A stretch of DNA of 64,000 bases from Mycolicibacterium aromaticivorans JS19b1 = JCM 16368 (GTDB lineage Bacteria; Actinomycetota; Actinomycetes; Mycobacteriales; Mycobacteriaceae): assembly GCF_000559085.1 (NCBI RefSeq), contig NZ_JALN02000001.1, positions 2,232,001 through 2,296,000 of the forward strand, read 5' to 3'. The translations under genes were made by a program, and so were the position numbers. Below are positions 1-64,000 of the stretch, piece by piece. The notes beneath the pieces are model-generated. The model was given only the letters and a program-made list of their open reading frames with translations. It was not told the DNA's origin and ran no database searches. Within the stretch, counting starts at the first letter, position 1; the number at the start of each line of letters is the position of its first letter.

Positions 1-522
1 CAGGCTGCCGTCCTCGTCGTCGATGACGGTGGTGCCACGGCCGAGCACGGTATCGGCGGTCAGCACCGGACCTCTGCCGGTGCTGCGCTTGCCCCTGGCA
101 TCGTCGACCAGGAACGACAGTGAGTCCGCGGTGTGTCCGGGGGTGGCCATCACCGTGATCCGCAGGCCGGCGGCGTCGATGACTTCACCATCGCTCAGCG
201 GTCCGCCGAGCCCGCGCAGGAACCCGCTGCCCACCGAGCGGACGACCGCACCGGTCCGGTCGACGATCTTGTCGATGCCGCCGGTGTGGTCTTCATGCTT
301 GTGACTGATCAGCACCAGCGAAATGGTGCCGAGCGCGGCGAGCCTGTCGATGTGCTCGTCGTCGTCGGGACCCGGGTCGACGATCACCATCTCGGCGCTG
401 CCGGGACCGCGCAACACCCACGTGTTGGTGCCGTCCAGCGTCATGATCCCCGGGTTGTTGCACAGGAGTACCGAGGCCGTGTCGGTCACCGGCCGCAGAA
501 TCCCGTACGCCGGATGGGTCAT
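1..522 (-). CDS. MBL-fold metallo-hydrolase (partial, C-terminus beyond window)
   Basis: Reading leftwards from an ATG at 522, the frame stays open to base 1, so only the N-terminal 174 residues or so are present. The start reads [14 protein letters not shown]. The zinc-binding motif [10 protein letters not shown] is the HxHxDH signature of the metallo-beta-lactamase fold, followed by a GHTADS second histidine motif. Enzymes of this fold hydrolyse thioesters, phosphoesters or lactams; the substrate cannot be told from the sequence. The gene overlaps the RidA gene stop by four bases (ATGA), so it is translationally coupled as the third gene of an operon. It matches the position of Rv3677c in M. 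tuberculosis. Confidence 0.9.
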
Positions 523-974
523 TCCACCTCGGCGATGAGCTCGACCTCCACCGGCGCATTCAGCGGCAGCTCGGACACTCCGACCGCGGAGCGGGCGTGC
601 GTGCCGGCCTCGCCGAACACCTCGCCCAGGAACTCCGAGGCCCCGTTGACGACACCGGGTTGACCGGTGAATCCGGGCGCCGACGCGACGAACCCGACCA
701 CCTTGACGACCCGGGTCACGCTGTCGAGGCCCACCAGCGCGTCGATCGCGGCCAGTGCGTTCAGCGCGCACAACCGGGCGGCCTGCTTGGCCTGCTCCGC
801 GGTCACCTCGGCGCCGACCTTGCCGGTGTGGATCAGGCTGCCCGATTCAGTCGGCAGCTGGCCAGAGGTATAGACGAGGTTGCCGGTTCGCACCGCGGGC
901 ACGTACGCCGCCAGCGGCGTGGCGGGCGTCGGGAGGGTCAGCCCGAGCTCGACCAGTTTCTGGGATGCGGTCAC
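519..974 (-). CDS. RidA/YjgF-family protein
   Basis: A 151-residue protein read from a GTG at 974 ([15 protein letters not shown]). It has the RidA-family pattern: [13 protein letters not shown] near residue 35, an alanine-rich helix with LNALAAIDA, and a C-terminal part with the [11 protein letters not shown] strand. RidA proteins are trimeric deaminases that hydrolyse reactive 2-aminoacrylate/enamine intermediates. The usual catalytic arginine before the C-terminal strand is not obvious here, so the member may belong to a non-canonical subgroup. The start was chosen because its GTGA overlaps the stop of the upstream DUF4177 gene; an upstream in-frame extension would overlap that gene completely. 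Corresponds by position to Rv3678c. Confidence 0.88.
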
Positions 975-1132
975 TTGGGGCGCTTCAGGTACGCGACATG
1001 CTGTTCGCCGGTAGGGCCGGGAAGGACCGCGACCAGTTCCCAGCCGTCGGCGCCCCACTGGTCGAGGATCTGCTTGGTGGCGTGGGTCAGCAGCGGAACC
1101 GTGGCGTATTCCCATGTCGTCGGTTGACTCAT
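971..1132 (-). CDS. Small DUF4177-like protein (53 aa)
   Basis: The 53-codon reading frame starts at ATG 1132 ([17 protein letters not shown]) and ends in a TGA that overlaps the GTG of the RidA gene (GTGA, 971-974). The pattern WEY-x-TVPLL, then [14 protein letters not shown] and a C-terminal AYLKRP, is that of the small DUF4177 fold in which a GWEL motif is typical. Function is unknown. It is the first gene of the operon with RidA and the MBL hydrolase. The matching place in M. tuberculosis is, as I recall, occupied by Rv3678A. It diverges from the ATPase gene at 1198 across 65 bases that must hold both promoters. Confidence 0.8.
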
Positions 1133-1197
1133 GACCGAAGCCTATCGCCCGCTCCCTTTGCCGCCGGGGCCCGCAGGGGCTTGGCTAGCATGCACTG

Positions 1198-2217
1198 ATG
1201 GCGACCACATCGAGCGACGGCAGCTCTCTGGCCTGGCCCTCGCGTCTGACCAAGGCGCGTCTGCACTTCGTGACCGGCAAGGGCGGTACCGGCAAGACCA
1301 CGGTCGCTGCCGCGCTCGCGCTGACCCTGGCCGCAGGCGGCCGCAGGGTGCTGCTGGTGGAAGTCGAAGGGCGGCAAGGCATTGCGCAGCTGTTCGACGT
1401 TCCGCCGTTGCCCTACGAGGAGCTGAAAATCGCCACCGCCGAGGGCGGCGGCCACGTCAACGCACTGGCTGTCGACATCGAGGCGGCGTTCCTGGAATAC
1501 CTCGACATGTTCTACAACCTCGGCCTGGCCGGCCGGGCGATGCGCCGGATCGGTGCCATCGAGTTCGCAACGACGATCGCGCCCGGCCTGCGGGACGTTC
1601 TGCTCACCGGCAAGATCAAGGAGTCGGTGGTGCGACTGGACCGCAACAAGCGCCCGGCGTACGACGCGATCGTCGTCGACTCTCCCCCGACCGGCCGGAT
1701 CGCCCGGTTCCTCGACGTCACAAAGGCCGTCTCGGACCTGGCCAAGGGCGGCCCGGTGCACTCTCAGGCCGACGGCGTGGTCAAGCTGCTGCACTCCGAG
1801 CAGACCGCGATCCATTTGGTGACCCTGCTCGAGGCGCTGCCGATTCAGGAGACCATCGAGGCCATCGAGGAACTCAAAGAACTCGGCCTACCCATCGGCA
1901 GCGTGATCGTGAACCGCAACATCCCGCCATTCCTGCCCGCCGCCGACCTCGCGAAGGCCGCCGAGGGCGACGTCGATGCCGACGCGGTGCGCGCCGGCCT
2001 CGACAAGGTGGGCATCCATCTGGGCGACGACGACTTCGCCGGGCTGCTGACGGAGACCATCGAGCACGCCAGTCGGATCAAGGCTCGCTCCGAGAGCGCT
2101 GAGCAACTCGACCGTCTGGAGGTTCCGCGCCTGGAGCTACCGACGATCGCCGACGGAGTGGATTTGGGAAGTCTGTACGAGTTGGCGGAAACACTTGCGC
2201 AGCAGGGTGTCCGATGA
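1198..2217 (+). CDS. bagA: ArsA/Get3-family ATPase, BagA-like
   Basis: A 339-residue P-loop ATPase of the ArsA/Get3 group. The deviant Walker A motif GKGGTGKTT at residues 27-35 includes the signature lysine K28 as well as K33. A switch region VVDSPPTG lies near residue 160. There are no cysteines at all, so the CxxC zinc dimer motif of eukaryotic Get3 and the metalloid site of ArsA are absent, which argues against arsenite export. The M. tuberculosis pair Rv3679/Rv3680 has been studied as Get3 homologues under the names BagA and BagB, linked to glycerol-dependent growth. The second ATPase follows 55 bases downstream, so the pair is probably one transcript and one heteromeric complex. Confidence 0.9.
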   Translation: MATTSSDGSSLAWPSRLTKARLHFVTGKGGTGKTTVAAALALTLAAGGRRVLLVEVEGRQGIAQLFDVPPLPYEELKIATAEGGGHVNALAVDIEAAFLEYLDMFYNLGLAGRAMRRIGAIEFATTIAPGLRDVLLTGKIKESVVRLDRNKRPAYDAIVVDSPPTGRIARFLDVTKAVSDLAKGGPVHSQADGVVKLLHSEQTAIHLVTLLEALPIQETIEAIEELKELGLPIGSVIVNRNIPPFLPAADLAKAAEGDVDADAVRAGLDKVGIHLGDDDFAGLLTETIEHASRIKARSESAEQLDRLEVPRLELPTIADGVDLGSLYELAETLAQQGVR

Positions 2218-2272
2218 GTGATGCGAAGAGGACACAGCAGGTGGAAGTGACCACGACAATCGGAGTGAAGCG

Positions 2273-3406
2273 ATGAGCACCGCGCCCCCAGTACTCGACA
2301 TGAAGTCGATCCTGGCCGACAAGTCCAACCGGGTCGTGGTGTGTTGTGGCGCCGGTGGCGTCGGCAAGACCACCACCGCCGCGTCGATGGCGTTGCGCGC
2401 CGCTGAATACGGCCGCATCGTTGTGGTGTTGACCATCGACCCCGCCAAGCGGCTGGCGCAGGCTTTGGGAATCGAGGAGCTCGGCAATACCCCGCAGCGG
2501 GTACCGCTGGCGCCGGAGGTGACCGGTGAGCTGTACGCGATGATGCTCGACATGCGCCGGACGTTCGACGAGATGGTGGTCGAATACTCGGGATCCGAAC
2601 GCGCACAGTCGATTCTGGACAACCAGTTCTATCAGACCGTCGCCACATCGCTGGCCGGCACGCAGGAATACATGGCCATGGAGAAGCTCGGTCAGCTGCT
2701 CGGACAGGACCGTTGGGATCTGGTGGTGGTGGACACCCCGCCGTCGCGCAACGCCCTGGACTTCCTCGACGCACCGAAGCGGCTCGGCAGCTTCATGGAC
2801 GGCCGCCTGTGGCGGTTGCTGCTGGCGCCCGGTCGCGGCTTCGGCAAGCTGGTGACCGGTGTCGTCGGCCTGGCGATGAAGGCCATGTCGACCATCCTCG
2901 GTTCGCAGATGCTTTCGGACGCTTCGGCATTCGTGCAATCGCTGGATTCGACGTTCGGCGGTTTCCGCGAGAAGGCCGACCGCACCTACGAGTTGCTCAA
3001 GCGGCGCGGCACCCAGTTCGTGGTCGTGTCGGCGGCCGAGCCGGATGCGCTTCGCGAGGCGTCTTTCTTCGTCGACCGGCTCTCCGCGGAGGGCATGCCG
3101 TTGGCGGGGCTGATCCTCAACCGCACCCACCCGACGTTGTCCTCGCTCACCGTGGAGCGGGCCATCGACGGCATCGAGGGGTTGGAAGCCGCCGGCCCCG
3201 ACAACGGGAACCAACTTGCGGCGGCGGTGCTGCAGATCCACGCCGACCGGGCGCAGACCGCGAAGCGGGAGGTGCGGTTGTTGTCGCGGTTCACGGGCGC
3301 CAATCCGCATGTTCCGGTGGTTGGCGTGCCCTCGTTGCCGTTCGATGTGTCGGATCTCGACGCCCTGCAGGCGATTGCCGATCAGATCACGGGAGAGACC
3401 GCGTAA
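2273..3406 (+). CDS. bagB: ArsA/Get3-family ATPase, BagB-like
   Basis: A 377-residue partner of the preceding ATPase. Its Walker A reads [12 protein letters not shown] (residues 24-35): the catalytic lysine K32 is kept, but the signature lysine expected at position 27 is an alanine. A switch motif [15 protein letters not shown] follows near residue 153. The start at ATG 2273 has a GGAG seven bases upstream, and an in-frame TGA at 2219 rules out a longer N-terminus. Loss of the signature lysine in one subunit would leave composite ATP sites that work only in a heterodimer with BagA; this is inference. A perfect palindromic terminator follows the stop. Confidence 0.9.
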
Positions 3407-3409
3407 AGA

Positions 3410-3435
3410 GAGTCCCGGCCGATCGGCCGGGACTC
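3410..3435. terminator. Bidirectional terminator hairpin between bagB and whiB4
   Basis: GAGTCCCGGCC, the four-base loop GATC, then GGCCGGGACTC: eleven perfect pairs in a 26-base palindrome. It lies four bases after the bagB stop and eleven bases before the whiB4 stop on the other strand, so it can end both convergent transcripts. No long T tract follows on either side, which is usual in mycobacteria. Confidence 0.8.
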
Positions 3436-3445
3436 CTCGCGAAAA

Positions 3446-3799
3446 TTAGCTGACGCTGCGGTGCTTGCGCTGCGCGGCGAAGAATTCCGACCAGGACACC
3501 ACTTCGGGGTGCTGCTTGAGCAATGCGCGACGCTGACGTTCCGTCATGCCGCCCCACACACCGAATTCCACACGATTGTCGAGCGCATCCGCGCCACACT
3601 CGGCCATGACTGGACAGTGACGGCAGATGACGGCGGCTTTGCGCTGGGCGGCGCCGCGGACAAATAGCTCATCAGGGTCGGTTGACCGGCACAGAGCTTG
3701 CGAAACCCAAGCGATCCGGGCTTCCCCGTCCGCACCTGGGATGGATCCGTGCAAAAGCGCTGCGCTTGGCTTGCGAACAGCGGTCCGAATACCTGACAC
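3446..3799 (-). CDS. whiB4: WhiB-family iron-sulfur redox sensor WhiB4
   Basis: A 117-residue WhiB protein with the four cluster-binding cysteines at residues 37, 59, 62 and 68 (ALCRSTDPDELF and ICRHCPVMAEC). These are followed by the FGVWGGMTERQRR turn and a basic C-terminal helix. The cysteine positions equal those known for M. tuberculosis WhiB4, a 4Fe-4S oxygen-sensitive DNA-binding regulator of antioxidant genes. The GTG at 3799 (VSGIRTAV) was chosen because it gives the family length; a longer frame to 3877 would add an arginine-rich tail not seen in homologues. It diverges from ponA2 and converges with bagB, the same context as Rv3681c. Confidence 0.95.
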   Translation of the reverse strand: MSGIRTAVRKPSAALLHGSIPGADGEARIAWVSQALCRSTDPDELFVRGAAQRKAAVICRHCPVMAECGADALDNRVEFGVWGGMTERQRRALLKQHPEVVSWSEFFAAQRKHRSVS

Positions 3800-4091
3800 C
3801 GACGATCCCCTTCGTCCGGCCGCTGTCTGCGGCTGACAATCTTCAGGTGTAGGCCGCGTATGCGATCTACGCCACATTGCGACTTGGAGTGTTACCTGTA
3901 TCGCACTGTCTGTTTAAGTTAGGTGGTCAGGTATCTTTTGCGCAACAGTTGAATCACAGGTTTTTTGGGACGACCGTCCAGACCGATCATGAACTGGCAT
4001 TTTCTGACTATCGCGTAAATACCGTCGATATCCTCGTAGGCCGAGGGACGCTGCGCAAGACCAGTCCCGATCTCTCGTTACTCTGTAGCTC
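3800..4091. promoter_or_regulatory. Divergent whiB4/ponA2 promoter region
   Basis: 292 bases between two divergent starts. The right half (about 3900-4030) is clearly richer in A and T than the surroundings, as expected for promoter DNA. I see no convincing -10/-35 pair, operator palindrome or RNA structure, and no coding potential that resembles a family. Confidence 0.5.
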
Positions 4092-6524
4092 ATGTCGGAA
4101 CGCCCGCCAGCCGGGGCCACGATCATCAAGTTGGCCTGGTGCTGCCTGTTGGCCAGCGTGATACTCGCGGCGCTCCTATTTCCCGTGGTCGGCGGCGTGG
4201 GCCTGATTTCCAACCGCGCCTCCGATGTGGTGGCCAACGGCTCGGCCCAGCTGGTCGAGGGCGAAGTGCCCGCGGTGACCACCATGGTGGATGCCAAGGG
4301 CAACCCGATCGCTTGGCTGTACTCGCAACGTCGCTTCGAGGTTCCCAGCGACAAAATCGCCGACACCATGAAGCTGGCAATCGTGTCCATCGAGGACAAG
4401 AGATTTGCCGAACATAACGGTGTCGACTGGAAAGGCACGCTCACCGGCTTGGCCGGTTACGCCTCCGGCGACCTCGACACCCGCGGCGGCTCCACGATCG
4501 AGCAGCAGTACGTCAAGAACTACCAACTGCTGGTGATCGCCCAGACCGACGCCGAGAAGCGCGCGGCCGTGGAGACCACGCCGGCCCGCAAGCTGCGGGA
4601 GATCCGGATGGCGCTCACGCTGGACAAGACGTTCACCAAGCCTGAGATCTTGACCCGCTACCTGAACCTGGTCAGCTTCGGCAACGGCGCCTTCGGCATT
4701 CAGGACGCCGCCCAGACGTACTTCGGCATCGACGCCTCACAGCTGAACTGGCAGCAAGCCGCACTGCTGGCCGGGATGGTGCAGTCGACCAGCACGCTGA
4801 ACCCGTACACGAACCCCGATGGCGCGCTGGCGCGCCGCAACCTCGTGCTCGACACGATGATCGACAACGTCCCCGGCAAGGCCGATGAACTGCGAGCCGC
4901 CAAGCAGGAACCGCTCGGCATCCTGCCGCAGCCGAATGAACTGCCGCGCGGCTGCATCGCCGCCGGCGATCGCGCATTCTTCTGCGATTACGTGCAGGAA
5001 TACCTCGCGCGGGCCGGGATCAGCAAGGACCAGCTCGCCCGGGGCGGCTACCTGATCAAGACCACGCTGGATCCCGATGTGCAGAATTCGGTGAAGAGCG
5101 CCGTCGACTCGCTTGCCGCGCCGGATATCAACGGCATCGCCAGCGTGATGAGCGTCGTGTTGCCGGGCAAGAACGCTCACCCAGTGGTCGCGATGGTCAG
5201 TAACCGAACCTACGGCCTGAACTCCGCGGTCGGGGAAACCATGCAGCCGCAACCCTTTTCGCTCGCCGGCGACGGTGCGGGCTCGATCTTCAAGATCTTC
5301 ACGACGGCCGCCGCGCTGGACATGGGCATGGGCATCAGCGCCAACCTCGACGCCCCCGCGCGCTTCGAGGCGAAAGGCCTCGGCAGTGGCGGCGCCAAAG
5401 GCTGCCCGCGGGACACCTGGTGTGTGCAGAACGACGGCAACTATCGCGGATCGATGAGCGTCACCGATGCGCTGGCCCAGTCGCCCAACACCGCGTTCGC
5501 CAAGCTGATTTCCCAGGTCGGCGTGCAGCGCACGGTCGACATGGCCGTCAAACTGGGCCTGCGTTCTTACGCCGAGCCCGGTACCGCGCGTCCGTACGAT
5601 CCGGAGACCAACGAGAGCCTCGCCGACTTCATCAAGCGGCAAAATCTCGGATCGTTCACGCTGGGTCCCATTCAGGTCAACGCGCTCGAGTTGTCCAACG
5701 TCGCGGCCACGCTGGCCTCCGGTGGTACCTGGTGCCCGCCCAACCCGGTCGACAAGCTCTACGACCGCAACGGCAACGAGGTCTCGGTCACCACCGAGAC
5801 CTGCGATCAGGTCGTGCCGGAAGGCTTGGCCAACACTCTGTCCAACGCGCTGAGCAAGGACGCCGTCAACGGTACCGCGGCAGGATCGGCCCGCGCGGTG
5901 GGCTGGGACCTGCCTACTTCGGGCAAGACCGGCACCACCGAGGCACACCGGTCCTCGGGTTTCCTCGGCTACACCAACCGCTATGCGGCGGCCGCCTACA
6001 TCTACGACGACTCCACCACCCCGTCCGATCTGTGTTCCTACCCGCTGCGGCAGTGCAGCGACGGCAACCTCTACGGCGGTAACGAACCCGCCAAGACCTG
6101 GTTCACGGCGATGAAGCCGATTGCGACGAGCTTCGGCGACGTCGCGCTCCCGCCCACCGATCCGCGCTACGTCGACGGCGGCCCTGGCTCCCGGGTGCCA
6201 ACCGTGTCGGGCCTGACGCAGGACGCGGCGCGCACCCGCCTGAAGGAATCCGGTTTCCAGGTGGCCGACCAGGCCAGCCCGGTCAACAGCACGTCGCCGG
6301 CCGGCACGGTGGTCGGCACGTCGCCGGGCGGCCAGACGATTCCCGGCTCGATCATCACGATCCAGATCAGCAACGGCATCCCGCCTGCCCCGCCGCCGCC
6401 TCCGCCTGGAGCTCCGCCGATACCGGGGGTCGACGGGGCGCCGTTCGGGCAGACCGTCGTCGAGATCCCCGGACTCCCGCCGATCACCGTTCCGCTGCTG
6501 GCCCCGCCTCCGCCGCCACCATGA
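4092..6524 (+). CDS. ponA2: Bifunctional penicillin-binding protein PonA2 (PBP1-type)
   Basis: An 810-residue class A penicillin-binding protein that polymerises and crosslinks peptidoglycan at the outer membrane face. An N-terminal membrane anchor (about residues 13-35) precedes the GT51 glycosyltransferase domain with EDKRFAEHNGVD and GGSTIEQQYVKN. The transpeptidase domain has the catalytic SxxK as GAGSIFKIFT, SxN as QSPNTAFAKL and KTG as SGKTGTTEAH. One PASTA domain (RVPTVSGLTQDAAR onwards, about residues 697-760) and a proline-rich tail close the protein. This is the architecture of Rv3682. The gene diverges from whiB4; 38 bases separate it from the next gene, suggesting cotranscription. 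Confidence 0.96.
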   Translation: MSERPPAGATIIKLAWCCLLASVILAALLFPVVGGVGLISNRASDVVANGSAQLVEGEVPAVTTMVDAKGNPIAWLYSQRRFEVPSDKIADTMKLAIVSIEDKRFAEHNGVDWKGTLTGLAGYASGDLDTRGGSTIEQQYVKNYQLLVIAQTDAEKRAAVETTPARKLREIRMALTLDKTFTKPEILTRYLNLVSFGNGAFGIQDAAQTYFGIDASQLNWQQAALLAGMVQSTSTLNPYTNPDGALARRNLVLDTMIDNVPGKADELRAAKQEPLGILPQPNELPRGCIAAGDRAFFCDYVQEYLARAGISKDQLARGGYLIKTTLDPDVQNSVKSAVDSLAAPDINGIASVMSVVLPGKNAHPVVAMVSNRTYGLNSAVGETMQPQPFSLAGDGAGSIFKIFTTAAALDMGMGISANLDAPARFEAKGLGSGGAKGCPRDTWCVQNDGNYRGSMSVTDALAQSPNTAFAKLISQVGVQRTVDMAVKLGLRSYAEPGTARPYDPETNESLADFIKRQNLGSFTLGPIQVNALELSNVAATLASGGTWCPPNPVDKLYDRNGNEVSVTTETCDQVVPEGLANTLSNALSKDAVNGTAAGSARAVGWDLPTSGKTGTTEAHRSSGFLGYTNRYAAAAYIYDDSTTPSDLCSYPLRQCSDGNLYGGNEPAKTWFTAMKPIATSFGDVALPPTDPRYVDGGPGSRVPTVSGLTQDAARTRLKESGFQVADQASPVNSTSPAGTVVGTSPGGQTIPGSIITIQISNGIPPAPPPPPPGAPPIPGVDGAPFGQTVVEIPGLPPITVPLLAPPPPPP

Positions 6525-6562
6525 TCGGGTGAACGGCGGACGCGGGCAGTATTCTTGCCGGT

Positions 6563-7519
6563 ATGGCTGTGCCGTCCGCTGTGAAGTCGTCCGCCCTCGT
6601 GGCCGCCGGCTCGGCCGCGCTTGCGGTCGGCTACGCCACGGTGATCGAACGCAACGCGTTCGTCGTTCGCGAAGTGACCATGCCGGTGCTGTCGCCCGGC
6701 TCCACGCCGTTGCGGGTGCTGCACCTCAGCGATATCCATATGCGCCCGGCGCAGCGGCACAAGCAGGCCTGGCTGCGTGAACTCGCCCGCTGGGAGCCCG
6801 ACCTGGTGGTCAACACCGGCGACAACCTGTCCCACCCCAAGGCCGTGCCCGCGGTGGTGCAGGCAGTCGGGGACCTGTTGTCGGTGCCGGGTGTCTTCGT
6901 GTTCGGCAGCAACGACTACTTCGCCCCGAAGTTCAAGAACCCCGCACGGTACCTGTACGACAGCAACGGTCGTATCCACGGCAAGCCGCTGCCCTGGCAG
7001 GACCTGCGCGCGGCGTTCACCGAGCGCGGCTGGCTGGATCTGACCCACAACCGCCGCGACTTCGAGGTGGCCGGGCTGACGATCGCCGCCGCCGGCGTCG
7101 ACGACCCGCATCTGGGCCGGGACCGCTACGACACCATCGCCGGGCCGCCGTCACCTGCGGCCAACCTGACCCTCGGCGTCGCGCACGCGCCCTACACCCG
7201 GGTGCTCGACCGCTTTGCCGCCGACGGCTATCAGCTGATCATGGCCGGCCACACGCACGGCGGACAGTTGTGCGTGCCGTTCTACGGCGCCTTGGTCACC
7301 AACTGCGATCTGGACCGCTCACGCGTCAAGGGTGCCTCGCGGTGGGGCGCCGACACCGCCCTGCACGTGTCGGCAGGCATCGGCACCGGGCCGTTCGCGC
7401 CGTTCCGGTTCTGCTGCCGTCCCGAGGCCACGCTGCTGACTTTGGTGGCCGCGCCGACCGGCGGGCATGACGAGACGCGAAGCGTGGTGCGGTCCAGCCC
7501 CACCGCCTCGGTGCGGTGA
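6563..7519 (+). CDS. Membrane-anchored metallophosphoesterase
   Basis: A 318-residue calcineurin-like phosphoesterase. A hydrophobic N-terminal segment (about residues 7-25) may anchor it. The dimetal motifs are in order: LSDIHMRP (DxH), NTGDNLSH (GDNxxH), FGSNDYF (GND-like), GVAHAP and MAGHTHGGQ (GHxH). The third motif reads GSND rather than GNHD, as in the group that contains Rv3683. The substrate is unknown; members of the YaeI/YkuE branch act on phospholipids or peptidoglycan-linked material at membranes. Its place 38 bases after ponA2 fits an envelope role. The C-terminal 20 residues look like a poorly conserved tail. Confidence 0.9.
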
Positions 7520-7547
7520 GCGCCGCCGCCTGCTGTCCCCGCCGGCG

Positions 7548-8666
7548 ATGACTTCGGTCGCCGCACACACCCGGCCGCGCGGCTGGGTGGACAACGCAAT
7601 CCGTCTGATCGAGGCCGATAGCCGGCGCAGCGCGGACACCCATCTACTGCGATACCCGCTACCGGCGTCGTGGAGCGGCGGTGTGGACATCGCGCTGTAT
7701 CTCAAGGACGAGTCGACGCACATCACCGGCAGTCTCAAACACCGGCTGGCCCGGTCGCTGTTTCTGTACGGGTTGTGCAACGGCTGGATCGGCGAGCACA
7801 CCACGGTCGTCGAGGCCTCCTCAGGATCGACAGCGGTGTCCGAGGCCTACTTCGCCGCGTTGTTGGGACTGCCGTTCGTCGCCGTGATGACCGCCTCGAC
7901 GAGCGCGTCGAAGGTGAAGCTGATCGAGGCGCAGGGCGGACGGTGTCATTTCGTCGACGAGCCCGGCGAGGTGTACACGGCGGCTCAGCGAATCGCCGAG
8001 GAGACCGGTGGCCACTACCTGGACCAGTTCACCAACGCCGAGCGGGCCACCGACTGGCGGGGCAACAACAATATCGCCGAGTCGATCTACGACCAGATGA
8101 GTGCCGAACGCCATCCGATCCCGACGTGGATCGTGGTGGGCGCCGGCACCGGGGGCACCAGCGCCACGATCGGGCGCTATGTCCGGTATCGACGCCATGA
8201 AACGAAGTTGTGCGTGGTCGACCCGGAGAACTCGGCGTTCTTCCCGTCCTACGCGCACGGCCGCGACGTCGTCACCGGAGCACCGTCGCGAATCGAGGGC
8301 ATCGGGCGTCCGCGCGTCGAGCCGTCGTTCCTGCCGGAGATCGTCGACCGCATGGTGAGCGTTCCCGATGCCGCATCGATCGCGGCAGCACATCACGTCT
8401 CGCGCGTATTGGGCCGTCGCGTCGGGCCCTCGACGGGAACGAACGTCTGGGGCGCGTTCGGCCTGTTGGCCGAGATGGTCGCGACCGGGGTCGGCGGCTC
8501 GGTGGTCACCCTGATCGCCGACAGCGGCGACCGATACGCCGACACGTACTACAACGCCGACTGGTTAGCGGGTCACAACCTCAACCCCGGCGAGCACGCA
8601 GACGCACTGGCCGAGTTCGAACGATCCTGCGGCTGGGTCTGGTCCGGCTCGTCGACGACGTCGTAG
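7548..8666 (+). CDS. PLP-dependent cysteine-synthase/CBS-fold enzyme
   Basis: A 372-residue fold-type II PLP enzyme. The motif TGSLKHRLA (about residues 64-72) carries the probable Schiff-base lysine, SSGSTAVS (about residues 93-100) is the substrate-binding loop, and [12 protein letters not shown] is the glycine-rich phosphate loop. The family contains cysteine synthases and cystathionine beta-synthases, but this subgroup (Rv3684-like) has no assigned substrate. ATG 7548 was chosen because the upstream in-frame ATG at 7467 lies inside the phosphoesterase gene and would add a proline/arginine-rich leader. Only 28 bases separate it from the preceding stop, so it probably belongs to the ponA2 transcript. 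Confidence 0.87.
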
Positions 8667-8743
8667 TCACCGGTCACCACCAGCCACAGCGCTGCGAGCA
8701 GGAAGAAACCCCCGTACACCACGGCCCCCAAAGCGGTCATCAT
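8573..8743 (-). CDS. Possible small membrane protein (56 aa), antisense-overlapping
   Basis: A frame from ATG-ATG at 8743 encodes [20 protein letters not shown] and then an acidic [12 protein letters not shown] tail. This is one transmembrane helix followed by a hydrophilic C-terminus. An AAAGGTGG Shine-Dalgarno-like sequence lies seven or so bases upstream. It overlaps the last 94 bases of the PLP enzyme gene on the opposite strand, so part of its tail is constrained by that gene. Plausible but unproven; no family recognised. Confidence 0.42.
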
Positions 8744-8861
8744 CCGCCCCACCTTTCGCTGCTCGGCGCATTTGTGTCGCCGTCAGTTTCCATAACGCCA
8801 CCGACAAGTCAGATCCATCCCGCGACACGCCGTGAACTTCGCCGAGAGCCCAACAAGCCGT

Positions 8862-8890
8862 TTGGCTTCTCACCGGTCGCGTGCGATACG
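8862..8890 (+). promoter_or_regulatory. Candidate tRNA-Pro promoter
   Basis: TTGGCT at 8862-8867, a 17-base spacer and GATACG at 8885-8890 resemble a SigA -35/-10 pair. Transcription would start about 8897, ten bases before the mature tRNA. Assigned by position and spacing only. Confidence 0.4.
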
Positions 8891-8906
8891 CTGTCGAGGC
8901 TTCACG

Positions 8907-8980
<74 letters not shown>

Positions 8981-8997
8981 CTGCGAAAAGTACGAAG

Positions 8998-9034
8998 GCC
9001 TCGATCGATTATTCGATTGAGGCTTCTTTCGTTT
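8998..9034 (+). terminator. Rho-independent terminator of tRNA-Pro
   Basis: GCCTCGATCG, loop ATTATT, CGATTGAGGC: ten pairs including one G-T, followed by the T-rich run TTCTTTCGTTT. It can also serve the convergent lipase-like gene that ends at 9050. Confidence 0.82.
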
Positions 9035-9049
9035 CCTACCGGCTTTTCT

Positions 9050-10435
9050 CTACAGCCCCAGCGCTCGGTAGATGCCGGCCCGCTCGCGATAGGCGTCCGG
9101 CAGGGGCGCGAAGATCGTCCAGTCGTGGAACTGGCCCGTCCTGAGCACGAACGTGAAGTCCGCACCCGCGGCGGTGGCTTTGTCACGCAAGCGCAGCGCC
9201 TGCTGGGTCAGCAGATCCCGAGAGCTCGAGTAGACCGTCGTCGGCGGCAGTCCGCTCAACGAGCCGAAGATCGGGCTGACGACGGGATCATTCGCGGCAA
9301 GATCACCCGCCCACGTCAGAAGGTTGTTGTCATGCCCATCGTGGGGGTTGCCCAGCAGCGGGTCGTCGACCGGATTGGGGAACGTGTCACTGAGGTCGAG
9401 CGCCGGGGCCAGGAGCAGGAGGCGATGCGGCTGGGTGCCGTTGCGCTTGACGATCTCCTGCAGCGCGGCCAAGGCGATGGTGCCGCCGGCCGAGTCCCCC
9501 ATCACGCTCACGTTGTCCGAGCCGTGCGCGGCGATCTGCGCGCCGATGAAGTCAGCCATCACCGGAATGTCGGTTGCCGCAGTGCCAACGGGCGCAAGGG
9601 TATACAGCGGGACCACGATCGTCGCATGCGTATCGCGGGCCATGTCGGTGTAGGTCCACCAATGGAAGATGCTGATCTGGCCGATGAACGAGCCGCCGTG
9701 AATGGCCACCACGTACTGGCCGCTCGGATCGCGCGGCGTCAGCGTCCACACGGCCATGCCCTCGTATTCCGTCTTCTGCGCTGTGATGCCGGAAAGCAGG
9801 AAGAAGTCTGGTTTGCCGTCGGTGAAGAACGGAATCTGCGCGCTGGTTCCACTCAAGCTGAACGGCAGATTGAAGGTCTTGGTGACGAAGTTGATGACGC
9901 GCAGGCCGGCCACCACCGCGCGCTGGAAAATCGTGGGCGGCGGACCGCTGTACAAGCTCTCGTCGACCGGCGGCACCGCCTCGACGGCAGCTGCCTGCGC
10001 CGTCGCGGTCGCCCTGGCCGACGATGCATGGGCGACCGCATAGGTGGTGGGATTTACCACCAAAGATGTTGTGGCATTTGCCTTTTCCGCTGCTAGCGCA
10101 GGCGAGACCACATCCTGGTTGCCGCGCCGTGCGGCACCGAGAACTGAGAGTGCCACCGCCACGACGTTGGGCGTCTTAGGCGCGGGGAGTGTGGACGTGA
10201 TCCGCACCGGATTCGAAACCACCGACAGCGCTTGCGATTTCGTTACTGGAAGAGGTTTCTGTCGAGCGCTGGACGCGAATGTGTTCTTGGTCGACGCCGC
10301 CGACGAGGACGGGCCGGCCGATGCGGATCCGGTGTCCGCCCACGCGACAGCCTGCGCGGTCAACGCTATGCCCGCACCCACCCCGAGGGCAGCGGCAAGC
10401 CCACCGATTCGTCCGACGAACACGCCTGCTGCCAT
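9050..10435 (-). CDS. Secreted alpha/beta-hydrolase of the HSL/lipase type
   Basis: A 461-residue protein with an N-terminal signal or anchor (residues 5-33, ending AVAWADTGS). A Ser/Ala/Thr-rich linker of about 130 residues precedes a hormone-sensitive-lipase-type hydrolase domain. The oxyanion motif is AIHGGSFIG, the nucleophile elbow MGDSAGGTIA, and the late histidine lies in TGQFHDWTI, so the catalytic triad looks complete. Such enzymes hydrolyse acyl esters; secretion suggests host or environmental lipid as substrate. A GGGAGG Shine-Dalgarno sits seven bases before ATG 10435. The linker resembles the N-terminal region of the two C39-fold proteins at 39-41.7 kb. Not part of an evident operon. 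Confidence 0.86.
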   Translation of the reverse strand: MAAGVFVGRIGGLAAALGVGAGIALTAQAVAWADTGSASAGPSSSAASTKNTFASSARQKPLPVTKSQALSVVSNPVRITSTLPAPKTPNVVAVALSVLGAARRGNQDVVSPALAAEKANATTSLVVNPTTYAVAHASSARATATAQAAAVEAVPPVDESLYSGPPPTIFQRAVVAGLRVINFVTKTFNLPFSLSGTSAQIPFFTDGKPDFFLLSGITAQKTEYEGMAVWTLTPRDPSGQYVVAIHGGSFIGQISIFHWWTYTDMARDTHATIVVPLYTLAPVGTAATDIPVMADFIGAQIAAHGSDNVSVMGDSAGGTIALAALQEIVKRNGTQPHRLLLLAPALDLSDTFPNPVDDPLLGNPHDGHDNNLLTWAGDLAANDPVVSPIFGSLSGLPPTTVYSSSRDLLTQQALRLRDKATAAGADFTFVLRTGQFHDWTIFAPLPDAYRERAGIYRALGL

Positions 10436-10584
10436 GGCCTGACCTCCCGACGACGCTGTGGCTAGGCCGAAGGTAGCAGGACTGCCCTGGTCGCACCCCT
10501 ATTCTTCGAGGTCGTCAGCCAGGCGAACACCGACACAGCCGTCTGCCGGCCATGCGGCAACGGACCAGCCTCAACGTGTGCGCG

Positions 10585-11316
10585 TCAGAACGGCGGAGGC
10601 GGCAGCCCCGGCGGCGGGGGGAGCGGGGGCGGGCCGGGTAGCGGCGGCGAGCCCGGCAGGAACGGAATCCACGGCGGCGGCGGCAGCGCGGGCGGCGGCG
10701 GCAGCGGCGGCGGTCCGATCGCGGGCGGCGGAGGCAGTGGACCGAGCGCCGGCGGCGGTGGCAGCGCGGGGGCTGCCGGAGGCGGAGGCAACACCGGAGC
10801 TGCCGGCAATGCGGCAACCGCGGGCGGCGGCGGCAGCGCGGGGGCTGCCGGAGGCGGAGGCAACACCGGAGCTGCCGGCAACGCGGCTGCCGGCAACGCG
10901 GCTGCCGCCGGAACCGCAGCTGCCGCCGGAACCGCCGCCGCTGCCGGAACCGCCGCACCCGTCAAGGCCGCGAGCGGATTCCTTCCGTTCTGGAATGCGG
11001 AGAACACCAGCGCAGAGCCCACACTGCCGGCCACAGCGGTAGTGCCACCGATCGCACCATTGGCGATCGGTACCCCGATGGCGAGCCCGACATTTTGCGC
11101 GGCCTGGTCCTGGGCCGTCTGACGGGCCTCGTCCACTGAACGACCGATGGTGTTGTTGTACGTGTTCGTCAAGCTGTCGAGGTACGTCTGCAGATCCGAC
11201 CCCTGATCGGCCGTCGCACTGGGGGCGGCTGCACCCGTGCCAGCCGCCGCAAACAGCGTTCCCAGCGACAACGAAGTCGCGGCCACCGCTCGAAGCGATG
11301 TATGACGAAGGCTCAT
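10585..11316 (-). CDS. Secreted Pro/Ala-rich protein
   Basis: A 243-residue protein with a clear signal peptide (MSLRHTSLRAVAATSLSLG, cleavage near GAAAPSA). A short helical region of about 90 residues with YLDSLTNTYNNTIGRS follows, and the last half is almost only Pro, Ala, Leu and Gly (PPPPAAPALPPPP). The start at 11316 is fixed by the strong GGAAGGAGG directly upstream. No domain family is recognised. The tail resembles surface-exposed proline-rich cell-wall proteins of mycobacteria. The proline-coding part contains an internal 59-base direct repeat. Probably monocistronic. Confidence 0.75.
   Translation of the reverse strand: MSLRHTSLRAVAATSLSLGTLFAAAGTGAAAPSATADQGSDLQTYLDSLTNTYNNTIGRSVDEARQTAQDQAAQNVGLAIGVPIANGAIGGTTAVAGSVGSALVFSAFQNGRNPLAALTGAAVPAAAAVPAAAAVPAAAALPAAALPAAPVLPPPPAAPALPPPPAVAALPAAPVLPPPPAAPALPPPPALGPLPPPPAIGPPPLPPPPALPPPPWIPFLPGSPPLPGPPPLPPPPGLPPPPF
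10751..10881. repeat. Direct repeat of 59 bases in the Pro/Ala-rich gene
   Basis: The 59-base segment 10751-10809 recurs at 10823-10881 with one mismatch that I can see. The offset is 72 bases, which is 24 codons, so duplication keeps the frame. Confidence 0.8.
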
Positions 11317-11456
11317 ATCGGCCTCCTTCCTGATGGCGCCATAGTATCGGGCCGGACGAGAAACCGACACTTACGTTTTTCTAAGGTGATGAGAATCCGG
11401 CCAGCAACGTGACAAAGCCTCAGTTCAGGTTGATGAAACGCTGTCATCGTCCCGGC

Positions 11457-13127
11457 TCACAGCGCTGCTGCGGCCGCCTGACCAGCGGCGCGCCCGGAGA
11501 ACAGGCAGCCACCGAGGAACGTCCCCTCGAGCGCGTTGTAGCCGTGCACGCCACCGCCGCCGAACCCGGCGACCTCCCCCGCCGCGTACAGACCGTCGAT
11601 CGGCTTGCCGTCCATTCCCAGCGCTCGTGACGACAGATCGGTCTGAATGCCGCCGAGGGTTTTTCGCGTCAGGATATGCAGCTTCACCCCGATCAGCGGC
11701 CCCGCACCCGGGTCGAGGATCCGATGCGGCGCCGCGGTCCGGCCGATGCGGTCCCCGATGTAGCGGCGCGAGTTGCGAATGCCTTGAACCTGCGCGTCTT
11801 TGGCGTACGGGTTCGCCATCTGCAGGTCGCGCGCCTCGATCTGCCGGCGAATCAGCCCCGCATCCAGTAACGGTTCAGGTGTCAGCGCATTCATCTTCGA
11901 CACCAGCTCGTCGAGGCTGTCGGCCACCACGAAGTCCGCTCCGTTGCGCTTGAAGGCCTCCACGGGCGCCGGCGCGCCCTTGCTGAACAGTCGCTCCTTG
12001 AGAAACCCGGCGCGGTCCTTGCTGGTGATGTCCGGGTTCTGCTCGGAGCCCGACAGAGCGAACTCCCGCTCGATCATCTTCTGGGTCAGGATGAACCAGC
12101 TGTGGTCGTACCCGGCGATTTCCGGGGTGGTACGCAGATAGCGCAACGTGCCCAGGGTGTCGTAGCCGGGCAGGTACGGCTGGGGCAGCCGCCGGCCCAG
12201 CGCGTCGAACCACATCGATGACGGCCCCGGCAGGATCCGGATGGCATGGTCCGGCCAGATCGGCGCCCAGTTCTGAACGCCTTCGGTGTAGTGCCACATC
12301 CGGTCTCGGTTGACCAGCCGCACGCCGCCGCCGGCGGCGATGTCGAGCATCCGGCCGTCGACATAGGCGGGCACGCCGGTGATCATCGACGTGGGCGGTG
12401 TTCCCATCCGCTGCGGCCAGTACCGCCGGACGGCGTCGTGGTTCCCGCCGATACCTCCGGTCGTCACAATGACAGCCTGTGCGTGTAATTCGAAGTCTCC
12501 GAGGCGGTCCCGATTCGACGGCGCGCCGCGGGGAGCGTCGTCGGGTGCCAGCACCGTGCCCCGCACACCGGTCGCGACCCCGTCCGCGATGACCAGTTCG
12601 TCGACCCGGTGCCGGTGCCGGAAGGTCACCAGCCCGCGCTCGGCGGCTGCCAGCGCGGAGTCGACGAACGGCTCGACCACGCCGGTGCCGGTGCCCCATG
12701 CGACGTGGAAGCGCGGCACCGAGTTGCCGTGCCCGTCGGCGCGCAGATCACCCCGCTCGGCCCATCCGACGGTTGGCAGGAACGTGATGCCGTGCCCGAG
12801 CAGCCAGGGGCGCTTTTCACCGGCAGCGAACTCGACGTAGGCGCGGGCCCAACGCACCGCCCAGCTGTCCTCGTCGTCGACCCGGTCGAATTGCGCACTG
12901 CCGGACCAGTCGCCCCAGGCGAGCTCGAAGCTGTCCTTCACGCCCAGCCGGCGCTGCTCGGGGGTGTCGACCAAGAACAGGCCACCGAACGACCAGAATG
13001 CCTGCCCACCGAGGTTGGCCTCGTTCTCCTGGTCGAGCAGCAGCACCTTCTTACCGCGCCTGGTCAGTTCGTGGGTGGCGACAAGACCGGCCAGGCCGGC
13101 GCCGATCACGATGACGTCTGCGTCCAT
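11457..13127 (-). CDS. FAD-binding dehydrogenase (fumarate reductase/KstD-like flavoprotein)
   Basis: A 556-residue flavoprotein. The N-terminus DADVIVIGAGLAGLVATHEL is the dinucleotide-binding GxGxxG fold, followed by the acidic ribose-binding strand KVLLLDQE. The C-terminus carries GLYAAGEVAGFGGGGVHG and the final FAD contact GTFLGGCLFSGRAAG. This layout is that of the fumarate-reductase/3-ketosteroid-dehydrogenase superfamily; length and N-terminus resemble M. tuberculosis Rv0785. The substrate is not known, with steroid-type or other hydrophobic substrates possible. The gene has no close same-strand partner and diverges from the broken gene at 13171. Confidence 0.86.
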   Translation of the reverse strand: MDADVIVIGAGLAGLVATHELTRRGKKVLLLDQENEANLGGQAFWSFGGLFLVDTPEQRRLGVKDSFELAWGDWSGSAQFDRVDDEDSWAVRWARAYVEFAAGEKRPWLLGHGITFLPTVGWAERGDLRADGHGNSVPRFHVAWGTGTGVVEPFVDSALAAAERGLVTFRHRHRVDELVIADGVATGVRGTVLAPDDAPRGAPSNRDRLGDFELHAQAVIVTTGGIGGNHDAVRRYWPQRMGTPPTSMITGVPAYVDGRMLDIAAGGGVRLVNRDRMWHYTEGVQNWAPIWPDHAIRILPGPSSMWFDALGRRLPQPYLPGYDTLGTLRYLRTTPEIAGYDHSWFILTQKMIEREFALSGSEQNPDITSKDRAGFLKERLFSKGAPAPVEAFKRNGADFVVADSLDELVSKMNALTPEPLLDAGLIRRQIEARDLQMANPYAKDAQVQGIRNSRRYIGDRIGRTAAPHRILDPGAGPLIGVKLHILTRKTLGGIQTDLSSRALGMDGKPIDGLYAAGEVAGFGGGGVHGYNALEGTFLGGCLFSGRAAGQAAAAAL

Positions 13128-13170
13128 TTGATCTGAGCCCCTTCGGTGTCGAGAGGATTATCGTCCCCCC

Positions 13171-13536
13171 ATGACGGAAATCAGTTTCGATCGGTGGTAC
13201 CGGCCACTGGCTGCTCCGCTGGGACTGGGCCCCGGCCGTTGCGACGTCTCGGTCGCCGGCGCAACCTTGCACGTGTCGATGGGCTGAAGTTTCTCGGCCG
13301 ACATTCCTCTGGCGCCGATCACCGACGCCAGAGCGGCGACGGGGCCGTTTCTCGGGTGGGGAGTACACGGGTGGCGAGGCCGATGGCTGGTGAACGGCTC
13401 GTCGAAAGGTGTGGTCGAGCTGAGCATCGATCCGCCGGTACAGGCCAAGGTGGTCGGAGTTCCCACGACACTGCGGACGCTACTCGTCAGCGTCACCGAC
13501 CCCGACGCCCTGATCGCCGCTTGCTCAGGCAAGTAA
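13171..13536 (+). pseudogene. Conserved small hypothetical gene interrupted by an in-frame TGA
   Basis: From ATG 13171 (MTEISFDRWYRPLA) 38 codons run to a TGA at 13285-13287 in the context HVSMG-stop-SFSADIPL. The same frame then continues without a break for 82 more codons to TAA at 13534, with VHGWRGRWLVNGS and VVELSIDPPVQAK. The two halves together read as one 121-residue globular protein of a family I recognise as an actinobacterial hypothetical, in which a tryptophan is expected where the stop falls (TGG to TGA). So this looks like a nonsense mutation or sequencing error. The second half has no start codon with a good ribosome site. Function unknown. Confidence 0.72.
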
Positions 13537-13596
13537 AACCGCAACTGAAGTGACAGAAGGGGTTTAGCTCCACGCCTCAGTGGGGACAAGCTTTAG

Positions 13597-14619
13597 GTGA
13601 CGCTTGCTCCCACAGTTGTAGAACCGCGCCTCCCCGAAGCTCGTGGCCCGGTGTCGATGGCGGTCCTCGAGCTTCTCACCGAACGCGCGCCCCGCAATCA
13701 TCTGCACCGGATCGACGTGTCACTGCATGACTCCGATCCCTACGGCGTCGACATCCAGCTCGCGCTCTACGTCTGCTACGAGCTGCACTACCGCGGATTC
13801 ACCGGCGTCGACCCGGGCTGGGAGTGGAACCCGGGACTGCTGCATCTGCGCGCCCAACTCGAAGAGATGTTCCTGACGGCTGTGCAGCGCGATGTCGGTG
13901 ACATCGGCCCCGAAGACACCGCCGATGCCGAGATGGCGAAGCTGACGGTAGAGCCGGCCGGCGGCACCGGACCGTCCTACTTCCTGCGCAGCAAGGGCAC
14001 CTGGGAGCAGATGCAGGAGTATTTCGTACATCGCTCGCTCTACCACCTCAAGGAGGGCGACCCGCACGCATGGGCCATCCCCCGGCTGACCGGCCTGGCC
14101 AAGGCGGCGTTCGTGGCCATCGAGTTCGACGAATTCGGTGGTGGCAGAAGCGATCACGTGCATCAGCAGCTTTTCGCCGACCTCATGGTCGCCGCCGGCC
14201 TGGACGCGAGTTACCTCGGCTACATCGACGCGGTGCCCACCGAGTCGCTCGCTGTGGTGAACCTGATGTCACTGTTCGGCCTGCACCGCGCCTATCGGGG
14301 CGCCGCGATCGGACACTTCGCCTCCACCGAGATCACCTCGTCGCCGGGGTCGCGCCGACTGGTCGATGCCATGGAGCGCATGGGTGCGCCGGACACCTGC
14401 GCACGGTTCTACCGTGAGCATGTGGAGGCTGACGCCGTGCACGAGCAGGTGGTGCGTACTGACGTCGTCGGCGACCTGGTGAGCCGAGAGCCGGCGCTGG
14501 ACCGGGATGTCGTCTTCGGAATCCGGGCCCACCTGATGGTGGAGGACCGGCTCGCCGATCACCTGATGCGCTGCTGGACCAGCGGGCGCAGCTCGCTACG
14601 CCGGCCGCTCAGTAGCTGA
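13597..14619 (+). CDS. Haem-oxygenase-like iron-containing redox enzyme
   Basis: A 340-residue protein of the PqqC/TenA/haem-oxygenase-like group often labelled iron-containing redox enzyme. The all-helical core carries candidate iron ligands in YFVHRSLYHLKEGDPHAW, in IEFDEFGGGRSDHVHQQLF and in YREHVEADAVHEQ. The E-x-GGGR-x3-H pattern marks this subgroup. Relatives in this fold are diiron oxidases or oxygenases acting on small metabolites; no substrate can be given. GTG 13597 is used. Its 3' end overlaps the convergent CDGSH gene by 24 bases, and the three genes here (this one, CDGSH, methyltransferase) look like a functional cluster. Confidence 0.82.
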   Translation: MTLAPTVVEPRLPEARGPVSMAVLELLTERAPRNHLHRIDVSLHDSDPYGVDIQLALYVCYELHYRGFTGVDPGWEWNPGLLHLRAQLEEMFLTAVQRDVGDIGPEDTADAEMAKLTVEPAGGTGPSYFLRSKGTWEQMQEYFVHRSLYHLKEGDPHAWAIPRLTGLAKAAFVAIEFDEFGGGRSDHVHQQLFADLMVAAGLDASYLGYIDAVPTESLAVVNLMSLFGLHRAYRGAAIGHFASTEITSSPGSRRLVDAMERMGAPDTCARFYREHVEADAVHEQVVRTDVVGDLVSREPALDRDVVFGIRAHLMVEDRLADHLMRCWTSGRSSLRRPLSS

Positions 14620-14826
14620 AGATTCGCCGTCGCCGGTACGCCGGCGACGACGATGGCTGGTGTCGCACAGCGGATAGGTCTTGCTGCGCTTGCACATACA
14701 GATGGCCACCATGAAGCGGTCGGACTCGACGACAGAGCCGTCGGGCATCTCGATCCGGACCGGCCCCTGCACCATCATGGGGCCGCCGCTGACGATCCGG
14801 ACCACCCGGGGTTCGGCGTCGCTCAC
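14596..14826 (-). CDS. CDGSH-type iron-sulfur protein
   Basis: A 76-residue protein beginning with GTG 14826 (VSDAEPRVVRIVSGG). The motif CMCKRSKTYPLCDTSH gives the three-cysteine, one-histidine 2Fe-2S site of the mitoNEET/CDGSH family, with DTSH in place of the usual DGSH. A basic RRRRR tail follows. CDGSH proteins carry redox-active, transferable 2Fe-2S clusters. The start overlaps the stop of the methyltransferase by four bases (GTGA), so the two are translationally coupled. It may supply electrons or a cluster to the neighbouring iron enzyme, but this rests on location only. Confidence 0.88.
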   Translation of the reverse strand: MSDAEPRVVRIVSGGPMMVQGPVRIEMPDGSVVESDRFMVAICMCKRSKTYPLCDTSHRRRRRTGDGESSATERPA

Positions 14827-15521
14827 CGCTTTTCCGCGCGAATCACCACGATTTCCTCCTCCCGCCTTCCGGCAGGAAGCATACCGATCTTCTCCATCCA
14901 CAATGCCCGGGCGCTCAGCACCGGCCCGAACGGAATGACCTGGCTGAGAACGACGTCCGCGTCCAGTCCTGTGCCACGCAACCGGGCCAGCGACTGCTCG
15001 GTGTCCGAAAACTCCGACTGGACAATGAGCATCGTTCCCCAGTCACTGAGTAGTTCGGCAGCCGAGTCGCACAGCGGATTGAGCACCTGGCGGCCGTCGA
15101 CACCGGCATTCCATGCCGTGGGCGGGCCCACTTCGGCAGAGATGTCCTCGAGGTGTGCGTCGGGACTCGTTGGTACGTAAGGCGGATTGGAGACCACGAG
15201 GTCAAAGGGACCGGCCGCGAGAGCATCTCCCCAAGTACCCAGCCGAGCGTCGACACCGACGCCGGCGTCGTCGGCGTTGGCGGTCGCACATCGAACTGCC
15301 TTGGGGCAGATATCGAATGCGGTAACACTGTGGGCTCCCAATTGTGCGGCCGCGATCGCGATCACGCCGCTTCCCGTGCAGAGATCGACGACACGGCGGC
15401 CGGTAACTGCGCCAGTGAGGGTCATGGCTTCGATGAGCAATTGCGAATCATGTTGCGGCGCATACACGCCAGGAACAACGGCAACCGAACTTTGAAGGTC
15501 GGGGTAGAGAATGGTCAACAT
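14823..15521 (-). CDS. HemK/PrmC-like class I methyltransferase
   Basis: A 232-residue SAM-dependent methyltransferase. Motif I reads VVDLCTGSGVIAIAA and the catalytic motif is SNPPYVPTSP, the NPPY signature of N-methyltransferases that act on amide or amino nitrogens. It lacks the N-terminal helical domain of true PrmC, so release-factor methylation is not certain; it resembles the short HemK2-type enzymes. It is transcribed ahead of and coupled to the CDGSH gene. A divergent gene starts 123 bases away at 15645. The protein could modify a small molecule made by the adjacent iron enzyme, which is speculation. Confidence 0.85.
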   Translation of the reverse strand: MLTILYPDLQSSVAVVPGVYAPQHDSQLLIEAMTLTGAVTGRRVVDLCTGSGVIAIAAAQLGAHSVTAFDICPKAVRCATANADDAGVGVDARLGTWGDALAAGPFDLVVSNPPYVPTSPDAHLEDISAEVGPPTAWNAGVDGRQVLNPLCDSAAELLSDWGTMLIVQSEFSDTEQSLARLRGTGLDADVVLSQVIPFGPVLSARALWMEKIGMLPAGRREEEIVVIRAEKR

Positions 15522-15644
15522 TGGCCTTTCGACAGTCGATCGCGCCCGTGTTTTCTCACCGCGCTGCGAGATACATGCCCCATTACGGGGGCGTTAAACC
15601 CGCTGGTGTGTTTGCCCGCGTCGCCGACCGGGAAGGCGTTGGGT

Positions 15645-16343
15645 GTGAAAGCTTCCGATCTTGCAGCCCTTCCGATCGCCGCCGGCGCCGCACTACGGCA
15701 GCGCCGCTTCTTCCATCCCAGCGGCGTGTTGGCCAATGGCACGATCGAGCGGTTGTCGCCACCGCATGAAGGCCTTCCGGTCGAATCCGGCAACGTGGTC
15801 GGTCGCATCTCGAAAGCGGTCGGCCTTCCGGGCACCCTGCCGGATGCCGCCGGGCTTGCCTGGCGGATGCCTCCTGCCCCGTTCGCGGCGACCCCGTGGG
15901 ATGTCCTGCTGGTGTCTGCGGGTTTCGGGTCGAGCGCCCTCGTGCCCAACCGCATGGCGTTGCGTGCCGTGACATCATGGTCTGAGGCCGTGTACTCGAG
16001 CCTGCTGCCGCTGCGATACGAGGGCGAGTTGTGGTGGATCCGAGCTCGCATGACCACACCCGTAGGCGGCTCAGGATTGTCGCTACACGCAGTGCACCAA
16101 CGGATCAACGGCGACGGCCTCGACTTCGACATCGAGCAAGCGCGTGGGAATGGCGAATTCGAGCCGATGGCGAGCCTGCGGCTCACCGAGGTGGTGCCGC
16201 TGAACCAGCAAGGCGAGCACGACGTCTCCTTCGATCCGGTCCGGCACAGTGCACCGGAAGTGCAGGTCTGGCCGGAGTGGTTGCGAAACCTCCGGGCCAC
16301 GGCATACCGCAGCAGCCGAGAAGGACGCGACGCCGAGTCCTAG
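15645..16343 (+). CDS. Conserved mycobacterial hypothetical protein
   Basis: A 232-residue protein from GTG 15645 (VKASDLAALPIAAG). A GGAAGG lies eight bases upstream, which favours this start over a TTG six bases earlier. It contains RQRRFFHPSGVLANG, PWDVLLVSAGFGSS and a region with YEGELWWIRARMTTP. I recognise it as a widespread mycobacterial protein sometimes labelled phosphodiesterase, but I see no metal-binding or phosphodiesterase motif to support that name. No signal peptide or membrane helix. It diverges from the methyltransferase and may share its control region. Confidence 0.75.
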   Translation: MKASDLAALPIAAGAALRQRRFFHPSGVLANGTIERLSPPHEGLPVESGNVVGRISKAVGLPGTLPDAAGLAWRMPPAPFAATPWDVLLVSAGFGSSALVPNRMALRAVTSWSEAVYSSLLPLRYEGELWWIRARMTTPVGGSGLSLHAVHQRINGDGLDFDIEQARGNGEFEPMASLRLTEVVPLNQQGEHDVSFDPVRHSAPEVQVWPEWLRNLRATAYRSSREGRDAES

Positions 16344-16513
16344 TCGGGTGGCTCCTGGTCAGGGGATTCGGCGACGTCAGGGGTCACTTCGCGCGTGGCC
16401 ATCCCACCCTGGCCGCCCTTGTCCGCCGGACCGGGCCTGCCGCCGCGCGGCGCGTCTTGGTGATCGTCGGTGTAATCGGCGTGGTCTTCCTCATCCGAGG
16501 TGCGGTCGGTCAT
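16340..16513 (-). CDS. Possible small acidic disordered protein (57 aa)
   Basis: From ATG 16513 the frame reads MTDRTSDEEDHADYTDDHQD and continues hydrophilic and glycine/proline-rich to a TAG whose CTAG is shared with the stop of the gene on the other strand. Composition is very acidic and probably unstructured. No clear Shine-Dalgarno. The SigF promoter of the hemerythrin gene starts 28 bases beyond the ATG. Could be real or chance. Confidence 0.35.
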   Translation of the reverse strand: MTDRTSDEEDHADYTDDHQDAPRGGRPGPADKGGQGGMATREVTPDVAESPDQEPPD

Positions 16514-16540
16514 GACGACCGGAATTACCCGGCGTCATCC

Positions 16541-16565
16541 GTTTCAACCCATTGGTGGGGGGTAT
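16541..16565 (+). promoter_or_regulatory. SigF-type promoter of the hemerythrin gene
   Basis: GTTT at 16541-16544, a 15-base spacer and GGGTAT at 16560-16565 match the mycobacterial SigF consensus GTTT-N15/17-GGGTAT exactly. The predicted -10 lies about 37 bases before the start codon. A related hemerythrin of M. smegmatis is known to be SigF dependent. Confidence 0.78.
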
Positions 16566-16602
16566 CACGCCACCACAACGCCGATAACGAGGGGAAATGC
16601 CC

Positions 16603-17187
16603 GTGGATGCATTGACTTTCTTACGTGCCGACCACGAAGGTGTGCTCGGAATGTTCGAGGTGCTCGACGGTGCGCCGTCGGGTGAGGGTGCGATGGACAG
16701 CGGTCTGGGCACCATGGTGACGAACCTGATCATCGCCGAGTCCCAGCACGAGGCGATCGAGGAGCAGTTGTTCTGGCCATTCGTGCGCAAGGCGCTCGAC
16801 AACGGTGACGAACTGGCCGACCAGGCGATCGCTCAGGAACAGGAGGGCAAGAAGCTGCTCCAGCGGCTGGAGGACGGTGGACCGGGCGAGGCCGATTACC
16901 ACAAGGCCTTGGCGGCGTTTATCAAAGCGGGACGGAAACACATCGCTTTCGAGCAGGACCAGGTGTGGCCGCTGCTGCATTCGGCGGTCGGCCACGCCGA
17001 GCTCGAGCAGCTCGGCCAGAAGTTGGCTCTCGCCAAGAAGATCGCGCCGACGCGTCCCCATCCGAACACTCCGCCGAGTTCCATGGTCCAACAAACCATC
17101 GGGTCCGCCGCAGGTATCGTCGACCACGCGCGAGACGTTGTGACCGGTCGTGCCGGTGAGAACCCACCTGACCCGCAGGGCCGCTGA
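16603..17187 (+). CDS. Hemerythrin-domain (HHE) protein
   Basis: A 194-residue protein with the hemerythrin pattern: FLRADHEGVLGMFEVLD, ESQHEAIEEQLFWPFVRK, KHIAFEQDQVWPLL. Histidines and glutamates at these places would bind a diiron site that reacts with oxygen, peroxide or NO. The C-terminal 50 residues are flexible and proline-rich. GTG 16603 is preferred because the GAGGGG ribosome site ends eight bases upstream of it; the ATG at 16597 is only two bases from that site. A SigF promoter precedes it, and a convergent manganese catalase with its own SigF promoter follows. Together they suggest a peroxide or stationary-phase defence pair. Confidence 0.9.
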   Translation: MDALTFLRADHEGVLGMFEVLDGAPSGEGAMDSGLGTMVTNLIIAESQHEAIEEQLFWPFVRKALDNGDELADQAIAQEQEGKKLLQRLEDGGPGEADYHKALAAFIKAGRKHIAFEQDQVWPLLHSAVGHAELEQLGQKLALAKKIAPTRPHPNTPPSSMVQQTIGSAAGIVDHARDVVTGRAGENPPDPQGR

Positions 17188-17204
17188 GAGAGGGCCACGT
17201 ACGA

Positions 17205-17243
17205 AAAGACCGGTGCCGGAAATACTTTCCGGCACCGGTCTTT
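17205..17243. terminator. Perfect 18-bp bidirectional terminator hairpin
   Basis: The 18 bases at 17205-17222 (AAAGACCGGTGCC...) pair perfectly with 17226-17243 around a TAC loop. A-rich and T-rich ends make it work on both strands, ending the hemerythrin transcript from the left and the manganese catalase transcript from the right. Confidence 0.9.
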
Positions 17244-17250
17244 GACTGCG

Positions 17251-18141
17251 TCAGCTGGTCGGGCTGTGCTGCTCGTGGGTGAACGGCTTCGCGCTGTCCA
17301 CCTTCGGCGTACCTTGAGGATTGCGTTCCGATCCCTTGTTCTGCCATGCCGAACTGCCGACCCAGTCCGTGGGGTTCTCGATGTACTTCCACTCCATGCC
17401 GTCAGGCCACGGGCCCTGGCCTTCGTTCCACGGCCCGCGCACCGAGCCTTCACCGTCGGACATGTTGAGTGCCACGTTCTGGAACCGCTCGTCGCCGGGC
17501 AACTGACCGGGCGGAAAGTTCACCGGAAGGTCGTTGAGCGCCGAGGTGAATTGCTGGAAGTGCGTGACTTCGCGAGTCATGAGAAAGCTCAGGGTGTCCT
17601 GAACGCCAGGGTCGGTCGTGAATTGCTTGAGATATTCGTACACGACCTTGGCCCGCGACTCCGCCGCGATGTTGCTGCGCAGGTCGACAGTCGGATCGCC
17701 GTTGGAGTTCACATATGCACCGCTCCATGGTGCACCCGCCGAATTGCCAACATCCGGTCCGGCTCCGGTCAGGGCGAAATGCAAGGGATTCACCGCCACC
17801 GAGTGGATGATTTGGTCGCGGCCGTCCCCGCTGGCGACCGCGGGCATCCAATCGCAGATGTCGTTGGCCTGCTTGAGGTCGTCGTTGAGACCGTCGAGCA
17901 ACATCGTGATCATCGACCCGACCATCTCGAGATGGCTGAGTTCCTCGGTCGCGATGTCCATGAATAGGTCGTACATCCGGGGGTTCTTCCGCCGCAGGAC
18001 GAACGCCTGGGTGAAGTATTGCATTGCTGCTGCCAGTTCGCCATTGGCTCCACCAAACTGCTCCTGCAACAGCTTCGCGAACCTCGGGTCGGGCTGAGTG
18101 ACCCGGACGTCGAATTGAAGATCTTTGTTGTGGATGAACAT
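17251..18141 (-). CDS. Manganese (non-haem) catalase
   Basis: A 296-residue dimanganese catalase that breaks down hydrogen peroxide. The start MFIHNKDLQFDVRV at ATG 18141 has a GAAGGGG ribosome site; a longer frame to 18198 is not needed. Metal ligands fit the family: E35 in NGELAAAMQYF, E67 and H70 in ATEELSHLEMV, a glutamate in NIAAESRAKVVYEY and a histidine in REVTHFQQF. No signal peptide. A SigF-type promoter sits 35-59 bases upstream. It is convergent with the SigF-linked hemerythrin. The C-terminal tail is proline- and charge-rich, as in other actinobacterial members. Confidence 0.95.
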   Translation of the reverse strand: MFIHNKDLQFDVRVTQPDPRFAKLLQEQFGGANGELAAAMQYFTQAFVLRRKNPRMYDLFMDIATEELSHLEMVGSMITMLLDGLNDDLKQANDICDWMPAVASGDGRDQIIHSVAVNPLHFALTGAGPDVGNSAGAPWSGAYVNSNGDPTVDLRSNIAAESRAKVVYEYLKQFTTDPGVQDTLSFLMTREVTHFQQFTSALNDLPVNFPPGQLPGDERFQNVALNMSDGEGSVRGPWNEGQGPWPDGMEWKYIENPTDWVGSSAWQNKGSERNPQGTPKVDSAKPFTHEQHSPTS

Positions 18142-18175
18142 CCGTACCCCTTCTACTTGTTTGGGTTTGGCTCGG

Positions 18176-18200
18176 TTACCCGACAGTTTTGGTGCCAAAC
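18176..18200 (-). promoter_or_regulatory. SigF-type promoter of the manganese catalase
   Basis: On the minus strand GTTT (18200-18197), a 15-base spacer and GGGTAA (18181-18176) match the SigF consensus with one -10 difference. It uses the same 15-base spacing as the hemerythrin promoter at 16541. Confidence 0.75.
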
Positions 18201-18225
18201 GCCATACGAGATAAGGGATTTACAA

Positions 18226-19212
18226 TCAGTTGGCGGCGTCCCGCAGCTTCGCCAACAACGGTTCGGCCGCCTTCGCCAGGAACTCGTCCTGCCCCTCGTC
18301 ACCGATCTGCACAAGTGCGATGTCGGTGAACCCGGCTTCCCAGTACTCCTTCACCGATTCGACGATGGCGTCAAGATCGGGTCCGCACGGAATGCTCTCC
18401 GCGACGTCCTGCGGTCTGACGAACTGGGTGGCGCCCGCGAATCCGGCGGGGGTGGGCAGGTCGGCGTTGACGTCCCAGCCGCCGCCGAACCAGCGGAACT
18501 GGTCGTGTGCCCGTTGGATCGCGGCGTCGCGGTCGGTGTCCCAGCACACCGGGATCTGCCCGATGACCCGGCCACCCCCTGCCAGACCGGTGGCTTGGCG
18601 CGCCCCGTGCCAGGCGTCGACCAGTTTTCCGTCGGGTTCCACCGCGATCAGGTGGTCACTCACGGTCGCGAAGCTCTCCACGGAACGCTCGCCCGACATC
18701 GCGACGCCGATGGTGACCGGTTCGTCGGGGATGTCCCAGATCCGTGCCGAATCGACCTCGAAGTAGTCGCCCTTGTGGTCCACGAGATCACCGCTCAACA
18801 GCTCGCGGATCACCACGATCGCCTCTTTGAGCATGTCCTGGCGCCGCTGGACCGTCGGCCACCCCTTACCGACGACGTGTTCGTTGAGGTTCTCACCGGA
18901 ACCCAGACCCAGGGTGAATCGGCCGTCGGCCAGGATCTGCAGTGTGGCGGCCTGTTGCGCGACAACAGCGGGGTGATAGCGCATGGTCGGACAGGTCACG
19001 TAGGTGTAGAGCGCCACCCGGTCGGTGGCGTGTGCGACCGCGCCCAGCGTCGTCCAGGCATTGGGAGCGTGCCCTTGGGAGGTCAGCCACGGTGAGAAGT
19101 GGTCACTGGAGACTTCGAAGTCGAAGCCTGCTTGTTCAGCCGAAACAGCGTAGCGCACAAGGTCTTTGGGCCCGCTCTGCTCGGTCATGAGGGTGTATCC
19201 GAAGCGCGTCAT
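18226..19212 (-). CDS. LLM-class F420-dependent oxidoreductase (FGD-like family)
   Basis: A 328-residue TIM-barrel luciferase-like protein. The N-terminus MTRFGYTLMTEQSGPKDLVR, the strand FEVSSDHFSPWL and the segment LGLGSGENLNEHVVGKGWP are features of the F420-dependent subfamily related to glucose-6-phosphate dehydrogenase FGD. Substrate unknown; sugar phosphates, aldehydes or hydroxymycolates are used by relatives. It lies on the same strand as the manganese catalase but upstream of that gene's SigF promoter, so it may be separately expressed. No membrane segment or signal peptide. The downstream end (18226) leaves only 84 bases to the catalase start. Confidence 0.88.
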   Translation of the reverse strand: MTRFGYTLMTEQSGPKDLVRYAVSAEQAGFDFEVSSDHFSPWLTSQGHAPNAWTTLGAVAHATDRVALYTYVTCPTMRYHPAVVAQQAATLQILADGRFTLGLGSGENLNEHVVGKGWPTVQRRQDMLKEAIVVIRELLSGDLVDHKGDYFEVDSARIWDIPDEPVTIGVAMSGERSVESFATVSDHLIAVEPDGKLVDAWHGARQATGLAGGGRVIGQIPVCWDTDRDAAIQRAHDQFRWFGGGWDVNADLPTPAGFAGATQFVRPQDVAESIPCGPDLDAIVESVKEYWEAGFTDIALVQIGDEGQDEFLAKAAEPLLAKLRDAAN

Positions 19213-19248
19213 GCGCGACGAGTACCCCGACGCCGGCGAGTGAAACGA

Positions 19249-19713
19249 CTACAGGCGCGCTTTGACCGCCGCGGACAGCCGCGAACCGTCGGCCTTACCC
19301 GCGGCGATCGCGTTGGCCGCCTTCATCACCAAACCCATCTGCTTGGTCGACGGGCGCTCACCGATCTCCTCGGCCACCTGTGCGATAGCAGTGTCGGCTA
19401 CATCGGCCACCTCGGCATCGGTCAGCGGAGTCGGCAGGTACTCGTCGATGATCCGCGCCTCGGCGTGTTCCTCTGCTGCCAGCTCGCCGCGCCCGTTCTG
19501 GGTGTAGATCTCGGCGGACTCGCTGCGTTTCTTGGACTCCCTCGCAAGGACCTTCAGCACGTCCTCGTCGGAGAGGTCCCGCGCCTGCTTGCCGGCGACC
19601 TCCTCGGTCTGGATCGCCGCAAGCAGCAGCCGCAGCGTCGCGGTTCGCAACTTGTCCTGGGTCTTCATCGCTTCGGTGAGGTCCGATCTGAGCCGGTCCT
19701 TGAGCTCCGCCAT
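19249..19713 (-). CDS. GatB/YqeY domain protein
   Basis: A 154-residue all-helical protein (MAELKDRLRSDLTEAMKTQD, then EYLPTPLTDAEVADV and STKQMGLVMKAANAIAAGKADG). This is the YqeY domain found at the C-terminus of GatB and as a stand-alone protein. It binds tRNA in GatB; the role of the stand-alone form is not settled. It matches Rv3688c by order and length. It ends 36 bases from the oxidoreductase and diverges from the repeat-rich membrane protein at 19813 across 99 bases. Confidence 0.9.
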   Translation of the reverse strand: MAELKDRLRSDLTEAMKTQDKLRTATLRLLLAAIQTEEVAGKQARDLSDEDVLKVLARESKKRSESAEIYTQNGRGELAAEEHAEARIIDEYLPTPLTDAEVADVADTAIAQVAEEIGERPSTKQMGLVMKAANAIAAGKADGSRLSAAVKARL

Positions 19714-19812
19714 GGCGCAAACGCTACGCGCCCGGGATGGCGAGGACGTTGAGAAATACTTCGCCGCTCGACAGGATGGGCTGATGAGCTACGACGTCGG
19801 GGCTGTTCGCCG

Positions 19813-21075
19813 GTGACGGTACCCCCAGGACCGCCGCCGGGATGGCCTGGTCAACCGCCCTTCCCGCCTTCCGGATATCCCCCGCCGGGTTACCCGCCGC
19901 CGGGCTACGGGCCGCCGGGATATCCCCCGCCGGGCTACGGCCCCCCAGGGTTCCCGCCACCGGGCTACGGCCCCCCAGGGTTCCCGCCACCGGGCTACGG
20001 CCCCCCAGGGTTCCCGCCACCGGGCTACGGCCCCCCAGGGTTCCCGCCACCGGGCTACGGCCCCCCAGGGTTCCCGCCGCCCGGTTACGGCCCGCAGCTG
20101 CCCATGGCAGCCAAACCGGGCATCATTCCGCTGCGGCCGCTGTCGCTGAGCGACATCTTCAACGGCGCAGTCGGCTACATCCGGGCCAACCCGAAGGCGA
20201 CGCTGGGTCTGACAACGGTCGTCGTGGTGATCACTCAGGCGCTCGCTCTCATCCTGCAGCTGGGTCCGCTGCTTTCGATGGGCAAGGTGGGCGCGCAGCG
20301 CGGCGAGGAGCTGTCCATGCCGGCGATGTTGGGCTCCGCGGCGTCCAGTGCGACTAGCGCGCTGACGACCGCTCTGGCTGGGATTCTGCTGTCCGGCATG
20401 CTCACCGTCGTCGTGGGCCGAGCGGTCTTCGGCACCAAGATCACCGTCGGCGAGGCGTGGCAGCGCGTCCGCGGCAGGCTGTGGGCACTGATCGGCTTCA
20501 GCGCCCTGGAAGTCCTCGCCGTCCTCCTGGTGGCCGGCGTGGTCGTGGCGGTCATCGCCGGTATTGCGGTGGCCGGCAACGGCACCGCTGCGGTGATCGT
20601 GGGCATTCCGCTGGTGCTCGGGTTGATCGCTGCGGTGGCCTACCTGTACACCGCACTGTCGTTCGCGCCCGCGGCCGTCGTACTCGAGCGCAAGCCGATC
20701 ATGGCATCCATCCGGCGCTCGTTTGGCTTGGTACGCAACCACTTCTGGCGCATATTCGGCATTCGGCTGCTCGCATCGGTGGTGGCCGGTGTCATCGCCG
20801 GAGCGGTCGCCGTTCCGTTCAGCATCGCCGGGCAGGTGTTCCTTCTCGGAGCGGACTCCTCGGGACCGATAATCCTCGCCACCACATTGACCGCCATTGG
20901 AGGTGCGATCGCCCAGATCATCGTCGCGCCGTTCACCGCAGGTGTGACGGTGCTGCTGTACACCGACACCCGCATTCGCGCGGAGGCCTTCGATCTGGTG
21001 CTGCAGACCGGTGCCACCGCGGCGCCGGCGGAATCCGCGGCTGCCGACGATTTGTGGCTCACACCGCTGCGCTGA
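19813..21075 (+). CDS. Multi-pass membrane protein with Pro/Gly/Tyr repeat N-terminus
   Basis: A 420-residue protein in two parts. Residues 1-95 are repeats of PPGYGPPGFP type, and residues 100-410 hold about six hydrophobic segments of a membrane domain related to the glycerophosphodiester-phosphodiesterase membrane domain family. The GTG at 19813 begins VTVPPGPPPGWPGQPPF. It matches Rv3689 in position and design. First of a run of plus-strand genes leading to moxR2, so it probably belongs to that membrane complex. Five copies of a 30-base unit inside the first part are almost identical, which points to recent expansion. Function unknown. Confidence 0.85.
   Translation: MTVPPGPPPGWPGQPPFPPSGYPPPGYPPPGYGPPGYPPPGYGPPGFPPPGYGPPGFPPPGYGPPGFPPPGYGPPGFPPPGYGPPGFPPPGYGPQLPMAAKPGIIPLRPLSLSDIFNGAVGYIRANPKATLGLTTVVVVITQALALILQLGPLLSMGKVGAQRGEELSMPAMLGSAASSATSALTTALAGILLSGMLTVVVGRAVFGTKITVGEAWQRVRGRLWALIGFSALEVLAVLLVAGVVVAVIAGIAVAGNGTAAVIVGIPLVLGLIAAVAYLYTALSFAPAAVVLERKPIMASIRRSFGLVRNHFWRIFGIRLLASVVAGVIAGAVAVPFSIAGQVFLLGADSSGPIILATTLTAIGGAIAQIIVAPFTAGVTVLLYTDTRIRAEAFDLVLQTGATAAPAESAAADDLWLTPLR
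19930..20079. repeat. Five tandem copies of a 30-bp unit
   Basis: Units start at 19930, 19960, 19990, 20020 and 20050. The first four are identical and the fifth differs only in its last base. Each encodes PPGYGPPGFP in phase. Identity even at third positions indicates recent slippage or unequal crossover; copy number probably varies between strains. Confidence 0.95.
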
Positions 21076-21089
21076 CGCGCCGGATCACC

Positions 21090-21743
21090 ATGTCTGTCAT
21101 CGACATCGACCGGGAGGCCGCGCACGACGCGGCCCAGCGTGAGCTGGCCAAACCGATCTACCCGAAGGAATCGTTGACCGACAGGCTCAATGAGTGGCTT
21201 CAGGAACTGCTGTATCGGTTGATCGCAAAGGGGTCTTCCATTCCGGGCGGGTGGCTGACCATCGCGGTGCTGGCGATCGTGGTGCTGGTGGCGTTCATTT
21301 TCGCGGTGCGGATCGCCAGGCAGACGATGCGCACCAACCGGGGTGGCGACGTGGGACTGTTCGGCACGCGCGAACTCAGCTCGGCCGAACACCGGGAAAT
21401 TGCTGAGACGTATGCGGCGCAAGGTAACTGGGCTGCGGCCATCCGGCACCGGCTTCGTGCGGTGGCCCGCCACCTGGAGGAGACCGGTCTGCTCAACGCT
21501 GTCCCCGGCCGTACCGCCAACGAACTCGCCGCGGATGCCGGCCAGCTGCTGCCGGCGTTCGACGGTGACTTACGCCGGGCGGCAACGGTGTTCAACGATG
21601 TCACCTACGGCGAACAGCCGGGAACCGAACCGAACTACCGGATGGTTGCCGTCCTCGACGACGCCCTACGCCGGCATGCAAACCCGGCCGGTTCCGATGT
21701 CGATGCTCCCGTCGTCGCCGACACCTGGGTTCCGCTGCGGTGA
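21090..21743 (+). CDS. DUF4129-containing membrane protein
   Basis: A 217-residue protein starting MSVIDIDREAAHDAAQ at ATG 21090. An amphipathic N-terminal region (about residues 1-50) leads to one transmembrane helix (WLTIAVLAIVVLVAFIFAVR). A cytosolic DUF4129-type domain follows with AAIRHRLRAVARHLEETG and GRTANELAA. Such proteins occur beside MoxR ATPases and transglutaminase-like proteins. It equals Rv3690 in order. Its stop overlaps the next gene by four bases (GTGA), and 14 bases separate it from the preceding gene. Probable membrane partner of MoxR2. Confidence 0.85.
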   Translation: MSVIDIDREAAHDAAQRELAKPIYPKESLTDRLNEWLQELLYRLIAKGSSIPGGWLTIAVLAIVVLVAFIFAVRIARQTMRTNRGGDVGLFGTRELSSAEHREIAETYAAQGNWAAAIRHRLRAVARHLEETGLLNAVPGRTANELAADAGQLLPAFDGDLRRAATVFNDVTYGEQPGTEPNYRMVAVLDDALRRHANPAGSDVDAPVVADTWVPLR

Positions 21744-22861
21744 GCGCCACCCTCGGCCGGCGGTGGCGCACCGGGCGCTGGATTGCTCTGGCGCTGATTG
21801 TGATCTCGGCGATCGCGGCGGTCAGCGCGTTCCTCACCGCACCTCGACCGGGCGGCCGGATGGATCCGGACTCGACCAGCCCCGACGGCGCGCACGCCCT
21901 GGTCACCCTGCTGCGCGACCGCGGTGTCGACGTTGTCGTCGCCGGGAGCGTGGCGGATGTCGAGAAAGCCGCCCGTCCGGACACCCTGCTGCTGGCGGCC
22001 GAGACCTACAACACCCGCGGCGAGGATCTGCTGGCCAGGCTGGCGGATGTCCCCGGCGACCGCTTGCTGCTGGAACCCACCTCGCGAGCGCGGCAGGCGC
22101 TGGCCGCCGACATCCGACTCGGCGGCGCCAGCATGCTGACCTCCGAGCCCGATTGCGATCTGCGCGAGGCGAACCGCGCCGGAACCGTCCAATTGGGCGC
22201 CACCGACACCTATGAGAAAGCCGGCGCCGTCGACGTGACTCGCTGTTACGGCGGCGCGGTGGTGCGCTATCAGGACGGCGGCCGCACCGTGACCGTGGTC
22301 GGTAGCGCGGACTTCATGACAAACGGCGGCCTACTCAGCGAGGGCAACGCCGCGCTGGCGTTGAATCTGGCCGGTGACCGGCCCCGCCTCATCTGGTATG
22401 CGCCGCAGAAGCCGGAAGGTGAAGGGGCAGAAGGATCGTCGCTGACGGATCTGATGCCCGACGCGGTCAACTGGCTCGTCTGGCAGCTGTGCCTGGTGGT
22501 GGTGCTGCTGGCCGTCTGGCAGGGCCGGCGGTTGGGGCCGCTGGTCGCCGAGAAACTGCCTGTGGTGGTGCGGGCCTCCGAGACAGTCGAGGGTCGCGCT
22601 CGGCTCTACCGGTCGCGCCGAGCCCGCGGACAAGCCGCCGAGGCCCTGCGTACCGCGACGCTGCAGCGGCTGTCCCCGCGGCTCGGCCTGGGCCCCAACG
22701 CCTCTCCCGCGGCGGTGACATCTGCGGTTTCGCAGCGCTACGCCGGGGACCCGACCGCCGTGCAGCATCTGCTGTTCGGGCCGCCCCCGTCGACCGATAC
22801 CGATTTGCTCCAACTAGCCCATGCACTCGACGACATCGAAAGGCAGGTCACGACGTCGTGA
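21740..22861 (+). CDS. DUF4350-containing membrane protein
   Basis: A 373-residue protein: an N-terminal transmembrane helix (WIALALIVISAIAAVSAF), then an extracytoplasmic Rossmann-like DUF4350 domain with SPDGAHALVTLLRDRGVDV. A second helix follows near residues 245-265 (WLVWQLCLVVVLLAVW), with a basic cytosolic tail. Two cysteines in DCDLREAN and TRCYGG could form a disulfide outside the cell. Matches Rv3691. Starts with GTG in a GTGA overlap and ends in a GTGA overlap with moxR2, so the three genes are translationally coupled. Confidence 0.87.
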   Translation: MSATLGRRWRTGRWIALALIVISAIAAVSAFLTAPRPGGRMDPDSTSPDGAHALVTLLRDRGVDVVVAGSVADVEKAARPDTLLLAAETYNTRGEDLLARLADVPGDRLLLEPTSRARQALAADIRLGGASMLTSEPDCDLREANRAGTVQLGATDTYEKAGAVDVTRCYGGAVVRYQDGGRTVTVVGSADFMTNGGLLSEGNAALALNLAGDRPRLIWYAPQKPEGEGAEGSSLTDLMPDAVNWLVWQLCLVVVLLAVWQGRRLGPLVAEKLPVVVRASETVEGRARLYRSRRARGQAAEALRTATLQRLSPRLGLGPNASPAAVTSAVSQRYAGDPTAVQHLLFGPPPSTDTDLLQLAHALDDIERQVTTS

Positions 22862-23841
22862 CGAATTTTGCCCAGCCTCCCACACCCATCGCCGAGCATG
22901 ACGCCGCGCGCAGCGCCCTGCTCGCCCTGCGCGGCGAGATCGCCAAAGCCGTGGTCGGGCAGGACGCCGTGGTGAGCGGGCTGGTGATCGCCCTATTGTG
23001 CCGCGGACACGTTCTCCTGGAGGGTGTTCCGGGGGTGGCGAAGACACTGCTGGTTCGGGCGATGTCGGCCGCGCTGCAACTGGACTTCAAGCGCGTGCAG
23101 TTCACGCCGGATCTGATGCCGGGTGATGTCACCGGGTCGCTGGTCTATGACGCCAAGACCGCGGCGTTCGTATTCCACGAAGGGCCGGTGTTCACCAACC
23201 TCATGCTGGCCGACGAGATCAACCGGACCCCGCCGAAAACCCAAGCGGCACTGCTGGAAGCGATGGAGGAGCGTCAGGTCAGCGTCGACGGTGAGCCGCG
23301 TGCACTGCCGGACCCGTTCATCGTGGCCGCCACCCAGAACCCGATCGAGTACGAGGGCACCTATCAGTTGCCCGAGGCGCAGCTCGACCGGTTCCTGCTG
23401 AAGCTGAATGTCCCGCTGCCGCCGCGCGATCAGGAGATCGCGATCCTGTCCCGGCATGCGAACGGATTCGATCCGCGCGACCTGAGCGCCATCCGCCCGG
23501 TGGCCGGCACCGCCGAACTTGCCGCAGGCCGCGAAGCGGTGAAGCGGGTGCTGATCGCCGACGAAGTGTTGGCCTACATCGTCGACATCGTCGGCGCCAC
23601 CAGGAACTCCCCATCGCTGCAGCTGGGCGTGTCACCGCGCGGTGCGACCGCTCTGTTGGGCACGGCACGGTCCTGGGCATGGTTGTCCGGGCGCGGTTAC
23701 GTCACCCCCGACGACGTCAAGGCGATGGCCCGGCCGACGCTGCGCCACCGCATCGCGCTGCGCCCCGAGGCCGAACTCGAAGGTGCCAACCCCGACGGCG
23801 TACTGGACGGCATCCTGGCCGCGGTGCCGGTGCCGCGCTAG
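22858..23841 (+). CDS. moxR2: MoxR-family AAA+ ATPase (MoxR2)
   Basis: A 327-residue AAA+ ATPase. Walker A is EGVPGVAKTLLVRA, Walker B MLADEINRTPPKTQAALLEAMEE, sensor and arginine-finger region AATQNPIEYEGTYQLPEAQLDRF. MoxR proteins act as chaperones that assemble or activate metal- or VWA-containing partners, usually encoded next door. The GTG at 22858 overlaps the previous stop (GTGA), and the DUF58 gene begins in the last base of its stop. In M. tuberculosis this position is Rv3692, named moxR2. The adjacent DUF58 protein supplies the VWA-like partner. Confidence 0.93.
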   Translation: MTNFAQPPTPIAEHDAARSALLALRGEIAKAVVGQDAVVSGLVIALLCRGHVLLEGVPGVAKTLLVRAMSAALQLDFKRVQFTPDLMPGDVTGSLVYDAKTAAFVFHEGPVFTNLMLADEINRTPPKTQAALLEAMEERQVSVDGEPRALPDPFIVAATQNPIEYEGTYQLPEAQLDRFLLKLNVPLPPRDQEIAILSRHANGFDPRDLSAIRPVAGTAELAAGREAVKRVLIADEVLAYIVDIVGATRNSPSLQLGVSPRGATALLGTARSWAWLSGRGYVTPDDVKAMARPTLRHRIALRPEAELEGANPDGVLDGILAAVPVPR

Positions 23842-25163
23842 TGATCCTCACCGGACGCGCCGGCCTGATCGCGCTGCTGGGTGCCCTTCCGATCACGCTG
23901 TCACCCTGGCCGGCAGCGACATTCGTCGTCACGCTGCTGGTGCTGCTGTTTATCGTGGCCCTCGACATGACGCTGGCCGGAAGTCCGCAGGCACTGCACC
24001 TGACCCGCGTGCCCGATATCTCAGCGCGGTTGGGGCAGAGGGTGGATGCTGTGGTGCACGTTCACAACACCGGGCGTCGCCGGTTCCGCGGTGCGGCGCG
24101 GGATGCCTGGCCGCCCAGCGCCTGCGCCGAACCCCGCGCGCATCCGCTGTCGCTGCGAGCATCCGAAACCGGGACTGTCACAAGTGTTTTACACCCCGTT
24201 CGCCGCGGCGATCTGCGGTCGGAGGTGGTGACGCTCCGCTCGATCGGGCCGCTGGGTGTCGCCGGGCGGCAGCGGTCCCATCCGGTCGCGGGGCGGGTGC
24301 GGATCCTGCCGCCGTTCCTGTCGCGCAAGCATCTGCCGTCTCGGCTGGCCCGGTTACGGGAGATCGACGGGCTTCTGCCGGTGCTGATCCGCGGCCAGGG
24401 CACCGAATTCGATTCGCTCCGCGAATATGTCGTCGGCGATGACGTCCGATCGATCGACTGGCGCGCCACCGCGCGCCGAGCCGACGTGGTGGTGCGCACC
24501 TGGCGCCCCGAACGCGACCGGCGTGTGGTGATCGTGCTCGACACCGGTCGCACGTCGGCCGGTCGCGTCGGTGTGGATCCCACCGCCCGGGACCCGGGCG
24601 GCTGGCCACGGCTGGACTGGTCGATGGACGCCGCGCTGCTGCTGGGCGCGCTTGCATCCCGCGCCGGCGACCACGTCGACTTCCTCGCGCACGACCGACT
24701 CACCCGCGCAGCGGTTTTCGGCGCCTCCCGCACCGAGTTGCTGGCCCACCTGGTGGAGGCGATGGCGCCGCTGGAGCCGGCGCTGATCGAATCGGATGCG
24801 ACCGCGATGGTGGCCGCCGTCCAGCGCCGGGTGCGCCGTCGGGCGCTGGTGGTGCTGCTGACCGACCTGAACTCCTCTGCGCTCGACGAGGGGCTGCTGC
24901 CGGTGCTCCCGCGGTTGTCGGCCAAGCATCAGGTGATCGTTGCCGCAGTGTCGGATCCGCGGGTCGACGAGCTGGCTGCCGGCCGCGCCGACGCTGCCCA
25001 GGTCTACGACGCGGCGGCCGCCGAACGGGCCCGCAACGACCGGCGCAGCATCGCCAGCCGGCTGCGGCACAGCGGTGTCGAGGTGGTCGACGCGTCGCCG
25101 GAGGATCTCGCGCCGGCCCTGGCCGACCGCTACCTGTCGATGAAGGCCACCGGCCGCTTGTAG
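23841..25163 (+). CDS. DUF58 membrane protein with VWA-like domain
   Basis: A 440-residue protein. Two N-terminal hydrophobic segments (about residues 5-40) are followed by a beta-rich region. The DUF58 signature EFDSLREYVVGDDVRSIDW comes near residues 190-210, then a von Willebrand A-like domain with VVIVLDTGRTSAG, in which the metal-site serines are altered (DTGRTS). DUF58 proteins pair with MoxR ATPases. The start GTG 23841 shares one base with the moxR2 stop, so they are coupled. Equals Rv3693. Probably a MoxR2 substrate or effector at the membrane. Confidence 0.88.
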   Translation: MILTGRAGLIALLGALPITLSPWPAATFVVTLLVLLFIVALDMTLAGSPQALHLTRVPDISARLGQRVDAVVHVHNTGRRRFRGAARDAWPPSACAEPRAHPLSLRASETGTVTSVLHPVRRGDLRSEVVTLRSIGPLGVAGRQRSHPVAGRVRILPPFLSRKHLPSRLARLREIDGLLPVLIRGQGTEFDSLREYVVGDDVRSIDWRATARRADVVVRTWRPERDRRVVIVLDTGRTSAGRVGVDPTARDPGGWPRLDWSMDAALLLGALASRAGDHVDFLAHDRLTRAAVFGASRTELLAHLVEAMAPLEPALIESDATAMVAAVQRRVRRRALVVLLTDLNSSALDEGLLPVLPRLSAKHQVIVAAVSDPRVDELAAGRADAAQVYDAAAAERARNDRRSIASRLRHSGVEVVDASPEDLAPALADRYLSMKATGRL

Positions 25164-25164
25164 G

Positions 25165-26157
25165 TCAGCCGGTGGGCACCACGTCGGGGGCGTCCTCGAT
25201 GTCGCCGGTTTCTCCGGCGCGGCCGGCTTTGCGGCCGAAGTAGATGACATACGCCAGGAACCCGGCCTCGGCGGCCACCCCGATACCGATGCGGACGTAC
25301 GTCGGCAGCTGGGACGGCGTCACCAGCGCCTCGATCAGCCCCGAGACCAACAGCACACCGGCGAGCCCGACCGCCGCCGCGACCACCGCACGGCCCTGCT
25401 CAGCGAGCGCCTGTCCGCGTGGACGGTCGCCCGGCGAGACGACCGTCCATCCCAGCCGCATGCCGACCGCTCCCGCCAGGAAAACCGCCGTCAGTTCGAG
25501 CAGCCCGTGCGGGACGAGCAGCCCGAACAACACATCGGCCTTGCCCGCGTGGATCATCAATCCGCCCACGACACCGAGATTGGCCGCGTTCTGGAAGATC
25601 ACCCACGGGATCGGGATGCCCAGCAGAATCGCAAACCCGATGCACTGCGCAGCCACCCAGGAGTTGTTCACCCACACCCGCAACGCGAACGAGCCTGCCG
25701 GATTCTCGCTGTAGTACGAGGCGAAGTCGTGGTTGATCAGATGTTCGATCTCCTGCGGCGTGCTCAGCGCCGACTGCACCTCCGGGCTGCCACCCACCCA
25801 GATCCCGATGACAATCGCCACCGCGAAGAACGCAACGGCCGTCGCCAGCCACCAGCGCCAGGCGCGGTAGGCCACCACCGGGAACGACACCGTCCAGAAC
25901 CGGGCGAACTCATGCCACATCGGTGCGTGCGCACCGGTGACGGCCGCGCGGGCCCGCGCCACCAGGCTGGAGAGTCGCCCCACCAGAACCGAGTCCGACG
26001 AGGCCGAACGCACCATCGACAGATGCGTCGAGACCCGCTGGTAGAGCTCGACGAGTTCGTCCACTTCCGGCCCGGAAAGGCGGCGGCGGCGCTTGACCAG
26101 CTGCTCGAGCCGGGTCCAGGTGTCCTGGTGGGCCAGCACGAAGGCGTCGACATCCAC
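25165..26157 (-). CDS. SpoIIM-family integral membrane protein
   Basis: A 330-residue protein from GTG 26157 (VDVDAFVLAHQDTW). An N-terminal cytosolic helical region (LVKRRRRLSGPEVDELVELY) precedes about six membrane helices typical of the stage II sporulation protein M domain. In non-sporulating actinobacteria the role is unknown; the gene sits opposite an RDD-domain gene in many genomes. Length and start match Rv3694c as I recall it. It converges with the DUF58 gene (one base between stops) and diverges from the RDD gene across only 28 bases, so both divergent promoters are tightly packed. Confidence 0.87.
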   Translation of the reverse strand: MDVDAFVLAHQDTWTRLEQLVKRRRRLSGPEVDELVELYQRVSTHLSMVRSASSDSVLVGRLSSLVARARAAVTGAHAPMWHEFARFWTVSFPVVAYRAWRWWLATAVAFFAVAIVIGIWVGGSPEVQSALSTPQEIEHLINHDFASYYSENPAGSFALRVWVNNSWVAAQCIGFAILLGIPIPWVIFQNAANLGVVGGLMIHAGKADVLFGLLVPHGLLELTAVFLAGAVGMRLGWTVVSPGDRPRGQALAEQGRAVVAAAVGLAGVLLVSGLIEALVTPSQLPTYVRIGIGVAAEAGFLAYVIYFGRKAGRAGETGDIEDAPDVVPTG

Positions 26158-26185
26158 CCGGCCGACACTAGTACCGTTAACCGTT

Positions 26186-27067
26186 ATGGTGCCCGAGACG
26201 GTGGTGACCGGGGACGCCGTCGTCCTCGACGTCCAGATCGCCCAGCTGCCGGTGCGGGCCGTCGGCGCCCTGATCGACATCGCGGTCATCCTGGTCGGCT
26301 ACATCATCGGTGTGCTGCTGTGGGCCACCACGATCACCCAGTTCGACGAGGCGCTGTCCGCCGCGGTTCTGATCATCTTCACGGTGCTGGTGATGGTCGG
26401 CTATCCGGTCGTCTTCGAGACGGCCACGCGGGGAAGGACACTCGGCAAGATCGCGATGGGCCTTCGGGTGGTGTCCGACGACGGCGGCCCGGAACGCTTT
26501 CGCCAGGCCCTGTTTCGGGCATTGGCGGGTTTCGTGGAGATCTGGATGTTCATGGGCGGACCCGCGGTGATCTGCAGCCTGGTCTCACCACGGGGCAAAC
26601 GCATCGGTGACATCTTCGCCGGCACCGTCGTGATCAGTGAACGCGGCCCGAAGACGCCGCCCCCGCCAGCGATGCCGCCGTCGCTGGCGTGGTGGGCGGC
26701 CTCGTTGGAACTGTCCGCGCTGGGCCCCGACCAGGCTGAGTTGGCGCGCCAATTCCTGGCTCGCGCACCAGAATTGGATCCCTACGTGCGTGACGATATG
26801 GCGTTCCGCATCGCGGTCGACGTGGTCGGCCGCATTTCGCCTCTGCCGCCACCGGGCACGCCGCCGCACTACGTGCTGGCCGCCGTGCTCGCCGAGCGGC
26901 ACCGCCGCGAGCTGGCCCGGCTCCGCCCGCCGGAACCCGTCCCGCAGTATCCGGCCGGGCCGCCGCGGTATCCGGCGGGGCCGCCGTCATATCCGCTCGC
27001 CCAGCCGCCGGGGCCGGTGCCGTCGGCGCCCCCGCCGTCTACCGACGGGTTCGTACCGCCCAGCTAG
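26186..27067 (+). CDS. RDD-domain membrane protein
   Basis: A 293-residue protein. The RDD domain (about residues 18-165) starts QLPVRAVGALIDIAVILVG and contains GRTLGKIAMGLRVVSDDGG and FAGTVVISE, with three membrane helices. A cytosolic helical region with AWWAASLELSALG and a proline-rich tail follow. RDD proteins have been linked to ion exchange and to membrane assembly, but this one has no assigned role. ATG 26186. It corresponds to Rv3695 and completes the moxR2 neighbourhood with SpoIIM. The stop shares CTAG with a small minus-strand frame. Confidence 0.87.
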   Translation: MVPETVVTGDAVVLDVQIAQLPVRAVGALIDIAVILVGYIIGVLLWATTITQFDEALSAAVLIIFTVLVMVGYPVVFETATRGRTLGKIAMGLRVVSDDGGPERFRQALFRALAGFVEIWMFMGGPAVICSLVSPRGKRIGDIFAGTVVISERGPKTPPPPAMPPSLAWWAASLELSALGPDQAELARQFLARAPELDPYVRDDMAFRIAVDVVGRISPLPPPGTPPHYVLAAVLAERHRRELARLRPPEPVPQYPAGPPRYPAGPPSYPLAQPPGPVPSAPPPSTDGFVPPS

Positions 27068-27168
27068 CGCAGGCGCACACCGGCCACTATCAACGCAGAA
27101 CCGGCCAGTGCCGCGACGGTCACGGCACCCCGTTTTTCGCGGTCAGCGCCGCGTTCAAACTGGCCCAT
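27064..27168 (-). CDS. Possible 34-residue membrane peptide
   Basis: From ATG 27168 the frame reads MGQFERGADREKRG, then a hydrophobic stretch AVTVAALAGSALIVAG ending VRLR. An AGGGG ribosome site lies eight bases before the ATG. The TAG stop shares the palindrome CTAG with the RDD gene's stop. One short membrane helix is likely if it is translated. No family known to me. Confidence 0.33.
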   Translation of the reverse strand: MGQFERGADREKRGAVTVAALAGSALIVAGVRLR

Positions 27169-27193
27169 GGTGTGAGCCCCTGAGCTTTTCGGG

Positions 27194-27535
27194 CTAGGAG
27201 AACGTAGCGGACAGGATGGCGATGTCGATGATCAGCAGCACCCATGCGACGACGGGAACCACCCAGCCGCGTGGATGTTTCGCCGTGAAGATGGTGATCA
27301 CGACAGCCAGGACGGCGATCGCCGGCGCTCCGTAGGTGAGCAGCCCGTAGACGAAGCCGCTCGGTTTCGGGCAATTGGGATTGCTGCACGCAGCGGTCCC
27401 CATCACCGCGCCCATGGCGAACAACTGAACAACCCCCGCGCCCACAAGGGTGGACAGCGCCAACAGCCAGTTGGTCCAGAGCCGCGCCCGCGGCGCCTTC
27501 TCGGGGTGGGTTTCGGCGGCGTTCGATGCGCTCAT
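27194..27535 (-). CDS. Small integral membrane protein
   Basis: A 113-residue protein with a hydrophilic N-terminus (MSASNAAETHPEKAPRARLW) and three hydrophobic stretches: NWLLALSTLVGAGVVQLFA, YGLLTYGAPAIAVLAVV and WVVPVVAWVLLIIDIAI. Two cysteines in CSNPNCPKP lie in a loop between helices one and two, probably outside, where they could form a disulfide. No enzymatic motif. It is the last larger gene of the minus-strand run that begins with the carotenoid oxygenase, 44 bases after the antiporter gene. Function unknown. Confidence 0.75.
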   Translation of the reverse strand: MSASNAAETHPEKAPRARLWTNWLLALSTLVGAGVVQLFAMGAVMGTAACSNPNCPKPSGFVYGLLTYGAPAIAVLAVVITIFTAKHPRGWVVPVVAWVLLIIDIAILSATFS

Positions 27536-27579
27536 GGACGTCGGCTACCCCAACCGGACAACCGGCACACGTCGTGGCG

Positions 27580-28737
27580 CTACGCAGCCGGCGCCGGTGG
27601 CAGTTCCCGGTCCCGTCGAGCCGCGATCACGCTGGCTATTGACGTGACGCCGATGGTCAGCAGCGCGCCGAGCATCAACGCCGAAGGTTCGCCCGCGGTC
27701 AGCAGACCCTTCTGGGTGCCGAGAGTGGCCGCGGCGACCGGCACTCCGAGCTGGGCGGCGGCCAGCGCGGCCAGCGCCAAGGGCTGCCCGGTCAGCCGCG
27801 CGGCGCAGTGCGCCAGTACCGCGCCGACGCCCAGGCAGATTCCCAGCAGGATGTAGGCCGGATGGTCGCCGAGTTCACGTACCTGCAGCGAGGCGCCGAG
27901 CCACACGAAGAACAGCGGGCTGAACAAACCTTCGGTGATGCCGAACAACTGGCGCGCCAGCCGCCTCGGTTCGCCCGCAGCCTTGACCGCCAGGCCCAGC
28001 GCGAAGCCGGCCAACATGATCGATACGTGAGTGGTGATCGCCAGAGTGGCGAGCGCGAAGAGCACGAGCAAACTGATGCGCAACTCGAGGGCGAAGTTGT
28101 TGCGCTCGGAGAAGTGGTGTAGCCGCCTGCGCCAACCTCGCCGGTCGGACACCCACAGCCCCAGGAACACCAGGCCGGCACAGAACGCGATCAGCAGCGC
28201 GCCGAAGGCCGCGGTCAACGCGCGATCGGGGTCGATCACCAACGGCAGCAACACGATCGACGTGGCATCTGCGATCGCGATCTGTGCGGTGACCGCCTGC
28301 ACCGCGGCCCCGCCGAGGCCGAGTTGCTGGATGACCGGCAGGGCCAGAGCCGCCGACGACGACGCCATCAACACCGCGTACACCGCCGTGTGGCCGGTCT
28401 GGAACACCGCGGCCAACCCGACAGCCACACCGGTCGCGACGGCGCCGACGAGAACCGCCCGAACGACCGCCATGGGAATCGAGGAGCGCAGGGTGGCGTC
28501 CCGGATCGGCACATGCGTACCCACCACGAACATCACCAACGCGAATCCGATGTCGGCCAGCAGGCTGAACGTTTTGTCGCCGGGGTCAACGAGGCCGAAA
28601 CCTGTTCTGCCGATGAGCAATCCGACCGCGAGTTCCCCGATGACAACTGGGATGCGCAGCCTCGGCACCGACGCCAGCAGGGGACCGGCCATGCCGACGA
28701 CTGCGACCAGCGCCAGGGTGGAGAAGCCGAAGCTCAC
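27580..28737 (-). CDS. CPA2-type cation/proton antiporter
   Basis: A 385-residue membrane protein with about twelve hydrophobic segments from GTG 28737 (VSFGFSTLALVAVVG). The pattern PVVIGELAVGLLIGRTGFGL and FVVGTHVPIRDATL is that of the Kef/NapA (CPA2) family. The ion-binding helix region reads IAIADATSIVLLPLV, with a single acidic residue rather than the DD pair of electrogenic NapA, so electroneutral exchange is possible. There is no cytosolic RCK/TrkA-N domain, unlike full KefB. The start overlaps the stop of the upstream gene (GTGA), so the two are coupled. Likely role: monovalent cation and pH homeostasis. Confidence 0.86.
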   Translation of the reverse strand: MSFGFSTLALVAVVGMAGPLLASVPRLRIPVVIGELAVGLLIGRTGFGLVDPGDKTFSLLADIGFALVMFVVGTHVPIRDATLRSSIPMAVVRAVLVGAVATGVAVGLAAVFQTGHTAVYAVLMASSSAALALPVIQQLGLGGAAVQAVTAQIAIADATSIVLLPLVIDPDRALTAAFGALLIAFCAGLVFLGLWVSDRRGWRRRLHHFSERNNFALELRISLLVLFALATLAITTHVSIMLAGFALGLAVKAAGEPRRLARQLFGITEGLFSPLFFVWLGASLQVRELGDHPAYILLGICLGVGAVLAHCAARLTGQPLALAALAAAQLGVPVAAATLGTQKGLLTAGEPSALMLGALLTIGVTSIASVIAARRDRELPPAPAA

Positions 28738-29111
28738 GCCTTGGGCACCCACGACACGAGCCGGCACGGAATCGCGGTGTCCTCATCGGTCAGGTAGCTT
28801 GCGCACACCCGGTGATACCCGTCGGCGATCTGCAGCGCGTCGGCCGGGGTGCCTCGCACCAGCAGGATGGGCGACAGCTTCTTACCGTGCCCGATCTTGT
28901 TCACGTCGGAGCGCACGTGCGGGTTGTCGGGCGGCAGCAGGGCCAGTCGGGCGGCACGCAGGATGTCTTTGGCCTCGCGATACACCGGCTTCGCCGATTT
29001 CAGTGCGTTGACCGTGGCTGTCACGGTGGCTTCTTCGGCGAGCATGCTCAAATAGTCCGCCGCAGCGTCATAGTCGTGATCTTCCGGGTCGTCCAGCCAT
29101 TTCACCGCCAT
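28734..29111 (-). CDS. Conserved ParB-nuclease-like hypothetical protein
   Basis: A 125-residue protein from ATG 29111 (MAVKWLDDPEDHDYDAAADY). The middle reads YREAKDILRAARLALLPP, and the end LSPILLVRGTPADALQIADG then YHRVCASY. The last part resembles the ParB/sulfiredoxin-like fold, where an LLVRG strand is followed by an ADGYHR motif. I know close relatives across actinobacteria and proteobacteria as hypothetical proteins. An upstream in-frame start at 29147 would overlap the next gene. It overlaps the antiporter start by four bases. No role can be assigned. Confidence 0.8.
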   Translation of the reverse strand: MAVKWLDDPEDHDYDAAADYLSMLAEEATVTATVNALKSAKPVYREAKDILRAARLALLPPDNPHVRSDVNKIGHGKKLSPILLVRGTPADALQIADGYHRVCASYLTDEDTAIPCRLVSWVPKA

Positions 29112-29136
29112 GGTGTGCTGAGGGTACTCGCAACCC

Positions 29137-29637
29137 CTACAGGCCAAAGCGTTTCATGAGGACGTACAGCGGATCATCAGCGTCGCGGGTACCGCGGGGT
29201 CCCGGCTGTTCCGGGGCCACGAACAGGTCCGGACGGGTCCACTCCCGCACCGCCCAGCGCTCAGCGACCGCCCACCGACCGTCACGGCGCTCCATGAGGT
29301 CGACGTAGCGTGCGCCGGTGGTGAAATTGGCGCGCCGGCCTGAGCCCGGCGGGCCCCAATGCGTTGCCATCAGGTAGGTCTCGCTGATCGCGGCGTCCTG
29401 ATCGACGAAATCGACGTGGTGGTTGCCGATGAAATGCATTGTTCCGGAGAGGTATTCGAGGCTCTTACTCACCCACGAGACGTATTCGTCGGCGGTTCCA
29501 TCGAAGCCGGTGTGATGGTCGATGCCGTCGTCGTGGTAGGCCTGCCGCACCAGGTCGAAGTCGAGGCGATCAATGCCACGGCAATACCGGACGACCACAT
29601 CGCGGATCGCGTGGACATCGGTTATCCGGTCAGACAC
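29137..29637 (-). CDS. SnoaL-like / NTF2-fold protein
   Basis: A 166-residue protein from GTG 29637 (VSDRITDVHAIRDVVVRYCR). It has the SnoaL-like pattern: GIDRLDFDLVRQAYHDDGID, then FIGNHHVDFVDQDAA and a C-terminal strand region. Members act as small dehydratases, isomerases or ring-dioxygenase-like subunits on cyclic and aromatic compounds. The acidic/histidine pair DDGIDHH could be catalytic. The start lies inside the last eight bases of the SDR gene, so they are coupled. Together with SDR and carotenoid oxygenase it suggests a short catabolic cassette. Confidence 0.83.
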   Translation of the reverse strand: MSDRITDVHAIRDVVVRYCRGIDRLDFDLVRQAYHDDGIDHHTGFDGTADEYVSWVSKSLEYLSGTMHFIGNHHVDFVDQDAAISETYLMATHWGPPGSGRRANFTTGARYVDLMERRDGRWAVAERWAVREWTRPDLFVAPEQPGPRGTRDADDPLYVLMKRFGL

Positions 29638-30379
29638 CGTAACCGCCGTCCACGTCCAGCTTCTGACCGGTGATGAACCCGGCGCGCGGTGAGGCCAGGA
29701 AGCACACCGCCTCCGCGATATCGGTGGCATGGCCGAAGCGGCCCAGCGGAGTGTTTCGCCGGGCGGCGTCGAGCGCCTTCTCGTCGAGGTCACCGTCGGC
29801 GATCAAGCGCTGCGCGTTGCCGTCGACGAGCATCCCGGGGCCGACACAGTTGGCGCGCACCCCGAATCTGCCTTCCTCGGCGGCGATCCCGCGGATCAGC
29901 GCTTCGATGGCGGCCTTCGGTGCGACCGACAATCCGTCGCGGACCGCGAAGCGCCGGGTGGCGGCGGTGGTGACGGCCACGAGACTGCCCTGCGACGCGC
30001 GCAGGTGTGGCAAGGCGGCGGAGACGACGTTGAAGAAGCCGGCGGTGTCGGTGTTCAGCTGTCGATCGAACCGCTCGGGATCGATGGTGCTGAGGTGCCG
30101 CATCGGCACATGTGCGCCGGCGGCGTGGACGACGGTGTGTATGCCGCCCGCGCCGGCGAACGAGTCGACGATGCGGCGTACTGCCGCCGCGTCGGTGATG
30201 TCGAGCTGCTCGGCGATCACGTCATCACCCGCGAGTTCCGCCGCCTTGCCCGCGTTGCCCCGGTAGGTGAAGCCCACCCGCGACCCACACGCGACGAGCA
30301 TCCGGACTATCTCGGCGCCGATCCCGCCGGTGCCGCCGACCACGATGGCCGTGCCCGGCAGCGTGCTGAAGTCGCCCAT
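29630..30379 (-). CDS. Short-chain dehydrogenase/reductase
   Basis: A 249-residue classical SDR. The cofactor motif is VVGGTGGIGAEIVRML (GGxGxIG), followed by TYRGNAGKAAEL, a basic pattern that favours NADP(H). HAAG occurs as VVHAAGAHVP. The catalytic region reads AVTTAATRRFAVRDGLSVAPKA, in which the usual YxxxK tyrosine is not in the expected place (GLSVAPKAA), so activity may be altered. The C-terminus has DVDGGYGV. It lies 48 bases behind the carotenoid oxygenase gene and overlaps the SnoaL-like gene. Confidence 0.86.
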   Translation of the reverse strand: MGDFSTLPGTAIVVGGTGGIGAEIVRMLVACGSRVGFTYRGNAGKAAELAGDDVIAEQLDITDAAAVRRIVDSFAGAGGIHTVVHAAGAHVPMRHLSTIDPERFDRQLNTDTAGFFNVVSAALPHLRASQGSLVAVTTAATRRFAVRDGLSVAPKAAIEALIRGIAAEEGRFGVRANCVGPGMLVDGNAQRLIADGDLDEKALDAARRNTPLGRFGHATDIAEAVCFLASPRAGFITGQKLDVDGGYGV

Positions 30380-30427
30380 GAGCTCATATAGTCGCAGGGG
30401 CGGCGCCGGGCAGGTGCTGGAGTACCG

Positions 30428-31774
30428 CTACGCGGGAATCCAGTTGCCGTGGAAGCCGTATGGCACCCGGCGCGGCAGCTGGATTCGGGCCACCGGCTTA
30501 CCGGCGAAATCGGAGGCGTCCAGGATCACCAGATCACTGCCGTCGCGCGCGGCGTCGTAGACGTAGGCGATGTACCAGCCGTTGCTCTCGTCGGCCGGTC
30601 CCGATGTCGACGGGACGAAGACCGCCTCCCCGGGCCCACCAGGCACCAGTCCGGTGCTGAAGCGGTGCTCGACGGCGCTGCCGTCCGTCAGGTCGTGACG
30701 CACCAGGCTCGCGTCGCCGACGGAGACCGAGAAGCGGGCAGGCAGGCCGGCAAGCCGGTCATCGATCCGCGGGAACTCCACCGCGCGGTCGTCGAGCTGA
30801 CGCTCGCTGACGGTGCCGTTCTGCAGGTCGATCGTCCAGCTCCACATCACCGCATTGGCGTCGAACCCGCCGTTGTCTCGCCACAGTTCGGCGTATCGGA
30901 CGGCCTGCAGCACAATCGATTTCCCGTCAGCGGACTCATGCGCATTCGCAACGTGGAAGACGTAGCAGGGGTCGATCCCGAACCAGCGGACCTCGCCGAA
31001 CGGATCGTCGCGCCGCAGCACACCGAGCCGGGCGCCGTAGTCGTCGTCCCATCGGTAGGGCATGTCACCTTCGCCGCGCATCGCGATGTCGAGGTTGAAC
31101 ACGATCGGCAGGTCCATGAAGATCACATGCTCGGCGGTCATCGCGAAGTCGTGCATCATGGTGTGCGCCTTGACGTCCAGTGGACGGTTGACGGTCAGCT
31201 CGCCGTTGGCGTCGGCGCGGTGATAGGTGACGTACGGCTCGAAGATGCTGCCGTATCCGAAGAAGTGCAGTTCGCCGGTAGTCGGGCAGATCTTCGGGTG
31301 CGCGGTCATAGAGTTCTGCAGCTTGCCGCCGAAGTCATAGCACCCCACCGTCTCCAATTCGTTGGTGATCTCGTACGGGAACGAGGACTCCACCAGCGCC
31401 AGGGTCTTGCCGGCGTGGTTGACGACGTGGGTGTTGGCGACGGCGGCCCGCAGGTCACGCGTCCCGTCCTCGCGGTAGAGCGGGAACGGGTCGACGAAGC
31501 TGTCGGTGCGCACCCAGCGGTTGCGGTACCACTTGGCCGCGCCGTCTTCGATGCGGACGCCGTGGATCATCCCGTCACCGGTGAACCAATGGCTGTTGGC
31601 CTCCCGTGGGTTCGGCCCGTTGCGCAAATACCAGCCGTCGAGTTCGGGCGGGACCGCCCCTTCGACGGGCAAGGCGTATTCGGTGAGTTCGTCCGGCACC
31701 GGCGCGTAGTTACCACGCTGGAAGAACTGCCCTTCGGCGGGCAAGTTGCCTGAGTCGGTCGTGGTGTCCGTCAT
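30428..31774 (-). CDS. Carotenoid/stilbene cleavage oxygenase
   Basis: A 448-residue beta-propeller oxygenase that splits double bonds of carotenoids, apocarotenoids or stilbenes using one ferrous iron. The four iron histidines lie in MTAHPKICPTTGELHFFGY, MMHDFAMTAEHVIF, VFHVANAHE and the C-terminal FHGNWIPA. The N-terminal signature GWYLRNGPNPREANSHWF is typical. ATG 31774 (MTDTTTDSGN) is used; a longer frame to 31810 would run through the repeat that looks like an operator. First gene of the minus-strand cassette; it diverges from a PadR regulator 89 bases away. Confidence 0.92.
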   Translation of the reverse strand: MTDTTTDSGNLPAEGQFFQRGNYAPVPDELTEYALPVEGAVPPELDGWYLRNGPNPREANSHWFTGDGMIHGVRIEDGAAKWYRNRWVRTDSFVDPFPLYREDGTRDLRAAVANTHVVNHAGKTLALVESSFPYEITNELETVGCYDFGGKLQNSMTAHPKICPTTGELHFFGYGSIFEPYVTYHRADANGELTVNRPLDVKAHTMMHDFAMTAEHVIFMDLPIVFNLDIAMRGEGDMPYRWDDDYGARLGVLRRDDPFGEVRWFGIDPCYVFHVANAHESADGKSIVLQAVRYAELWRDNGGFDANAVMWSWTIDLQNGTVSERQLDDRAVEFPRIDDRLAGLPARFSVSVGDASLVRHDLTDGSAVEHRFSTGLVPGGPGEAVFVPSTSGPADESNGWYIAYVYDAARDGSDLVILDASDFAGKPVARIQLPRRVPYGFHGNWIPA

Positions 31775-31799
31775 GCCGCTAACTGTGACAGTCCACTGA

Positions 31800-31846
31800 T
31801 GACATGTCAATGGTGGTACGTCAGATATTCCATAACTGACATGTCG
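31800..31846. promoter_or_regulatory. Candidate PadR operator: repeated TGACATGTC
   Basis: TGACATGTCA at 31800-31809 is a perfect ten-base palindrome, and TGACATGTCG at 31837-31846 repeats nine of its bases 37 bases away. Both lie in the short divergent region between the carotenoid oxygenase start and the padR start, the usual place for autoregulated divergent control. Confidence 0.7.
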
Positions 31847-31863
31847 AGCTTTACGATGGTCGC

Positions 31864-32388
31864 GTGAGTCTTCGGTACGCGGCGCTTGGCCTCCTCGCCC
31901 AAGAGCCTGGCAGCGGGTACGACCTGCTCAAACGCTTCGACGTGTCGATGGCGAACGTTTGGCCGGCGACCCAGAGCCAGCTCTACGGCGAGCTCAACAA
32001 GCTCGCCGACGCCGGCCTGATCGAGGTCACCGACGTCGGCCCGCGCGGACGCAAGGAATACCGCGTCACTGATGCCGGACGTCAGGATCTGCTGCGCTGG
32101 ATGACCAACCCCCAGGACGACCCGCCCTACCGCAGCGCGGAGTTGCTGCGGGTGTTCCTGCTCAGCGAGATGACCCCCGGGCAGGCCCGGGCCTACATGG
32201 TCTCGGTCGCCGAGCACGCCGAGGCCGAGCTCACCCGCTACGAACAGGTGCGCGATTGCATGGAGTGGGGCGACAGCGACGTCGGGTTCTACGGCCGCGC
32301 AGCCTTGGAATTCGGACTGCGAGTAGAGGCCATGGAGGCCGACTGGGCGCGCTGGGTGGTCGAGGAAATCGACCGGCGATCCAACTAG
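31864..32388 (+). CDS. PadR-family transcriptional regulator
   Basis: A 174-residue PadR protein from GTG 31864 (VSLRYAALGLLAQEPGSGYD). The winged helix spans residues 1-80 (WPATQSQLYGELNKLADAGL and RKEYRVTDAGRQDLLRW), and the C-terminal helical dimerisation part follows (ARAYMVSVAEHAEAELTRYE). PadR repressors sense phenolic acids or other aromatics. It is divergent from the carotenoid oxygenase cassette with a duplicated palindrome between them, so it probably represses the cassette and itself. The ligand is not known; an aromatic or apocarotenoid product would fit. Confidence 0.9.
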   Translation: MSLRYAALGLLAQEPGSGYDLLKRFDVSMANVWPATQSQLYGELNKLADAGLIEVTDVGPRGRKEYRVTDAGRQDLLRWMTNPQDDPPYRSAELLRVFLLSEMTPGQARAYMVSVAEHAEAELTRYEQVRDCMEWGDSDVGFYGRAALEFGLRVEAMEADWARWVVEEIDRRSN

Positions 32389-32404
32389 CCGTTGCATCGC
32401 GATA

Positions 32405-32435
32405 GTTTCCGATATATCGTCAACGTATCGGAAAC
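32405..32435. promoter_or_regulatory. Operator-like inverted repeat before the GFGP-PadR gene
   Basis: GTTTCCGATA (32405-32414) and TATCGGAAAC (32426-32435) are perfect inverted repeats separated by eleven bases. The left arm also forms the palindrome CGATATATCG. It lies 37 bases before the start codon and probably binds the encoded PadR protein. Confidence 0.72.
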
Positions 32436-32471
32436 GCGTTCGGCGTTTCCCGACCAGAAACGAGAACCTTT

Positions 32472-33224
32472 ATGAACACCCCATTTCCCCAGTTCGGAGG
32501 CCCGGATATGGGCCGTCCCGGCTTTGGTCCCGGCTTCGGTCCGGGTTTCGGTCCGGGTTTCGGTCCGGGTTTCGGTTTCGCCCCCGCAGGCCGTGGCCGC
32601 CGACACGGTCGCCGCGAACTCCGCGATCAACTGCGTGAGCAGTTCCGCGAGCACGGCGGCCACCACGACGGTCCGCCATTCGGCTCGCGCGGCGGCTTCG
32701 GCCCCGGCTTCGGCCCCGGTTTCGGTCCTGGCTTCGGTCCCGGTGGCGGCGGCCGCGGCGGTCGCCGCGGACACGGCCGCGGTCGCGGCCGTCGCGGCGA
32801 CGTGCGTGCCGCGATCCTCAAACTGCTCGCCGAGCGGCCGATGCACGGCTACGAGATGATCCAGGAGATCGCCGAGCGCACTCAGGATCTGTGGAAGCCC
32901 AGCCCCGGCTCGGTCTACCCGACCCTGCAGCTGCTCGTCGACGAAGGTCTGCTGGTGGCAAGCGAATCCGAAGGCAGCAAGAAGCTCTTCGAGCTGACCG
33001 ACGACGGCCGCGCCGCCGCCGACAAGATCGAGACCGCCCCATGGGATGAGATCACCGAAGGCGCCGACCCCGGCCAGATCAACATCCGGGCTGCCGTGGG
33101 CCAGCTGTTCGGAGCCGTGCGGCAGGCGGCTTTCGCTGCCAACCCGGAGCAGCAGCAGCGCATCATCGACATCGTCAACACTGCGCGCCGAGAGATCTAC
33201 CAGATCCTCGGCGAATCCGAGTAA
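32472..33224 (+). CDS. PadR-family regulator with GFGP-repeat N-terminal domain
   Basis: A 250-residue protein. The first 105 residues are low complexity: two blocks of tandem GFGP (around residues 16-36 and 75-92) separated by an Arg/His/Glu-rich segment (GRRELRDQLREQFREHGG) and followed by Gly/Arg repeats. From about residue 108 a PadR winged helix begins (DVRAAILKLLAERPMHGYEM, SPGSVYPTLQLLVDEGLL, KLFELTDDGR), and a C-terminal helix follows. The Phe/Gly/Arg composition resembles sequences that drive condensate formation or bind nucleic acid. A perfect inverted repeat upstream suggests autoregulation. Ligand and targets unknown. Confidence 0.88.
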   Translation: MNTPFPQFGGPDMGRPGFGPGFGPGFGPGFGPGFGFAPAGRGRRHGRRELRDQLREQFREHGGHHDGPPFGSRGGFGPGFGPGFGPGFGPGGGGRGGRRGHGRGRGRRGDVRAAILKLLAERPMHGYEMIQEIAERTQDLWKPSPGSVYPTLQLLVDEGLLVASESEGSKKLFELTDDGRAAADKIETAPWDEITEGADPGQINIRAAVGQLFGAVRQAAFAANPEQQQRIIDIVNTARREIYQILGESE

Positions 33225-33234
33225 TCAGAAACTT

Positions 33235-33273
33235 GGGCGCGGTTTTCGGTGTACAGCACCGGAAACCGCGCCC
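33235..33273 (+). terminator. Hairpin after the GFGP-PadR gene
   Basis: GGGCGCGGTTTTCGGTG and CACCGGAAACCGCGCCC pair over 17 bases with one G-T or mismatch around the loop TACAG. Ten bases after the stop codon; no T tract follows. Likely ends the padR transcript before the phosphatase gene. Confidence 0.7.
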
Positions 33274-33294
33274 CACACATGCTTCGATGCCTCT

Positions 33295-34488
33295 GTGCTC
33301 CGGTCACTCGCGATCCTCCTGACAGTCGGCGTGCTCGCAGCCGGCGTCGCACCCGTCGGCCAGGCTGACGCGTGGCACGTCGTCAGGACTGTTGTCCTCA
33401 TGCGCCACGGCGTCCGTCCGCCAAACAGCGAACCGCCGTTGCCGCAGTCGATCGCACCCGCTCCTCGGCCGACGTGGGATGCACCACCGGGGTGGCTCAC
33501 CGACCACGGCGCGGCCGCCATTCGCCTGGTCGCCGCGTCCGACGCCCGGCACTTCGTCGCAGACGGTCTCCTTCCCGTCGGCGGATGCCCTCCGGCCGGC
33601 GCGGTCCGCATCACCTCCGACTCACTGGAGCGCACCATCCGAACCGGTGATGAGTACGCGTCCGCTCTCGCGCCGGAGTGCGGTCTCGAAAACCAGCACT
33701 CACCGCAGGGCGTCGCAGACCCGCTCTTCTCCGAGTACCGAGACTCCGGAGTCACCGGCGCTACGGCGACCCGTGCCGTCGATTCCGCAGTCGGGCCCGG
33801 CGGCGCGACGGCGTTGGCCAGGCGCAATCAGCCGGCCCTTGACGCCGTGTCCCGAATCTTGTGCGGTGACCGCTCCGGCGAGTGCGGCCTGGCGGGCATG
33901 CCGAGCGGGGTCGAAGTCGATGCCCAGGGCACCCGCCGTCCCCGCCTCACCGGAGCACTCGCCCACGGTTCGGTCGTCGCCGAGATACTGACGCTGGAGT
34001 ACGCCGACGGCAAGCCACTGTCCGACGTCGGGTGGGGTCGGGCCACCGCCGAAGACCTGCGCAACGTGGGAACGCTGCATCCGCTGGAACTTTCGATCAT
34101 CGCCCGGCCGCGGCCATTGGCCCTCGCAAACGCCGGCAAGATCGCCACTGCCATCCGCGATGCTCTGTCGGACGGGCCGCCTCTGACCGTGCTCGTCGGC
34201 CACGACACCGAGATCGCCAACATCGCCGGATTACTCGGTGTGCACTGGTCGATCCCCGGGTTTGCCGACGACGAGCCGGCTCCCGGCGGTGCGCTGATGT
34301 TCGACCTTGTCGAAGACAGCGGCGGGAACCGCTTCGTCCGCAGCTTCTACCGAGCCCAATCCCTGGACCAGATAAGGGAATTGGATCCGCACGACGCCGT
34401 CTCCGTACCGCTGACGCCGTCTGGCTGCGACACCGAGCGATGCCCGTTCGATGTCTTCGCATCCAGGCTCACCGGCCCAGCCGATTGA
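33295..34488 (+). CDS. Secreted histidine acid phosphatase
   Basis: A 397-residue protein from GTG 33295 with a signal peptide (VLRSLAILLTVGVLAAG, cleavage near GQADA). The catalytic motif of the histidine acid phosphatase branch is VLMRHGVRPP, and the proton donor motif is LVGHDTEIANIAG (HD). Paired cysteines (GGCPP, PECG, RILCGDRSGECG, SGCDTERC) suggest disulfides, consistent with export. Family members include glucose-1-phosphatase, phytase and general acid phosphatases, so phosphate scavenging outside the membrane is likely. It follows the padR hairpin and converges with glpK, whose stop is three bases away. Confidence 0.87.
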   Translation: MLRSLAILLTVGVLAAGVAPVGQADAWHVVRTVVLMRHGVRPPNSEPPLPQSIAPAPRPTWDAPPGWLTDHGAAAIRLVAASDARHFVADGLLPVGGCPPAGAVRITSDSLERTIRTGDEYASALAPECGLENQHSPQGVADPLFSEYRDSGVTGATATRAVDSAVGPGGATALARRNQPALDAVSRILCGDRSGECGLAGMPSGVEVDAQGTRRPRLTGALAHGSVVAEILTLEYADGKPLSDVGWGRATAEDLRNVGTLHPLELSIIARPRPLALANAGKIATAIRDALSDGPPLTVLVGHDTEIANIAGLLGVHWSIPGFADDEPAPGGALMFDLVEDSGGNRFVRSFYRAQSLDQIRELDPHDAVSVPLTPSGCDTERCPFDVFASRLTGPAD

Positions 34489-34491
34489 GTG

Positions 34492-36009
34492 CTACTCGAC
34501 CTCGACCCAATCCAGCGTGCGCTGAACGGCTTTGCGCCATCCGGCGTAGCCGGCCTCACGCTGGTCGTCGTCCCACGCCGGCGACCAGCGCCGGTCCTCC
34601 TGCCAATTGGCGCGCAGGTCATCGGGATCGGCCCAGAATCCGACCGCCAACCCGGCGGCATAGGCCGCACCCAGCGCGGTGGTCTCGGCGACCACCGGGC
34701 GCACCACGTCCACACCCAGCACATCGGCTTGGATCTGCATACACAGCTCGTTCTGGGTGACGCCGCCGTCGACCTTCAAAATCTCAAGGTGCACACCGGA
34801 ATCGGCCTCCATCGCGTCGACGACGTCGCGGCTCTGATAGCAGATCGCCTCCAGCGTCGCGCGGGCGACATGCGCGTTGGAGTTGTAGCGGGACAGCCCG
34901 ACGATCGCCCCGCGCGCATCCGATCGCCAGTACGGCGCGAACAGTCCCGAGAACGCCGGCACGAAGTACACGCCGCCGTTGTCGGCGACCTGCCGGGCCA
35001 GGGTCTCGCTCTGCGAAGCGCCGCTGATGATGCCGAGCTGGTCGCGCAGCCACTGCACGGCCGAGCCCGTCACCGCGATCGAACCCTCCAGGGCGTAAAC
35101 AGGTTTCGCTTCTCCGAACTGATAACACACGGTGGTCAGCAACCCGTTCTCGCTGCGCACGATCTTCTCGCCGGTGTTGAGCAGCAGGAAGTTGCCGGTG
35201 CCGTAGGTGTTCTTGGCCTCGCCGGGGCTCAAGCACACCTGACCCACCATCGCCGCCTGCTGGTCGCCGAGAATGCCGGTCAACGGCACCTCACCGCCCA
35301 GCGGTCCACCGGGCAACGTCACCCCGTACGGCTCCGGCGACGACGACGGCCGGATATCCGGCAGCATCGCGCGCGGAATCCCGAAGAGCGACAACAGTTC
35401 GTCGTCCCAGTCCAGCGTCTCCAGGTTCATCAGCATGGTGCGGCTGGCATTGGTGACGTCGGTGACGTGCGTACCGCCGTACGTTCCCCCGGTCAGGTTC
35501 CACAGCACCCAGGTGTCCGGCGTGCCGAACAGCGCGTCACCGCGTTCAGCGTCGGCGCGTACGCCGTCGACGTTCTCGAGGATCCACTGCAGCTTGCCGC
35601 CGGAGAAGTACGTCGCGGGCGGCAGGCCCGCCTTGCGGCGGATGATGTCGCCGCGGCCATCCCGGTCCAGGGCGGCCGCAATCCGGTCGGTGCGGGTGTC
35701 CTGCCACACGATCGCGTTGTGGTACGGCCGTCCCGTCTTGCGGTTCCACACCAGGGTGGTCTCGCGCTGGTTGGTGATGCCCAGCGCGGCCAGGTCGTCG
35801 ACGGACAGCTTCGTCTTGTTCAACGCCGAGACCACCACGGTCTGCGTGCGTTCCCAGATCTCCACCGGGTTGTGCTCCACCCACCCGGACTTCGGCAGGA
35901 TCTGTTCGTGCTCGAGCTGATGCCGGCCCACCTCGGCGCCCTTGTGATCGAAGATCATGCAGCGGGTGCTGGTGGTGCCCTGGTCAATCGAGGCGACGAA
36001 GTCAGCCAA
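34492..36009 (-). CDS. glpK: Glycerol kinase
   Basis: A FGGY-family kinase phosphorylating glycerol to glycerol-3-phosphate. The protein begins [20 protein letters not shown] when read from TTG 36009; AGAGGAG sits five bases before that TTG, which is why it is preferred to the in-frame ATG at 36060 (522 residues). It contains [38 protein letters not shown] and the C-terminal ATPase motif. Very close to M. tuberculosis GlpK (Rv3696c). No uptake facilitator or glpD lies nearby. It diverges from a methyltransferase gene, and the two possible ATG starts overlap head to head at 36059-36060. Confidence 0.95.
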
Positions 36010-36058
36010 CGGTGCTCCTCTGACGTGCGATGCTGCCGATGCAGCCGACCTTTCGTCC

Positions 36059-36817
36059 ATGATGGCCTACATGGCATCCGAGATCACCGACATCGCCGAC
36101 ATGCCGCGGGGCGGCCCGGACGCGTCGTGCCTGGATCGCCTGCTGGAGACCAACCGTCGGGAATACCTCGACCGCGACGACGTCGACGACGAGGTCAAGC
36201 GCGGCATCGTCACCGCGCTGGACGTGATCGGCAACCTGTTCCGCGAACACGACCGCAACGCCGAACTGGTACTGCGCGAGGTCGCCGATGTCATCGACCC
36301 CACCATCCTGGAACTCGGCGCCGGTCACGGGGCACTGTCGCGCCGAGTCCTCGAGCAGCATCCGACCGCCCACGTCACGGTCTCCGACGTCAACGCCGAG
36401 TCGGTGGCGGCTATCGCGGCATCCGACATCGGTGAACATCCCCGCGCCACCCTGCGCACCATCGACGCGACCGCGATCGACGCCGACGACGGCTCGTTCG
36501 ACCTGGCCGTCTTCGCGCTGTCGTTTCACCATCTGCCGCCCACCCAGGCCGCCCTGGTTCTCGCCGAAGGCACCCGGGTGGCCAACGAACTGCTGGTCAT
36601 CGATCTGCCCCGGATGCCCTCGGTTCTGCACATCGCCAAGCTGGCGGCGATGGCTCCACTGGTGTGGTGGCCGTTCGTGCACGACGGACTGGTCAGCTCG
36701 CTGCGCTCCTATAGCCCCTCGGCGCTGCGTGCGCTCGGCGCCCATGCCGGCGTCGAGGTGCAGGTCAGCACCAACCCGTTCGATCGACAGGTTCTGCGCG
36801 CGCGGCGGCGCCGCTGA
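36059..36817 (+). CDS. Class I SAM-dependent methyltransferase
   Basis: A 252-residue protein ([19 protein letters not shown]); ATGs at 36059, 36062 and 36071 are all in frame and none has a clear ribosome site. Motif I is [17 protein letters not shown], followed by [14 protein letters not shown] and [16 protein letters not shown], the usual methyltransferase 11/25 layout. The substrate is unknown. A hydrophobic stretch near [15 protein letters not shown] may be a substrate pocket. I do not recall this gene between glpK and the GCS-like gene in M. tuberculosis. It is followed 47 bases later by the GCS-like gene and may share a transcript with it. Confidence 0.83.
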
Positions 36818-36864
36818 TGGCGATTCGCTTGCGCAGCTTGGTCTGAACCGGTTCCATCAACCCC

Positions 36865-38343
36865 ATGGGCGACGAGGTCAAGCACGCCACGTTCAACCGG
36901 GCGCACCGGCAGCAGTACCGGCGCAAGGTCCAGTTGTGCCTGGACGTGTTCGAAACGATGCTGGCACAATCCAGCTTCGAGTTCGACCGGCCGCTGACCG
37001 GGATGGAGATCGAGTGCAACCTGGTCACCGATGACTACCAGCCCGCGATGTCCAACCAGGAGGTCTTGGCCGCGATAGCCGATCCGGCTTACCAAACCGA
37101 ATTGGGCGCCTACAACATCGAATTCAACGTCCCGCCGCGGCCGCTGCCCGGTCGGACGGCTCTGGAGCTGGAGGCCGAGGTTCGCGCGAGCCTCAATGCC
37201 GCGGAGACGAAGGCCAACACCGACGACGCGCACATCGTGATGATCGGGATCCTGCCGACGCTGATGCCCGAACATCTGACCGGCCACTGGATGAGTCCTT
37301 CGCTGCGCTATCAGGCGCTCAACGATTCGATCTTCACCGCCCGCGGCGAGGACATCCTGATCGACATCACCGGCCCTGAGCGGCTGAGCATGCACGCGGA
37401 GTCCATCGCCCCTGAATCCGCCTGCACCAGTATGCAATTGCACCTGCAGGTGTCCCCGGCCGACTTCGCCGCCAACTGGAACGCCGCTCAGGTGCTGGCC
37501 GGCCCGCAGCTGGCCCTCGGCGCCAACTCGCCGTACTTCTTCGGCCACCAGCTGTGGGCCGAAACCCGCATCGAGCTGTTCGCCCAGGCCACCGACACCC
37601 GTCCCGACGAACTCAAGGCGCAGGGCGTCCGTCCGCGAGTGTGGTTCGGGGAGCGGTGGATCACCTCGATCTTCGACCTGTTCGAAGAGAACGTCCGCTA
37701 CTTCCCTTCCTTGCTGCCGGAGATGTCCGACGAGGACCCTGTCGCCGAGCTCGCAGCGGGCCGCACGCCTGCCCTGTCCGAACTGCGGCTGCACAACGGG
37801 ACGGTGTACCGCTGGAACCGGCCGGTCTACGACGTCGTGAACGGCCGACCGCACCTGCGGGTGGAGAATCGAGTGTTGCCTGCCGGACCCACGGTCGTCG
37901 ACATGATGGCCAACTCGGCGTTCTATTACGGCGCCTTGAGAGTGTTGGCCGAAGAGGACCGACCGCTGTGGACGAAGATGAGTTTCACTGCGGCACATGA
38001 CAACTTCATCGAAGCCGCTCGGAACGGCATTGACGCCAGGCTGTACTGGCCCGGGCTCGGCGAAATCACGGCCGACGAGCTTGTGCTGCGCACCCTGCTG
38101 CCGATGGCCGACGAGGGTCTGCGCCGCTGGGGTGTGGCCGCCGAAGTACGCGACCGCTATCTCGGCGTGATCGAGGGCCGCGCGAAGACGGGGCGCAACG
38201 GGTCGGCATGGCAGGTCGGGACGGTGCAGGCGCTGCAGGCTCGGGGCATGGCGCGGCCGCAGGCTCTGGCCGAGATGCTGCGGCGTTACTGCTCCTTGAT
38301 GCACAGCAACAAACCGGTGCACACCTGGGACATCACCGAGTGA
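36865..38343 (+). CDS. Glutamate-cysteine-ligase (GCS2)-like carboxylate-amine ligase
   Basis: A 492-residue protein of the GCS2/YbdK superfamily. Recognisable parts are LTGMEIECNLVTDD with the metal-binding glutamate, YNIEFNVPPRPLPG, SACTSMQLHLQVSP and the late RVENRVLPAGPTVVD with the arginine region. The family joins glutamate or another carboxylate to an amine using ATP. The true egtA is a different gene at 45790, so this is a second ligase-like protein near the ergothioneine genes. It seems to correspond to Rv3698. It lies 27 bases before a methyltransferase; no function is established to my knowledge. Confidence 0.84.
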   Translation: MGDEVKHATFNRAHRQQYRRKVQLCLDVFETMLAQSSFEFDRPLTGMEIECNLVTDDYQPAMSNQEVLAAIADPAYQTELGAYNIEFNVPPRPLPGRTALELEAEVRASLNAAETKANTDDAHIVMIGILPTLMPEHLTGHWMSPSLRYQALNDSIFTARGEDILIDITGPERLSMHAESIAPESACTSMQLHLQVSPADFAANWNAAQVLAGPQLALGANSPYFFGHQLWAETRIELFAQATDTRPDELKAQGVRPRVWFGERWITSIFDLFEENVRYFPSLLPEMSDEDPVAELAAGRTPALSELRLHNGTVYRWNRPVYDVVNGRPHLRVENRVLPAGPTVVDMMANSAFYYGALRVLAEEDRPLWTKMSFTAAHDNFIEAARNGIDARLYWPGLGEITADELVLRTLLPMADEGLRRWGVAAEVRDRYLGVIEGRAKTGRNGSAWQVGTVQALQARGMARPQALAEMLRRYCSLMHSNKPVHTWDITE

Positions 38344-38370
38344 CCGACGAGTCCTTGTAGGTTGAGGGAC

Positions 38371-39048
38371 ATGGATTCTGAGGTGATGGACTGGGACGGC
38401 GCCTATAAAGAGGAAGGCGCCTTCGCCGGGCCGCCGCCGTGGAACATCGGTGAGCCCCAGCCCGAACTGGCCGCTCTCGTCCGGGACGGGAAGGTCAGCG
38501 GTCATGTGCTGGATGCCGGCTGCGGGCATGCCGAGCTCGCGTTGGCCCTGGCGGCGACGGGCAGCACCGTCGTCGGTATCGATGTGTCGCCCACGGCGAT
38601 CGCGGCGGCGACCGAAGCCGCCCGGCAGCGCGGGTTGAGCCACGTGACCTTCGTGTGCGCCGACATCACCTCCTTCACCGGCTACGACGGGCAATTCGCC
38701 ACGATCATCGACAGCACGCTGTTCCATTCGCTGCCGGTCGACGCCCGCGATGCCTACCTCAGTGCAATCCACCGGGCGGCCGCACCCGGTGCGCGGCTCT
38801 ATGTTCTGGTCTTCGCAAAGGGCGCCTTCCCGCCCCACCTCGAGACGAAGCCCAACGAGGTCGACGAGGACGAGCTGCGTGCCGCAGTGTCGAAGTACTT
38901 CGTGATCGACGACATTCGGCCCGCGAAGATCCATTCCCACAAGCCGGCGTTCGCCGACCTGCCCCAGGGAGCGATGCCGTTCGACCTCGACGCGAAAGGC
39001 CGGCTGATGATGCCGGCCTACTTGCTCAGCGCTCACAAGGCGGGCTGA
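38371..39048 (+). CDS. Class I SAM-dependent methyltransferase (Rv3699-like)
   Basis: A 225-residue methyltransferase from ATG 38371 (MDSEVMDWDGAYKEEGAF); a second ATG at 38386 is possible. Motif I is HVLDAGCGHAELALALAA, with VVGIDVSPTAIAAATEA for the SAM adenosine and FATIIDSTLFHSLP as motif IV. The W-x-x-AY and PPPWNIGEPQPE N-terminus is shared by thiol/thiopurine-type methyltransferases, so a small thiol or polar metabolite is a fair guess at substrate. It follows the GCS-like gene by 27 bases and is probably cotranscribed; together they may make and modify a peptide-like metabolite. Confidence 0.84.
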   Translation: MDSEVMDWDGAYKEEGAFAGPPPWNIGEPQPELAALVRDGKVSGHVLDAGCGHAELALALAATGSTVVGIDVSPTAIAAATEAARQRGLSHVTFVCADITSFTGYDGQFATIIDSTLFHSLPVDARDAYLSAIHRAAAPGARLYVLVFAKGAFPPHLETKPNEVDEDELRAAVSKYFVIDDIRPAKIHSHKPAFADLPQGAMPFDLDAKGRLMMPAYLLSAHKAG

Positions 39049-39177
39049 CTCCGGCCACCGAAGTGTTTGCGATCGACGGCTGACCGGTAAGCAGCTTTCG
39101 CATCCCCCAGGCATTACCGCGCAGAGTTTCCTATGCTTCATCCGTCTTAGTACCGGAGTCGGGGCCGAGGGGACGCA

Positions 39178-40548
39178 GTGTCGGTTGAGGATTCGAGAGC
39201 GCCACTGAGCGCTGCCTCCTACGGGTGGCTGTTGGCCGCATTGATCGCGGTGGGTCTGGGTGCAGCGATAGTGAGCGGAGCCGCGGTCGCCGCCGCTGAC
39301 ACCGGGAACGCGCCGTCCGGTAGCGGGCCGTCCAGCTCGAGCAGCGCGGCGTCGTCGAAGCATGGCATCGCCTCCAGCCGGCGCGCACCGGTTGCCGCCA
39401 GGACCGGAACCGCGCGCACTGACGCGAAAACCCGAAGTACCCACACCAGCCGGGCGACGCCCACAGCCCTCGTCGCCGCGGCCGCGGCGACACCGACGCT
39501 GAACCCGGTGCAGGCGTTGATGCGTCAGCTCAACTACATATTCGCCAACAGGGCACCGTCGATCGAGTCGGGCACCCAGACTCCAGGCGGCGGCGCCGTA
39601 TCGGGCACCGTTGTCGGCAAGAGCAACAACGGTTTCACGCTCAAGTACTCGATCGGCGACCAGCCGAGCAACGGCTCGGTCGTTCTCGACCCGGTGACGG
39701 GTGCCTACACGTACACGCCCAACAGCACGCTGCCCGCGGGCGCCATCATGGACGAGTTCACGATCGTCGCCGACAATGGCTCCGCGGCCAAGCTGCACGG
39801 ACCTCTCGGCGCGGTACAGAACGCGCTGCGTTCAATTGCGGTGCAGCTGGGCACATCCGGAATCACCACCGCAGATGCCGCCATCTATGTCGACCTGGAC
39901 AATCCCGCCGTTCCGACGATCATCGGCAACCCGGATGTCACCAAGCAGTACTGGGTCACCGACGGAGTGCAGACCTCCGGTCTGGCGGCCGTGGTGATGG
40001 CAGCGGGTCAGCTGACCGGCACGATGCCGGATATCGCGGACTGGATCGCCAAAGCCAAGATCACCGACAGCGTCGACCGGCAACTGTTCGTCAACGGCTT
40101 CGCCACCGGCCGATACCGGAAGATGTACTTGGACAACGGCACCGACTGGGTGTGGACCGGCGACGCTTTGGAGCTGCTGAGTACCAGCGGTAACGGGATC
40201 AACGTCTCGACGACGTACTTCCCCAAGTCCAAGGCTGACGTGGCACTGACCAATATGGCTTCGGCACTCACCGCCGGTTCGGCCGTCCTCGTCAGCATCA
40301 ACGCCCCCATCCTGGGTAACACCGCCCCCACGAACCACTTGGTCGTCGTCCTCGGCATGAACACCCAGACAGACCAGATCTTCCTCAACGACGCGGCGTG
40401 GGGAGCCGACGGCCAGAATCGGGCGATGTCGCTGACCGACTTCATGAAGGCGTGGGAGCCCAACTACCCGCTGGGCATCGCCACCCGCCCGTTGGCGGCC
40501 GCGGCGGGCCAACCCCTGACACAAGCCGATCTCGCACTGGCGGCCTGA
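39178..40548 (+). CDS. Secreted C39-fold protein lacking the catalytic cysteine
   Basis: A 456-residue protein. A hydrophobic export signal (WLLAALIAVGLGAAIVSGA) is followed by a Ser/Ala/Thr-rich linker. A VCBS/Ig-like segment (residues 125-190, with GSVVLDPVTGAYTYTPNS) precedes a C39-peptidase-like domain. That domain aligns with the next gene's product, but where the neighbour has NTCVLSSTAM this protein has QTSGLAAVVM: Ser267 replaces the nucleophile cysteine and the oxyanion glutamine is also gone. The histidine region NHLVVVLGMN remains. It is probably a non-catalytic binding protein. GTG 39178 has a GAGGGGA ribosome site. The next gene starts 25 bases later. Confidence 0.83.
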   Translation: MSVEDSRAPLSAASYGWLLAALIAVGLGAAIVSGAAVAAADTGNAPSGSGPSSSSSAASSKHGIASSRRAPVAARTGTARTDAKTRSTHTSRATPTALVAAAAATPTLNPVQALMRQLNYIFANRAPSIESGTQTPGGGAVSGTVVGKSNNGFTLKYSIGDQPSNGSVVLDPVTGAYTYTPNSTLPAGAIMDEFTIVADNGSAAKLHGPLGAVQNALRSIAVQLGTSGITTADAAIYVDLDNPAVPTIIGNPDVTKQYWVTDGVQTSGLAAVVMAAGQLTGTMPDIADWIAKAKITDSVDRQLFVNGFATGRYRKMYLDNGTDWVWTGDALELLSTSGNGINVSTTYFPKSKADVALTNMASALTAGSAVLVSINAPILGNTAPTNHLVVVLGMNTQTDQIFLNDAAWGADGQNRAMSLTDFMKAWEPNYPLGIATRPLAAAAGQPLTQADLALAA

Positions 40549-40573
40549 GGCTACGGAACCGGAGAGCCGAAGT

Positions 40574-41674
40574 ATGAATCGGATCAGGCGACTCGCCCCC
40601 TTGACCCTCGCGGCCTGCGGGCTGGCCGTCGGCGCGGGCATTCTGCTCGCGGGTGCAAGCCCAGTGGCGTCGGCCGCACCGGCCGACACCACTCACTCCT
40701 CAGTGAGCTCGGGGTCGGCGTCGAGTGCGCGCACGTCCGCCTCGCTACACACGGTGAAAGCCGCTGACACAAACAAGTCCCGCGCGAACGCGAAAACGCC
40801 GGCAGCTGTACCGGTCGCCGCAGCCGTTGCGCCGCGCCGCCTTCCGACGCTGCCCTCGCTTCCGACACCAGCCGCGGTGGTTGATGCAGTGCAGAATGCA
40901 CTGACGACGCTCGGGCGCGACTTGGGCCGGTTGACCGTCAAACCCACTCCGACGGCGGCGAACGGATCATCGACTGCCACAACACCGCTGCGCGACCCGC
41001 CGGCCCCGGGTGACGTGGTGTACGGCAATCCCCTGCAGAACGTCCAATACTTCATCTCCCAGGGCGACAACAACACCTGCGTGCTGTCCTCGACCGCCAT
41101 GGTGATCGGGCAACTCAAGGGCGCAGACGGCATGCCCACCTGGTCGGAGATCGTCCAGGAAGCCAAGGACACCCCGAGCTATCTGTCCGCGCGCAGTTCC
41201 GGTTCGGTCTGGAAGGACCTGCTGAATAGGTACGTCCCGCGGACAGGGAACATTTACGACCCGGTGGCCGACGAGTATGTCTACTACGTGGACAGCATGG
41301 CGCTGATGGAGAACCACGGCGTCGACGCGACGATGACCACCTACACCAAGAGCCAGGGCGATCTGGCTCTGGCCAACTTGAAATCAGCGCTGACCACCAG
41401 CTCCGTCCTGGTCGCCGTGAACAACCAGGTCTGGGCCGAGGCGATCGGCGGCGCACATAGCGCGAGACGGTTCGGTACCGCCAACCACGCCATCACGGTG
41501 CTCGGGATCAACGAGACCAAAGACGTCATCTACATCAACGACTCCGGCGGGACGGGCGGACAGGGTCTCGCCGTTCCGTTGGACGGCTTCATGGAAGCCT
41601 GGCAGCGCGGACAATACCTGTCGGTGAGCGCTCGTCTGGCGGCCCCGAGCAGCCAGGCGGCCTTGGCGGCCTGA
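40574..41674 (+). CDS. Secreted C39-family cysteine peptidase
   Basis: A 366-residue protein with a signal peptide (MNRIRRLAPLTLAACGLAVG, cleavage near ASAAP). A Ser/Thr/Pro-rich linker follows, and from about residue 150 a C39-like papain-fold domain begins. The Gln and Cys are in SQGDNNTCVLSSTAM (Cys169); the histidine is in TANHAITVLGIN and the aspartate probably in YINDSGG. A cysteine near residue 15 in the signal could make it a lipoprotein, but it lacks a proper lipobox. It pairs with the inactive paralogue upstream. Substrates are unknown; export suggests cell-wall or extracellular peptides. It converges with egtE 30 bases away. Confidence 0.84.
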   Translation: MNRIRRLAPLTLAACGLAVGAGILLAGASPVASAAPADTTHSSVSSGSASSARTSASLHTVKAADTNKSRANAKTPAAVPVAAAVAPRRLPTLPSLPTPAAVVDAVQNALTTLGRDLGRLTVKPTPTAANGSSTATTPLRDPPAPGDVVYGNPLQNVQYFISQGDNNTCVLSSTAMVIGQLKGADGMPTWSEIVQEAKDTPSYLSARSSGSVWKDLLNRYVPRTGNIYDPVADEYVYYVDSMALMENHGVDATMTTYTKSQGDLALANLKSALTTSSVLVAVNNQVWAEAIGGAHSARRFGTANHAITVLGINETKDVIYINDSGGTGGQGLAVPLDGFMEAWQRGQYLSVSARLAAPSSQAALAA

Positions 41675-41704
41675 TGCCAATCTGGCGGATTGCGCTGAGC
41701 GCCT

Positions 41705-42820
41705 TTAGGTGATCGCGCGCAGCGCGGCGACCAGCGCCTCGAGGTCTTCAGGGCCGGCGTCGACGTGCGGCGAAACCCGTAGCACCGGTGTCGTCAACTC
41801 CAGCGGGGCGCGCTCGACTCCGGCCGCGGTGGTCACAATGCCGTGCTCGTCGATCAGGCGGGCTCGCACCTGCACGGGGTCGGCGCCTGCAGTGGGCTCC
41901 AATGTGGTGATCGCGGTCGGCGCGTCATCAGGTTCCACCACTCGCCAGCCCTGCGCCTCGGCGAGCATCGCGCGGGTCTGACGTCCGAGCGCGGCCAGCC
42001 GGTGACGCACCGTCTCCGGTCCGGCCGCCAGATGCTGTCCCACCGCGACGGAAAAGCCCACCCGCGCAGCGATGTTGGCTTCACCTAACTCAAGGCACCG
42101 CAACGCCGATACCGCGCCGGCCCACGGCGGGGATTGCAACAGGTCGGCCAGCGCCGGACGCACCGCCAGCACTCCCACGCCGCGCGGACCGGCCAACCAC
42201 TTGCGCGACGACGAGTAGACCGCATCGGCATCAGCCAGACAATCGACGTGGCCCAGCGCCTGCGCGGCATCGACGATCAGCGGGACGCCGATCTCCCGGC
42301 ACACCTCCGCGACCGCGGCGACGGGTTGTACGACACCGCGGTGGCTACCGACCGCGGTCAGGTGGACCATCGCCGGCGGCGTATCGGCCAGGGTGCTGCG
42401 GGCGGCATCCGGGTCGACCCGCCCCAGACTGTCGACCGGTAGCTCCCGGCGGGTGAAGCCGCGCGCGGTGAACTCCACCAGGTTGGGGCCGTACTCGCCG
42501 GGCAGGCACGCCACGGTCCGTTCCATCGGCCACACGCCGAGCAGCAGTTGCAGTGCGTTGCCCGATCCGGTGGTGAAAATGACGTCGTCCGCGGACATTC
42601 CAGTCAACACCGCCACACCGGCGCGCCCGGCGTCGAGAACGGGAGCCGCCGCCTGCGCAGCGACGTAGCCGCCCACCTCGGACTCGTGGCGGGCGTGTGC
42701 GGCAGCCGCGTCGATGGCCGCCAGGCTCTGGCGCGAACACGCGGCGCTGTCCAGGTGCACGCCGGCCGCGGGCAGCCGTGCCTGCCGCCAGCTGTCAGCC
42801 AGAGCGTCGGGTGCGCTCAC
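41705..42820 (-). CDS. egtE: Ergothioneine biosynthesis PLP-dependent C-S lyase EgtE
   Basis: A 371-residue aminotransferase class V-fold enzyme that cleaves hercynylcysteine sulfoxide to ergothioneine. The PLP lysine lies in [15 protein letters not shown], the phosphate-binding part in [14 protein letters not shown] and the ring-stacking histidine region in [11 protein letters not shown] with [13 protein letters not shown] 42820 overlaps the egtD stop (GTGA). It is the last gene of the egtABCDE operon. Order and identity match Rv3700c. The whole pathway is present in this window, so the cell should make ergothioneine, a thiol antioxidant. Confidence 0.94.
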
Positions 42821-43782
42821 TTCACCGCCAGCGACAGCCCGAAGTCCCCGGCCTCATCGGTCCACCACTGCGTCCGACGCAGACCGGCCGCCGCCAGCTC
42901 CTGCGCGACGGCCTCGGGCCGAAACTTGCACGACACCTCGGTGAGCATCTCTTCGCCTGCGGTGAACTCGACACGCAGGTCCAGCCCGGCGACGGTGACC
43001 TGCTGCGGAGACGTTGCGCGCAGCCACATCTCGATGCGCTCCTCGTCGGGGTTCCAGCGGGCGACGTGCTCAAAGGCGTCGACGTCGAAGTCGGCGTCCA
43101 ATTCTCGATTGACCACGGTCAGCACGTTGAGGTTGAACTGCGCGGTCACACCCGCGCTGTCGTCGTAGGCGCGAATCAGGCGTTCGGTGTCCTTGACCAG
43201 GTCGGTGCCCAGCAGCAGGCAGTCCCCGGGGTCGAGTACGTCGGCGAGGGCGGTGAGGAACTCCGCCCGCGGGGCTGCGGTCAGATTGCCGATGGTCGAA
43301 CCGAGGAACACGAACAACCTGCGACCGCCGGAGGGAATCTTGGCCAGGTGTTCCTCGAAATCGCCGCACACCGCGTCGATGTCGACATCCGGATACTCGT
43401 GCTCCAGCGCCGCTCCCGCCATTTCCAGCACACTCGAGTCGACGTCGAACGGCACAAACCGGCGCAACGACCCGTTGCCGCGCATGGCGCTCAGCAGCAA
43501 TCGAGTCTTCTCTGACGTTCCGCTGCCGAGTTCCACCAGCGTGTCGGCAGCACTGGCGGTCGCGATCGCCGCCGACTGGGACCGCAGGATCTGCGCTTCG
43601 GTCCGGGTCGGGTAGTACTCCGGCAGCCGGGTGATCTGGTCGAACAATTCACTACCGACGGTGTCGTAGAACCATTTGGGCGGCAATGACTTCGGTGTCT
43701 GCGTCAAGCCGTGCAGCACATCGTCGCGCAGCGCCTGGGCGGCAGCGTCGGCGGCCAGGTAGTTCGACAGCGTGAACGTCAC
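42817..43782 (-). CDS. egtD: Histidine N-alpha-methyltransferase EgtD
   Basis: A 321-residue enzyme that trimethylates the amino group of histidine to hercynine with three SAM. From GTG 43782 it reads [20 protein letters not shown]. It contains [20 protein letters not shown], the SAM motif [16 protein letters not shown] and [15 protein letters not shown]. The region [18 protein letters not shown] binds substrate and NREL and EEMLTEVS follow. The length equals M. smegmatis EgtD. Both ends overlap neighbours by GTGA, indicating coupling with egtC and egtE. Confidence 0.95.
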
Positions 43783-44507
43783 GAAGATCCTTTCAGCGGG
43801 GTCAGCGTCACCTGTCCCCCGCTCACGTCGACGAGATGCCGGTCCGGGATGTCCTGCCAATCGGGGTGATCGTCATAGGGTTCGCTGGCCAGCACCACTC
43901 CGTCACTGCGGCGCAACACCGACAGAGTGTCACCCCAGGTGGTGGCCAGAAGCCGAGATCCGTTGGCGGCCATGATGTTCAGCCGGGCGCCCGAATCTGC
44001 CGCCCCGACTTCAGCGATGGTATCGCCGAGGTTGGCCGGCCCGCGGTCGAAGATCAGCGCGGCCAGCAGCGCGCTGTCGACCGTCGACTCGGCAACTGGG
44101 CTCAACGGCAACACCCCGCGGTCGACGACTCCGTTGTGCGACAGCAACCAGCTGCCGTCACTGAACGGAGCGGATGCGCTGGACTCAATGGGCATGCCCA
44201 CCGATGCCGAACGCACCGCTGCGACAATGCAATTGCTGCGCAACGCCGGGGCGACCGAGGCGAACGAGACGTCACCCCACAGCGGCGACGCGCTGCGCCA
44301 GCGGCGCACCTCGCCGGGTCCGATCCCCGGGTCGCTTCGCTCCTGGCCGCCGGGATCGAAGAAGCCCACACCCCAGCCGTCGGCGTTGATCAACCCGTGC
44401 TTCTGCCGGCGCGGCGCGTAGGACTGGACCCTCAGCCCGCATGGCGGGTCGAGGACCAGCGAGGCGATCGTCACCGGTTCGCCCAGCCAGCCCAGGTGTC
44501 GGCACAT
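43779..44507 (-). CDS. egtC: Gamma-glutamyl amidohydrolase EgtC
   Basis: A 242-residue class II glutamine-amidotransferase-fold hydrolase that removes the glutamate from gamma-glutamyl-hercynylcysteine sulfoxide. The mature protein starts with the nucleophile, [11 protein letters not shown] (Cys2). [10 protein letters not shown] and SHNGVVD are the expected class II motifs. ATG 44507 shares one base with the egtB stop. An upstream frame to 44609 exists but would displace the N-terminal cysteine, so it is rejected. Equivalent to Rv3702c. Confidence 0.94.
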
Positions 44508-45793
44508 CAGGCGTCCCACGCCAGGCGGACACCCGAGAAGATCTGCCGGCGGATCGGGTGATCCCAATTCCGGAAGCTGGGCCGCAGCGTGTCGGCGCCC
44601 ACCGCCCACGAACCACCGCGCAACACCTTGTAGTCACCGTCGAAGAACGGCTCCGAATAGCGTTGATAGATCATCGGTGTGAAGCCCGGCCATGGCCGCA
44701 GCGGCGAGGTGGTCCACTCCCACACATCGCCGAGCATCTGCTCGGCGCCATAGGCTGACGCTCCATCGGGGTAGCTCCCCACCGGCGCGGGACGCAGCGC
44801 CTGCCCGCCGAGGTTGGCCCGTTGCGGTGTCGGTTCCGCCGAGCCCCATGGGTAGCGACGGCGCGCCCCGGCCTGGGGATCCCAGGCGGCGGCCTTCTCC
44901 CATTCGACTTCACTCGGCAACCGGGCGCCCGCCCACGTCGCGTAGGCCTCGGCTTCGAAAAAGCTGACGTGCTGGACGGGTTCGTCGCCGGGGATTTCCT
45001 CGACGTGGCCGAATCGGGTTCGGGTGCCGTCCGGATTCCAGAACTCGGGTGCGCTCAACTCGGTCTGGACCCGGTGCTCCCATCCGCGCGGCGACCACCA
45101 TCGCTGTTGGGTATAGCCGCCGTCGTCGATGAATTGCCGCCATTCGGCGTTGGTCACCGGTACCCGGCCGATACGGAACGCCGGCACGTCGACCACGTGG
45201 GCGGGGCGTTCATTGTCCAACGACAGCGGTTCGGTCACCGCGTCGACGCCGAGGACGAACGGACCGCCGGGCACCAGAACCGAACTGCCGGTCAACCCCG
45301 GTCGGCCCTCTGGCAGCGTCATCCGGTGCGCCAAAATCGGTGCGCCGCTGCGCAAGTTGAGTGCCTGCAGAATCGTCTCGTCGTGCTGGTTCTCGTGGCT
45401 GATCACCAGGCCGAAGCGGAACGCGACCTCGGCGTCGTCATCCCGGTGGGGCAAGGTGTCGAGCACGTCGAGTGCGGCGGCCCGCACGCTGGTGCAGTAC
45501 GCGCGAGACTGCGCCGGCGACAACAGAGGCAGGTCGGCGCGACTGGCGCGAGAATGCACGAACGCGTCGTAGAGGCCTTCGATGTTGGCCGGCAGCATGC
45601 CCGGCCGATTCGGGTCGCCGTCGCGCAGCAGCCACAGTTCTTCCTGCTGCCCGATGTGGGCGAGGTCCCAGACCAGTGGACTCATCAGCGGGCTGTACTG
45701 GCGATGCAACTCGGCGTCGTCGAAGTCGGTCAGCGCCCACGTGCGCTGGCGGGCCCGTTCGAGGTCGCGCGCCAGCGTTTCGCGTGCGATCAC
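44507..45793 (-). CDS. egtB: Ergothioneine sulfoxide synthase EgtB
   Basis: A 428-residue non-haem iron enzyme that couples gamma-glutamylcysteine and hercynine with oxygen. An N-terminal DinB-like domain carries the iron histidines in [11 protein letters not shown] and in [14 protein letters not shown] (HxxxH). The C-terminal formylglycine-generating-enzyme-like domain contains [35 protein letters not shown] and RVLRGGSW-like [14 protein letters not shown] 45793 lies in a GTGA overlap with the egtA stop. Equivalent to Rv3703c. In this type of EgtB gamma-glutamylcysteine is the thiol donor, which fits the presence of egtA and egtC. Confidence 0.94.
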
Positions 45794-47079
45794 GCCGTCG
45801 CCTCGGCCATCTGCAGGACCGCACCTTCGATTCCGCGCTCGATGGCCTGGTCGGCGAAATCGTCGGCTGGGCAGCGGCCTACTTCCACGTTCTGCACCAA
45901 CCGCTGCATCGACTCGGATAATTCCGCGGGCACCCGGTCGGCGACGAGTGCAACGCAACGGTTGGCCGCTCGGTAGAGCCGGTCGTCCTTGAGGCCGACC
46001 CGCGCGGCCAGGTCCCAGGCGGTTGCCACCGGCTCGACGGCCTCGGCGGCCAACTCGGCGAGGGCTGGGTCGTCGAGCAGGGTGACGACGAGGAACACCA
46101 ATGCGGGCAGCAGTGCGTCGGGCACGCTGTCGAGGTAACGAATCTCCAGCCAGCGGCGTGGGCGCACCGGTGGAAACAGCGTGGTGAGGTGGTAGTCGAG
46201 GTCGGCGGTGGTCGGACGGCGATCGCCGAGGAGCACCAGTCCATCGGCCCAGTCCGCGAACGGCACGTGCTCGGTGACCGCGACCGGATCCGGGTTGTGC
46301 ACCAGCATCACCGGCGCCTTGAGGGCATACCGGGCCCAGTCGGTGCAGGGATCGTCACCGCTGGCGCCCAGGACCGGCCCACAGCGCGCCGAGTCCAGCT
46401 GACTCCACACCCGCTGACGTGTCGACACCCAGCCGGTGAAGTCCCCGCCGAGCAACGGTGAATTCGCCGCGATCGCGATCGTGGTGGGGCCGAGCGCATG
46501 GGCGAGCCGCACCCGCTCGGCCCAGCCGTCGCGGCGACCCGCGTCGAGATTGATCTGGATCGATGCCGTCGAGGTCATCATCGCCGCCCCTGCGCTCGCC
46601 GTCCCGGACGCGACGAAGAACTGTTCCATCGCCTCATAGCGGGCTCCGGGATTGACCCGACGCGGGCGGCGAAGTGGGTCGGCGCCGAGCAGGACCAGGC
46701 CGAGGCCGGCATCGGCGAACGCCGAACACAACCTCGCCCGATCGGCGGCCAGCGCGGCGATGGCCGGCAGCGGGCCGTCGGCCGGCGGGCCGGACAGTTC
46801 GACCGCGCCCCCCGGTTCCACGGTGACGGCGCTGCCGCCGGCCAGCGGTCCCGCGGTGGCGATCACGTCGCTCAGTTCCGACCAGCCCGGGCGGCGCAGT
46901 GGATCAGCCAGATCGAAGCAGTGCGCCTCGAGTTCCAGACCCACCCGGCCGGCCGGACCGTCGTCGAGTGAGGCGCCGGCGATGTGCAAGGCGGCTGAGG
47001 ATGAGCTGTTCAGGACCCGTTCTTGGGCACCCGGCCCGCAAGGTGCCCGACCCGGCTCCGAGGTGACGACAAACGTCAT
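45790..47079 (-). CDS. egtA: Glutamate-cysteine ligase EgtA
   Basis: A 429-residue GCS2-type ligase making gamma-glutamylcysteine for ergothioneine. The active region includes [17 protein letters not shown] with the metal glutamates, [17 protein letters not shown] and [20 protein letters not shown] 47079 ([13 protein letters not shown]) has GGAAG nine bases upstream; an in-frame ATG three codons earlier is less well placed. First gene of the egt operon. It lies 77 bases downstream of a same-strand secreted-protein gene, so it may have its own promoter there, though I cannot define one. Equivalent to Rv3704c. Confidence 0.93.
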
Positions 47080-47156
47080 GACATCCATCTTCCAGACCGC
47101 ACCGACAAGTTTCGTCGATCGGCGGCTGACCCGTTGATGACGTTCACCCGACCTCG

Positions 47157-47798
47157 CTATATGCCCAATGTGTTCTGCATGGCGCCGGCCAGCACGTTGA
47201 CGGCCGGCCCGCCGTTGCCGGACTGGCAGACCTTGGCCTGCAACAGCACGTTTTCCCGCAACCGCGTCTGGGTGAAACACCGTCGATCGGTATCTGCTTC
47301 CTGCTTGACCCATACCGCGTCGGTGGCCGTCGGGGCAGCACCGCCGAACGACCACACCTGAGTCGTTCCGTCGTCGAGGTGCATGGCGGTGGTCTGGCCG
47401 GCGCACCCGATGGTGCGGTCTACGATGCGGTGGTAGGCGCGGGTGGCGGCGTCATTGGTGGCGAATACCCCGATGGCCTGTTTGACCAGGTGGTTTTGGT
47501 CGGTGGCCGAGGTTTGCGTGACCGCACTGTTGAACGACGCAAGGTCGGGGTCGTTGAACACCTCGGGCAACCCGATGTCGGCCCAGTTGTTGCAGACCGG
47601 CAGATCGACCCAGAACCCCTGCACCGGATCGGTGCTCACCGACTCCCACGTCATCGGTGCTCCGACGATGTTGCCCACGGAACCTTTGGCGAGCACGGCG
47701 TAGGAGACCACGCCCGGGTCCGCTGGACGGGCCTGCGCCGCGCCGGCCCCGAACACGCTTGTCGCCAGCACTGCGGCCGCCGCGGCGGCGGTGCGCAT
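47157..47798 (-). CDS. Secreted sensor-domain (PknH-like) protein
   Basis: A 213-residue exported protein. The signal peptide is MRTAAAAAAVLATSVFGAG with cleavage after AQA. The mature part has the PknH-C sensor-like layout: SVGNIVGAPMTWESV, LPVCNNWADIGLPEVF, TRAYHRIVDRTIGCAGQ, DRRCFTQTRLRENVLLQAKVC. Four cysteines would form two disulfides. Such domains bind unknown ligands at the mycobacterial surface. The start could also be the GTG one codon earlier. It follows the Ohr gene by five bases and probably shares its transcript. By place it fits Rv3705c. Confidence 0.82.
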   Translation of the reverse strand: MRTAAAAAAVLATSVFGAGAAQARPADPGVVSYAVLAKGSVGNIVGAPMTWESVSTDPVQGFWVDLPVCNNWADIGLPEVFNDPDLASFNSAVTQTSATDQNHLVKQAIGVFATNDAATRAYHRIVDRTIGCAGQTTAMHLDDGTTQVWSFGGAAPTATDAVWVKQEADTDRRCFTQTRLRENVLLQAKVCQSGNGGPAVNVLAGAMQNTLGI

Positions 47799-47803
47799 CA
47801 CCC

Positions 47804-48232
47804 TCAGACCTTGGCGGTCAATGTGACGTCGATATTGCCGCGAGTCGCCTTCGAGTACGGGCACACCTGGTGAGCCTTGTTCATCAGGTCCTCGGCCTGG
47901 CTCTGCTCGAGTCCGGGCAGGTAGCCGATGAGGTGGGCGTTGATGCCGTACCCGCCGTCGGCGTCCTTGCCGAAGCCGACCCGCGCGGTGATGCCCGATG
48001 CGCTGTCGAGTCCGATCTTCTCCGAGCGCGCCACCAGTTGTAGCGCGCCGAGGAAGCAAGCGGCGTAGCCCGCCGAGAACAGTTGCTCGGGGTTGGTGCC
48101 CTCGCCGCTGCCGCCCGCTTCCTTGGGTGGCCTGGTGTCCAGATCGATTCGGTTGTCCGACGACTTCACGTGGCCGTCCCGCCCGCCGCCGCTGGCCGTG
48201 GACTCCGCGGTGTAGATGACCTCGATACTCAT
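47804..48232 (-). CDS. ohr: Organic hydroperoxide resistance protein (Ohr/OsmC family)
   Basis: A 142-residue Ohr-type peroxidase reducing organic hydroperoxides with lipoyl or other thiols. It shows the Ohr pattern: TNPEQLFSAGYAACFLGALQ with the peroxidatic cysteine and AHQVCPYSKATRGNIDV with the resolving cysteine; the N-terminus MSIEVIYTAEST is typical. No OhrR-type MarR regulator lies directly adjacent. ATG 48232. It is 82 bases downstream of katA on the same strand, forming a peroxide-defence group next to the ergothioneine operon. Confidence 0.92.
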   Translation of the reverse strand: MSIEVIYTAESTASGGGRDGHVKSSDNRIDLDTRPPKEAGGSGEGTNPEQLFSAGYAACFLGALQLVARSEKIGLDSASGITARVGFGKDADGGYGINAHLIGYLPGLEQSQAEDLMNKAHQVCPYSKATRGNIDVTLTAKV

Positions 48233-48314
48233 GGCTTCGATCATGCCAGCCCGGGAGATCGACATGAAGGTCGTGAAAATTGCCCGATCACAACCCGCAT
48301 GTCGACTTCGGCTC

Positions 48315-49763
48315 TCACCCAGTCTTGCTCCGCACACCTTCCTCGATCTTCTTGCCGAGGTCGGCATCGATGTTGCGCCAGTACTCGAACACCCGCGACA
48401 GCACCGGCTCTTTGACACCCTTGGATACATGGCCGATGACATTGTGCGCCAATCGGTCTCGTGCATCGTCGTCGAGAACTTCCCGAACGAGGGTGCCGGC
48501 TTGACCCCAGTCGTCATCGTCTTGACGAAGGGCGTACGCGGAGCGGACCATGTCACCGTCGGAGGCCCAGTGCACCTCAGCCGCCCGCGCGGGATCGGCC
48601 TGCGGCCCCCCAACCGAATTCGGCGCATACACCGGGTCGGTCACGTTGCGCATCCGCATCGCACCGTCTTTGGAATAGCTGTGCACTTCGACTCTCGGTG
48701 TGTTGACCGGGATCTGCTTGTAGTTCACCCCGAGCCGGTGCCGATGGGCGTCGCTGTAGGAGAAGCCACGCGCCAACAGCATCTTGTCCGGGCTCAATCC
48801 GGTGCCGGGCACGATGTTGTTCGGCTCGAAGGCAGCCTGCTCTATTTCGGCGTGGTAGTCGGTGACGTTGCGGTTCAACGTCATTCGACCAACTTCGTGC
48901 AGCGGGTAGTCGCTGTGCGGCCACACCTTGGTCAGGTCGAACGGATTGAACCGGTAGGTCTTGGCATCCTCGAACGGCATGATCTGGACGTGGAGCGTCC
49001 AGCTCGGGAAGTCGCCGCCCTCGATGGTGTCGAAGAGGTCGCGCTGGTGGTAATCGCCATCGCTGCCTGCCAATTCGTCGCCTTCCTCCTGGGTGAGGAA
49101 TTCGATGCCCTGGTCGGTCTTGAAGTGGTACTTCACCCAGAACAGCTCGCCGGCCGCGTTGAGCCAGCTGTAGGTGTGGCTGGAGTAGCCGTTCATGTTG
49201 CGCCAGGTCTTCGGGATGCCGCGGTCACCCATCAACCAGGTGACCTGGTGTGCGGATTCCGGTGACAGCGTCCAGAAGTCCCACTGCATGTGGTGATCAC
49301 GCAGGTTCGACGACTGCAGGCGCTTCTGGGAGCGGATGAAGTTCTGGAACTTGATCGGATCCCGCAGGAAGAACACCGGGGTGTTGTTGCCGACGAGGTC
49401 GAAGTTGCCCTCGGAGGTGTAGAACTTCAGCGCGAATCCGCGGGGGTCACGCCAGGTGTCTGGGCTGCCGCGCTCGCCGGCGACGGTGGAGAATCTGGCC
49501 AGCATGTCGGTCTTGATGCCGGGCTGCAGGAACGCCGCACGAGTGAACTTGCTGACGTCGTGCGTCACTTCGAACGTGCCGAACGCACCGCCGCCTTTGG
49601 CGTGCGGCTGGCGCTCCGGGATTCGCTCGCGATTGAAGTTGGCCATCTGCTCGATCAGGTAGTGATCCTGGAGCAGGATCGGGCCGTCCGGCCCGACGGT
49701 CAGGGAATGTTCGAGGCTCGGAGCTGGAGCACCGGCATCGGTCGTCGCAAATTTCTCAGTCAT
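48315..49763 (-). CDS. katA: Haem catalase (small-subunit, clade 3)
   Basis: A 482-residue monofunctional haem catalase. The distal histidine lies in [17 protein letters not shown], the distal asparagine in [14 protein letters not shown] and the proximal haem tyrosine in [15 protein letters not shown]. The length and the absence of a C-terminal flavodoxin-like domain place it with small-subunit catalases. AGGGGA precedes ATG 49763. A perfect 16-base palindrome lies 22 bases upstream of the start, a likely operator or structured leader. No furA is adjacent, unlike katG. It lies ahead of ohr on the same strand. The symbol is by family, not by orthology proof. Confidence 0.92.
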
Positions 49764-49785
49764 CGTTTCCCCTATCTGGTGTCAG

Positions 49786-49801
49786 CGCCTTCCGGAAGGC
49801 G
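49786..49801. promoter_or_regulatory. 16-bp perfect palindrome upstream of katA
   Basis: CGCCTTCCGGAAGGCG reads the same on both strands. It starts 23 bases from the katA ATG, inside the probable leader or over the promoter. It may bind a peroxide- or metal-responsive repressor, or form a hairpin in the mRNA. Confidence 0.6.
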
Positions 49802-49860
49802 TGTACCCAAGACCCGTTCTACTCTCCCAAAATGACTCCGGCAGGATCCTGCACAGCAGG

Positions 49861-49897
49861 GTGCCCGGCGTCCCTGGGGGGTGGGGACGCCGGGCAC
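49861..49897 (-). terminator. Terminator hairpin after the Gly-rich membrane protein
   Basis: GTGCCCGGCGTCCC (49861-49874) and GGGACGCCGGGCAC (49884-49897) pair perfectly over 14 bases around a nine-base loop. It lies 13 bases beyond the stop at 49911 and ahead of the katA promoter, so it insulates the two genes. Confidence 0.8.
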
Positions 49898-49910
49898 GTC
49901 TGCGGTGCGG

Positions 49911-50363
49911 TCAGGGACGCTGGGTCGGGGTGGCGGTGCCACCGGGCCCCGCGCCGCCCGGGCCTCCTGGCCCGAATCCGGGGCCGGCGCCCGGACCCTG
50001 GTTCTGGCCGCCCGGGCCACCGGGACCCATCGGACCCCAGGGTCCGCCGCCCGGCATCATCATCCCGGGGCCACCGCCAGGTCCGCCCCGGTGGTGGAAC
50101 TGTTGAGAGCCACCGTCCCCGCCGTGGTGGTGCCAGCCGCCGTGGCCGCTGGCGCGCCCGAGGACGAAACCGGTGAAGAAGACTGCGCCGACTATGAAGA
50201 CGGTGCCAGCCACGATCGCAACCCATGCAACGGCCTGGTACAGCCGGTTGGGTCGGGTGGCGACAGGGACCGGGCCGTAGTAGGGCGGCGGCGGCGGAGG
50301 CGGGTCGAGAGTGGCGACGGGGCTGGTTGCGGGCTCGTCGGCCCGCTCGGGTGTTTCAGTCAT
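49911..50363 (-). CDS. Gly/Pro/His-rich single-pass membrane protein
   Basis: A 150-residue protein. The N-terminal cytosolic part has a proline run (DPPPPPPPYYGPVPV), then one helix (AVAWVAIVAGTVFIVGAVFF), then an outer part rich in Gly, Pro, Met and His (GHGGWHHHGGDGG, PGMMMPGGGPWGPMG). The His/Met-rich portion might bind metal ions such as copper, but composition is the only support. ATG 50363. It diverges from a basic hypothetical protein gene at 50492. No family name recognised; similar designs are common in mycobacteria. Confidence 0.72.
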   Translation of the reverse strand: MTETPERADEPATSPVATLDPPPPPPPYYGPVPVATRPNRLYQAVAWVAIVAGTVFIVGAVFFTGFVLGRASGHGGWHHHGGDGGSQQFHHRGGPGGGPGMMMPGGGPWGPMGPGGPGGQNQGPGAGPGFGPGGPGGAGPGGTATPTQRP

Positions 50364-50491
50364 GAATCGATGATGCGAGCCCGCTGCCCAGTGCGGGTTA
50401 GGTGCCGCCTTTGAAAAGACTGTGAATGACGGATTGTCATCCGCGTGGCCGTTTCCACCCACAGCAGGCTGCCCCGCGCTATGAACCAAAG

Positions 50492-50992
50492 ATGAACAAG
50501 CTGCTCAACTCGCTGACCGAAGCCGAGTTCCTGTTGATCCGGGAGACCGACCCCGGCGCACTCACCGAACTCGACGAGGACGCGCTGTTGGACTTGCACG
50601 GCAGGATTCGACGCGCCCGCACCAAATACGTCGGGCTCTATCGCCGCAAGGGCGCGGCGAACGTCTCGGCGAAGCGCGCCCGGGGTGCCGCTCGATCGGC
50701 CAACGAACGAAATGGGGCCAAGGCCGAGATCTTCGAAGGTGCGCTGGGGCGGGTGAGTAAGCAACTCGGTGTCGCTGCGGCGCGCAGCGCCCGTGAACTC
50801 AAGGAGGAGCGGCTGGCTCGGGCCCGTCAGGAAAGTTCGGCCCCCGGAACGCCCGCCAAGGGCGGCAGCCGGGTGCCGACATTGGGTCGGGCCCGGGTGG
50901 ACCAGTCCCGCGAGTCATCGGGCCGCAAGAAGCGCGAGGCCGGTTCCATCGCAGCGGGCGCGCGGCGGCAAGCCAAGCGCGACAACCGCTGA
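50492..50992 (+). CDS. Basic conserved hypothetical protein
   Basis: A 166-residue, strongly basic protein (MNKLLNSLTEAEFLLIRETD). A helical N-terminal half includes LDEDALLDLHGRIRRARTKY, and the C-terminal half is rich in Arg, Lys, Ala and Ser (ANVSAKRARGAARSANER, SSGRKKREAG), probably disordered. Composition suggests binding to nucleic acid, and related mycobacterial proteins exist as hypotheticals. No start problem: an ATG at 50492 gives the natural N-terminus. It diverges from the Gly-rich membrane protein and stands alone. Confidence 0.75.
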   Translation: MNKLLNSLTEAEFLLIRETDPGALTELDEDALLDLHGRIRRARTKYVGLYRRKGAANVSAKRARGAARSANERNGAKAEIFEGALGRVSKQLGVAAARSARELKEERLARARQESSAPGTPAKGGSRVPTLGRARVDQSRESSGRKKREAGSIAAGARRQAKRDNR

Positions 50993-51137
50993 GTGTGGGT
51001 GGTCCGGGGTCTGCGGCTGGCAGGCAGGTCTAACGGTCCTCTTCGGTGGGATCTACCCCGGCCATCGCCGTAGAACTGGACAGTGTCAGCGAACTTTGCC
51101 ACTATTGCGCGGGGGTTGCCGTGAAGGAGTGTCCGCC

Positions 51138-51359
51138 GTGTTGTTGTACCTCTACCTCATCGGCGTGCCGCTATTCATCTTTCTCACTCGGGTTTTCTCT
51201 GAAGCCTTTGACGCAGGTGAGACGGTGCGAGCCCACGTACGCCTGCCGCTGATCGTCGCGGCGGGATTCCTGTGGCCGGTGTTGCTCGTGGGAGTTGCCC
51301 AAATACAGGTGTTGCGACTGCGAGCGAAGCTGCTATACCCCGAGACCAGCGCACACTGA
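51138..51359 (+). CDS. Small membrane protein (73 aa)
   Basis: From GTG 51138 the frame reads VLLYLYLIGVPLFIFLTRVF, then SEAFDAGETVRAHVRLP, then a second hydrophobic stretch LIVAAGFLWPVLLVGVAQI and a short basic tail. AAGGAG lies eight bases before the GTG, a good ribosome site. Two membrane helices with a cytosolic or outer loop are likely. No family known to me. Flanked by 145 bases on the left and 140 on the right in which I see no further gene. Confidence 0.65.
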   Translation: MLLYLYLIGVPLFIFLTRVFSEAFDAGETVRAHVRLPLIVAAGFLWPVLLVGVAQIQVLRLRAKLLYPETSAH

Positions 51360-51499
51360 GCCCGCGCCGGAATCCTGCAGGCACGGCCTGATGTCGAGCT
51401 GGTCAGTTCTCCCTGTCGTGGCGTGGCTCTCGTACCCGCGGTTACGGCCCTCGGGGAGAACGGAGGTCGGGCCATCCAACCCGCGGTTGAGTTCGCCTC

Positions 51500-52636
51500 T
51501 CACCACGGCTTGATCGGGTTCACCGCGAACTGCAGCACGCGATACGGCGCGCGGTCGCGCGGCATGGTGTTCCACTGGCTGACGAACACCCGCACCTCGT
51601 CCAGCGTCGAGCCAGGCGAGATGTAGCCGCCGTAGGGTTGTGCGAGCCGGTTGTCCCCCGGCGGCGGCAGGCTCTCGACGGGGTCGGGCCAGTCACCCGC
51701 TTGCACCACCGTCGTCACCGGCGCGGTTCCCAGACCCGTCGGGTCGTAGGCCACCCGCATCTCCATGTTGCCGGTACTGGCGTTGAAGTACGACAGCACC
51801 GGCTTTCCGTCGACCTCACGCAGGCTCATCTCGCCGATCTTGTCCGGCCACAACGGCGTTGGCGTCTTGTTCCAGCCGCCGCCCGGACCGGCCGCCCAGC
51901 CCTGCCAGCGCGCGCGGTCGGTGAAGTTCTCTCGAGTGGCGCGGTAGAGCGTCACCGGCCCGGACCGGTCGAAGTTGTTGGCCACGATGTACACCCAGCC
52001 GGTCTGCGAGTCCGGTGTCGGGATCGGGTCGTAGTAGCCGCTGATCTGCGTCTGACGGCCGCCGGCGTAGGAGGCCGCACGCTGCGAACCCGCGACAGTC
52101 TGCCAACCGCCCTGCCCGGCAACCGCTTTCACCAGCCGCGACGTCTGCGGTACCAGATCTTTGGTTGTGGTCACCAGCAGATAGTTCTGCCGGTTGATCT
52201 GCACCACCCCAGCGGGCAGCTGCGAAGCGCCCGGCGGCCGGGGGTCGGCCAGCAACGGTTTGTCCACACCGACGACGCCGGTGTAGCGAATGCCGTCGGG
52301 GTCGTCGACCGAGTCGCCGGCCACCCGCAGCGCGACCGGCGAGAACCACCCACCGAATCCCACGCCCTGGCCGGCGAAGCTGTCCCCACAGATCTGGAGC
52401 AATTCAGTGGGGAATTCCATGAACTCGCACAAGTCGGTGGCGCCGATGCCGTAGTCGCGGGTTGGCGTCCCGGTACCGGCGATCGGCCCGATCCGCATCA
52501 CCTGGCCTGGCGCCAACGGCGCCAGGATCGGGTCAGGAGCCGGGCTCGGTGGGTCGGCGATCGACGTCGGCGCCAGCACCACCGCCGAGATCGACGAAAT
52601 GGCGCACGCCACTCGCACTTTCACGCCCAAACTCAC
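51500..52636 (-). CDS. Secreted DUF4185 protein
   Basis: A protein of about 378 residues with a signal peptide (VSLGVKVRVACAISSISAVV, cleavage near TSIADP). A DUF4185 domain of beta-propeller type follows with FGGWFSPVALRVAGDS, GWVYIVANNFDRSGPVTLYR and VLSYFNASTGNMEMRV. DUF4185 enzymes were recently shown in mycobacteria to include arabinan-cleaving hydrolases, so a cell-wall glycan role is possible here. GTG 52636 is chosen; the frame also opens at TTG 52648. It lies 18 bases behind asd and matches Rv3707c. Confidence 0.84.
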   Translation of the reverse strand: MSLGVKVRVACAISSISAVVLAPTSIADPPSPAPDPILAPLAPGQVMRIGPIAGTGTPTRDYGIGATDLCEFMEFPTELLQICGDSFAGQGVGFGGWFSPVALRVAGDSVDDPDGIRYTGVVGVDKPLLADPRPPGASQLPAGVVQINRQNYLLVTTTKDLVPQTSRLVKAVAGQGGWQTVAGSQRAASYAGGRQTQISGYYDPIPTPDSQTGWVYIVANNFDRSGPVTLYRATRENFTDRARWQGWAAGPGGGWNKTPTPLWPDKIGEMSLREVDGKPVLSYFNASTGNMEMRVAYDPTGLGTAPVTTVVQAGDWPDPVESLPPPGDNRLAQPYGGYISPGSTLDEVRVFVSQWNTMPRDRAPYRVLQFAVNPIKPW

Positions 52637-52654
52637 GTTTCGGCGCAAAGCGGA

Positions 52655-54969
<2,315 letters not shown>

Positions 54970-55063
54970 TGTCTGCCCTTTCGAAAAAGTGGGATGTCGG
55001 CTCTAAGGATAAGGGGTCGCAGCACCTGCTTTTTCCGCCCCGATCGGCGGTAACGTCGCGGCG

Positions 55064-55672
55064 GTGACTGACCGAAGCGCCGACCCGCCCCGCGACCGTC
55101 ACGCCCGGACCCGGGTGCCGATCCACCTGCCGATCGCCGCACGGTGGAGTCCGCGGGCCTTCGACCCCGGCGCCGAGGTCACCTCAGAGCAGCTGATCGC
55201 CCTGATCGAGGCCGCACGCTGGGCCGCGACCTGGGGACATCGCCAGCCGGTGCGGTTCGTGGTCGGCATCAGAGGTGCCAGGGATTTCGCGACACTGGCC
55301 GCCCTGCTTCGCCGCGGCAACAGCTACGCCCACGCCGCCTCGGCACTGATTCTGGTGTGCGCCGAGGAAGGAGAGGACGAGCGGACGGCGCTCTACTCCG
55401 CGGTCGACGCCGGTGCGGCGATCGCGAACCTGTCGACCGAGGCGGTGTCCCGGAATTTGATCGTGCATCCGATGGCCGGCTTCGACGTCGAGGGTGCCCG
55501 CGCCGCGTTCGACCTCCCGCCGGAGATGCGCCCGCTGGCGGTGGTCGCGGTCGGCACGCTGGGCGACTACACGCGGGCGACCCAGGAGATCGCCGAACGC
55601 GACGGCCGGCCCAGGGCGCGATTGGCGCTCGAGGACATCGTGCTCAACTGGTCCCGTTCGGAGTTGCCCTGA
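55064..55672 (+). CDS. Nitroreductase-family flavoprotein
   Basis: A 202-residue nitroreductase-fold protein from GTG 55064 (VTDRSADPPRDRHART). It has IAARWSPRAFDPGAEVTSEQ, IEAARWAATWGHRQPVRFVV for FMN binding, and a C-terminal LAVVAVGTLGDY. It is short compared with typical NfsB-type enzymes, and the substrate is unknown; quinones, nitro compounds or flavin itself are possibilities. It diverges from lysC by 94 bases and ends 12 bases before the convergent fmdB stop. It marks the left edge of the nitrogen-scavenging region but has no obvious role in it. Confidence 0.85.
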   Translation: MTDRSADPPRDRHARTRVPIHLPIAARWSPRAFDPGAEVTSEQLIALIEAARWAATWGHRQPVRFVVGIRGARDFATLAALLRRGNSYAHAASALILVCAEEGEDERTALYSAVDAGAAIANLSTEAVSRNLIVHPMAGFDVEGARAAFDLPPEMRPLAVVAVGTLGDYTRATQEIAERDGRPRARLALEDIVLNWSRSELP

Positions 55673-55684
55673 GGCGTCGCCTGC

Positions 55685-55972
55685 TCAAGGCCGGGGCAGT
55701 CTTCGGTGCAGCGGATTGGTGGTGACCGGGGTGTTCCGGCGACCCGCACCGGGCAGCCGTTGCACCACATCCGGGTGCTCGGCACTGGCCCGGGTGCGAT
55801 CCTGTAACTGCATCGCGGCGGTGCGCCCGACGCCGAGCGCGGGTGCGCCGAACAGTCGCCGCGCCGGTGCGGCGCATCGTGGGCAGGCATCCTGACCCGG
55901 TACATCGGCCATCGGGTAGATCGCACTGAAGTCGGGACAACCGCCGGGGCAGCGGAACTGATACGTCGGCAT
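55685..55972 (-). CDS. fmdB: FmdB-family zinc-ribbon protein
   Basis: A 95-residue protein from ATG 55972 (MPTYQFRCPGGCPDF). Two cysteine pairs, CPGGC and CPRC, form a zinc ribbon followed by a disordered arginine/proline-rich tail. FmdB was first described as a regulator of formamidase expression in Methylophilus. It is divergent from fmdA here, the classical pairing. A second ATG three codons upstream is in frame; the MPTYQF start is the family standard. Some 130 bases separate it from fmdA and include one copy of the ACTTYCANNTGG motif. Confidence 0.87.
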   Translation of the reverse strand: MPTYQFRCPGGCPDFSAIYPMADVPGQDACPRCAAPARRLFGAPALGVGRTAAMQLQDRTRASAEHPDVVQRLPGAGRRNTPVTTNPLHRRLPRP

Positions 55973-56055
55973 GACCGACACGATAACCGTTCGCCGGCAA
56001 CGTCATACGCTGTTAACGCGCAGGATTCGCCTGGGATATATATGGTGTTTTGAAT

Positions 56056-56071
56056 ACTTCCATTTGGAACG
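56056..56071. promoter_or_regulatory. Amide-regulon motif, fmdA copy
   Basis: ACTTCCATTTGGAACG: a TTCC-N4-GGAA inverted repeat 32 bases before the fmdA start. It shares the 12-base core ACTTYCANNTGG with sites at 57841 and 60912 in front of the AmiC-like and permease genes. Adjacent DNA is A/T-rich (GATATATATGG), unlike the rest of the window. Confidence 0.68.
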
Positions 56072-56102
56072 ATAGGGATATACCGACGCCGAGGAGAACA
56101 CT

Positions 56103-57356
56103 GTGCCCGAACTGCTCTTCCCATTGGACTCGACGAAGAAGTTCACCGACCAGCAGATCGTCGGACACAACCGCTGGCACCCCGACATTCCCGCGGCCGT
56201 CACGGTCAAACCGGGCACCAGCTTTCGGGCTCATTGCCGAGAATGGTTCGACGGCGCCATCGTCAACGACGATTCCGCACAGGACATCCTGAACGCCCCG
56301 CTCAAGGGCGTGCACTGCTTGTCGGGTCCGTTCGCCATCGAGGGTGCCGAACCCGGCGATCTGCTGATCGTCGACATCCTGGATGTGGGGCCCATCCCCC
56401 AGGAAGACTCCGGGCCGCTGGCCGGACAGGGCTGGGGCTACACCGGCATCTTCGCCAAGGAGAACGGCGGCGGATTCCTCACTGACCAGTTCCCCGACGC
56501 CTACAAGGCGATTTGGGATTTCTCCGGCCAGAGCGCGACCTCCCGGCACGTCCCCGGAGTCAAGTACACCGGCATCGTGCATCCCGGTCTGATGGGTACC
56601 GCGCCCTCGGCCGCGCTCCTGGCCAAGTGGAACGCGCGCGAGGGCGCGTTGATTGCGACGGACCCCGAGCGGGTGCCGCCGCTGGCGCTCCCCCCGGAAC
56701 CGCAGGACGCCATCCTCGGCAGCCTGACCGGTACCGCCTTCACCAAGGCCGCCGCCGAGGCCGCCCGCACCGCACCGCCCCGGGAGAATGGCGGCAACCA
56801 GGACATCAAGAATCTGACCAAGGGCACCCGGGTCTTCTATCCGGTGTTCGTGCCCGGGGCGAACCTGTCGTTCGGCGACCTGCACTTCTCCCAGGGCGAC
56901 GGCGAGATCACCTTCTGCGGCGCCATCGAGATGGGCGGATTCCTGGACTTGCATGTCGATCTCATCAAGGGCGGCATGGACACCTACGGCGTGCACGAGA
57001 ACGCGATCTTCATGCCCGGCAACACCGATCCGCAGTATTCGGAGTGGATCGCGTTCTCGGGAACGTCGGTCACTCTCGACGGCGAACAGAAGTATCTGGA
57101 TTCCGATCTGGCCTACCGGCGGGCCTGCCTGCACGCCATCGACTACCTGACCAAGTTCGGCTACCGTCCCGAACAGGCGTATCTGTTGTTGGGTTCAGCG
57201 CCCATCGAAGGCCGGCTGTCCGGAGTGGTAGATATCCCGAATTCGTGTGCCACGGTGTATATCCCGACGGCGATCTTCGAGTTCCCCGTCGCACCGTGTG
57301 CGGCCGGCCCCCATCAGATCGATCCGGGCATGGGCGCCCCACACGCCGCGTTCTGA
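56103..57356 (+). CDS. fmdA: Formamidase
   Basis: A 417-residue acetamidase/formamidase-family enzyme that hydrolyses formamide to formate and ammonia. It starts VPELLFPLDSTKKFTDQQIV at GTG 56103 behind GAGGAGA. Family marks: HNRWHPDIPAAVTVKPG, REWFDGAIVNDD, GPFAIEGAEPGDLLIVDIL and VHENAIFMPGN. No signal peptide, so cytosolic. It is divergent from fmdB and convergent with a marR gene whose stop lies five bases beyond. The motif at 56056 suggests shared regulation with the amide sensor and permease. Confidence 0.94.
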   Translation: MPELLFPLDSTKKFTDQQIVGHNRWHPDIPAAVTVKPGTSFRAHCREWFDGAIVNDDSAQDILNAPLKGVHCLSGPFAIEGAEPGDLLIVDILDVGPIPQEDSGPLAGQGWGYTGIFAKENGGGFLTDQFPDAYKAIWDFSGQSATSRHVPGVKYTGIVHPGLMGTAPSAALLAKWNAREGALIATDPERVPPLALPPEPQDAILGSLTGTAFTKAAAEAARTAPPRENGGNQDIKNLTKGTRVFYPVFVPGANLSFGDLHFSQGDGEITFCGAIEMGGFLDLHVDLIKGGMDTYGVHENAIFMPGNTDPQYSEWIAFSGTSVTLDGEQKYLDSDLAYRRACLHAIDYLTKFGYRPEQAYLLLGSAPIEGRLSGVVDIPNSCATVYIPTAIFEFPVAPCAAGPHQIDPGMGAPHAAF

Positions 57357-57361
57357 CCGAT

Positions 57362-57808
57362 TCAGATCGACGCGAGGTCCTGGCCGCGAATCGCCGCCAG
57401 GGCCTCGCCCAGGCGCGCGGACAAGTCGGCGTGCCGGGCCACCAGGTGGACCAATTCGTCGGATTTCGCCAGCCGGGCACGAACCCGCTGATAGGCCGCC
57501 GTCCCACGCCGGGTCTGGTACACGAGCACCCGGCGCCGGTCGGCGACATCGACCTTGCGCAACACCAGATTGTCGTCGACCATGCCGTCGATCAGCCGCG
57601 TCAGACTGGGACCGGGCAAGAGCGTCGCGGCACCAAGGGCCGACATCGCCTTACCCTGACCCCCGGCCAGGGCACTCAGCACATGCCACTGTGCCACCGT
57701 CATGCCGTCCAGCTCGGCGGCCACCGCGCGATCCAGTTCGTGCACGACCGTTTTCGCCAGACGCGACAGTTCTTCGATGGCTCCTGGTGCGTCTGAGATG
57801 GCGTTCAT
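57362..57808 (-). CDS. MarR-family transcriptional regulator
   Basis: A 148-residue winged-helix protein (MNAISDAPGAIEELSRLAK). The DNA-binding domain has WHVLSALAGGQGKAMSALGA, LLPGPSLTRLIDGMVDDNLV and the wing VDVADRRRVLVYQTRRG. Helices at both ends form the dimer. The gene converges with fmdA and diverges from the AmiC-like gene, with a CTTTC-N5-GAAAG inverted repeat 34 bases upstream of its own start. This makes it the best candidate for the repressor that reads the repeated motif in this region. Ligand unknown; an amide is possible. Confidence 0.9.
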   Translation of the reverse strand: MNAISDAPGAIEELSRLAKTVVHELDRAVAAELDGMTVAQWHVLSALAGGQGKAMSALGAATLLPGPSLTRLIDGMVDDNLVLRKVDVADRRRVLVYQTRRGTAAYQRVRARLAKSDELVHLVARHADLSARLGEALAAIRGQDLASI

Positions 57809-57840
57809 ATCGCCTGGGAGCTTACCTGGGAATTACCGAA

Positions 57841-57856
57841 ACTTTCAGCTGGAAAG
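57841..57856. promoter_or_regulatory. Amide-regulon motif, marR/AmiC-like copy
   Basis: ACTTTCAGCTGGAAAG contains the perfect inverted repeat CTTTC-N5-GAAAG. It lies between marR and the AmiC-like gene, 33 bases before the marR start. It shares the core ACTTYCANNTGG with the fmdA and permease sites. Confidence 0.68.
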
Positions 57857-57962
57857 AAATCCTGGCCGCCCGGGGGTATCTTGACAGTGATCGCCCCGGC
57901 GGTGCAGTCAGGGTCACACAGTATCCGTCGTCGTCCCCGATTCGGGTGAGGTGGTTGAGGAT

Positions 57963-59027
57963 ATGGAACGCAACCGCGATGCGGTCGATATCGCGCTGGT
58001 GGTGCCGCTAAGCGGGCCCGCGGGCATTTTCGGACCGTCGTGCGAGGTCAGTGCCGAACTCGCCGTCGCCGACATCAACGGCGCCGGCGGCATTCTCGAT
58101 CGACCCGTACGCGTGCACCCCGTCGATGCGGGCGCTCCGCTGTGGGCGTTGTCGGCCCAGGTCCGGCGCCTGATCGACACCGGCAGGATCGATGCCGTGG
58201 TGGGGTGGCACCTGTCCAATGCCCGCCAGGTCATCACCCCGCACACTGCCGGCCGGGTGCCCTACGTCTACACCACGTTCTACGAGGGCGGCGAGAACAA
58301 CGCCGGCGTCTACATGGTCGGCGAGACGCCGCAGCAGCAACTCTTCCCCGCTCTTCAGTGGCTGCGTTCCAATCGAGACATCCAGCGGTGGTGCATCGTC
58401 GGCAACGATTACATCTGGCCGCGGCAGACCGCGGCCGTTACCCGCGACTACATGCGCGCCAACGGTCTGGATTTCGTCGGCGACTCATTCGTCCCGCTGG
58501 GCGCCCGAGATTTCCGGAAACCGCTGCAGCTCATCGGGTCCTCTGCTGCAGACGGAGTGCTGGTGTTGATGGTGGGTACCGACAACGCTGCATTCAATCG
58601 AGCGTTCGCCCGCGCCGGATTGCAGGAGAACAAGATCCGGCTGTCGTTGATGATCGGGGAAGATGTGCTCAGCGCCAGCGGCGCGGACTGCACGCGGGGG
58701 CTCTACACCGCCTGCGGATACTTCGAGAGCCTGGTGACGCCGGAAAGCATGGGTTTCGGATCACGTTACGAGCAGCGATTCGGCGAGGCCGCGCCGGCGC
58801 TGAACAATATCGGCGAGTCCTGTTATGAAGGGCTGCTTCTACTTTCGGCGTTGGCAGGCGCGGCAGGAAGTCTTCAGGTTCGGGCAATCGATCAGGTGCG
58901 CTCCACGGTGTCCTACCAGGGGCCGCGCGGGGAAGTTGCGATGCGCGGCACCCACACCCACCAACCCGTCTTCCTCGCCGACGCCGCCGACATGGAATTC
59001 CGGGTCATCGATCAGCTCAGCGCTTGA
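57963..59027 (+). CDS. AmiC/UrtA-like amide- or urea-binding protein without signal peptide
   Basis: A 354-residue periplasmic-binding-protein-fold protein. From ATG 57963 it reads MERNRDAVDIALVVPLSGPA, and matches the AmiC/UrtA group: VDAGAPLWALSAQVRR, VVGWHLSNARQVITP, WCIVGNDYIWPRQTAAV, LNNIGESCYEGLLLLS. There is no signal peptide or lipobox and no ABC transporter genes follow, so it should act in the cytosol, like Pseudomonas AmiC, which senses amides and controls an antiterminator. AGGTGG eight bases upstream supports this ATG. Likely role: amide sensor for the formamidase region. Confidence 0.82.
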   Translation: MERNRDAVDIALVVPLSGPAGIFGPSCEVSAELAVADINGAGGILDRPVRVHPVDAGAPLWALSAQVRRLIDTGRIDAVVGWHLSNARQVITPHTAGRVPYVYTTFYEGGENNAGVYMVGETPQQQLFPALQWLRSNRDIQRWCIVGNDYIWPRQTAAVTRDYMRANGLDFVGDSFVPLGARDFRKPLQLIGSSAADGVLVLMVGTDNAAFNRAFARAGLQENKIRLSLMIGEDVLSASGADCTRGLYTACGYFESLVTPESMGFGSRYEQRFGEAAPALNNIGESCYEGLLLLSALAGAAGSLQVRAIDQVRSTVSYQGPRGEVAMRGTHTHQPVFLADAADMEFRVIDQLSA

Positions 59028-59050
59028 CCGATGACCCGGCTTCCACCCGT

Positions 59051-60781
59051 CTAGACGGCCGGACTACTGACCTCCTCCGAAATCGAATGCACTGCAGCGC
59101 TTTCGGGCTTCTTACACATATCGTGGCACTCCTTGGTCAGAGTGCACGTCAGCGATGAGATCGCGCCGTGATGGAACGGGCAGTCGTGCACCATGTCCGG
59201 CAGTTCGTAACTTCTCTGGTCGACGACGTCGATCAGAGTCTGCCCTGCCCATAACGGCTCCTTCTCGATCTCCTCGCGCAACGGGTTGGGCCGGGCCAGG
59301 TAATACTTGCCCTTGGTGATGACGCAGATGACCGGCGAGAGCGCGAACGCCAGGGACAGCGCCAGATACGGTGACCATGCGGCCATGAATGGGCCGAACA
59401 TGTTGAAGAAGGCCAGGATCGAGAACACCGACCCCACCATCATGGACACGAAGCCCACCGGGTTGATGCTGTACAGGTAGGCCCGCTTGAACTCCACGTA
59501 GGGCGGACTGAGTTTGAGCAGGGGCTTGTTGATGATCAGATCGGCCACGATCGCGCCGACCCAGGCGATCGCGACATTCGAGTAGAACCCGAGGATCGTG
59601 TTGAGCACCGCAAACATATTGCCCAGCATCAACGACAGGGCTATCGCGATGTGCAATGCGAGGTACACGACGCGCCCGGGGTGGACGTGCAGCACCCGCG
59701 AGAAGAAGTTCGACCACGACAACGAACCCGAATAGGCGTTGGTCACGTTGATCTTGATCTGTGAGAGCAGCACCATCAACGTCGCCACTGCCAGCGCCGC
59801 GGTGTTGTTGTGAATCACCGATCCGAATCCGCCGAGGAATTGTTCGATCGGCTCGGTGGCCGCCGAGAATCCCACCTTTCCGGCGACGTAGAACGCTAAA
59901 AAGGCCCCACAGATCTGTTTGGCCGCACCCAGAACCACCCAACCGGGGCCGGCGGCCAGCACCGCACCCCACCAGCGCCACGCGGGCGTTTCCGACTTCT
60001 CCGGCATGAACCGCAGATAGTCGACCTGCTCACCGATCTGCGCGATCAGCGACAGGGCCACGCCCGCGCCCGCGCCGACACCGATCGCGGTCGCCCGCTC
60101 GGTGCCTCCGTTGCCGGCCCAGGAGAGGAATCCCTCGAAGCCGGAGGGGTCGGCATAGGCGATGAATGCAATGGGTGCCACGAACAACGCCAGCCACAGG
60201 GGCTGCGTCCAGACCTGAAACTTGGCCAGCGCGGTCATTCCGTAGAGCACGAGCGGGATGATGATCAGCGATCCGATGATGTAGCCCAACGCCAACGGAA
60301 GACCGAACGCCAACTTCATCGCCTGGGCCATGATGGCACCTTCGAGCGCGAAGAAGATGAAGCAGAAGCTGGCATAGATCAGACTGGTCAGAGTCGATCC
60401 GAAGTACCCGAAACCCGCTCCGCGCGTGAGTAGATCCATGTCGATGTTGTACTTCGCGGCGTAATAGGCGATGGGGATCCCGGTGAGGAAGATCGTCACC
60501 GCCGCCACCAGGATGGCCACCACAGCACTCGCTGACCCGTGAGTGACCGCGATGGACGCGCCGATCGAATAGTCGGCGAGATAAGCGATTCCGCCGAGCG
60601 CCGCAATCGCACACGCCATCGGGCTCCATTTGCGAAATGATTTGGGGGCGTACCGCAATGAGAAGTCTTCGATGGTGTCCTGACTCGCCCAGGTGACGAA
60701 TCGGGTCCAGGGCCCGGAGCCCGGCGGTGCGCCGGCAGGGTGCAGCTGCACTTCGCCGACCGGTTGCTCAGATGAAGTCAT
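59051..60781 (-). CDS. NCS1-family permease with Cys/His-rich C-terminal tail
   Basis: A 576-residue transporter of the purine/cytosine/allantoin permease (NCS1) superfamily with about twelve membrane helices (AIAALGGIAYLADYSIGA, LTRGAGFGYFGSTLTSLIY, INVTNAYSGSLSWSNFFSRV). Substrates in the family are nucleobases, hydantoins and allantoin; an amide or urea-like compound fits the neighbourhood. The last 45 residues form an unusual tail with HDCPFHH, C546, C552 and C556 (LTKECHDMCKK), which could hold a metal ion. It is alone on its strand and has a 38-base hyphenated palindrome upstream carrying the regional motif. Confidence 0.88.
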   Translation of the reverse strand: MTSSEQPVGEVQLHPAGAPPGSGPWTRFVTWASQDTIEDFSLRYAPKSFRKWSPMACAIAALGGIAYLADYSIGASIAVTHGSASAVVAILVAAVTIFLTGIPIAYYAAKYNIDMDLLTRGAGFGYFGSTLTSLIYASFCFIFFALEGAIMAQAMKLAFGLPLALGYIIGSLIIIPLVLYGMTALAKFQVWTQPLWLALFVAPIAFIAYADPSGFEGFLSWAGNGGTERATAIGVGAGAGVALSLIAQIGEQVDYLRFMPEKSETPAWRWWGAVLAAGPGWVVLGAAKQICGAFLAFYVAGKVGFSAATEPIEQFLGGFGSVIHNNTAALAVATLMVLLSQIKINVTNAYSGSLSWSNFFSRVLHVHPGRVVYLALHIAIALSLMLGNMFAVLNTILGFYSNVAIAWVGAIVADLIINKPLLKLSPPYVEFKRAYLYSINPVGFVSMMVGSVFSILAFFNMFGPFMAAWSPYLALSLAFALSPVICVITKGKYYLARPNPLREEIEKEPLWAGQTLIDVVDQRSYELPDMVHDCPFHHGAISSLTCTLTKECHDMCKKPESAAVHSISEEVSSPAV

Positions 60782-60908
60782 GTGCTGTCTCCTTGCCGCG
60801 TCACATGTTGTGCAGCGGCCGCTTCAGAAGGATCCGCATTTCAGACAGCACTGTCCGCGCGGCTAGAAGAGCCGGCGGAATTAGCTCCGCCGCAAGGAAA
60901 CTAACATT

Positions 60909-60946
60909 GTTACTTCCATATGGCAGTACTCCAAATGAAAAGTAAC
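60909..60946. promoter_or_regulatory. 38-bp hyphenated palindrome before the NCS1 permease
   Basis: GTTACTT (60909-60915), centre AGTACT (60925-60930), AAGTAAC (60940-60946): all three parts are exactly symmetric about the same point. Each half contains a version of the regional motif: ACTTCCATATGG on the plus strand and ACTTTTCATTTGG on the minus strand, the latter one base longer. Two dimers could bind side by side. It lies 128-165 bases from the permease start. Confidence 0.72.
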
Positions 60947-60995
60947 GCGCATGACACGTATGGTTTACGCGACGACGCAGATAGCGCTCAACCAG

Positions 60996-61445
60996 TCAGG
61001 AACAGGTCTTTCTCAGGTCCGCGAGCTTGGCAACTATCCGGTCGTTGAGTAGCGACATCTCATACATCTGCGGAGGCGGCGGCGCGCCCGGCGCACGGCC
61101 CTGGATCTGGGAACGCAGTGTCGGCAGACTGGTGACGAACTGGTTGGCCAACTGCGCTACCTCCGTGGTCTGCGCCGCCAGGCCGGGATCGGTGACTTTC
61201 TGGGAGCGCTCCGCCAGGCCATCGGCCCACTGCTGATAGGCAGCGTCCTCGGCCACCGTCGGCACGCCTTCATTGCCCTTGGAGTCGATCTTCGACGCCT
61301 GCGAGCGGCTGTAGTCCAGGAAGTCGATCACCGGCTTGCACTTCTCGGGCGGGCCGTCGAAATATTTCGACCACACCGCGATGCCCACCGCGATGACCAA
61401 TACAGAGATGGTGAGGATCCACCGCGGACGTCGTCGCACGATCAT
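60996..61445 (-). CDS. Membrane-anchored conserved hypothetical protein
   Basis: A 149-residue protein from ATG 61445 (MIVRRRPRWILTISVLVIAV). One N-terminal helix anchors an outer domain with CKPVIDFLDYSRSQASKIDS, ADGLAERSQKVTDPGLAAQT and a C-terminal cysteine (RKTCS); the two cysteines could form a disulfide. The helix content suggests a small coiled bundle. A longer start at 61517 would run into the amt promoter region. It is divergent from amt. I know similar mycobacterial proteins only as hypotheticals. Confidence 0.72.
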   Translation of the reverse strand: MIVRRRPRWILTISVLVIAVGIAVWSKYFDGPPEKCKPVIDFLDYSRSQASKIDSKGNEGVPTVAEDAAYQQWADGLAERSQKVTDPGLAAQTTEVAQLANQFVTSLPTLRSQIQGRAPGAPPPPQMYEMSLLNDRIVAKLADLRKTCS

Positions 61446-61518
61446 CCAGCCTAGCGTTCGCGGCTGAACGTTTAACGAGGCGGCAACACCACGAGGGCGT
61501 CTACGTAACAGAAACATC

Positions 61519-61535
61519 GTTCACTGTCGGTGAAC
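61519..61535. promoter_or_regulatory. GlnR-like inverted repeat upstream of amt
   Basis: GTTCAC-TGTCG-GTGAAC is a perfect inverted repeat 40 bases before the amt start. Read as TTCAC-N6-TGAAC it fits the GlnR box GTNAC-N6-GNAAC at eight of ten positions. GTAAC occurs 14 bases upstream. GlnR control of the corresponding M. smegmatis amt operon is established. Confidence 0.5.
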
Positions 61536-61574
61536 GGCCCAACCATGGACGGGCCACCACCCGCAGGAGATTAG

Positions 61575-62828
61575 ATGGATACAGGGACCACAGCATTCAT
61601 GCTGTGTTGCATCATCGGGCTGACGATGATGATCCCGGGCCTGGCGCTGTTCTACGGCGGCATGGTCTCGGTCAAAAGCTCCACCAACATGATGATGATG
61701 ACGTTCGGCGCCGTGGCCATCGTCGGCGTGCTCTGGATTTTGTTCGGCTTCTCCATGACGTTCGGGACGTCCTACGGCGGATTCGTCGGCAGCCTGACCG
61801 AATTCGCCGGCATGAAGAACCTGCTGGAATCGCAGACCACGATCTCCGGCCTGCCGGTCAGTCTGTTCGCGTTGTTCCAGGCACTGTTTGCGGCGATCAC
61901 GGTCGCACTGGTCTCCGGCGCGGCGGCCGACCGAATGAAGTTCGCGGCCTGGATGGTCTTCGCGACCCTGTGGGCGGTTCTCTGCTACTTCCCCGTCGCG
62001 CACTGGGTATTCGCATTCAACGGCGTCGTCACCCCGGACGCAGTCGGCGGCTGGATTGCCAACAACCTCAAGGCAATTGACTTCGCCGGTGGCACAGCGG
62101 TGCATATCAACGCCGGTGCAGCCGCTCTGGCGGTCGCCATAGTGCTCGGCAAGGGCGCCAGCTGGGGCAAGCTGCGCAAGCCGCACAACGTCCCGCTGAC
62201 ACTGCTCGGCGCCGGACTGCTGTGGGCCGGCTGGTATGCCTTCAACGGCGGTTCGGCTCTGGCCGCGGGCAATTCGGCGGCCATCGTCATGGTCACCACC
62301 TTCGTCGCAACCTGCGCCGCCACGCTCGCCTGGCTGGCAGTGGAGAAGTTCAAAGACGGCCACGTCACCGGCGTCGGTGCGGCGGCGGGTGCCATCACCG
62401 GCCTGGTCGCGATCACCCCGGCCTGTGGTTCGGTGACGCCGGTCGGCGCGATCATTCTCGGCCTCGTCGCGGGCGCCATCTGTCCGTTCGCCGTGGGCCT
62501 CAAAGAGAAGTTCGGCTATGACGATTCGCTCGACGTTGTCGGCGTGCACCTCGTCGGTGGTGTCATCGGCACCCTGCTGATCGGCTTCCTGGCCAGCGAC
62601 ACAATGCCGAACAAGGTCAACGGCTTCTTCTACGGCGGCGGTTTCGACCAGCTGTGGCGACAAGCCGTGGCGGCCGGTGCGGTGATGATCTATTCGTTCG
62701 TTATCGCGTTCGTCATCGCATGGGCCATCAAGAAGACGATGGGTATCCGCATCTCCTCCGAAGAAGAGGAGAAGGGTATCGACACCCACGTCCACCGCGA
62801 CCCGGCGTACGAGCTCGAGTACGCCTGA
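61575..62828 (+). CDS. amt: Ammonium transporter Amt
   Basis: A 417-residue Amt-family channel with eleven membrane helices importing ammonium. It begins MDTGTTAFMLCCIIGLTMMI at ATG 61575 behind AGGAG. The twin pore histidines are in GGTAVHINAG and DVVGVHLVGGVIG; the conserved aspartate region is FNGVVTPDAVGGWI. There is no glnK next to it; instead a type III glutamine synthetase follows after 91 bases. The order amt then glnT matches an M. smegmatis operon under GlnR. It supplies ammonia for the synthetase and fits with formamide breakdown nearby. Confidence 0.95.
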   Translation: MDTGTTAFMLCCIIGLTMMIPGLALFYGGMVSVKSSTNMMMMTFGAVAIVGVLWILFGFSMTFGTSYGGFVGSLTEFAGMKNLLESQTTISGLPVSLFALFQALFAAITVALVSGAAADRMKFAAWMVFATLWAVLCYFPVAHWVFAFNGVVTPDAVGGWIANNLKAIDFAGGTAVHINAGAAALAVAIVLGKGASWGKLRKPHNVPLTLLGAGLLWAGWYAFNGGSALAAGNSAAIVMVTTFVATCAATLAWLAVEKFKDGHVTGVGAAAGAITGLVAITPACGSVTPVGAIILGLVAGAICPFAVGLKEKFGYDDSLDVVGVHLVGGVIGTLLIGFLASDTMPNKVNGFFYGGGFDQLWRQAVAAGAVMIYSFVIAFVIAWAIKKTMGIRISSEEEEKGIDTHVHRDPAYELEYA

Positions 62829-62834
62829 TGCGGA

Positions 62835-62876
62835 CTCGAGCCGGGCGTGGTACCTCCTTCCCCCGCCCGGCTCGAG
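62835..62876 (+). terminator. Hairpin between amt and the glutamine synthetase gene
   Basis: CTCGAGCCGGGCG (62835-62847) pairs perfectly with CGCCCGGCTCGAG (62864-62876) over 13 bases with a 16-base loop. No T run follows. It could be a partial terminator or a processing or stability element that sets the amt to synthetase ratio. Confidence 0.55.
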
Positions 62877-62919
62877 CCCCTCGCGCCACCCCCATTCATC
62901 AAAGAACTTGTTGGAGAAC

Positions 62920-64000
62920 ATGTCTGCCACCCTCGCTGAGCTGGCCGAGGCCTCAGCAACCAAGTTCATCCTCGCGCTGTTCGTCGACCTCCGCGGGAAG
63001 CCCTGTGCCAAGCTGGTTCCCGTCGAGGCCGTCGATCTACTGGCGACCGAGGGTGTCGGCTTCGCCGGATACGCCGTCGGTGCAATGGGTCAGGAGCCCA
63101 AAGACCCTGACCTCATGGCAATGCCCGACCCCGAGTCGTTCACCCCGATCCCGTTCATCAAGGACGGCCTGGCGATCGTGCACTGCGATCCGCACGTCGA
63201 GGGCCGGCCGTGGCCGTATGCGCCGCGCGTCATCCTCAAGTCGCTGATCCAGCGGGCTGCCGATGCAGGCTTCGAGCCCTGGGTCGGCGCGGAAGTCGAA
63301 TACTTCCTGCTGACCCGCGGCGCGGACGGCACACTGGCCACCGCCGACACTGCCGACACCGCGGCGCAGCCGTGTTACGACGCGCGCGGTGTGACCCGGA
63401 TGTACGACCACCTCACCGCGATCTCGACCGCGATGAACACCCTCGGCTGGTCCAACTACGCCAATGACCACGAAGACGGCAACGGCCAGTTCGAGCAGAA
63501 CTTCCAATTCGCCGACGCGCTGACCACAGCCGACCGGGTGGTGACACTGCGCTACCTGCTGTCGATGATCGCCGCCGAGCGCGGCATGGTGGCCACGTTC
63601 ATGCCCAAACCCTTCTCCGACCGGACCGGGAGCGGCCTGCATCTGCACCTGTCGCTGACTTGTGGGGGCACACCGGTGTTCCCCGAGGAGTCCGACGATC
63701 GCGGGCTGGGACTGTCGCCGACCGCGTATGCGTTCATCGGCGGCATCCTCGACCACGCCTGCGCCCTGCAGGCCGTCGTCGGGCCAACGGTCAACTCCTA
63801 CAAGCGAACCGGAGCACTGACGACGGCCTCCGGGGCCTCCTGGGCTCCGCGCCTGCCCACCTACGGCGGCAATGACCGCACCCACTACATCCGGGTGCCG
63901 GACTCTCAGCGAGTGGAGCTACGCGGCGGCGACGGCTCGGCCAACCCGTACCTGGCCATCGCGGCCGCGCTCGGCGCCGGTATCGACGGCATCAAACGCA
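62920..64000 (+). CDS. glnT: Type III glutamine synthetase-like enzyme GlnT (partial)
   Basis: The frame starts at ATG 62920 (MSATLAELAEASATKFILAL) behind TTGGAGA and stays open to the window edge, 360 codons. Glutamine synthetase motifs are visible: VGAEVEYFLL, HEDGNGQFEQNF, GSGLHLHLSL, NSYKRTGALT, and RVPDSQRVELRGGDGSANPY near the end. The group includes GlnT and gamma-glutamylmethylamide synthetase, so the amine used may be ammonia or methylamine. In M. smegmatis the following genes encode glutamate-synthase-like subunits (glxBCD); they would lie outside this window. Confidence 0.9.
   Translation, partial: MSATLAELAEASATKFILALFVDLRGKPCAKLVPVEAVDLLATEGVGFAGYAVGAMGQEPKDPDLMAMPDPESFTPIPFIKDGLAIVHCDPHVEGRPWPYAPRVILKSLIQRAADAGFEPWVGAEVEYFLLTRGADGTLATADTADTAAQPCYDARGVTRMYDHLTAISTAMNTLGWSNYANDHEDGNGQFEQNFQFADALTTADRVVTLRYLLSMIAAERGMVATFMPKPFSDRTGSGLHLHLSLTCGGTPVFPEESDDRGLGLSPTAYAFIGGILDHACALQAVVGPTVNSYKRTGALTTASGASWAPRLPTYGGNDRTHYIRVPDSQRVELRGGDGSANPYLAIAAALGAGIDGIKR

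Follow-up and report, generated by a model that had tools for sequence, protein, structure and literature searches.

Within a 64 kb stretch of the Mycolicibacterium aromaticivorans JS19b1 genome (64 000 nucleotides, hereafter the window), genes for a formamidase/acetamidase-family amidase, a MarR-family regulator, an AmiC-like protein and an NCS1-type permease are grouped on both strands (Table 1), with amtB and a glutamine-synthetase-like gene as neighbours. The initial annotation proposed that a shared 12-base motif unites these genes and that the MarR protein reads it. We asked whether such an operator exists, which protein would read it and how an amide signal could reach it. Our comparisons point to a local regulon for the use of amides or urea, governed by a MarR repressor together with a sensor of AmiC type, a reading to which we assign a probability of about three in four.

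Table 1. Features of the locus in window coordinates; ranks are those of each site among all window positions under two motif models (see text)
Feature	Position	Strand	Remarks
fmdB-type small zinc-ribbon protein gene	55685..55981	-	divergent from fmdA; NCBIfam TIGR02605 37.2 bits (cut-off 31.3); Pfam Zn_ribbon_8 33.1 bits, slightly below cut-off (34.4)
TTGAAT, -35-like hexamer immediately before fmdA operator	56050..56055	+	putative, read from sequence
fmdA-promoter operator TACTTCCATTTGGAACGA	56055..56072	.	14.8 bits; rank 1 (window-free model), rank 3 (other-genera model)
fmdA, formamidase/acetamidase family amidase, 417 aa	56103..57356	+	Pfam FmdA_AmdA 576 bits; NCBIfam FormamaseFmdA 696 bits
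MarR-family regulator, 148 aa	57362..57808	-	Pfam MarR_2 (PF12802) 43.4 bits, cut-off 27
marR/amiC-like gap operator AACTTTCAGCTGGAAAGA	57840..57857	.	12.1 bits; rank 3 (window-free model), rank 2 (other-genera model)
AmiC-like protein, 358 aa, Peripla_BP_6	57951..59027	+	Pfam 236.9 bits
NCS1-type permease, 576 aa, conserved Cys/His-rich tail	59051..60781	-	relatives' names/PF02133; predicted fold
TAGTTT, -10-like hexamer, permease promoter	60898..60903	-	putative, read from sequence
Permease operator box 1 TACTTCCATATGGCAGTA	60911..60928	.	12.6 bits; rank 2 (window-free model), rank 1 (other-genera model)
Permease operator box 2 TACTCCAAATGAAAAGTA	60927..60944	.	11.9 bits; rank 4 (window-free model), rank 5 (other-genera model)
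GlnR-type box GTAACGCGCATGACAC (AC-n9-AC)	60942..60957	+	abuts box 2, upstream of permease promoter

A palindrome longer than the 12-mer marks three promoters

The 12-mer ACTTYCANNTGG occurs exactly three times in the window (56056–56067, 57841–57852 and 60912–60923), against 0.10 copies expected from shuffled windows and none of 100 shuffles reaching three, while a 13-base version, ACTTTTCATTTGG, lies on the minus strand at 60931–60943. These counts confirm the positions first annotated, as well as the statement that all copies sit in intergenic control regions, namely the fmdB–fmdA gap, the marR–amiC-like gap and the region upstream of the permease gene. Genome-wide abundance, set beforehand as a test of the motif, goes against the bare 12-mer. 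It is unspecific (14 copies versus 11 for a reversed-pattern control; of the 11 copies outside the locus, which score at most 11.7 bits, a rough check for open frames puts 8 inside genes) and would on these grounds count against the proposal. The wider palindrome is specific, as its ranks within the window show (below). The true signal is this longer palindrome, about ACTTYCATATGRAAGT / TACTTYCATATGRAAGTA, rather than the 12-mer. A 16-mer allowing up to three mismatches was likewise rejected as a genome-wide marker (265 versus 222 matches per strand). In its own genome the operator matrix was applied to the 12-mer copies and the 64-kb window; one noncoding copy, G000:C1:3869906, reaches a near-operator score of 11.7 bits near a Nudix-like gene (named by eye), with no amide context around it.

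Two motif models were learned independently of the window. De novo search of 46 promoter regions from 20 other loci, window excluded, reached a log-likelihood of 397.6 versus 22–35 for shuffled regions, although the shuffled runs had fewer seeds as well as fewer iterations, and overlapping registers count as sites in the model; this model places the four window sites at ranks 1–4 of the 64 kb. The second model, trained on 11 loci of other genera only and limited to one site per region, places them at ranks 1, 2, 3 and 5 of 63,985 positions (log-likelihood 114, the next solutions, at 90 and 83, being another register and an unrelated palindrome). It replaced an 18-column expectation-maximization run on the other-genera loci which, without the one-site limit, settled on the tandem-box junction and failed to rank the window sites.

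The operator is conserved and recurs in tandem

Sites of at least 9 bits are found in 16/16 permease promoters, 19/23 marR–amiC gaps and 8/13 fmdA/fmdB promoters (window counted, two regions under 40 bp dropped), counts that are descriptive since most of these loci were used for training. Of 24 MarR–AmiC loci held out from all motif learning, 21 carry a site of at least 9.5 bits and 19 one of at least 11 bits. Conservation of the site at orthologous loci beyond this species and genus, on which the proposal had been made to depend, is supported by both motif models and site counts, and sequence comparison supports one common operator linking the fmdA, marR/amiC and permease promoters. Exceptions occur: the marR–amiC gap has no near-threshold site in three of 22 other loci (L018, L034, L043), though the usual recognition helix is kept, and its best site in L033 reaches 8.7 bits, below 9; fmdA sites are weak in L034 and L104 (7.5 and 8.1 bits); and where marR and amiC share a strand, as in ten held-out loci, there is no site between the two genes but one elsewhere in the locus.

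At the permease the CANNTG cores of the two boxes are 15 bp apart. Across the loci this spacing was counted 25 times and 16 bp five times, any other distance over 1 bp occurring at most three times; control loci yielded no tandem cores at 15 or 16 bp, from only nine anchors. As a genome marker the bare-core tandem pattern proved unspecific (177 versus 191 per strand with one mismatch), and of its 12 exact occurrences in the genome, 11 of them elsewhere, only the permease site reads as an operator.

Could the sites be chance AT-rich palindromes in GC-rich DNA, or be kept merely by recent kinship or exchange? The compared loci are kin, so that site counts are not independent events; the locus is patchy, with the MarR protein in 7 of 301 family genomes, and the 12-mer is about as frequent in the genome as its reversed control. 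We nevertheless regard this explanation as exceedingly improbable, given that promoters of other genera suffice to recover the window sites, that the tandem spacing is fixed, and that the same site accompanies AmiC loci only about 44–51% identical and with different cargo genes. The sites, their conservation, the 15-bp spacing and the tie to MarR–AmiC gene pairs are established by comparison at the level of sequence.

MarR is the probable reader of the palindrome

The MarR winged-helix domain of the window regulator scores above its curated cut-off, and alignment identifies its recognition helix as GPSLTRLIDGMV. Across loci the presence of marR tracks the site better than that of fmdB or amiC, which upholds the annotated role of MarR as natural candidate reader as far as co-occurrence goes, binding itself being a prediction. 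AmiC loci without a detected relative of the window MarR carry a site of at least 9.5 bits in 1 of 10 cases and of at least 11 bits in none. In fmdA loci without such a relative the corresponding numbers, anywhere in the locus, are 7/20 and 5/20; their fmdA/fmdB promoters have a site in 2/20 and lack it in 18/20. Of the five MarR-less loci whose best site reaches 11 bits, L093 and L096 have it beside a distant amidase paralogue, in genomes having another MarR–AmiC locus, and L089, L101 and L103 are unexplained. A site scoring 9.5 bits or more is present in two of three fmdA–AmiC loci in which no MarR was detected. L109 and L112, whose MarR proteins have a different recognition helix, lack the box and share GGCGACCNTAGTCGCC instead.

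It appears very unlikely that the palindrome has another reader, such as GlnR, FmdB or an unlinked factor. FmdB proteins are often called regulators, but fmdB stands alongside fmdA in 20/20 control loci; because 18 of these 20 fmdA/fmdB promoters are nonetheless without a site, FmdB is probably not the reader, and we rejected it as a candidate. GlnR is suggested by the bordering amtB and glutamine-synthetase-like genes and by the GlnR-type box adjoining the operator, an arrangement in which the box abuts the twin operator in 8/8 mycobacterial permease promoters, with the proviso that the pattern is loose: sampled loci show 0.17 matches per 150 bp, and the MarR box itself fits it in part. The GlnR consensus, Gn2AC-n6-GnAAC (PMC3662644), is however a different sequence from the palindromic operator, and sites of at least 11 bits are absent from the ten AmiC loci lacking the MarR relative. 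We conclude that the palindrome is, judging from these comparisons, very probably the binding site of a single repressor that turns amide use on or off.

Proteins of the locus and a possible route for the signal

The AmiC-like gene is adjacent to and divergent from marR, and its product matches the structure of Pseudomonas aeruginosa AmiC (1pea, E 6.4e-24). Its assignment as UrtA of a urea ABC transporter is not supported: it scores 177.7 bits against a UrtA cut-off of 492.75, Pfam found no ABC transporter subunits among eight neighbouring proteins scanned, and comparison of N-termini reveals no visible signal peptide.

These properties also bear on a different division of labour, in which MarR would itself be both the DNA-binding protein and the sensor of the amide or a product, the AmiC-like protein being merely co-regulated and serving uptake or another step. 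Many MarR proteins bind small ligands directly, and the likeness to UrtA-type urea-binding proteins would suit an uptake role; yet the protein has no visible signal peptide and no transporter parts among the eight neighbouring proteins scanned, and in Mycolicibacterium, Nocardia, Gordonia and Pseudonocardia alike marR keeps its place next to amiC while amidase and transporter vary (in Nocardia, ten amiC genes lack a relative of the window marR). In M. smegmatis, moreover, AmiC is described as acting positively (PMC12719403). We consider sensing by MarR alone unlikely.

The predicted fold of the permease, with Mhp1 and CodB as top Foldseek matches (2jln, E 1.4e-8; 7qoa, E 5.1e-8; model pLDDT 69, of moderate confidence), supports the annotated NCS1 identity, as does PF02133, which is listed for several relatives 80–88% identical although the protein's own Pfam search gave no match. 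Relatives are named purine-cytosine/allantoin permeases. No AmiS_UreI protein was found by Pfam among the eight proteins scanned, the NCS1 permease being present instead. An Rfam search of the permease leader gave no noteworthy match to a riboswitch or known RNA, only a microRNA family (E 0.66) inside the permease gene. Formamidase was rejected as a firm substrate call for fmdA, since the same NCBIfam model also accepts the amidase from a locus of the acetamidase type.

From these data we infer MarR binding and repression, the action of AmiC on MarR, its ligand and activation by GlnR as follows. MarR would bind the palindrome TACTTYCANNTGRAAGTA at fmdA, in its own divergent marR/amiC gap and at the NCS1 permease gene. 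At fmdA the operator directly follows the -35-like TTGAAT (TTGAAT also in L015, L019, L020 and L034, CTGAAT in L016 and L017), such that bound MarR would block RNA polymerase; a weak partner box starts at 56041 (5.1 bits). At the permease the two palindromes would cover the -35 region (-35-like CTGCCA at 60921–60926, 17-base spacer to the -10-like hexamer, which reads TAGTTT, TAATTT, TAACTT or TAGCTT in Mycolicibacterium relatives) and its upstream flank, with two MarR dimers probably bound to almost opposite sides of the helix. Because the GlnR-type box adjoins this twin operator, permease expression would require both nitrogen shortage, through GlnR, and an inducer that releases MarR. The AmiC-like protein, which appears to be cytoplasmic and is kin to proteins that bind amides and urea, may have formamide, urea or some other short amide as its ligand and, once loaded, relieve MarR repression.

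Relation to known amide switches

The held-out locus L106 has the layout AmiC / MarR – FmdB-type – AmiS – FmdA_AmdA amidase, which we take to be that of the M. smegmatis acetamidase regulon. The same operator occupies two of its gaps, with boxes at 8945 and 9463, and the best box, flanked by TTGACT and TATATT, lies between the MarR and FmdB-type genes, where AmiA of M. smegmatis is said to bind in gel shifts (between amiA and amiD). L106 is likened by layout; its MarR is only about 40% identical to that of the window over residues 35–109. The window resembles the acetamidase type in having a divergent marR–amiC pair and an FmdA_AmdA amidase under the same operator. It differs in that its amidase forms a transcription unit separate from marR, fmdA and the FmdB-type gene diverge, an NCS1 permease is found where the acetamidase type has AmiS, and the permease operator has a GlnR-type box directly beside it. 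In M. smegmatis, AmiC and AmiD are described as positive and AmiA as a negative regulator in a 2025 review (PMC12719403); negative AmiA and positive AmiC control of an amidase parallels what is predicted for the window MarR/AmiC-like pair. The initial claim that no such control set had been described does not hold, since this regulon is of the same kind (PMC12719403) and L106 carries the same operator.

The same operator is also carried by the nitrile-hydratase locus L108. Nitrile hydratase control in Rhodococcus rhodochrous J1 (NhhC/NhhD) reportedly likewise pairs AmiC-like and MarR-like regulators with an amide-induced enzyme; the J1 type differs from the window in its cargo, and marR and amiC lie on one strand in L108 and nine similar loci. 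In the P. aeruginosa amidase operon AmiC is again the ligand sensor, but its partner is AmiR, an RNA-binding antiterminator (PMC13209695), whereas the conserved partner in the window is a DNA-binding MarR protein and Pfam found no ANTAR antiterminator among the eight neighbouring proteins scanned. The GlnR regulon of M. smegmatis is reported to include the acetamidase/formamidase family gene MSMEG5358 and amt1 (PMC3662644), to which the predicted AC-n9-AC box upstream of the permease is a likeness; the palindromic operator would be a separate element.

Tentatively, and with slightly less than even confidence, we extend this to the actinobacteria. Their AmiC sensors would have swapped the Pseudomonas antiterminator for MarR. 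A single operator code, TACTTYCATATGRAAGTA, would be common to formamidase/NCS1, acetamidase/AmiS and nitrile hydratase clusters, either as a lone palindrome or as a 15-bp tandem with two dimers on nearly opposite faces, and amide-loaded AmiC would strip MarR from it.

Implications

Within the literature searched, what is new is the operator with its tandem form, together with the version that combines formamidase, NCS1 permease and GlnR-type box; the arrangement itself is a variant of the mycobacterial acetamide switch. The M. smegmatis switch has served as a mycobacterial expression tool since the 1990s (PMC12719403 and PMC4523840); a published operator for its repressor was not found in the literature searched, a body that leaves out most subscription papers. 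The precise operator, the 15-bp tandem and the recognition-helix hint make the repressor site and the action of AmiC without an AmiR partner testable with short duplexes and two purified proteins. The NCS1 permease is predicted to be under a double switch, amide-specific and nitrogen-starvation-dependent, and the operator enables a sequence search for amide, formamide and nitrile regulons in other actinobacteria.

The formamidase locus and its proteins

The region comprises the genes tabulated below, alongside an alternative palindrome of two other loci discussed further on. Our AmiC-like protein matches Peripla_BP_6 (236.9 bits) and, in the PDB, P. aeruginosa AmiC (1pea, E 6.4e-24), while its score against the UrtA model (177.7 bits) is far under the cut-off of 492.75. 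No signal peptide is visible on inspection of its N-terminus, and its nearest named relatives in the protein search belong to Mycobacterium and Mycolicibacterium, which makes a mycobacterial origin of the genome very probable. The permease itself gave no Pfam match and no PDB sequence match; the closest proteins that bear a name are annotated as purine-cytosine or allantoin permease, several of them carrying PF02133, and the best structural matches of its predicted model (pLDDT 69) are the NCS1 structures Mhp1 and CodB. Its C-terminal ~45 residues form a conserved Cys/His-rich tail, with Cys 534, 546, 552 and 556 and His 537 invariant in 25/25 aligned permease sequences; the tail may serve in metal binding or redox sensing. 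Extra tail cysteines (CxxC, CSLCC) occur in 16/25 aligned permeases and are missing from the window permease. As for the amidase, the NCBIfam formamidase equivalog is unreliable for telling formamidase from acetamidase, because the amidase of L106, an acetamidase-type locus, passes it as well (649.7 bits, cut-off 500).

Genes of the region, and the palindrome found in the marR-amiC gaps of loci L109 and L112
Feature	Position	Strand	Remark
Nitroreductase-type gene			
fmdB	55685-55981	minus	
fmdA	56103-57356	plus	
marR	57362-57808	minus	
AmiC-like gene	57951-59027	plus	
permease	59051-60781	minus	
173-aa protein	60996-61517	minus	no family match
amtB	61575-62828	plus	
Glutamine-synthetase-like gene			named by eye
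Palindrome GGCGACCNTAGTCGCC	within L109 7880-8103 and within L112 9102-9280		marR-amiC gap

The operator emerges from loci other than the window

The initial annotation had placed a shared 12-mer before fmdA, between marR and the AmiC-like gene and before the permease, and this placement was confirmed, with three copies in the window versus 0.10 expected. Genome-wide the 12-mer is not special, numbering 14 copies versus 11 for the reversed pattern over 6.3 Mb in 6 contigs. By a crude test, 8 of the 11 copies outside the locus fall in coding sequence. The highest score among the 11 under the operator model is 11.7 bits, compared with 12.1-14.8 for the three copies in the window; a looser 16-mer search returned one coding site in the organism's own genome at 12.0 bits.

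A protein search yielded 30 loci with an AmiC relative in named genomes, and further loci were added from other genomes. The fmdB/fmdA/marR/amiC/permease set is found again in Mycolicibacterium and Nocardia, with portions also present in Gordonia (contig cut) and Pseudonocardia; gene order is altered. With the window left out, palindromic EM from random-word starts was run on the 46 promoter regions that 20 loci supplied; all six best seeds ended in TTCCANNTGGAA flanked by A/T, at a log-likelihood of 397.6 versus 22-35 for shuffled regions, the shuffles having been run with fewer seeds and iterations. The top four separate places in the window under this model are 56055, 60911, 57840 and 60927. 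Because three of the loci used for training (L015-L017) are closely related to the window, EM was repeated on 23 regions from 11 loci of other genera, with one site per region, giving ATTTTCATATGAAAAT (log-likelihood 114 versus 16-26 shuffled). A run on other genera without the one-site limit ended on a different register and failed. Under the other-genera model the window sites rank 1, 2, 3 and 5 of 63,985, so that the operator is genuine and extends beyond the genus, and the proposal of a common operator kept at orthologous loci stands.

The MarR regulator as likely reader of the operator

In a promoter census of 22 loci and the window, which is descriptive as most are training loci and which includes L081, where the contig ends before any marR is seen, sites of at least 9 bits were found in 16/16 permease promoters, 19/23 marR-amiC gaps and 8/13 fmdA/fmdB promoters. 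In L030, L032 and L035 fmdB lies upstream of fmdA, and the box sits before fmdB instead. Held-out MarR-AmiC loci, never used for motif learning, reached at least 9.5 bits in 21/24 cases and at least 12.5 bits in 17/24, and Nocardia AmiC loci without a detected relative of the window MarR did so in 1/10 and 0/10. These ten loci (L021, L023-L029, L031, L036) encode AmiC relatives 66-68% identical; the single site is in L029, and at 2.5 kb L021 has a different kind of MarR-type gene, recognised by eye.

Among 20 fmdA control loci, judged to have no window-type MarR within the 8-10 kb fetched, a site somewhere in the locus reached at least 9.5 bits in 7 and at least 12.5 bits in 1. FmdB was considered as an explanation of the site and rejected: fmdB is present in 20/20 control loci, yet the best score of the fmdA/fmdB promoter is at most 5.6 bits in 18/20, and FmdB therefore does not account for it. 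In the exceptions, L093 (14.8 bits) and L096 (12.3 bits), the site precedes a distant amidase paralogue in opposite orientation, and another part of each genome holds a MarR-AmiC locus bearing the same boxes; a second such locus occurs in 5/20 control genomes. Since these operators (before the distant FmdA paralogue, at 2705 in L093 and 4028 in L096) lie apart from the only close MarR-AmiC loci found, L117 and L118, the regulon of these genomes may act in trans.

The MarR recognition helix in aligned box-bearing loci reads TLTR, SLTR, TLTK or TQTR. In L109 and L112 the helix is SVLSK, the box is absent and GGCGACCNTAGTCGCC is common to both marR-amiC gaps, making an operator switch through recognition-helix change possible. 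The box is also absent from L113 (helix TVTR). This link between helix and box is only a hint, because the loci are few and related and L018 has the usual helix, yet no box. Two divergent fmdA-AmiC pairs without a detected MarR (L105 10168, L111 10508) show a variant palindrome, TTCCCATNTGGGAA.

Promoter layout and tandem operators

The fmdA box follows TTGAAT (56050-56055), as in L015, L019, L020 and L034, and in L106 the box lies between TTGACT and TATATT. The permease promoter has a -10-like TAGTTT (60898-60903, minus strand) and a -35-like CTGCCA, with box 1 covering the -35/spacer and box 2 lying immediately upstream; the cores of the two boxes are CATATG (60917-60922) and CAAATG (60932-60937). 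Strong sites are accompanied by a second core at a distance of exactly 15 bp in 25 cases and of 16 bp in 5, counts that come from related loci and do not represent independent events; other distances above 1 bp occur at most 3 times each. A matrix-based count agrees, with register slips to 15-16, and neither spacing was seen in control loci, which hold only 9 strong sites. Fifteen base pairs is about one and a half helix turns, and by geometry two dimers on such a tandem would occupy nearly opposite helix faces.

A GlnR-type box, GTAACGCGCATGACAC, at 60942-60957 adjoins box 2. The loose pattern AC-n9-AC, which part of the MarR box matches too, adjoins the twin boxes in 8/8 mycobacterial permease promoters examined (window, L015, L016, L017, L019, L020, L037, L104). 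At fmdA/fmdB the pattern also occurs in L019, L020 and L034, and in the window only partly, by eye. Upstream of amtB, TCTACGTAACAGAAAC (61500-61515) resembles a GlnR box; it is identical at that place in L016 and differs by one base in L017. The box consensus is that given in PMC3662644.

Relation to acetamidase control and distribution

Locus L106, ordered AmiC / MarR - FmdB-type - AmiS - amidase, which we take to be the order of the M. smegmatis acetamidase operon, has the operator, as do the AmiS loci L110 and L117 (AmiS by sequence) and L114 (by Pfam) and the nitrile hydratase locus L108 (by Pfam). PMC12719403 lists AmiC and AmiD as positive regulators of M. smegmatis acetamidase and AmiA as negative. 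Two titles agree with these roles, that of Parish 2001 ('amiA is a negative regulator...', cited in PMC4523840) and that of Venkatesan 2018 ('AmiC, a positive regulator...', cited in PMC13209695). Within the portions of the literature covered by our search, no description was found of the operator or of a formamidase/NCS1/MarR/AmiC regulon.

The MarR protein (E at most 1e-20) occurs in 7/301 family genomes and a permease at least 80% identical in 5/301 (any relative, 118/301). Of the 118 genomes from the genus, 32 have fmdA (E at most 1e-60), but an AmiC with at least 60% identity is limited to two, the window's genome and one more. The gene set is thus patchy in distribution, as for an exchanged module.

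The regulon and its operator are well supported by sequence comparison, and the MarR protein is the likely reader; a putative antirepressor role for the AmiC-like protein, its ligand and activation by GlnR are plausible. Because L106, the AmiS loci and the nitrile hydratase locus have the same operator, the locus is a variant of known acetamidase-type control, with an operator that is, as far as we found, newly defined.
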